From the NCBI GenBank assembly GCA_043822065.1, contig JBDRCC010000008.1:1-25130 (forward strand): a stretch of 25,130 nucleotides of DNA, in the 5' to 3' direction. The stretch's first letter is position 1, and each line of letters begins with the position of its first letter. Source of the DNA: JBDRCC01 sp043822065 [NCBI: archaeon]. Its GTDB lineage: Archaea; Undinarchaeota; CAZHTU01. This document shows, piece after piece, positions 1-25,130 of the stretch. The notes under the pieces were generated by a model. The model made no database searches. It was given only the letters and a program-made list of their open reading frames with translations, and was not told the origin of the DNA. The position numbers and the translations under genes were made by a program.

Positions 1-454
1 GTTTCAAGTCTAAGCCCGATAGGATAAGCAGAGCGCCAAATAAAAGCCCCAAACGAAACATAAAAATCCCAGCAAGGACGAGTATAGCACCTACAAATAG
101 TGCAGTATCCGCCTCTTTATCTATTTTAGAGTAGGTCTCCGTTTTTTCTCTGCCAGATTGCATCCAGCTAAATGCGAGGATTACCCAAAGTACGGGACTG
201 ATAACTGCTAACATAAAGGCAATGTAATACAACCATATTTTTCTTCCAGTCAATATTTCACCAGAGATCGCACTCTTAGCAACATACGCAGAAAAGATTG
301 CATAGAGGATAAGATAATTTGTGTAAACTGGGGCTAATGATGCATAGTACGCAGCGAGGAGGCCTATGCTAAGAAGTATAACAGTTATAGAGTAGTAGCC
401 TACCGCTTTCCGCGTAGCATCCATTTTCAGAAATTTCCCGAACCCATCAAACAT
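1..454 (-). CDS. Polytopic membrane protein, 3'-truncated by the window edge
   Basis: An open frame of 151 codons reads leftwards from an ATG at 454 and runs off the window without a stop, so only the N-terminal part is seen. It begins MFDGFGKFLKMDATRKAVGY and has about four hydrophobic segments: near residues 19-38, 42-56, 70-93 and 120-150. A charged cytosolic-type loop (SGREKTETYSKIDKEAD) precedes the last one. No catalytic motif is visible and I do not recognise the family. A second in-frame ATG at 424 is possible. The gene is AT-rich, like the HEPN gene upstream on the same strand and unlike most of the window. It is 113 nt downstream of that gene, so it could be co-transcribed or use a weak AT-rich box around 491-497. 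Real by open frame and hydrophobic pattern; function unknown. Confidence 0.7.
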   Translation of the reverse strand, partial: MFDGFGKFLKMDATRKAVGYYSITVILLSIGLLAAYYASLAPVYTNYLILYAIFSAYVAKSAISGEILTGRKIWLYYIAFMLAVISPVLWVILAFSWMQSGREKTETYSKIDKEADTALFVGAILVLAGIFMFRLGLLFGALLILSGLDLK

Positions 455-552
455 ACCTATAATATGGCTGTTCGTCTTTTTGTGCGTTTCTATATGACGG
501 GGGTTAGATGCGGGAGACGTGCCTCTTCTTGAGCTCTATGCCGCCCTCCGAG

Positions 553-557
553 GTAAA
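553..557 (-). terminator. Possible U-rich terminator after the HEPN gene
   Basis: Eleven bases past the HEPN stop codon, the minus strand has a run of five T. Archaeal termination often needs only a U-tract, but this one is short and has no hairpin, so it is weak. Confidence 0.25.
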
Positions 558-567
558 AATAGTCCAT

Positions 568-1329
568 TTAATGTTTTGACCTTAGTTTACTCCATTCACT
601 ATAGATATGGTCATATTTCATTCTCATGTAAGTCCCATATAATTCTTTCGAAATTCCCAAATCGACTTTTTCAACTTCTTGCATCTTTGACTTCGCATCA
701 ACCAAACATTCTTTTATATAATCTAAATGTTGTTTCTTTGAATAGAACTTAGTCAAAAGCAATTGCATAGTCTGGTATGCTTCATATGCAAATGGAGGGA
801 TATCAAAATCTTCCGAAAGAGGGAGGTTTTGCTCTTCCGTTCTCCTTTGAGATTGTTTAATAAGCTTTTGGGGATTATAATGGAGGTAACCACTACGGAG
901 ATCAGATAACGACTGGAGTTTATCTTTCATAGGAATAATCCCTAATTTTTTAATGACTTTATAATCTTGTATTAATTGACCTAATGTAGTGTAAGAAGTT
1001 ATTCGAGTTCCGTAGTCTATAGGTACCCCTCTCAAATACTCGTATTTAATAACTAATTCGCAACAAGTCGCAGAGCAAGCTATGCTCGCAAGGTAGTATC
1101 CATTCTTATAACAAAGATACGCTTGCTCGGCGAATGGTTCTATTAGCTCTTGCAGACCATACCATTCTTTTTCATTAAGATACCAATCAGTTATGAGTAC
1201 GTGGGGTTCTGGGAATTGTATAAACTGAATATTTGGCTGCTTTATGGGTCTTGGATAAAAATGGCCATCGGCGTCCTCAATAAAAACTGAGGTTCTGCCC
1301 CGGTAGGCATCATTTATCCTGTCTGTCAT
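568..1329 (-). CDS. HEPN-domain protein (DUF4145-like), possible RNase or defence-associated
   Basis: A 253-residue soluble protein. Residues about 66-155 look like a HEPN helical bundle: a helix with alternating small residues (ASIACSATCCELVIKYEYL, 81-99), a middle segment (TLGQLIQDYKVIKKLG), then LSDLRSGYLHYNP with R145 and H150, which fits the R-x4-H motif of HEPN nucleases. HEPN domains usually act as RNA-cutting toxins or effectors, or as inactive RNA binders; both motif residues are present here, so activity is possible. The N-terminal 60 residues and the charged C-terminus are unassigned. A minus-strand TATA-like TATAGAAT at 1362-1369 lies just behind the rRNA terminator, giving a leader of about 10 nt. 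No antitoxin-type (MNT nucleotidyltransferase) partner is adjacent. The gene is AT-rich compared with the core genes, suggesting horizontal acquisition. The HEPN call rests on pattern only. Confidence 0.75.
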   Translation of the reverse strand: MTDRINDAYRGRTSVFIEDADGHFYPRPIKQPNIQFIQFPEPHVLITDWYLNEKEWYGLQELIEPFAEQAYLCYKNGYYLASIACSATCCELVIKYEYLRGVPIDYGTRITSYTTLGQLIQDYKVIKKLGIIPMKDKLQSLSDLRSGYLHYNPQKLIKQSQRRTEEQNLPLSEDFDIPPFAYEAYQTMQLLLTKFYSKKQHLDYIKECLVDAKSKMQEVEKVDLGISKELYGTYMRMKYDHIYSEWSKLRSKH

Positions 1330-1369
1330 CGTATTTTCCTCTTAATACCTCTCTTCACCTCTATTCTAT

Positions 1370-1376
1370 AAAAAAA
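1370..1376 (-). terminator. U-tract terminator of the rRNA operon
   Basis: Immediately beyond the 3' arm of the 23S processing stem, the minus strand has seven consecutive T in an AT-rich stretch (1370-1379). A strong stem followed by a U-run at the end of the operon is where termination is expected. Confidence 0.5.
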
Positions 1377-1380
1377 TAAG

Positions 1381-1442
1381 TCATAAGCCATCCTGCTTTG
1401 CCATATTCCCCAAGCGCGCATGTTTCTGGGCGTGGCTGAAAA
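1381..1442 (-). other. 3' arm of the 23S rRNA processing stem
   Basis: Bases 1381-1420 are complementary to 4445-4484 across the 23S gene. A 16-bp block (with one G-U pair) is followed by an internal loop, then about 12 pairs (one G-U), a single-base bulge and 5 more pairs. An inner block at 1434-1442 pairs over 9 bp with 4393-4401. Such stems bring the 23S ends together, and the archaeal splicing endonuclease cuts them at bulge-helix-bulge sites. Confidence 0.75.
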
Positions 1443-4392
<2,950 letters not shown>

Positions 4393-4484
4393 TTTTCAGC
4401 CTAACGCTAGAACAAAGTCCTAACGTTTTGCCCTCAAAACGATTGCGCGTCTTGAGGAATATTGTGGCGCAGGATGGCCTATGA
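4393..4484 (-). other. 5' arm of the 23S rRNA processing stem
   Basis: Bases 4445-4484 pair with 1381-1420, and 4393-4401 pair with 1434-1442. The bases between (4402-4444) form the asymmetric internal loop on the 5' side. The stem starts about 130 nt beyond the stop codon of the zinc-ribbon gene, so that gene lies outside the 23S precursor stem. Confidence 0.75.
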
Positions 4485-4523
4485 TGGATCATTAACCCCT
4501 CATCGCGCCGCCGACTGGAGGCG

Positions 4524-4603
4524 CTGGGTTTTACCCAGGCAGACGAATCTGCCCTTCACACCAAGCGGGGTTTCCGCCCGTGCTGTTTCATCGAAACGAT
4601 GAA
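4524..4603 (-). other. Chain of hairpins in the 23S leader
   Basis: Between the zinc-ribbon gene and the 23S processing stem, the transcript can form at least three perfect hairpins: 4587-4603 (7-bp arms, 3-nt loop), 4538-4553 (6-bp arms closing a UUCG tetraloop in the minus-strand RNA) and 4524-4538 (6-bp arms, 3-nt loop). The segment 4554-4586 is GC-rich and probably also folded. Function unknown. It may keep the leader apart from the rRNA fold or block ribosomes leaving the upstream coding region. Confidence 0.55.
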
Positions 4604-4615
4604 TGTGATGCGCAG

Positions 4616-4879
4616 TTACAGGAACTGCTCGTTTTCCTTTGACGTCATTTTGCCGACTGCCTCTGAGACTGAAAGGGTGTTGTCCTCTACGGTCTGCCCG
4701 CAGTCGTTGCACACTTTCTTGTGCGTGCTTTCGACGTCCGATGTGCAGTTTTTGCAGACCCGCTTCCCGAAGAGGAATATTGCCCTCTTCGTCTGGCTTG
4801 CGGGAATTGTGCCGCACTTTGCGCAGTAAAACTGCTCCTCCACTGCGTTTTTGTCACAGTACGGGCAGTTTTCCGCCAT
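4616..4879 (-). CDS. Double zinc-ribbon protein encoded inside the rRNA operon spacer
   Basis: An 87-residue protein with two four-cysteine zinc sites: C5-x2-C8-x10-C19-x2-C22 and C42-x2-C45-x11-C57-x2-C60. The regular CxxC spacing in both halves makes chance very unlikely. The C-terminal 27 residues are polar and end NEQFL. The ATG at 4879 is preceded by an AAAGGA Shine-Dalgarno-like element about 6 nt upstream. The gene lies on the same strand as the rRNAs, 40 nt after tRNA-Ala and about 130 nt before the 23S processing stem, so it should be part of the primary rRNA transcript unless a hidden promoter exists. Zinc ribbons of this size occur in ribosomal proteins and small nucleic-acid-binding proteins; I cannot name this family. 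Product function is unknown; location in the rRNA transcript is the key feature. Confidence 0.8.
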   Translation of the reverse strand: MAENCPYCDKNAVEEQFYCAKCGTIPASQTKRAIFLFGKRVCKNCTSDVESTHKKVCNDCGQTVEDNTLSVSEAVGKMTSKENEQFL

Positions 4880-4903
4880 TTTTTTCCTTTCAGTTTTTTT
4901 GTA

Positions 4904-4917
4904 TCAGCTTAAGCTGA
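4904..4917. promoter_or_regulatory. Perfect 14-bp palindrome next to tRNA-Ala
   Basis: TCAGCTTAAGCTGA is a perfect palindrome starting 2 nt after the tRNA-Ala 3' end and 24 nt before the zinc-ribbon start codon. In RNA it could form a hairpin or dimer; as DNA it could be a binding site. It lies where a cut separating tRNA-Ala from the downstream message would be needed. Confidence 0.55.
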
Positions 4918-4919
4918 CA

Positions 4920-5020
4920 TGGACCCGCCGAGATTTGAACTCGGGGCCTCTACCAGTCAGGAGCCCGATTTTACCCGGGCTGTGCCAGGGTAGCGCTCTA
5001 CCAGACTGAGCTACGGGCCC
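4920..5020 (-). tRNA. tRNA-Ala(GGC) with a 27-nt intron
   Basis: The acceptor stem is GGGCCCG/CGGGTCC with A73, and position 3-70 is the G-U pair that defines alanine tRNA. The D arm is GCTC/GAGC, and the T arm is CCGAG/CTCGG with loop TTCAAAT. The anticodon stem is CTACC/GGTAG. The 5' exon reads C32 T33 G34 G35 C36 A37, giving anticodon GGC. An intron at 4956-4982 follows position 37, forms a 6-bp hairpin, and is placed so that the two 3-nt bulges and a central helix (one U-U mismatch) give a relaxed bulge-helix-bulge. The spliced loop would be CTGGCAT. CCA is not encoded. Its place between 16S and 23S is typical of euryarchaeal-type operons. Confidence 0.9.
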
Positions 5021-5054
5021 ATGATTGATGCTGGTTTGGTGTCCGATTTGACGC

Positions 5055-5100
5055 TTCGAGCAACCCTCTCAATTAAAGTGCGGGTCGGAAGCCGACCCGC
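5055..5100 (-). other. 3' arm of the 16S processing stem plus adjacent hairpin
   Basis: Bases 5055-5074 pair with 6614-6633 on the far side of 16S: a 10-bp block and a 7-bp block separated by a symmetric 3-nt internal loop. Next to it, 5080-5100 is a separate hairpin with 9-bp GC-rich arms and a 3-nt loop (a flanking T-A extends it to 10 bp), which lies 7 nt from the mature 16S 3' end. Confidence 0.75.
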
Positions 5101-5107
5101 AATACTT

Positions 5108-6580
<1,473 letters not shown>

Positions 6581-6911
6581 TGGTCGCTATCTTGCTAAAC
6601 TTTACTTAAATTGAATTGAGCGAGTTGCTCGAAGTTTCGTCTTCGGACACCTACCTCACCAGCTGGCAGCTGCCAACCGGCTCATCTTTTGTACACAGAG
6701 CGAAAGGTGCCTCTCATGCTAGCGTCAAATGTATCGACGCAGTCAAAGCCATCGCCGGCTCTGTGCGTGAACTTATAACGAGTGCGCATCCCCTATAGCA
6801 TCGAAGGGAATACTTAACGACCTCCGGAGTTTAAGCGGAAGTCTCCTCTGTGTTCACCAACCCGTTATTAGTCAGAAAAGGTTTATAAAGGTTCTGTATA
6901 TATCCTGCGTC
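6581..6911 (-). other. rRNA 5' external leader and divergent promoter region
   Basis: This 331-nt stretch has no credible gene. Bases 6614-6633 are the 5' arm of the 16S processing stem. Possible minus-strand TATA boxes for the operon are TTATAAG at 6772-6778 (start about 6750) and the symmetric TTTATAAA at 6882-6889 (start about 6860). Neither can be chosen from sequence alone. Around 6665-6680 there is a short GC-rich palindromic stretch (GGCAGCTGCC). Confidence 0.6.
6882..6889. promoter_or_regulatory. Symmetric TATA box, possibly bidirectional
   Basis: TTTATAAA is its own reverse complement. On the plus strand it is preceded by a purine-rich GAAAAGG that fits a TFB-recognition element, and its centre is 26 nt from the ATG at 6912, giving a leaderless mRNA. 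On the minus strand it could also serve the rRNA operon. Confidence 0.6.
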
Positions 6912-7502
6912 ATGGAAAAATACAGGCACAAAAAGCCCAACAGGCTGGTCGAATTAATCCCCGACAGCACGGCGTTCTACCTCATAATTGCCATCGTCGC
7001 CGTCCTCTCCCTGACCACGATTTTGTCCTTCGCAATCGAGTTCATCCAGCCAATCGTCAGGAAGGTTTCAGTCCTTGCCATGCTCATGGCATTTACCGCA
7101 CTCCTCAGGTACCCTGAAAGGTACAAGGCGCCGTTCTCATTCAACGTCGCCATGGCTTTTACAATTCTCGTCACAATCTCCGACGGCATAATCGCAGGCA
7201 TGATATTCGGCACCATACTCTCGTTTGTCGAGTGCAGGACCACCCTTCACTACAACAGCCTGCCGATAACAATGTTCGAGCGCTGGCTCTGCGCGGTTCT
7301 GGCTGCGGTTTTCTACGCAGGAGGGGGCGTCGTCTTTTACCCGGTCATTTTCATCGCGCTGACCCACCTGGTTTCAATCCCAATCCGGATGACGATTGGC
7401 GACGCGCCGATTCCGCTCATGCTGGTCTATGCCGCGTTCAACACCCTTTGGCAGGGGTGGTTCCTTTCCGTTTTAGGCTCGACGTTCCTTGCGCTCATCT
7501 AA
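6912..7502 (+). CDS. Integral membrane protein of unknown function
   Basis: A 196-residue protein with a basic cytosolic N-terminus (MEKYRHKKPNRL) and about five to six membrane segments: near residues 20-45, 50-65, 76-105, 122-150 and 165-195. Polar or small residues inside the membrane include T87, D91 and G95 (TISDGIIAG) and a later SIPIRMTIGDAPIP. This arrangement resembles small-molecule carriers such as ECF-type S components, but there is no diagnostic motif, so I do not assign it. The layout (basic or charged start, a D/N-x-G-x3-G helix, a TTL or HTL segment, then a GG helix) is similar to the protein at 9436-10209, which may be a distant paralogue. It starts leaderless from the TATA box at 6882 and diverges from the rRNA operon. 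Confidence 0.8.
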   Translation: MEKYRHKKPNRLVELIPDSTAFYLIIAIVAVLSLTTILSFAIEFIQPIVRKVSVLAMLMAFTALLRYPERYKAPFSFNVAMAFTILVTISDGIIAGMIFGTILSFVECRTTLHYNSLPITMFERWLCAVLAAVFYAGGGVVFYPVIFIALTHLVSIPIRMTIGDAPIPLMLVYAAFNTLWQGWFLSVLGSTFLALI

Positions 7503-7539
7503 ACCAACAGTTAAATACTTCTTCTGATTTACATTCTTC

Positions 7540-8310
7540 GTGGTGCAAGTGACGGAATTCGATAAAATATTCGTTTCGGCGCTCTTGCTGGTCCTTGCAG
7601 CAATAGTCGCGTACTCTGGCGTCATTCCCGGGTCTAACGCGCATACTGTGATTACCAACGCCTTTTCTATTCTCTTTCCAATGCTCGCGCTTGCGGCATC
7701 CCTCCTGCTGCTCAGAACTGTCGGCGGCAAGGAGCGCTTTGTATGGGGCTGTTTTGCGCTTGGCATACTCCTGAACCTGTTCGGCGAGCTCTCGTGGGCA
7801 GTCTACGAGCTTCTCCTTGGCGTTGAGGTCCCGTATCCCTCCTTCGCGGACGTCTTCTGGCTCGCGGCGTATATCCCATTGGCTGTTGGTCTGCTGGCAG
7901 AAATAAAATCCATCCGTTCACTCAGCGTCAGGCGGGTGCCGCACGTCCTTGCAGTCGGAGCTGTCTCCTATGTGGCGCTCTACTACTTCCTCGGGCGAGA
8001 CATACTGGCGTCGGCGAACATTTCGCTTGCCGAGAAATTCCTTGACCTTGCCTACCCTGCAGTGGACATAGCCGTAATGATGCTCGCTATAATGGTCGCC
8101 ATCACGTACTTTGGCGGGAAAATCGCCCAGTCCTGGCTGTTCATCTCCATGGGCTTTTTCTTCCTCACCCTTGCTGACATAATGTTCAGCTACCTGACGT
8201 GGCACGAATTATTCGCCCAGAGCACTGGTATGGATATCCTCTGGCACATCGCCTACCTGCTCTTCGCGATTGGCTTTTATCGCCAGTACCTCCTCTTCCG
8301 GGAAACCTGA
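7540..8310 (+). CDS. Multi-pass membrane sensor-type domain protein
   Basis: A 256-residue protein with about eight hydrophobic segments and little else. The segment around residues 98-115 (PYPSFADVFWLAAYIPLAVG) is the hallmark of the membrane sensor region found at the N-terminus of many histidine kinases and cyclic-di-GMP enzymes (P-S-x-A-D-x-F/Y-W-L-x-x-Y-x-P-L). Here the domain stands alone without a kinase or GGDEF output. The GTG at 7540 is chosen because the TATA-like TTAAATA near 7511-7517 is about 26 nt upstream; GTG at 7543 is equally possible. The stop is followed after one base by the next gene, so the two are translated together. Inferred role: a membrane sensor that signals through a partner, perhaps the small protein downstream or the nearby HTH_10 regulator. 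Confidence 0.8.
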   Translation: MVQVTEFDKIFVSALLLVLAAIVAYSGVIPGSNAHTVITNAFSILFPMLALAASLLLLRTVGGKERFVWGCFALGILLNLFGELSWAVYELLLGVEVPYPSFADVFWLAAYIPLAVGLLAEIKSIRSLSVRRVPHVLAVGAVSYVALYYFLGRDILASANISLAEKFLDLAYPAVDIAVMMLAIMVAITYFGGKIAQSWLFISMGFFFLTLADIMFSYLTWHELFAQSTGMDILWHIAYLLFAIGFYRQYLLFRET

Positions 8311-8311
8311 C

Positions 8312-8596
8312 ATGGCAACCTACGCAGAGCTGATGACAGCGGTTATCCAGAAGCACATCCAAATCATGGGCGCCAAGCCCGCAGTCGCAATCGCACGGCG
8401 CGTCCAGGAAATCCGGGTCTCCGACGACGGGAAAGTCACGCGCGGTGCCAGCAAGGACACGTTCGAGCTGCTTCTTAACGCATACAAGGATATATCCGGG
8501 CCGATATCCCTTTTCTTCGCAAAACAGGCGGTGACGCCCATCCTCGATGGGGATGAAGACCTGCCGCAAGAGTTAAAGTCGACACCACTGCTGTAG
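8312..8596 (+). CDS. Small soluble protein with an internal duplication, partner of the membrane sensor
   Basis: The ATG at 8312 lies one base after the upstream stop and gives 94 residues; an earlier in-frame start inside the sensor gene is less likely. The protein has two similar halves. Residues about 10-40 (IQKHIQIMGAKPAVAIARRV followed by SDDG) and about 54-79 (LLNAYKDISGPISLFFAKQA followed by LDGD) both show the pattern x-I-x-G-x4-x-A-x3-V with an acidic turn. Small archaeal proteins of this pattern are often found near membrane sensors, but the function is unknown to me. The C-terminus is acidic and likely disordered. It converges with the HTH_10 gene, with 4 nt between the stops. Confidence 0.75.
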   Translation: MATYAELMTAVIQKHIQIMGAKPAVAIARRVQEIRVSDDGKVTRGASKDTFELLLNAYKDISGPISLFFAKQAVTPILDGDEDLPQELKSTPLL

Positions 8597-8600
8597 CAGT

Positions 8601-9329
8601 CTATCGCTCGTCGGAACTGGCGTTAAGCTTTCCCATTACTTCGGCAATCATCGGCATTATTTTTGCCTCCGCCTTCCTCAGGTGCTCTCTTGCCGTCGAC
8701 TCCCTAAGGTCAAGCGCATGTGCTATCTCCTTAAGGTTTATCTTTCTCGGCCATCCATAATACCCTTTTTTGTATGCGAAATTGAATACTTCCAGCTGTT
8801 TCGGGCTGAGGTTGTTCCTAAGGAGTTCCGTGTTCTTCAGGGATATAAGCTTCAGCATGCTGTCGAGCCCGGACGTTTCAGTCCGGCTGTTCTTGAACCT
8901 TAGGAGTCTGGCGTCCCCCATCTCCTTTACTAGATTATACATGTCGTGAATCTGCTCTCTGCTGTCCGCAATTAGCGTCCCAACTTCCCAGCCGTCCTTC
9001 TCCGCAGCGGATTCGAGCATGACACAACCTGACGAGTAAACCGCCCTCGCTGCGCTTTCCTCATAGGGGGTCTCGCTGACGAGCCGGAGGCCGCATTTGC
9101 TTCGCTCCACTACCCTCACGTTTGTCGTAAGCTCGTGCATTCTGAACTTTTCCAGGGCGGCGTCAAGATCCCGCTCAGAGCCAATAATGACTTCCTCTCG
9201 CCTTACGATTCCCTCTGCGATGTCTATGAATAACGGGCGGACGTACCAGTCAATGTCCGGGAACCCCTCAGCAGTCTCGATATCACTGCAATGGTGCCTC
9301 CATTTTATGTCAGCAATATATGTCTTCAT
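8601..9329 (-). CDS. HTH_10 family (Bat-like) transcriptional regulator
   Basis: A 242-residue protein. Residues 174-228 form an HTH_10 domain: LSPKQLEVFNFAYKKGYYGW, then PRKINLKEIAHALDLRESTAREHLRKAE, with the typical LS-x-x-Q, GYY-x-x-P-R and recognition-helix S-T-x-x-E-H-L-R-K-A-E signature. The N-terminal 170 residues look like the alpha/beta sensing region found in bacterio-opsin-activator-type proteins, with a few cysteines (C14, C79, C102) but no recognisable ligand motif. HTH_10 proteins activate or repress in archaea, often responding to redox, light or metabolites. A minus-strand TATA (TTTAAATA at 9364-9371) places the transcript start about 12 nt before the ATG. The intergenic region shared with the divergent membrane gene contains inverted repeats that may be its operator. 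Confidence 0.9.
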   Translation of the reverse strand: MKTYIADIKWRHHCSDIETAEGFPDIDWYVRPLFIDIAEGIVRREEVIIGSERDLDAALEKFRMHELTTNVRVVERSKCGLRLVSETPYEESAARAVYSSGCVMLESAAEKDGWEVGTLIADSREQIHDMYNLVKEMGDARLLRFKNSRTETSGLDSMLKLISLKNTELLRNNLSPKQLEVFNFAYKKGYYGWPRKINLKEIAHALDLRESTAREHLRKAEAKIMPMIAEVMGKLNASSDER

Positions 9330-9363
9330 AAGCCAATCAACAATATTTGGGTAACTTTTGGAT

Positions 9364-9371
9364 TATTTAAA
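9364..9371 (-). promoter_or_regulatory. TATA box of the HTH_10 gene
   Basis: On the minus strand, GCAAAAGG followed by TTTAAATA is a good TFB/TATA combination; the predicted start is near 9341. Confidence 0.5.
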
Positions 9372-9384
9372 CCTTTTGCAAAAC

Positions 9385-9424
9385 CCGCGATAGCGCGGTA
9401 TAACGTGGATATATTAAAATATCC
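9385..9424. promoter_or_regulatory. Inverted repeats around the plus-strand promoter
   Basis: Two inverted repeats lie in the divergent intergenic region: CCGCG-4 nt-CGCGG at 9385-9398 and GGATAT-6 nt-ATATCC at 9407-9424. A TATA-like GTATAACG at 9398-9405 sits between them, and the predicted start is near 9428, so the second repeat would be just upstream of transcription initiation. This is a plausible operator for the divergent HTH_10 regulator. Confidence 0.45.
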
Positions 9425-9435
9425 AAACTTATGGC

Positions 9436-10209
9436 ATGGTAAAAATAGCTAACCTTTTTCCGCCGGTAATCAAGTGGGACCTGCTCTTTTGGATGAGCGT
9501 CTCAGTATTTGCGCTGATATTCATAACCCTGCCATTCAACCCTTTTGTCTCTACACTCTTCTCATTTCTCCTGCTCTGCATGTGGTCACGGATCCCTTGC
9601 CACATAGGCTACTATACCAAGGACATGGAGATCATCGACTTCTTTGCGGTAGTCATTGGAGTCAATATCGGGTTCATCTGGGGCGGTCTTTGGGGCTTTG
9701 CAGTAATGTGGCTTACAGCAGTCTACGGCAAGTGCGAGGCGCCACTCCACACCCTCGCATCCTCAATGGGCATGTTCGCGGGCGGGATTGTGGCACCGTT
9801 CGCATATGTGTACTTCGGAAACAATCTCCTGCTTGCGATGTACTCCTTCACAGTCGCCCGCTATATCGTAGGATACGCTACAGTATTCACAATCGGCCAA
9901 GCAATCGCGTTCGAGGAGCTAAAGGCGCTCGTACCCTGCCTCGTGATAGCATACGCCACAAACACCTTCTATGTTCTCCTGTTCGGCGACTACTTCACAG
10001 AGAAGCTCCTCCTAACAGGAATACACATCGACTGGGCTCTTGTGCTTTTCATGGGGTGCATCCTGGCAGTACTAGCCTTCATAAAATTCCGGCCAGCGGC
10101 TCCCGTCCAGAAAGACCAAATGCACAAGATGGACTACTCAAAACTTAAGGAAGCGCGGCCGTCCTGGAAGGATTACGCCCCTGCAGAAGGTTCCAATTGC
10201 CTCGTTTAA
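9436..10209 (+). CDS. Integral membrane protein, possible paralogue of the gene at 6912
   Basis: A 257-residue protein with about six to seven membrane segments between residues 15 and 230 and a soluble, lysine-rich C-terminal tail. Features include a cysteine pair region (C47, C55), an intramembrane GVNIGFIWGGLWG, and KCEAPLHTLASSMGMFAGG. The N-x-G-x4-G-G-x-x-G helix and the following conserved PLHTL segment correspond in position to the D-x-I-x-G and TTL elements of the protein at 6912. No family could be named. An upstream ATG at 9431 is out of frame and ends after three codons, so ATG 9436 is the start. It overlaps the convergent PspC gene by 4 nt at the 3' end. Confidence 0.8.
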   Translation: MVKIANLFPPVIKWDLLFWMSVSVFALIFITLPFNPFVSTLFSFLLLCMWSRIPCHIGYYTKDMEIIDFFAVVIGVNIGFIWGGLWGFAVMWLTAVYGKCEAPLHTLASSMGMFAGGIVAPFAYVYFGNNLLLAMYSFTVARYIVGYATVFTIGQAIAFEELKALVPCLVIAYATNTFYVLLFGDYFTEKLLLTGIHIDWALVLFMGCILAVLAFIKFRPAAPVQKDQMHKMDYSKLKEARPSWKDYAPAEGSNCLV

Positions 10210-10427
10210 TTCCACGCGTGCTTAGGGTTTTTCGGCACTACAAGCCAGCAGACAAGGTAAAGCAGCAGCCCTATCCCCCCAACGAGTATGGCAACTGCCC
10301 ACGCTATGCGTATCAGCGTCGGGTCCATCTCCAGGTACTCGCCAAGCCCTCCGCATACGCCGGCTACAAGCTTGTCCTCGCCGGAGCGGTAGAGGCGCTT
10401 TATTTGCTTTCGGTTCTTCGCAGCCAT
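10206..10427 (-). CDS. PspC-domain small membrane protein
   Basis: The protein matches the PspC family along its whole length: basic N-terminus (MAAKNRKQIKRLYRS), then KLVAGVCGGLGEYLEMDP and a membrane segment of about 25 residues ending in VPKNP. PspC proteins are small membrane components linked to envelope stress in bacteria; in archaea their role is little known. The ATG at 10427 gives 73 residues. It is preferred over an upstream in-frame ATG at 10466 because it is preceded by GGAG at about 10 nt and because the family begins at this point. A TATA-like box near 10446-10452 (minus strand) would give a nearly leaderless mRNA. The gene begins one base after the stop of the radical SAM gene, whose base composition differs strongly. 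Confidence 0.9.
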   Translation of the reverse strand: MAAKNRKQIKRLYRSGEDKLVAGVCGGLGEYLEMDPTLIRIAWAVAILVGGIGLLLYLVCWLVVPKNPKHAWN

Positions 10428-10428
10428 C

Positions 10429-11484
10429 TCACAGCTCCTGTCTTGATCTATACGCACAATGTCCATCAGATGTGCCTATATTGTGCATCGGGAACTTCTC
10501 TAAAATCTTATCTCGCAGGTTTTTAATACTATCCGCTCTAACGTTGCCTATTACTTGTTCATTGCCTGGGCAGGGGCTCACTCGCCCATCACCGTATATT
10601 TGCATAAACTCCACACAAGGCATAGTTATAAAATTATTATATGTGGGGTGGTCATAGCCATACTCCTTTGCGTCAATTCTCCTCACTAACTCCCGCAAGG
10701 CTTTTTTGTTTTCTTCCGAAACTAATAGACCCCTATCAAAGTTATCGCGCCCGCTTCTCCCCGACGGCAAAAAGAATGCGAAAATAATCCATATGTTGTT
10801 ATTTCGACAGAAACGAAGGGTTCGTTCAACTTCCCCCTTATTTTTATTATTGACAATCATATCAAAGCCAAGGCGCGTGGTGCCATCCCGTTCAACCTTA
10901 TTAAAACCCTCCGAAATTAGGAGCTCCATGGCTTCCTTTCGCAGATTAAAATACGTCCGCGAGCCATCGTTCACGACGTCGTTCTGGTAGTCAGCATTCC
11001 AAAGACTATCACACTTCAGTACAATGCTAGCTCCCGTGCCATTAATTCGCCTCACAAAATTCACATCTCGCAGCATCGTTGCCCCATCAGTATACACTAC
11101 TGGTTGTATGCCCTTGGAAACACTATATTCAATTATCTCAAAAAAATCTTTATCTAGTGTTGGTTCCCCCTCTCCCAAGAAATCAATACTCTTTGTTTTT
11201 AAGAGTGAAAGCTGGTCTATTACCGATTTTATCTCTTCCAAACTAAGGGTTTTCTTGTTCTTATCCGTAAAACAATGCGCACAATCGTGCGGGCATTTTT
11301 CAGTCATAGCTCTAAAGTCTACTACCGGGAGAGAATCTTCGTCTCGGAATTCTTTCTCCGCTATGTTCCAGCCCTTAATCACTGCACCTATCCCAACTGG
11401 CACGCGCCCCAGGCCGAAATATCGTTCTCGCGATAATTGCATACATACTCTACAAACTAATTCTTTATTATACCTTTCGCCCAC
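10429..11484 (-). CDS. Radical SAM protein with a SPASM-like C-terminal region
   Basis: A 351-residue protein with the radical SAM cluster motif C64-x3-C68-x2-C71 (CPHDCAHC), followed by the SAM-binding glycine-rich GEGEPT at about 104-109 and the typical beta/alpha repeats. The C-terminus has C290-x14-C305 (PCVEF...SPCPGN) and C343, resembling a reduced SPASM auxiliary-cluster domain. The N-terminus has a further CxxC (C11, C14). Such enzymes often modify peptides or other macromolecules; the substrate here is unknown. The start is uncertain: GTG 11484 keeps the N-terminal CxxC, while ATG 11442 is an alternative. The gene is AT-rich with codon use unlike the neighbouring antiporter and membrane genes, which suggests acquisition. 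No precursor-peptide gene is seen next to it. Confidence 0.85.
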   Translation of the reverse strand: MGERYNKELVCRVCMQLSRERYFGLGRVPVGIGAVIKGWNIAEKEFRDEDSLPVVDFRAMTEKCPHDCAHCFTDKNKKTLSLEEIKSVIDQLSLLKTKSIDFLGEGEPTLDKDFFEIIEYSVSKGIQPVVYTDGATMLRDVNFVRRINGTGASIVLKCDSLWNADYQNDVVNDGSRTYFNLRKEAMELLISEGFNKVERDGTTRLGFDMIVNNKNKGEVERTLRFCRNNNIWIIFAFFLPSGRSGRDNFDRGLLVSEENKKALRELVRRIDAKEYGYDHPTYNNFITMPCVEFMQIYGDGRVSPCPGNEQVIGNVRADSIKNLRDKILEKFPMHNIGTSDGHCAYRSRQEL

Positions 11485-11490
11485 AAAAGG

Positions 11491-11500
11491 CGTAAATACT
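11491..11500 (+). promoter_or_regulatory. TATA box of the antiporter gene
   Basis: GTAAATACTA is centred about 25 nt before the ATG at 11520, giving a leaderless mRNA. The 35-bp gap to the divergent radical SAM start leaves little room for that gene's own promoter. Confidence 0.5.
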
Positions 11501-11519
11501 AGCGCGCATTATCATATCC

Positions 11520-12722
11520 ATGCTGCTAATAGCCGCAATCCTCGCCGTGCTGCTTATCGCGAAGCTGTTCGGCGAGCTTGCAAACCGTTTTGGCTTCCCT
11601 AGCGTTATAGGCGAGCTGTCTGCCGGCGTCTTTATAGGCCCGGTGCTCCTCTGGCTGTATGGCATCACTGGCATAGAGCAACTTGCCGCAATCCCGAACT
11701 TCGTAATTGGCAACCCGATATTCCAGGTGTTCTCCGACCTTGGCATATTCTTTTTGATGATACTCGCGGGGATGGAGATGAGCCTGGACGAGCTGCTGAA
11801 GGTGAAATACCGCGCCTTTGTCGTTACCTCAGGCGGGGTCATCCTCTCATTCATACTGGGCTATGCCGTCGGCGCCTACTACAAGCTGCCGTTTCTTGAG
11901 AACTTCTTCCTCGCGTCGTTTTTCACAGTCACAGCAGTCGCTGTCTGCGTCAAGCTCCTGCTCGACCTGAACCTCCTGCGGTCGCGCATAGGCTACACAA
12001 TAGTCACTGCCGCCACGGTGGACGACGTAATTGGCATGTTCCTCCTGACTGTCCTAATCGCGATGTCAAAAGGCACGGTAACTGCCCTGAACTTTGCCAT
12101 ACTACTCGGAAAAGTGGTTTTGTTCTTCTTCGTTTTCCTTGGCGTTGGCAGGTATCTGATGTTCAACTTCATCCACATCTCCCGCAAGATGAAGAGCTCA
12201 GAAGCAGTTTTTACCATGGCGCTGGTCGGCGGCCTGCTGATAGGCATCGCAGCGGAGGCAGTCGGGCTGAGCATGATAATAGGCGCCTTCATTGCAGGGC
12301 TCCTCATACGCGAAGCGACGCTGTACACCCGCGACGGGAGCATGATTGCCCATCGGTTCTCCGGAATAGCCCTCGGCTTCCTGGCGCCGATATTCTTCGT
12401 ATGGGTCGGGCTTTTTGTCAACCTGCACGCGCTCGCAACTAATCTCGGATTCACACTCCTAGTCATAATCGCCGCGCTGGCGGGAAAGATAATCGGGTGC
12501 GGCGGGGGCGCATGGCTTACAGGATTCAAGAAAAAGGAGGCCCTGACCATAGGGATAGGCATGTCCGCAAGGGGCGTCGTCGGCTTGGTCATACTCGAGA
12601 TGGGCAGGGCGGCAGGCGTAATCGGCCCGACTGTCTTTTCGATAGCCGTTGCGATGGCCTTTGTCACAACGCTTATAACTCCCGTCCTCTTTGGTCGGCT
12701 GATAAAAGATGCCAAAATTTAG
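11520..12722 (+). CDS. CPA2-family cation/proton antiporter
   Basis: A 400-residue protein with about 12-13 membrane segments. It has the family's FPSVIGELSAGVFIGP near the N-terminus (residues 26-41) and the ion-binding pair D168-D169 in AATVDDVIG. CPA2 electrogenic antiporters typically have two aspartates at this site, whereas electroneutral CPA1 members have Asn-Asp, so electrogenic Na+ or K+/H+ exchange is inferred. There is no C-terminal TrkA-N (RCK) regulatory domain, which many KefB-type proteins carry. It overlaps the following PhoU/DUF47 gene by 14 nt and both are probably translated from one mRNA. Confidence 0.9.
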   Translation: MLLIAAILAVLLIAKLFGELANRFGFPSVIGELSAGVFIGPVLLWLYGITGIEQLAAIPNFVIGNPIFQVFSDLGIFFLMILAGMEMSLDELLKVKYRAFVVTSGGVILSFILGYAVGAYYKLPFLENFFLASFFTVTAVAVCVKLLLDLNLLRSRIGYTIVTAATVDDVIGMFLLTVLIAMSKGTVTALNFAILLGKVVLFFFVFLGVGRYLMFNFIHISRKMKSSEAVFTMALVGGLLIGIAAEAVGLSMIIGAFIAGLLIREATLYTRDGSMIAHRFSGIALGFLAPIFFVWVGLFVNLHALATNLGFTLLVIIAALAGKIIGCGGGAWLTGFKKKEALTIGIGMSARGVVGLVILEMGRAAGVIGPTVFSIAVAMAFVTTLITPVLFGRLIKDAKI

Positions 12723-13386
12723 GATTTTTCCGCACAGAGAGTACGAAATGAAGATTCTGAGGATTGTCGAGGACGAGCTTGATGCGCTTGATGCGGTCAA
12801 CGACGCCTGCATTCACGCTATAAAACATTTCCTTTCAAAAAAGAAAACTTCTGCGAAGCAGCTTGACGACGACGTCTGCGAGGCGGACAAGCTGGAGGAC
12901 AGCATTGACGAGCTCATGATGAAGCTCGAGAGCAGCTATTACGACAACATATTCTTTCCGCTCTCGCCCGACGACCGCGTAATCATCGCTAAGGATGGGG
13001 ATGCAATTGCGAGCGCACTGAAAAGCGTGATATCCCTGCTCGAATACGACGGCATCGTGCCTATCCACTCCCTCGATAAGGAGCTGCTCAGGTTTGCAGA
13101 GAAGATACATTCCATCGTTGCAAGGGCGGCTCAGATGACCCGGAAGTTCTACAAGTACGAGGCAGAGGAGTACAACCTCGTTGACGACTACCGAGCAGTT
13201 TCCGACGCCGAGCGGGAGATAGACGCCCTTCTGTGCTCCCTCCTGAAAAAAATACCCAAATTCAAAAAAGCAGACCCATACAATGCCATCCTTTACAGGG
13301 ACTTGGTCCTTTACTGCGAACGGGTTGCTGACGGCTGCATGAAGGCGGCGGAAAATATCCTTGTAATCCACACCAAGATAACATAG
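12709..13386 (+). CDS. DUF47/PhoU-family protein
   Basis: A 225-residue all-helical protein. It has the acidic pattern of the PhoU/DUF47 family: ADKLEDSIDELMMKLESSYY (residues about 64-83) and, in the second half, a DAEREIDALL segment followed by YRDLVLYCERVADGCMKAAE. These E/D-x3-D helices bind metals in PhoU. DUF47 proteins usually sit beside phosphate (PiT) or other transporters and regulate them; here the partner is an antiporter instead. The ATG at 12709 overlaps the antiporter gene. A later ATG at 12748 is possible, but the first one is kept because of the overlap. Confidence 0.88.
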   Translation: MPKFRIFPHREYEMKILRIVEDELDALDAVNDACIHAIKHFLSKKKTSAKQLDDDVCEADKLEDSIDELMMKLESSYYDNIFFPLSPDDRVIIAKDGDAIASALKSVISLLEYDGIVPIHSLDKELLRFAEKIHSIVARAAQMTRKFYKYEAEEYNLVDDYRAVSDAEREIDALLCSLLKKIPKFKKADPYNAILYRDLVLYCERVADGCMKAAENILVIHTKIT

Positions 13387-13387
13387 A

Positions 13388-13395
13388 TTTATAAA
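13388..13395 (+). promoter_or_regulatory. TATA box of the secreted nuclease gene
   Basis: TTTATAAA just after the PhoU stop is centred 26.5 nt from the ATG at 13418, giving a leaderless mRNA. Confidence 0.65.
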
Positions 13396-13417
13396 CTGCA
13401 GGATCCACCGGCATTTT

Positions 13418-13912
13418 ATGAAATGGCTGATACTGGCTATTGTTTTGGCCATAGGCTGCGCCTCGCCTCATGCGGAGCCTGTCGAAAGTATGCTGCCTGC
13501 GCAGGCGTACTTTTGCCCGCAGGACGACTGCACCTCAGCTATTCTCGCAGAGCTAAGCTCCGCAGAAAAATCAATCCACTGCGCGTTTTACCTGTTCACA
13601 CTACCTGAAGCCGCTGACGCGATTGTACAAAAGCACCGCGCGGGCGTTGACGTGTCTGTCGCCTTCGAAGCTCAGTTTACCGACTCCAAATGGTCCCAGT
13701 ACGGCTACCTTGAGCAGAGCGGCGTTCAGGTCCGCAAGGACTCAAACCCCGAGCTCATGCATTCCAAATACTGTGTCATCGACGGCAAGACCGTCATTAC
13801 CGGTTCATTCAACTGGACGAGGACCGCGGCAGAGTTGAACGACGAGAACATCCTAATCATCCGTTCGCCAGAGCTTGCAGAAAAATACGAGTCCAATTTT
13901 AGGCGGCTCTAA
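13418..13912 (+). CDS. Secreted single-HKD phospholipase D-family nuclease (Nuc-like)
   Basis: A 164-residue protein. The N-terminus is a short signal peptide with a lipobox-like AIGC (Cys14), so it may be an anchored lipoprotein. The HKD motif is H115-x-K117-x4-D122, followed by GSFNWT (129-134) and NDENILII, as in Nuc-type endonucleases of the phospholipase D superfamily. These have one HKD per chain and act as dimers. The small size and single motif argue for a nuclease rather than a phospholipase. The expected role is degrading external DNA for nutrients or uptake; the secretion signal is seen, the substrate is inferred. It has its own promoter and overlaps the convergent membrane gene by 4 nt. 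Confidence 0.88.
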   Translation: MKWLILAIVLAIGCASPHAEPVESMLPAQAYFCPQDDCTSAILAELSSAEKSIHCAFYLFTLPEAADAIVQKHRAGVDVSVAFEAQFTDSKWSQYGYLEQSGVQVRKDSNPELMHSKYCVIDGKTVITGSFNWTRTAAELNDENILIIRSPELAEKYESNFRRL

Positions 13913-14292
13913 ACGAAAATGCTCATGCCGACTAGCGCGACAGCAATTATGCTTAGCATGACCGCGATTATCAGCTGGAGGAGCCATGCGACAAGCGCGC
14001 CGCTCCAGGAGATGCCGAATCCGAACTTGTACACGCCCAAAAGCGCGAAAAACGAGAGGAGGCCGATAAGCGGGGTGCCAACTGCGTCCAGCAGGAAAGT
14101 CGAGGCTGTGACAATGACCATGCCTATGAGGTTTACTGAGAGGACCTTGTAGAACGTGAGCCCCTTTCCGCCTTTTGTCGCCCCCATGGTTATGACCTTT
14201 AGGGCAAGATACAGCGGCACCGAGCCAAGGATGAACGAGACCACTATAATGCCTACAAAAACTAGGAGCCCGCCAAGGATTTCAAGAGCCAT
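13909..14292 (-). CDS. Small polytopic membrane protein
   Basis: A 127-residue protein with about four hydrophobic segments (residues 4-32, 51-70, 74-90, 95-126) and a single basic loop (MGATKGGKG). There is no known motif. It follows the upstream gene with no gap (stop TAA then ATG), with GGTGA just before serving as a ribosome site, so the two form an operon. Function unknown. Confidence 0.7.
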   Translation of the reverse strand: MALEILGGLLVFVGIIVVSFILGSVPLYLALKVITMGATKGGKGLTFYKVLSVNLIGMVIVTASTFLLDAVGTPLIGLLSFFALLGVYKFGFGISWSGALVAWLLQLIIAVMLSIIAVALVGMSIFV

Positions 14293-14520
14293 TTACTCAC
14301 CCTCAAACTGCTTTTTTAGGCAGGCTGCCGCGGTTTCAGGCATCAATGAAAAATTCTTCGCAACCTTCGGGAATGCGAACATAAAACCCAGCAGCGCCGC
14401 AACCTTTAGCATCTCCATTTGGAGCGTTTCAACGCCCGGGAAGCCTATTGTCCTGACCCCAGTGCACCCTGCAGCAAGCAATGTGGAAAAAACCCCAGCT
14501 AATCTATGTGCTTTTCTCAT
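14293..14520 (-). CDS. Small protein, first gene of a membrane-protein pair
   Basis: With the ATG at 14520 the product has 75 residues. It begins with a basic segment and a hydrophobic stretch that ends in an AAGC lipobox-like motif, then a second hydrophobic region (MLKVAALLGFMFAFPKVAKN). It could be a small lipoprotein or a two-segment membrane protein. An in-frame TTG at 14538 would sit about 6 nt after the predicted transcription start (TATA at 14567-14574), so it is a real alternative start that adds 6 residues. Function unknown. Confidence 0.6.
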   Translation of the reverse strand: MRKAHRLAGVFSTLLAAGCTGVRTIGFPGVETLQMEMLKVAALLGFMFAFPKVAKNFSLMPETAAACLKKQFEGE

Positions 14521-14566
14521 TTTTTTAGCGTCAATCAACTTACAATACTAATATTGCCCTTTGTTA

Positions 14567-14574
14567 TTTATATA
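14567..14574 (-). promoter_or_regulatory. TATA box for the minus-strand membrane pair
   Basis: TATATAAA on the minus strand; the predicted start is near 14544. A plus-strand TTTTATAT at 14618-14625 serves the divergent SpoIIM-family gene, with start at 14649. Confidence 0.55.
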
Positions 14575-14648
14575 CCTTACACCACTATATCCCGGTATAT
14601 ACTCTCCAGCCCACTAGTTTTATATCTTTCCCAAGCTTTGTGTTCTTG

Positions 14649-15470
14649 ATGGTCTTCGAGTACTTCCTTGAACCGGAAAAAGCCGAGCAGGACCCGAGGC
14701 AGGCGTTTCTCCTCGCGGCAATGCTCTCGACCATAGCCATACTCCTAAGCATAATTTTGTTCCCCCAATATGCCAGCTTTACCACCCTATTTTTCGTGGC
14801 TCTTGGCTCGTCACAGTTCATCCACAAGATTTTCCTCGACGAGGCAGTCGGCGCGGAAAAGGCGAAAAGCGTGAAGGAAATGCTCAAGCGGGACCTGCCG
14901 GTTACAAAAATCTACTTTTACTTTTTTCTCGGCATGGTCGCGACATTTCTGTTTTGGATAGTCGTCCTAAAAGATTATGGCTTCTTCCTCTTCCGTGCGC
15001 AGGAGGAGTTCCTTGGAATCCCGATCGCGGGCGGCAATGTCGGCGGCGGCTCGTTCGCGTTCTTGGTTATCCTCTTAAACAACATCCTCGTGCTGACAGT
15101 ATTTTTCTTCATCTCAATAGTCTTCACAGCCGGCTCCCTTTTGGTCCTCGGGTGGAACGCATCCCTTTTCGCAATGTTTATAGTCCTAGCCGCGAAGCGC
15201 GTTTCCGAATACGGCCTCCTCTCCGCAATAACCAAGATTGCGCTGATATACTCTGTGCATTCAATCCCGGAGTTTATCTCCTACTTCCTTGCGGCGAACG
15301 CAGGCGCCGTCCTATCAATGGGCATAGTGAAGCGGGGCAAAATAGATGCTGCCCTCCAGAACATAATAAACGACTCTTTTGTGCTGATGTTCCTTTCCTA
15401 CGCCATCGTGCTAATCGCTGCGTTCCTGGAGGCGTTTGTCTCGCCGCACCTGATTGCTTCGCTGTTTTAA
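14649..15470 (+). CDS. SpoIIM-family (stage II sporulation M-like) membrane protein
   Basis: A 273-residue protein from ATG 14649, which lies 27 nt from the TATA box centre; a GTG at 14640 would add three residues but does not fit that spacing. It has an acidic cytosolic N-terminus (FLEPEKAEQDPRQAF) and six membrane segments. The pattern fits the SpoIIM/DUF95 family: a long first loop, then a FLVILLNNILVLTVFFF helix, then HSIPEFISYFLAANAGA. That Asn-rich helix and the H-x-x-P-E segment are family hallmarks. In bacteria SpoIIM acts in a septal peptidoglycan-remodelling complex. Archaea have no sporulation and the role of their homologues is unknown, though they may take part in membrane remodelling or transport. 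Confidence 0.85.
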   Translation: MVFEYFLEPEKAEQDPRQAFLLAAMLSTIAILLSIILFPQYASFTTLFFVALGSSQFIHKIFLDEAVGAEKAKSVKEMLKRDLPVTKIYFYFFLGMVATFLFWIVVLKDYGFFLFRAQEEFLGIPIAGGNVGGGSFAFLVILLNNILVLTVFFFISIVFTAGSLLVLGWNASLFAMFIVLAAKRVSEYGLLSAITKIALIYSVHSIPEFISYFLAANAGAVLSMGIVKRGKIDAALQNIINDSFVLMFLSYAIVLIAAFLEAFVSPHLIASLF

Positions 15471-15480
15471 TAAAATAAGG

Positions 15481-15572
15481 GGCCGAAGCCGAGATTTGAA
15501 CTCGGGGCGGGGGATTTCTGCAACTATTGGTTGCCACAGTCCCCCATGTTACCAGGCTACACCACTTCGGCC
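15481..15572 (-). tRNA. tRNA-His(GTG) with an 18-nt intron
   Basis: The 5' end carries an encoded extra G (G-1) opposite C73, the histidine identity pair, followed by acceptor GCCGAAG/CTTCGGC. The anticodon stem is GGGGA/TCCCC, and the 5' exon reads C32 T33 G34 T35 G36 G37, anticodon GTG. The intron at 15516-15533 follows position 37. Bases 32-35 pair with GCAG near its 3' end to give the 4-bp central helix, flanked by two 3-nt bulges, and a short AAC/GTT hairpin lies inside: a good bulge-helix-bulge. The T arm is CCGAG/CTCGG. CCA is not encoded. A 20-bp exact copy of the tRNA 5' end and flank lies upstream. Confidence 0.93.
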
Positions 15573-15710
15573 ATTTGTTCGACCTAATGACTGCCCCGCG
15601 ACCTTTCTTGGTCCAGCTTCTTTTTAAAGAAGGTGGGGCTACACCACTTCGGCCATCTTAGAATCCTGGTTTGGGGCAGCACTACTATAGACGCACCCCG
15701 ATTATTAAAG
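15573..15710 (-). repeat. tRNA-His upstream region with a duplicated tRNA 5' end and two TATA boxes
   Basis: The 20-bp segment 15555-15574 (first 18 nt of tRNA-His plus two flanking bases) is repeated exactly at 15637-15656, 82 bp upstream. Each copy has a TATA-like element at about the same distance from its G-1: 15621-15628 for the real gene (53 nt) and 15701-15710 for the truncated copy (52 nt). The proximal box lies inside an inverted repeat with 7-bp arms (15619-15634). The truncated copy has no rest of the tRNA. CTGCCCC (minus strand, near 15675-15681) and GGGGCAG (near 15590-15596) could close a large structure around the truncated copy. Confidence 0.7.
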
Positions 15711-15757
15711 ATTTTGGTATCGGAAGGTTTTTATCCTAAAAATACCCATATATCCGC

Positions 15758-16189
15758 ATGGACCTAACCGCGACCACCCTGATAGCAGCCATGACTGCGT
15801 TTATGGCAGTCCTTGGGGTAAGAATGCCCCGGCTGGCGGTTTGGGACATCGTCATAATACTCACCGTCGCATACTTCGTCGCCCTAGCCGCCTCCCTGAT
15901 GATACTGCGGTTTTCCCTGTTCGTCCTTTCTGCAAAAAACGAGGCAATCAACTGGAAAAACCTGTTCGTGTGCATAATATTCCGGGACATAGTCTCGATT
16001 TCACTTTCCATCGTGCCATTCTTCATAGGGGGCATAATCGCCTTTGCAGTCTGGGTCGGCGTCCTGAAGTACCGTTTCGACATGGAATGGGGGAAGTCGG
16101 TTCTTGTCGCCGTCGTAGCCTCGATGATACCGATAGCCATTGCGATATTTGCCCTAATGGGGCTTTTGGCGCTGGCTGTCGCCCTGTAG
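15758..16189 (+). CDS. Small integral membrane protein of unknown function
   Basis: A 143-residue protein with four to five hydrophobic segments (residues about 4-22, 28-58, 70-98, 112-143) and few charges apart from a K/R pair region (VLKYRFDMEWGK). No motif recognised. A TATA-like TTTTTATCC at about 15729-15737 is 25 nt before the ATG, so the message is leaderless. It stands alone between tRNA-His and the HAD gene. Confidence 0.75.
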   Translation: MDLTATTLIAAMTAFMAVLGVRMPRLAVWDIVIILTVAYFVALAASLMILRFSLFVLSAKNEAINWKNLFVCIIFRDIVSISLSIVPFFIGGIIAFAVWVGVLKYRFDMEWGKSVLVAVVASMIPIAIAIFALMGLLALAVAL

Positions 16190-16226
16190 CACAAAGCTTT
16201 TATTTGAACGCCATATCCTACTCACA

Positions 16227-16970
16227 ATGCCGCCTAAGATAATACTCTGGGACTTTGACATGACCCTGACCTCCTCGAACTCCGAGCGGATGCTGCTTGT
16301 CGAGGTCTACAGGCACCACTTGCGGAACCGCAACGTTATCCGGCTCATCCAGCTCGCGCCAATCACATTGGCATTGATAGCCATACGCGGGATATACAAA
16401 CTCGTAAAGCGGGTCCACCGCCACTATTCCGACCGGGGCTTTTCTTTCTTTTATTCATTCTCCGCTATGGCATTCCTGCGCTTCTGGCGCGCCGGCTTTA
16501 ATTCTGTCCTCCGGACCTATCCATATTCCGCCCTCGTCAAGTGGACGGAGGCAAACAAGAACGTAATCCTGCCGGGGGCAGGAGATGTGCTCAGGCGGGC
16601 GAAGAGGCGCAAAATCCGGAATTACATAATCTCTTTCGGCTCTGACCAGCTCATAATAAACATCCTGAAGTCAGCCGGGCTGTGGAAGCTTTTCGACGGC
16701 ATTTACTCAAACCAGCTTGTATATGACGGGGAGCGGATCGTTTCGACAAAGACGAACATCTGCGCCATGCCGGACAAGCTCAACGCTGCAAAGCAGATAC
16801 TCAAGAACTACAACCTCCAGTTCAAGGATGCTGCCGCGGTGGGCGACGGTCCGCTTGACATTGAGCTGCTTAATGCAGTCGGCTATCCCGTCGTAAAGTA
16901 CAACCCAGTAAACCCCATTTCCGTCAAAGGTGCGAAGGTAATCCGAAACCTTGGGGAGTTCCCGTATTAA
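16227..16970 (+). CDS. HAD-superfamily phosphatase (phosphoserine-phosphatase-like fold)
   Basis: A 247-residue protein with all four HAD motifs: I, D9-F-D11-M-T13 (nucleophile and acid); II, a serine in ISFGSDQ (about 135-141); III, K184; IV, G206-D207-G-P-L-D211. A helical cap of about 90 residues between motifs I and II (residues 20-115) places it in the C1-capped (IB) group with phosphoserine phosphatase and similar enzymes. Substrate unknown. The cap contains a hydrophobic stretch (LIQLAPITLALIAIRGIY) that may contact membrane or lipid substrates. The TATA-like TTTTATTT at 16198-16205 gives a leaderless start. The stop is one base before the methyltransferase start, so they form an operon and may act in one pathway. 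Confidence 0.85.
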   Translation: MPPKIILWDFDMTLTSSNSERMLLVEVYRHHLRNRNVIRLIQLAPITLALIAIRGIYKLVKRVHRHYSDRGFSFFYSFSAMAFLRFWRAGFNSVLRTYPYSALVKWTEANKNVILPGAGDVLRRAKRRKIRNYIISFGSDQLIINILKSAGLWKLFDGIYSNQLVYDGERIVSTKTNICAMPDKLNAAKQILKNYNLQFKDAAAVGDGPLDIELLNAVGYPVVKYNPVNPISVKGAKVIRNLGEFPY

Positions 16971-16971
16971 A

Positions 16972-17691
16972 ATGGGCATAGTTTATTCTGACGAAGGGCA
17001 CCATGGCATGACCCTGGTGGAAAAGGCAGATAGGTTTTCGGAATGGATGTACTCTGAAATAAAGCCTTACCTCCACGGCAACATTATTGAAATTGGAAGC
17101 GGTATTGGAATCTTCTCCTCAAAGGTCATAAGGGATTTTAGGGGCAGCAAAATAGTAGTTTCGGACATCGACCCACATTACGTGCAGCACCTTACCGAGC
17201 GCTTTAAATCCAACAAAAATGTGTCAGCAATCCGACTTGACTTTTCAAAATCTACAGATTTCAAACAAGTTAAGCACAGGGCAGACTCTGTTTTTGCACT
17301 GAATGTCTTGGAGCATGTCAAAGACGACGTTGGTGCCCTGAACAATGCCTACGATCTCTTGGCAAAAGGCGGAACCTGCATTATCCTAGTTCCCGCACAC
17401 AAATTCCTGTTCAACTCTCTCGACAAGGTTATGGGACATTACAGGAGATACACCAAGAAAGAGCTAGTTCAGACGGTAGCAAAAACAAAATTCAAGGTCA
17501 AACGGGTCTTTTACTTTAATTTTTTCTCGATATTCGGGTGGTACCTGAATGGCAACATCCTCCGAAAAACAACAATCCTCGAAAGCGGGATGGGGCTGCT
17601 GAACTTGTTAGTTCCGTTTCTCCGCTTTTTCGAGAAACACCTATTGCGGCAGATGTTGGGGCTCTCCCTAATTATCGTTCTAGAAAAATAA
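16972..17691 (+). CDS. Class I SAM-dependent methyltransferase
   Basis: A 239-residue protein starting at ATG 16972, one base after the HAD stop; a GGGGAG site lies about 13 nt upstream, and a TTG further upstream is less likely. Motif I is IIEIGSGIGIF (38-48), the SAM-binding acidic residues are near D65/D67, and NVLEHVKDD follows. Later comes GHYRRYTKKEL, which is common in methyltransferases near sugar or lipid biosynthesis genes. The last 40 residues are hydrophobic and may attach to the membrane. It is slightly more AT-rich than the HAD gene. Together with the HAD phosphatase it suggests modification of a lipid or glycan precursor, which is inference. Confidence 0.85.
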   Translation: MGIVYSDEGHHGMTLVEKADRFSEWMYSEIKPYLHGNIIEIGSGIGIFSSKVIRDFRGSKIVVSDIDPHYVQHLTERFKSNKNVSAIRLDFSKSTDFKQVKHRADSVFALNVLEHVKDDVGALNNAYDLLAKGGTCIILVPAHKFLFNSLDKVMGHYRRYTKKELVQTVAKTKFKVKRVFYFNFFSIFGWYLNGNILRKTTILESGMGLLNLLVPFLRFFEKHLLRQMLGLSLIIVLEK

Positions 17692-17695
17692 ATGG

Positions 17696-17780
17696 TGCGG
17701 AGGACGAGATTTGAACTCGCGTAGGCACTAAGCCACTAGCCCCTCAAGCTAGCACGTTTTCCAGGCTCCGCCACCTCCGC
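17696..17780 (-). tRNA. tRNA-Leu(GAG)
   Basis: Acceptor GCGGAGG/CCTCCGC with A73. The anticodon stem is CTAGC/GCTAG with loop TTGAGGG, anticodon GAG. A long variable arm (GGC-5 nt-GCC) marks a class II tRNA, as expected for leucine. The T arm is GCGAG/CTCGT (one G-U). There is no intron and CCA is not encoded. It lies 4 nt from the convergent methyltransferase stop. Confidence 0.95.
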
Positions 17781-17785
17781 ATGGA

Positions 17786-17821
17786 GGGCGTGACTACTTA
17801 GTAGTCCGCCTTAAATTAAAT
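17786..17821 (-). promoter_or_regulatory. TATA box and hairpin upstream of tRNA-Leu
   Basis: On the minus strand a TATA-like TTTAATTTAA (17811-17820) is followed by an inverted repeat: GGCGGACTAC, loop TAA, GTAGTC-A-CGCC (17787-17810, one bulged base). The repeat sits between the TATA box and the tRNA, near the predicted transcription start about 10 nt before the tRNA. It could also act as terminator of the secreted-protein gene that ends at 17825. Confidence 0.5.
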
Positions 17822-17824
17822 AGT

Positions 17825-18187
17825 TTATCCAGTCTGCTGGCACCTGCTCTTGAATCCCACTGAGCAGAGCATTCTCCTGAACCCGTTTGGCTCGTCGGCT
17901 GAGCCCTGCTGCGACTCCTGGAAGGCATTCTGGCTTCCATTTTGGCTTTCTGAGTCTCCCTTGCCAAACATGTTCCTGAAGAAGTTCGAAAACCTCTCCC
18001 TAAGCCTTGTCTGCTCCTGTGTTTGGGTCTGAGTGCCGTCTTGGCCTGAGCCGCCTGAGCCTTGGGCTCCATTTTCCAGTGAGAGGGTCGTGGATTGGTC
18101 ACTCCCGTATCCTGCGTTTCCTCCCTGTTCTGCGAGGGCCGCCGGCAGCGCTAACAGGAGCGCAAATACAATAACTGCTGTTTTCAT
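17825..18187 (-). CDS. Small secreted, glutamine/glycine/serine-rich protein
   Basis: From ATG 18187 the product has 120 residues. This start is preferred because AGGTGAT, complementary to the 16S 3' end, lies 4 nt upstream; ATG 18193 and GTG 18196 are in-frame alternatives. It has a clear signal peptide (MKTAVIVFALLLALPAALAE), then a low-complexity linker rich in Gly, Ser, Gln and Thr (QTQTQEQTR), a short amphipathic segment RERFSNFFRNMFGKGD, and two cysteines near the end (MLCSVGFKSRCQQ). No family recognised. It lies on the same strand between tRNA-Glu (24 nt upstream) and tRNA-Leu, leaving no room for its own promoter. It is therefore probably transcribed with the tRNAs. Confidence 0.75.
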   Translation of the reverse strand: MKTAVIVFALLLALPAALAEQGGNAGYGSDQSTTLSLENGAQGSGGSGQDGTQTQTQEQTRLRERFSNFFRNMFGKGDSESQNGSQNAFQESQQGSADEPNGFRRMLCSVGFKSRCQQTG

Positions 18188-18210
18188 TCGCATCACCTTT
18201 TTTTGTTGGA

Positions 18211-18285
18211 TGCCCCGGACGGAATTTGAATCCGTGTCGTGGCCTCGAGAGGGCCAAATGCTTGACCGGTCTACACCACCGGGGC
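18211..18285 (-). tRNA. tRNA-Glu(CTC)
   Basis: Acceptor GCCCCGG/CCGGGGC with A73. The anticodon stem TGGCC/GGCCA closes loop CTCTCGA, anticodon CTC. The T arm is ACGGA/TCCGT. No intron and no encoded CCA. It lies 4 nt downstream of tRNA-Asn, so they share a transcript. Confidence 0.96.
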
Positions 18286-18289
18286 ATAG

Positions 18290-18363
18290 CGCGCCTGGGC
18301 GGATTTGAACCGCCGACCGTCCGGTTAACAGCCGGGTACTCTACCAGTCTGAGCTACAGGCGC
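18290..18363 (-). tRNA. tRNA-Asn(GTT)
   Basis: Acceptor GCGCCTG/CAGGCGC with G73, as usual for asparagine. The anticodon loop is CTGTTAA, anticodon GTT; the stem has four good pairs and a C-A mismatch at 27-43. The T arm is GGCGG/CCGCC. No intron. The first 15 nt of the gene plus one flanking base pair are found again 77 bp upstream. Confidence 0.93.
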
Positions 18364-18364
18364 A

Positions 18365-18503
18365 GCTTTACAGTCCTTTGCGTTTCCCGTATTCTTTGCA
18401 TCAGCTTTCTTTATAAGAAAGCTGACTGAGCTACAGGCGCATTTTTGCAGCTCTTTGCATACGCAAAGCTGTGCAGAGTAGATATGCTCGTTTTCTTATA
18501 AAC
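18365..18503 (-). repeat. tRNA-Asn upstream region with a duplicated tRNA 5' end and two TATA boxes
   Basis: The 16-bp segment 18349-18364 (tRNA-Asn 5' end) recurs exactly at 18426-18441, 77 bp upstream. Each copy has a TATA-like box: TTTATAAG at 18410-18417 (plus-strand reading, 50 nt from the real tRNA) and TTATAAAC at 18496-18503 (58 nt from the truncated copy). The proximal box is the centre of a perfect inverted repeat with 10-bp arms and a 3-nt loop (18402-18424). The motif CTTTGCRT occurs at 18376-18383 and 18394-18401, and as CTTTGCAT joined to an inverted copy at 18453-18468. The distal box starts 7 nt past the top6A stop. Confidence 0.7.
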
Positions 18504-18510
18504 TTATCCG

Positions 18511-19644
18511 TTACGGCAGCCAGTCCTCGTTCTTTATCTTTTCTGGGAGGTACTCCTCCGAGACGAATTCGAGGGACTTGTTTGCGAGCGCCTGCTGCTC
18601 TATCCTCAGCCCCATTGTCATCATCTTCTTCAGCTCATCCTGCCAGTGCTTGTTCTGGAACCACGGGTACTTGAGCTCCTCACGTATCCTCTTCTTGTCG
18701 AGCTCCTTGAGCCTTTCAGTGACGTTCTGGAGCTTGTAGTTCTCGATGTCGTCCATCCGCATCCCGATGAACTTGCACTCCGGCGTGCCGAGCTGGTCGG
18801 AGAGGTAGGCAAGGTTTATCGAGCCCATCTTTATGACCGAGTATATGTAGTACCCATAGGGGTCCCCGTCCGTGAAAACGATTATCGGCATCTTCTTTTC
18901 TTCGCTCAGCTTGTGTATGAGCCGCCTTATGCCCCTTGACGCCTGCCCTTGGGTAGCAAGGAGTATCGCCTTGTTCTTCTCGGCGAACTTTTCCTCTATC
19001 AGCCGCTCAAACATGGCGGCGGTCTCTATCACGAGGGCGTACTTCGCCTTGACCGACTTTATCTCGAGCTCCTCGACGTTTGAGGGAATGCCCCATCCGC
19101 CCCTCCCGAGCTTCGAGCAGTCTATCTTGTCCTTGCCGTCCTTAATGACAATGTCTCCGTACAGGTAGCCCTTCCTGTCCGCAGATATGTTGAGCCTTTC
19201 CCGCAGGGTGTCGAGCATCCGCTCAAGGTCCTCTATGCACGGGTCTGACTCCTCCTGCCCCTCGAATGTGTTATCGTTCGTGCTTCCGAGGGTGTGCTTT
19301 AGCTGGTAGTAGACCTCCCTGATGCTTGCGTGCTTGTTCGCGTCAACAAGCCTTTTGGCGAGCGACGCTACGAGGACTGTCTGCATGAACTTCCGCGCGT
19401 GCGCGACGTTCATGAAATGCCGGTAGGAGTATTTGTTTCCGAGCTTCAGCAGCCTCTCCTTGGTGTCGAAATAGACGTTGTTCAGCCCCCGCATGGGTAT
19501 CCTTAGTGCCGGGTCCTTCTGCTGCGAAAACGAGTCGACTACTGTCTTGCCCATAGTCGTTATCTTGCCAGAGACGTCCTTCCCAGTGTAAATCGCCTTT
19601 GTCTTCTTCACTCCAGCCGCCTTCTGTATTTTCGACGTTGCCAT
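18511..19644 (-). CDS. top6A: DNA topoisomerase VI subunit A
   Basis: A 377-residue protein matching the Spo11/Top6A family over its full length. The winged-helix catalytic region has [10 protein letters not shown] (109-118), in which the second tyrosine (Y113) is the expected nucleophile that forms the DNA-protein link. The Toprim domain follows: [11 protein letters not shown] with E207, and [10 protein letters not shown] with D259 and D261 for Mg2+. With subunit B it makes the ATP-dependent type IIB enzyme that relaxes supercoils and separates replicated DNA in archaea. Its ATG directly follows the top6B stop. The gene is GC-rich, like top6B, with no sign of transfer. Confidence 0.97.
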
Positions 19645-21414
19645 TTACTCATCGCCTCCGCCGTTTTCTTCCTCATCCTCTGAGAACTCTTCCTTTTTCC
19701 CCCTGCCTGCATTTTCCTTAGTGCCTGGTATAAGCTCCATCATCTTCTGCTTGCTGGTGTCTATCTCCCGTTGATCCTCGATTGTCAGCCCTGGCCCCCT
19801 CTCCTTCGCCATCTTCGTCGGGACTGCCTTCGACTTGAGGTCCTCCAGGCTTCCGAACCGCTTCTCCGCGAGGGTGTCTATGCTGCTGAGTATCTTCTTC
19901 TCCGGCTTGCCGGTTATCTCCGCCAGCGCCCTGGCTACCTCCTTTCCGTAGGCGTCTATTGTGACCCTCTTGGATATCTTATCTTTCGCCCTGTACTTCG
20001 ACCTGAGGTGCGCTCCAAGCTGGCGCCCGCACTCCTGCAGGGCAAGCTTCATCTCGTCTATTATCTCAGGGTAATTGGCTATGGCCTCCTTGGACTCCGA
20101 GGTGTACGGCACCCACACCGACGCCATGTGCACCGCTACTACGATGGGGCCCTTCGGCACTCCGCGCCCGCCCGTTTGATTGAGCCCATACCGCTTCCAG
20201 TTAGTCTCCGATACTGCAGCGGTGACTGCGCAGCCGCTCTTCTGGTAGAGCAGGGGCACCTTGTTTGCGTACCTCATTATCTTGGCTTCCGTGAGCGACT
20301 TCTCGTCATCGTCCCTTTCAGTCCTGTCAATCTCGCCGCCCCAGGCAATTCCTGCCTCTATCTGGAACGGGTATCCGCGGTAGACTGCCGGCGGCCTTGT
20401 TACTGCGGCGACAAACTCTGCCTCTATCTCCTTTTTAAGCCCTGCTTCAACGCCGCCCTTACCTATCGGGGAGAGGCAGTCAGTCGGCGGGGACATGAGC
20501 TGCGCCCCCTGCATCGCAAGAAGCAGGCGCTCTGACTCGTCCCTGCTGAATTTCCTTGGCTGGACCTGCGGGTCAACCTGCGCCTCTTTGCATATCTTTG
20601 TTATTGACGTTGAGCCCATTCTTGAGAACTCGTTGGAGAGGAAAGACCTGAGGTTTCTCGCCTTGCTTTCGCGCATCATGCGCATCAGTATGCCGAGCTC
20701 TATGCCGTGCGGGTGCGGCTTAATCTGCTTCGGCATCTTGGGCAGGCTGTCCATCGCCCGCTTGTAGAGTATCTTAGTCCCGTCCGGCTCCTTGAACGTT
20801 ATTTCGGCGTACGGGTTCATTATCGCGACCTGCCTAAGGAACTCATAGGGCGAGTGGTGCGTCTTGACGTACTTCCCGACGAGCTCCATCTCAACCCGCG
20901 TCCCGTGCTTTGCCCAGTTCTTGACGGTCTCTTCTTTGGTTATGGTAGGCCTGTTCTTCTTGGTGTCAATCAGCAGTTCATAATACTGGGCTTCCTTGTC
21001 GCTGTCCGTCCTGGAGTAAACCTTAGTTGATTTGCCCGTTGTCAGCTGGGAGTAAAGGACGGAGGCAGATATGCCAATCCCCTGCTGCCCGCGCGACTGC
21101 TTGAGCCTGTGGAACTTTGAACCGTAGAGGAGCTGCCCGAACACCCTGGTTATGTGGTCCTTCTTGATTCCGGGGCCGTTGTCCTCGACAGAGACCTTGA
21201 ACCTGTCCTCCCTTACCTGCTCTATGTCGACCTTGACATCCGGGAGTATCCTCGCCTCTTCGCAGGCGTCAAGCGAGTTGTCAACCGCCTCCTTGACCAC
21301 GGTAATGAGCGCTTTTTGCGGGTTGTCGAATCCAAGGAGGTGCCTGTTCTTCTCAAAGAATTCTGAGATTGCGATCTCCTTCATTTCCGATGCCATCTCT
21401 TCCGCGCTTCCCAT
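19645..21414 (-). CDS. top6B: DNA topoisomerase VI subunit B
   Basis: A 589-residue protein with an N-terminal GHKL ATPase: E42 and N46 in VKEAVDNSLDACEEA (catalytic base and Mg2+), DNGPG at 78-82, and SRGQQGIGIS at 107-116 for nucleotide contact. The H2TH and transducer domains follow, including RGVPKGPIVVAVHMAS and PYTSESKEAI. The last 50 residues form an acidic tail (EEFSEDEEENGGGDE). ATP binding closes the B dimer and drives strand passage by the A subunit. ATG 21414 lies one base after the KH gene stop; ATG 21396 is a possible alternative start. The operon order B then A is the common archaeal one. Confidence 0.97.
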   Translation of the reverse strand: MGSAEEMASEMKEIAISEFFEKNRHLLGFDNPQKALITVVKEAVDNSLDACEEARILPDVKVDIEQVREDRFKVSVEDNGPGIKKDHITRVFGQLLYGSKFHRLKQSRGQQGIGISASVLYSQLTTGKSTKVYSRTDSDKEAQYYELLIDTKKNRPTITKEETVKNWAKHGTRVEMELVGKYVKTHHSPYEFLRQVAIMNPYAEITFKEPDGTKILYKRAMDSLPKMPKQIKPHPHGIELGILMRMMRESKARNLRSFLSNEFSRMGSTSITKICKEAQVDPQVQPRKFSRDESERLLLAMQGAQLMSPPTDCLSPIGKGGVEAGLKKEIEAEFVAAVTRPPAVYRGYPFQIEAGIAWGGEIDRTERDDDEKSLTEAKIMRYANKVPLLYQKSGCAVTAAVSETNWKRYGLNQTGGRGVPKGPIVVAVHMASVWVPYTSESKEAIANYPEIIDEMKLALQECGRQLGAHLRSKYRAKDKISKRVTIDAYGKEVARALAEITGKPEKKILSSIDTLAEKRFGSLEDLKSKAVPTKMAKERGPGLTIEDQREIDTSKQKMMELIPGTKENAGRGKKEEFSEDEEENGGGDE

Positions 21415-21415
21415 C

Positions 21416-21928
21416 TTATACTGTGCTCCTTTGCAGGAACCGCATTACGGTCGAGTGCTCCTGCCCGTTTCCAAGCCGTGTGACTGCTTCCCTTGCGGTG
21501 GCGACGTCCTCAATCTTCCCTATTATGCCGACCGTTTTTCCGTATATCACTATGTTTGTGCTTGTCATCTCCTCTATGCGCTCCTTCGCCTTTCCGTCCC
21601 GCCCGATTATCCGCCCCCGTATCCTGTCGAGGTGCTGGGGCTGGACGAACTCCGTGAGCTCTACAAGCTCAAGGACGCAGTCTGGCTCCTCCGATATCCT
21701 CATCGCGGTCTCCGGGTTGAAGCCGCGCGCAATCGCCTTTACGATGTCCCGCGCCTTCCACTCGCCTAGCGGGTCCCTTGCGTTTTCCTTTCGCCGGATG
21801 GAGACTATCCCCGTCTCACTGTTTATAGTTAAGATTGTTTCGGTGTTTGCCTCTATTTGCCCCTTCGTGGCGCCGTCGGTCCCTATCAGGACGGCAATCC
21901 GGTCCTTTGGAACCCTGACGTCTTCCAT
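21416..21928 (-). CDS. Two-KH-domain RNA-binding protein (archaeal Dim2/Pno1-like)
   Basis: A 170-residue protein with two KH modules: the first has IGTDGATKGQIE (15-26, GxxG loop TDGA region), the second has RIIGRDGKAKERIEE (106-120). Between them lies ARDIVKAIARGFNPETAMRI, typical of the archaeal homologue of eukaryotic Dim2/Pno1 (Krr1-like). That family binds the 3' end of small-subunit rRNA during maturation and works with the Nob1 endonuclease; transfer to this protein is inference from strong similarity. It is the first gene of the operon with top6B and top6A. A minus-strand TATA-like TTATTTAAAG (22007-22016) would give a 58-nt leader containing a perfect palindrome. Confidence 0.9.
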   Translation of the reverse strand: MEDVRVPKDRIAVLIGTDGATKGQIEANTETILTINSETGIVSIRRKENARDPLGEWKARDIVKAIARGFNPETAMRISEEPDCVLELVELTEFVQPQHLDRIRGRIIGRDGKAKERIEEMTSTNIVIYGKTVGIIGKIEDVATAREAVTRLGNGQEHSTVMRFLQRSTV

Positions 21929-21953
21929 CTTTTTTTGTATCCTATTTCTCCCT

Positions 21954-21970
21954 AGAAATCATTGATTTCT
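21954..21970. promoter_or_regulatory. 17-bp palindrome in the leader of the KH-top6B-top6A operon
   Basis: AGAAATCA, a single T, then TGATTTCT is a perfect inverted repeat 26-42 nt before the KH start codon. It may be a protein operator, or an RNA hairpin in the 5' leader if the TATA at 22007-22016 is used. Confidence 0.5.
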
Positions 21971-22028
21971 CGAGGAAAATCCATCCAAATTAGTAATGGC
22001 TTCTGCCTTTAAATAACTTATGCCGGCG

Positions 22029-24689
22029 CTATCTCTGCCTTGAAAAAATGTAAAATCCTACTAGGGGAATGACCAAAACCGCAGCCAAAATCACTGCCCA
22101 GCTGCTCATTTTAGCCCCCATTTCGGCGGCCGCCAGCTCCTGCTGGGCTGCAGCTTCTGGGTCGATTTCCATCCGCCTTGTAGCAATCTCCACCCCGTCT
22201 GCTTCCACCTTGACCGCCAGCGGGTCTCCTGGGTACTCGTAAATGGTCGCCTCCCCCCTCTGGTTGGTAGTTGCCCGTATCACCGCGCCGGTGGATGTTA
22301 TGAGCGCGACTTCGATGTTTTCGACCGGACTCCCGAACCTGTCCGTGACCGTGATCACAATCGGCGGCCTTCCGCTCCCCGTAGCCGTTGCGTACCTTAT
22401 GTTTATGCCTGCTGCGTTAATCTCGACGCTTGGCGCCGAGGATGTCGTCATCGGCGGACCCCCCGAATCAACGGTCTCCTCCGGTTGCTCTACTGCCGGC
22501 GCAACAACTTTCTTAGTGATTATCTGCGGTGTGATGAATTCCGTTGGTGCGGCGCATGCCGAGTCGTCGAGATAGGTTTCTCCCGAGTCACAGTACCCGT
22601 CGCCGGAATACGTTGAAGTCGCCCTGCAAACCGAGTGGACGCAGTACCTCTCACAGTCCGAGTCGTCCGAGCATGGGCTTAGGTTATACGAGATGTCGAG
22701 CAGGCTCAAAACCAGCCTGCCTGCGCTTCCCGAGCTTACGTTGATGTAGACTGCATCACAGTACCCATCTGAGTCCGAATCCGTGCAGTTTGAAGCTATC
22801 TGCGTCAGAGCCGAAGTGAAATCTACTGCCGGGGGCAGGATAGTGTAGTTTAGCTCCCCAGTGTAGTTAACATCAATACTGCCATCATTGCCAACATCTA
22901 TGCCAATGTTCCGTGGATAGCTGTCAGGCATGCCTGTGTAATTATAGGATAGCAGGCGCAATTTGTAGTATAACCCGTCGGTTTCCCCTGCCACTATAAA
23001 CGCCTTTATGTTTCCATCCTCAAACGAGCTGACTGCAGAGATCCCTATTGACTCATTGGCAAACGCAGGGTAGGTGCGGTTCTCAAGGAAGAAGCCCCCG
23101 TTCGTGTAGTTCAGCACCGCTGCGTGCATCACATTGCCGCCAAGCTCCCCGCCATACCCAGCGGCGAAAAGCTTTGTATTCCCATTTAAAACATAAGTAT
23201 CTACGGAAAATAAGTTGTCGTAGCTCGCTGCAGTCAGGTCAACTATGGTGTAGTTCTCAAGGGTCACGGCCCCTCCTGAATAATTGAAGGCGGCAAGGAA
23301 CGAATTGGTGCCAGGCTTGGTCCCGTCTGACAGGGTGCCTGCCACAAATAGCTTTACCACTCCGCCGCTTTCCCTCTGGGTGATGGAATACGGAATGTCT
23401 TGGACATCCAGGTCGTAATAGTCAACACTCTCCTCGTAAAGATGGCAGTCCGTATAGTTGTAAACTGACAAGTAGGTATCATCCGCAGTGCAGTCAGATT
23501 GTGAAACTACGAAGACCTTGGTCCCTGTTTCCCCAACATAAGTCGCGTGTGACGCTGGGTAGTCGTTGCTCCCGCCGCCGTCGCAGAGGTCCCTGAATGT
23601 TATGTTTTCCCTGTACAGCATGCCGTCTGTGTAATTATAAACTGCGAGGAAGACATCCGCCCCGGTGTCTGCATTGTCTGCCGACCCGGATACAAAAACC
23701 TTAAGGCTGCCGTCGACAATGACTGCAGATACGTCCTTTGCGTAGTCAGTCGAGTAATTGTAGTCCTCGAACGTGTAATTCTCGACGTACAGCCGCCCGC
23801 CAGTGTAGTTGAGAGCTATAACTGTGATATCATCACCCGTCTCAGTATGGGTGATTTGCCCTGCGGCGAAGACCCTTACTATGCCGCCCACCTCTATGGC
23901 GTCAACAGCATTCCCGTAGTCATCCACATCAGGAGATCCCTGAACTGTGAAGTTCTCAATATAGGTATTTCCGCCTGTGTAGTTCAGGACTCCAACAATA
24001 GCGTCCAATGAGCTTGTTGAATTAATTAAATTATTCCCGTAGCCGGTTACAAAAATCTTCGTGTTCCCGCCCACGTTCAGCAGTTTGCTTCTCTGCCCAT
24101 CCGTCCCTACCTTCCAGACGTCGTTTGCCGTGCGGTTCATCTCCTCCAGCTGCCCTTCCCCTCCAATGCCGACTGAAAAGCCATAAAGGCTGAGTTTAGC
24201 GGAAACAACGCTCGCAAGGCTGCGCACCTTTAGGTATGTCGAGGCGTCAGTCCCGGCTGCCGTGAAGTCTATCTCATAGAACGTGTTGTTGCTATCTGCG
24301 AACGGGTCCTGGGACCACCAGCCGTCATTGCACCAGTACGTGCCTGTCTTTGCGTCAGCATAATCCCTAGTGAACAAGCCGTAAGCCCGGTTTACCAGTA
24401 TGTTCGCGCTGCTGTGCACCGGGCAGGTGTATGAGTCGTTTACGCAGTACTGGTAGCCCTGCAGGTCATATCTGCACGCGCCACTGCCGCAGTCGCTTGT
24501 GAAATTGCAGCTCTCAAGGCGCCAGACTGGCAATGTTACTGGGCCAGGCGGGGCAGCCATGCCGCTCGGGCCTGCAAATTCAACCCCAGGGATTAAAACT
24601 ACCGCCAATCCCAATAAAATAACTAAGGATGCAAATATTAGTGTGAAACTAATCCTCTCAAACATCATCTTCCTTCCAGCATCTGCCAT
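22029..24689 (-). CDS. Cell-surface protein with a predicted seven-bladed propeller and C-terminal anchor
   Basis: An 886-residue secreted protein. Residues 11-35 are a signal anchor. Residues 60-130 contain a cysteine module (CNFTSDCGSGACRYDLQGYQ, then further Cys pairs). Residues about 208-590 hold seven repeats of about 55-60 residues, each with a K-x-F-V/A-x-G strand and a later (Y/F/L)NY(T/S)-G/D strand; this fits a beta-propeller. Nearly every repeat has an N-glycosylation sequon. Next come a DVGNDGSIDV module (598-607), a DSDSDGYC region, and a cysteine-rich C-S-D-D-S-D-C element (673-712). The last 130 residues are an Ig-like or carboxypeptidase-regulatory-like domain, then a membrane helix (862-882) and basic end (SRQR). 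The TATA at 24713-24720 makes it leaderless. Likely an S-layer or adhesion protein. Confidence 0.85.
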   Translation of the reverse strand: MADAGRKMMFERISFTLIFASLVILLGLAVVLIPGVEFAGPSGMAAPPGPVTLPVWRLESCNFTSDCGSGACRYDLQGYQYCVNDSYTCPVHSSANILVNRAYGLFTRDYADAKTGTYWCNDGWWSQDPFADSNNTFYEIDFTAAGTDASTYLKVRSLASVVSAKLSLYGFSVGIGGEGQLEEMNRTANDVWKVGTDGQRSKLLNVGGNTKIFVTGYGNNLINSTSSLDAIVGVLNYTGGNTYIENFTVQGSPDVDDYGNAVDAIEVGGIVRVFAAGQITHTETGDDITVIALNYTGGRLYVENYTFEDYNYSTDYAKDVSAVIVDGSLKVFVSGSADNADTGADVFLAVYNYTDGMLYRENITFRDLCDGGGSNDYPASHATYVGETGTKVFVVSQSDCTADDTYLSVYNYTDCHLYEESVDYYDLDVQDIPYSITQRESGGVVKLFVAGTLSDGTKPGTNSFLAAFNYSGGAVTLENYTIVDLTAASYDNLFSVDTYVLNGNTKLFAAGYGGELGGNVMHAAVLNYTNGGFFLENRTYPAFANESIGISAVSSFEDGNIKAFIVAGETDGLYYKLRLLSYNYTGMPDSYPRNIGIDVGNDGSIDVNYTGELNYTILPPAVDFTSALTQIASNCTDSDSDGYCDAVYINVSSGSAGRLVLSLLDISYNLSPCSDDSDCERYCVHSVCRATSTYSGDGYCDSGETYLDDSACAAPTEFITPQIITKKVVAPAVEQPEETVDSGGPPMTTSSAPSVEINAAGINIRYATATGSGRPPIVITVTDRFGSPVENIEVALITSTGAVIRATTNQRGEATIYEYPGDPLAVKVEADGVEIATRRMEIDPEAAAQQELAAAEMGAKMSSWAVILAAVLVIPLVGFYIFSRQR

Positions 24690-24712
24690 CCTCTAGTTAT
24701 ACTATACTCGCC

Positions 24713-24720
24713 AGTATAAA
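24713..24720 (-). promoter_or_regulatory. TATA box of the large surface-protein gene
   Basis: On the minus strand TTTATACT in an AT-rich stretch is centred about 27 nt before the ATG at 24689. Transcription would start at or next to the start codon. Confidence 0.55.
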
Positions 24721-24733
24721 AACCTTTTTTCCA

Positions 24734-25130
24734 TTATCTCTTCTTTGAAAATACGTAGAATCCTATTGCAGGTATTAGCAAAATCACTACGATAAGCACG
24801 GTCCAGCTCCCCATCCGTTGGCTGACTTCCGCCGCCCTGATGCCCTCCGCAGCCGCCTCTTCTGGCGTCGAAACCCTCTGGGTGGCTATCTCCACCCCGC
24901 CAGCTTCGACCTTTACCGACAGCGGGTCTCCCGGGTACTCGTAAACCGTCGCCTCACCGAACTTGTTTGTTGATGCCCGTATCACAGCCCCAGTCGAGGT
25001 TATGAGTGCGACTTCGACGTTCTCAAGAGGCTCGCCCTTCGTGTTCGTTACGCTCATTATCACTTCTCCTCTCGAGCCTATCTTAACCGTAAGCACTACG
25101 CCCGTGTCTTTAAGGGCTTGCGACGTCCAG
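24734..25130 (-). CDS. C-terminal part of a second surface protein with the same anchor cassette
   Basis: The reading frame is open to the right edge of the window, so the 5' part of the gene is missing; the GTG at 25096 is inside the gene and is not the start. The 131 visible residues align with the last 130 of the downstream 886-residue protein: VALITSTGAVIRA is identical, followed by GEAT-I/V-YEYPGDPL and VKVEA-x-GVEIAT, an Ala/Glu-rich linker, a membrane helix and a basic tail (SKKR). The domain resembles Ig-like or carboxypeptidase-regulatory folds used as surface stalks. This is a tandem paralogue, or a protein sharing a duplicated anchor module. Rest of the protein unknown. Confidence 0.85.
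   Translation of the reverse strand, partial: WTSQALKDTGVVLTVKIGSRGEVIMSVTNTKGEPLENVEVALITSTGAVIRASTNKFGEATVYEYPGDPLSVKVEAGGVEIATQRVSTPEEAAAEGIRAAEVSQRMGSWTVLIVVILLIPAIGFYVFSKKR

What the first reader, a model, noticed from the sequence alone, without database searches (positions are those of the whole stretch)
4616..4879. Zinc-ribbon protein gene inside the rRNA operon spacer
rRNA spacers normally hold only tRNAs. Here an intact 87-codon gene with eight cysteines in two clean zinc sites lies between tRNA-Ala and 23S, on the same strand and outside both processing stems. It has a Shine-Dalgarno-like element and is followed by a chain of hairpins. Its expression should follow rRNA synthesis, so the product could be a ribosome-associated or rRNA-processing factor, or a feedback regulator. 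That role is inference.
Basis: partly seen in the sequence, partly recalled or inferred. Interest (0 to 1): 0.78.

Follow-up and report, generated by a model that had tools for sequence, protein, structure and literature searches.

The report
Protein gene inside archaeal rRNA operon
In this archaeon a small, real-looking, probably zinc-binding protein gene sits between the two big ribosomal RNA genes, where usually only a tRNA gene lies, so its production may be tied to the making of ribosomes; what the protein does is not known.

Summary
On the minus strand the order is 16S, tRNA-Ala (with intron), an 87-residue ORF (4879-4616), 23S. The ORF is very likely a real host gene: its codon score beats 17 of the 18 window genes compared, and none of 15,000 synonymous recodings nor of 30 open frames inside the rRNA genes reach it. 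It has four CxxC pairs and weak double-zinc-ribbon matches just under Pfam's cut-offs. It lies outside the core helices of both rRNA processing stems; the 23S stem holds a canonical bulge-helix-bulge, the 16S stem only an irregular one. No strong TATA box or T-run terminator was seen around it. Co-transcription with rRNA and release by tRNA and rRNA processing is the best reading; none of it is measured. Function is open. No orthologue was found, and no genome is held for the window, so conservation, the decisive test, is undone. A ribosome-linked role is a guess. Boldest reading not excluded: excision of pre-16S and pre-23S and ligation of their flanks builds the mRNA, with the rRNAs as the 'introns'.

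The parts
6882..6889 (-). TATA-like box TTTATAAA upstream of 16S; the same palindrome lies 30 bases before the divergent gene 6912+
   Evidence: 8 of 8 match to the (recalled) consensus used; promoter function inferred
6624..6651 (-). 5' arm of the 16S processing stem, bulge-helix-bulge-like
   Evidence: the strict motif scan found none here
5108..6579 (-). 16S rRNA
   Evidence: Rfam RF01959, 1503.8 bits
5038..5064 (-). 3' arm of the 16S processing stem
4920..5020 (-). tRNA-Ala(GGC) with an intron in the anticodon loop (intron borders not settled)
   Evidence: Rfam tRNA 59.3 bits; ARAGORN with introns allowed
4904..4917 (-). 14-base perfect palindrome just after the tRNA
4885..4890 (-). Shine-Dalgarno-like AAAGGA in an A-rich stretch; the 30 bases 4905-4876 are among the least paired of the spacer
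4616..4879 (-). 87-residue protein gene with four CxxC pairs
4508..4607 (-). chain of predicted hairpins after the stop codon
   Evidence: minimum-free-energy fold of the spacer
4456..4484 (-). 5' arm of the 23S processing stem with canonical 3-4-3 bulge-helix-bulge; predicted cut 4463/4462
   Evidence: place of the cut within the bulge is from recall
1445..4396 (-). 23S rRNA
   Evidence: Rfam RF02540, 2635.2 bits
1381..1409 (-). 3' arm of the 23S processing stem; predicted cut 1398/1397
   Evidence: place of the cut within the bulge is from recall

Best explanation
A genuine host gene for a small protein with two likely zinc sites lies in the 16S-23S spacer and is transcribed as part of the rRNA precursor. 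tRNase Z cutting at the tRNA-Ala 3' end and splicing-endonuclease cutting in the 23S bulge-helix-bulge would free an mRNA of about 460 nt (4919 to 4463), with an unpaired A-rich ribosome-binding site in front and a hairpin chain behind. Its supply would follow rRNA synthesis. The protein most likely binds nucleic acid or protein through its zinc ribbons; a role in ribosome making or use is the first guess. Shown: the open frame, its coding bias, its position, the stems. Inferred: co-transcription, release, translation. Guessed: function. My rough odds: real gene 0.95, rRNA co-transcription 0.8, ribosome-linked role 0.3. The confidence given is for gene plus co-transcription and release; the first rival shares those steps and differs on function only.
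For: Codon score 0.301 bits per codon; leave-one-out scores of the 18 window genes I chose for training run from -0.341 to 0.336, and 17 of 18 are lower. 0 of 5,000 synonymous recodings under each of three base compositions reach it, and 0 of 30 open frames inside the rRNA genes do (maximum 0.104). The four other listed frames overlapping it score -0.416, -0.229, -0.162 and 0.044. Same strand and order. Best TATA-like match before the ORF 6 of 8 and between ORF and 23S 6 of 8. No T-run of 5 or more from 4919 to 4397. Canonical 3-4-3 bulge-helix-bulge at 23S with 27 bp of flanking helix, against a maximum of 14 in 200 shuffles. Start region (4905-4876, chosen by eye) mean unpaired probability 0.668, reached by 2 of 556 windows of the spacer RNA, itself included; 0.709 and 5 of 428 after a cut at the tRNA end. 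Pfam DZR_2 4.8e-6 and DZR 5.9e-5.
Against: Both Pfam scores fall just under the curated cut-offs (26.7 against 27; 23.6 against 27.3). No relative in viral contigs, plasmids or phages; in genomes only the zinc domain of a methionyl-tRNA synthetase. The Shine-Dalgarno match is four bases only. A TATA-like 6 of 8 match lies 28 bases before the ATG. The strict bulge-helix-bulge scan found none in the 16S stem. A terminator-like hairpin with a short T-rich tail lies at 5101-5079, before the tRNA. No expression data and no conservation test.
Confidence: 0.6

Rival explanations
1. A zinc-ribbon gene unrelated to ribosomes that landed in the spacer by rearrangement; it rides on the rRNA transcript without functional coupling.
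For: Zinc ribbons are generic (recalled); no ribosomal protein among the 4 PDB hits at E up to 10. Of 16 deleted genes for small one-domain zinc-finger proteins of Haloferax volcanii, 12 gave a phenotype under at least one of four conditions, such as biofilm formation or swarming (PMC6562870, abstract).
Against: Very high rRNA-level transcription would be costly for an unrelated protein (inference); the codon bias is that of a settled host gene. Neither point is strong.
Confidence: 0.35
2. A separate transcription unit with its own weak promoter between the tRNA and the ORF, giving a leaderless or short-leader mRNA.
For: CTGATACA, 6 of 8, at -28 from the ATG, close to the spacing of TATA-like boxes before other window genes; two genes that look promoter-led by eye (9436+, 11520+) also reach only 6 of 8.
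Against: 6 of 8 is frequent by chance (1,495 of about 50,260 positions); 9 of 23 other coding frames have 7 or 8 of 8. The ORF has an AGGA element, as three frames that follow another gene closely (13909-, 18511-, 19645-) appear to have by eye. No strong TATA-like box was seen between ORF and 23S, so 23S transcription probably passes through the ORF.
Confidence: 0.15
3. Not a gene: a chance open frame or an assembly chimaera.
For: No orthologue found.
Against: Codon statistics and the CxxC pattern. Each processing stem pairs across its own rRNA gene, so a chimaera would need two joins within about 550 bases (inference).
Confidence: 0.04

Closest known systems
Euryarchaeal-type rRNA operon, 16S - tRNA-Ala - 23S - 5S (PMC8339473, passages read)
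   Same: Same order 16S, tRNA-Ala, 23S; processing stems, that of 23S with a canonical bulge-helix-bulge.
   Different: A protein gene sits after the tRNA; no 5S was found in the window (permissive search of 1-1445).
Double zinc ribbon domains, Pfam DZR_2 (PF18912) and DZR (PF12773)
   Same: Four CxxC pairs in about 60 residues; weak matches.
   Different: Scores below the curated cut-offs; a Cys-free, mildly acidic tail of 27 residues.
Zinc domain of methionyl-tRNA synthetase (Treponema, L001)
   Same: EQFYCAKCG stretch and CxxC rhythm; 35% identity over residues 15-69.
   Different: L001 encodes methionine--tRNA ligase (NCBIfam metG 6.7e-138, over its cut-off); the window protein has no synthetase body and other knuckle spacing. 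The scan needs an exact peptide match, so the hit is selected. Not an orthologue.
Joined 5'ETS-ITS and ITS-3'ETS by-products of rRNA splicing in Pyrococcus furiosus (PMC7758197, passages read)
   Same: Both stems here could in principle yield such joined flanks.
   Different: In the passages read those by-products are not described as coding for a protein; here the spacer carries a gene. The 16S motif here is irregular.

Membership tests
Pfam DZR_2 / DZR double zinc ribbon | Score at or above the curated cut-off | tested here: not met
   26.7 against 27 bits; 23.6 against 27.3 bits
Pfam DZR_2 / DZR double zinc ribbon | Four CxxC pairs forming two zinc sites | tested here: inconclusive
   Four CxxC present; zinc binding and fold not shown (pLDDT 49.6)
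Archaeal ribosomal protein | Sequence similarity to a known ribosomal protein | tested here: not met
   phmmer against PDB sequences: 4 hits at E up to 10, none ribosomal; Pfam Ribosomal_L37e only E 0.26, 11.8 bits against 27.6, in the 25 of 31 families shown. Single-sequence searches can miss distant relatives
Archaeal ribosomal protein | Presence in the ribosome | not testable with these tools
   needs proteomics or structure
rRNA operon member gene | Same strand, between 16S and 23S | tested here: met
rRNA operon member gene | Transcribed from the rRNA promoter | not testable with these tools
   no RNA data; no strong TATA-like box or T-run of 5 found around the ORF
rRNA operon member gene | Position conserved in relatives | not tested
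   no genome held for the window; the one genome scan gave no orthologue
Bulge-helix-bulge rRNA processing | Canonical 3-4-3 motif in the 23S stem | tested here: met
   outer helix 16 bp, inner 11 bp; 0 of 200 shuffles as good
Bulge-helix-bulge rRNA processing | Canonical 3-4-3 motif in the 16S stem | tested here: not met
   strict scan with five bulge-size settings found none; a near-motif with one extra unpaired A can be read from the arms

The most novel reading that the evidence does not exclude
The rRNA splicing pathway makes the mRNA. The splicing endonuclease cuts pre-16S and pre-23S out at their bulge-helix-bulge motifs and a ligase joins the flanks, so that 5'ETS, spacer and 3'ETS form one RNA in which the two rRNAs were the 'introns' and the spacer is a coding 'exon' (predicted junctions 6636/5047 and 4463/1397). 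The zinc-ribbon protein is then made best when rRNA is correctly excised, and acts as a gauge of, or factor in, ribosome maturation. The irregular 16S motif counts against the first junction; the second rests on a canonical motif.
Probability: 0.12. Interest if true: 0.85.

Novelty: new variant of a known kind. Interest (0 to 1): 0.55.

Why it matters
In the review passages I read (PMC8339473) the archaeal 16S-23S spacer is described with an Ala-tRNA gene and no protein gene. A protein gene placed so that rRNA and tRNA processing would release its mRNA would couple the level of one protein directly to rRNA output, and would make the fate of the spliced spacer by-product directly testable. If the gene is conserved in place it would point to an unknown ribosome-linked factor.

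Tried and rejected
Homologue searches: genomes (51 stretches matched a pattern, 1 passed, in Treponema; read and shown by NCBIfam to be methionine--tRNA ligase, so rejected as orthologue), viral contigs (6 stretches, none passed), plasmids and phages by tblastn at E up to 1 (none), PDB sequences (4 weak hits, a leucyl-tRNA synthetase first), PHROGs (18 families at E up to 1, all of unknown function, best 3.4e-4), PADLOC (mREase_II, E 0.0041, judged a zinc-motif match). NCBIfam: one sub-threshold rubrerythrin-like domain, E 0.0096, 15.6 bits against 32.

Structure: single-sequence AlphaFold2 gave pLDDT 49.6; no fold search was run on it, and the second structure job was not used.

A scan of viral contigs for the 16S 3' end, meant to find other archaeal spacers, gave two loci in which Rfam found no rRNA; the frames of one of the two were listed.

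Literature: seven searches for a protein gene in an archaeal 16S-23S spacer (listed of found: 20 of 39, 8 of 8, 15 of 78, 15 of 22, 7 of 7, 15 of 32, 3 of 3) showed no title or start of abstract that names one. The library lacks most subscription journals. Five papers were opened: passages of PMC12918454, PMC8339473, PMC7758197 and PMC7714728, and the outline with abstract of PMC6562870. So this is weak evidence of absence. Searches were the searches that led to the rRNA-processing and small-zinc-protein papers.

Considered and rejected: that the hairpin at 5101-5079 ends transcription after 16S. It is terminator-like (three such sites on both strands of the spacer against a shuffle mean of 1.2) but lies between 16S and the 3' arm of its stem, upstream of the tRNA and 23S.

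Lineage: the window is archaeal (archaeal rRNA models, topoisomerase VI, arCOG04150); no finer placement was made.

Full report
What is there. On the minus strand the window carries archaeal 16S (6579-5108), a tRNA (5020-4920) and archaeal 23S (4396-1445). With introns allowed ARAGORN calls the tRNA Ala(GGC); its exact intron borders were not settled. Between tRNA and 23S lies an open frame of 87 residues, 4879-4616. The spacer is 711 bases (5107-4397). No 5S was found in the window, nor in a permissive search of bases 1-1445.

Is it a gene? Codon usage trained on 18 other window genes, chosen by me, gives the frame 0.301 bits per codon and third-position GC 0.727. In leave-one-out tests the 18 genes score -0.341 to 0.336, and 17 of 18 lie below the frame. 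0 of 5,000 synonymous recodings under each of three base compositions, and 0 of 30 open frames of 60 codons or more inside the rRNA genes (maximum 0.104), reach it. The four other listed frames overlapping it score -0.416, -0.229, -0.162 and 0.044. It is the only one of 169 stop-to-stop frames of 60 aa or more with at least three CxxC; in 400 shuffled windows 2 of 59,865 such frames had four or more. I take it as a real gene of the host.

What protein? Four CxxC pairs at 5/8, 19/22, 42/45 and 57/60 suggest two zinc sites. Pfam DZR_2 (E 4.8e-6, 26.7 bits, cut-off 27) and DZR (E 5.9e-5, 23.6 bits, cut-off 27.3) match weakly, so it looks like a double zinc ribbon but misses the formal family cut-offs. 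PDB sequences give four hits at E up to 10, none ribosomal. The single-sequence structure model is too poor to use. The one relative that passed in the public genomes is the zinc domain of a Treponema methionyl-tRNA synthetase (named by NCBIfam); I do not regard it as an orthologue. Viral contigs, plasmids and phages gave none. No whole genome is held for the window, so neither lineage nor conservation could be tested.

How is it expressed? The 16S flanks pair (core arms 6651-6624 and 5064-5038) and the 23S flanks pair (4484-4456 and 1409-1381). A strict scan finds a canonical 3-4-3 bulge-helix-bulge in the 23S stem with 16 bp outside and 11 bp inside, 27 in sum; the best of 200 shuffles reached 14. 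The strict scan finds none in the 16S stem, where a near-motif with one extra unpaired A can be read from the arms. The ORF is outside these core helices. The duplex program, which maximises pairing, also strings loose pairs beyond them: to 4603 with the ORF left out, and through the ORF to 4894 with it included. I do not count those as stem.

By an 8-base TATA consensus (recalled, not fitted) the region upstream of 16S has 8 of 8 at 6889. Of 23 other coding frames 9 have 7 or 8 of 8 in the 45 to 18 bases before the start; this ORF has 6 of 8 at -28, a frequent level (1,495 of about 50,260 positions). There is no T-run of five or more between 4919 and 4397. AAAGGA lies five bases before the ATG. 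The 30 bases around the start (chosen by eye) have mean unpaired probability 0.668 in the predicted spacer RNA, reached by 2 of 556 windows, and 0.709 after a cut at the tRNA end, reached by 5 of 428, itself included. This fits an operon-internal gene whose mRNA is freed by tRNA and rRNA processing. None of this is measured, and a weak own promoter is not excluded.

Relation to known biology. A review states that in most cases the euryarchaeal spacer holds an Ala-tRNA gene and that in most archaea the stems carry bulge-helix-bulge motifs cut by the splicing endonuclease (PMC8339473, passages). In Pyrococcus furiosus the joined flank RNAs were detected as few reads: 42 for 5'ETS-ITS1 and 11 for ITS2-3'ETS (PMC7758197, passages). 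Another paper mentions a bulge-helix-bulge in one archaeal mRNA, citing earlier work (PMC7714728, passages), so splicing of a protein-coding RNA by this pathway has a precedent. A survey finds that archaeal rRNAs with circular forms have canonical motifs and non-circular 16S rRNAs lack them (PMC12918454, passages); by that rule the irregular 16S motif leaves 16S circularisation here open. So the boldest reading, a protein mRNA made by splicing out two rRNAs, is mechanistically possible but needs junction reads.

Verdict. Coupling to rRNA synthesis is likely from anatomy. A ribosome-linked function is a guess. The finding is unusual and testable, but rests on one locus without orthologues.

Noticed in passing
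568-1329, minus strand: A 253-residue frame shortly after the 23S stem has codon usage foreign to the window (GC3 0.33, score -0.37) and no Pfam match at E 0.001 or PADLOC match at E 0.01; a likely recent arrival.
   Followed up: partly
6882-6889: A palindromic TTTATAAA lies upstream of 16S and 30 bases before the divergent gene 6912+, so one box may serve both directions.
   Followed up: no
10429-11484, minus strand: Radical SAM protein with sub-threshold matches to NirJ2 (NCBIfam 1.5e-15) and to viperins (PADLOC pVip 1.1e-12), and the lowest codon score of the 18 genes compared.
   Followed up: no
15479-15571, minus strand: tRNA called Thr(TGT) without introns and Tyr(GTA) with an 18-base intron allowed; the latter may be right.
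   Followed up: no
window genes: Several genes have a strong TATA-like box about 28-42 bases before the start codon and, by eye, mostly no Shine-Dalgarno element, which suggests leaderless or short-leader mRNAs in this archaeon.
   Followed up: no
4894-4905 minus strand and upstream of 21928 minus strand: The 12-mer GATACAAAAAAA occurs just before both this ORF and the KH-domain protein gene 21416-21928; possibly chance in A-rich leaders.
   Followed up: no
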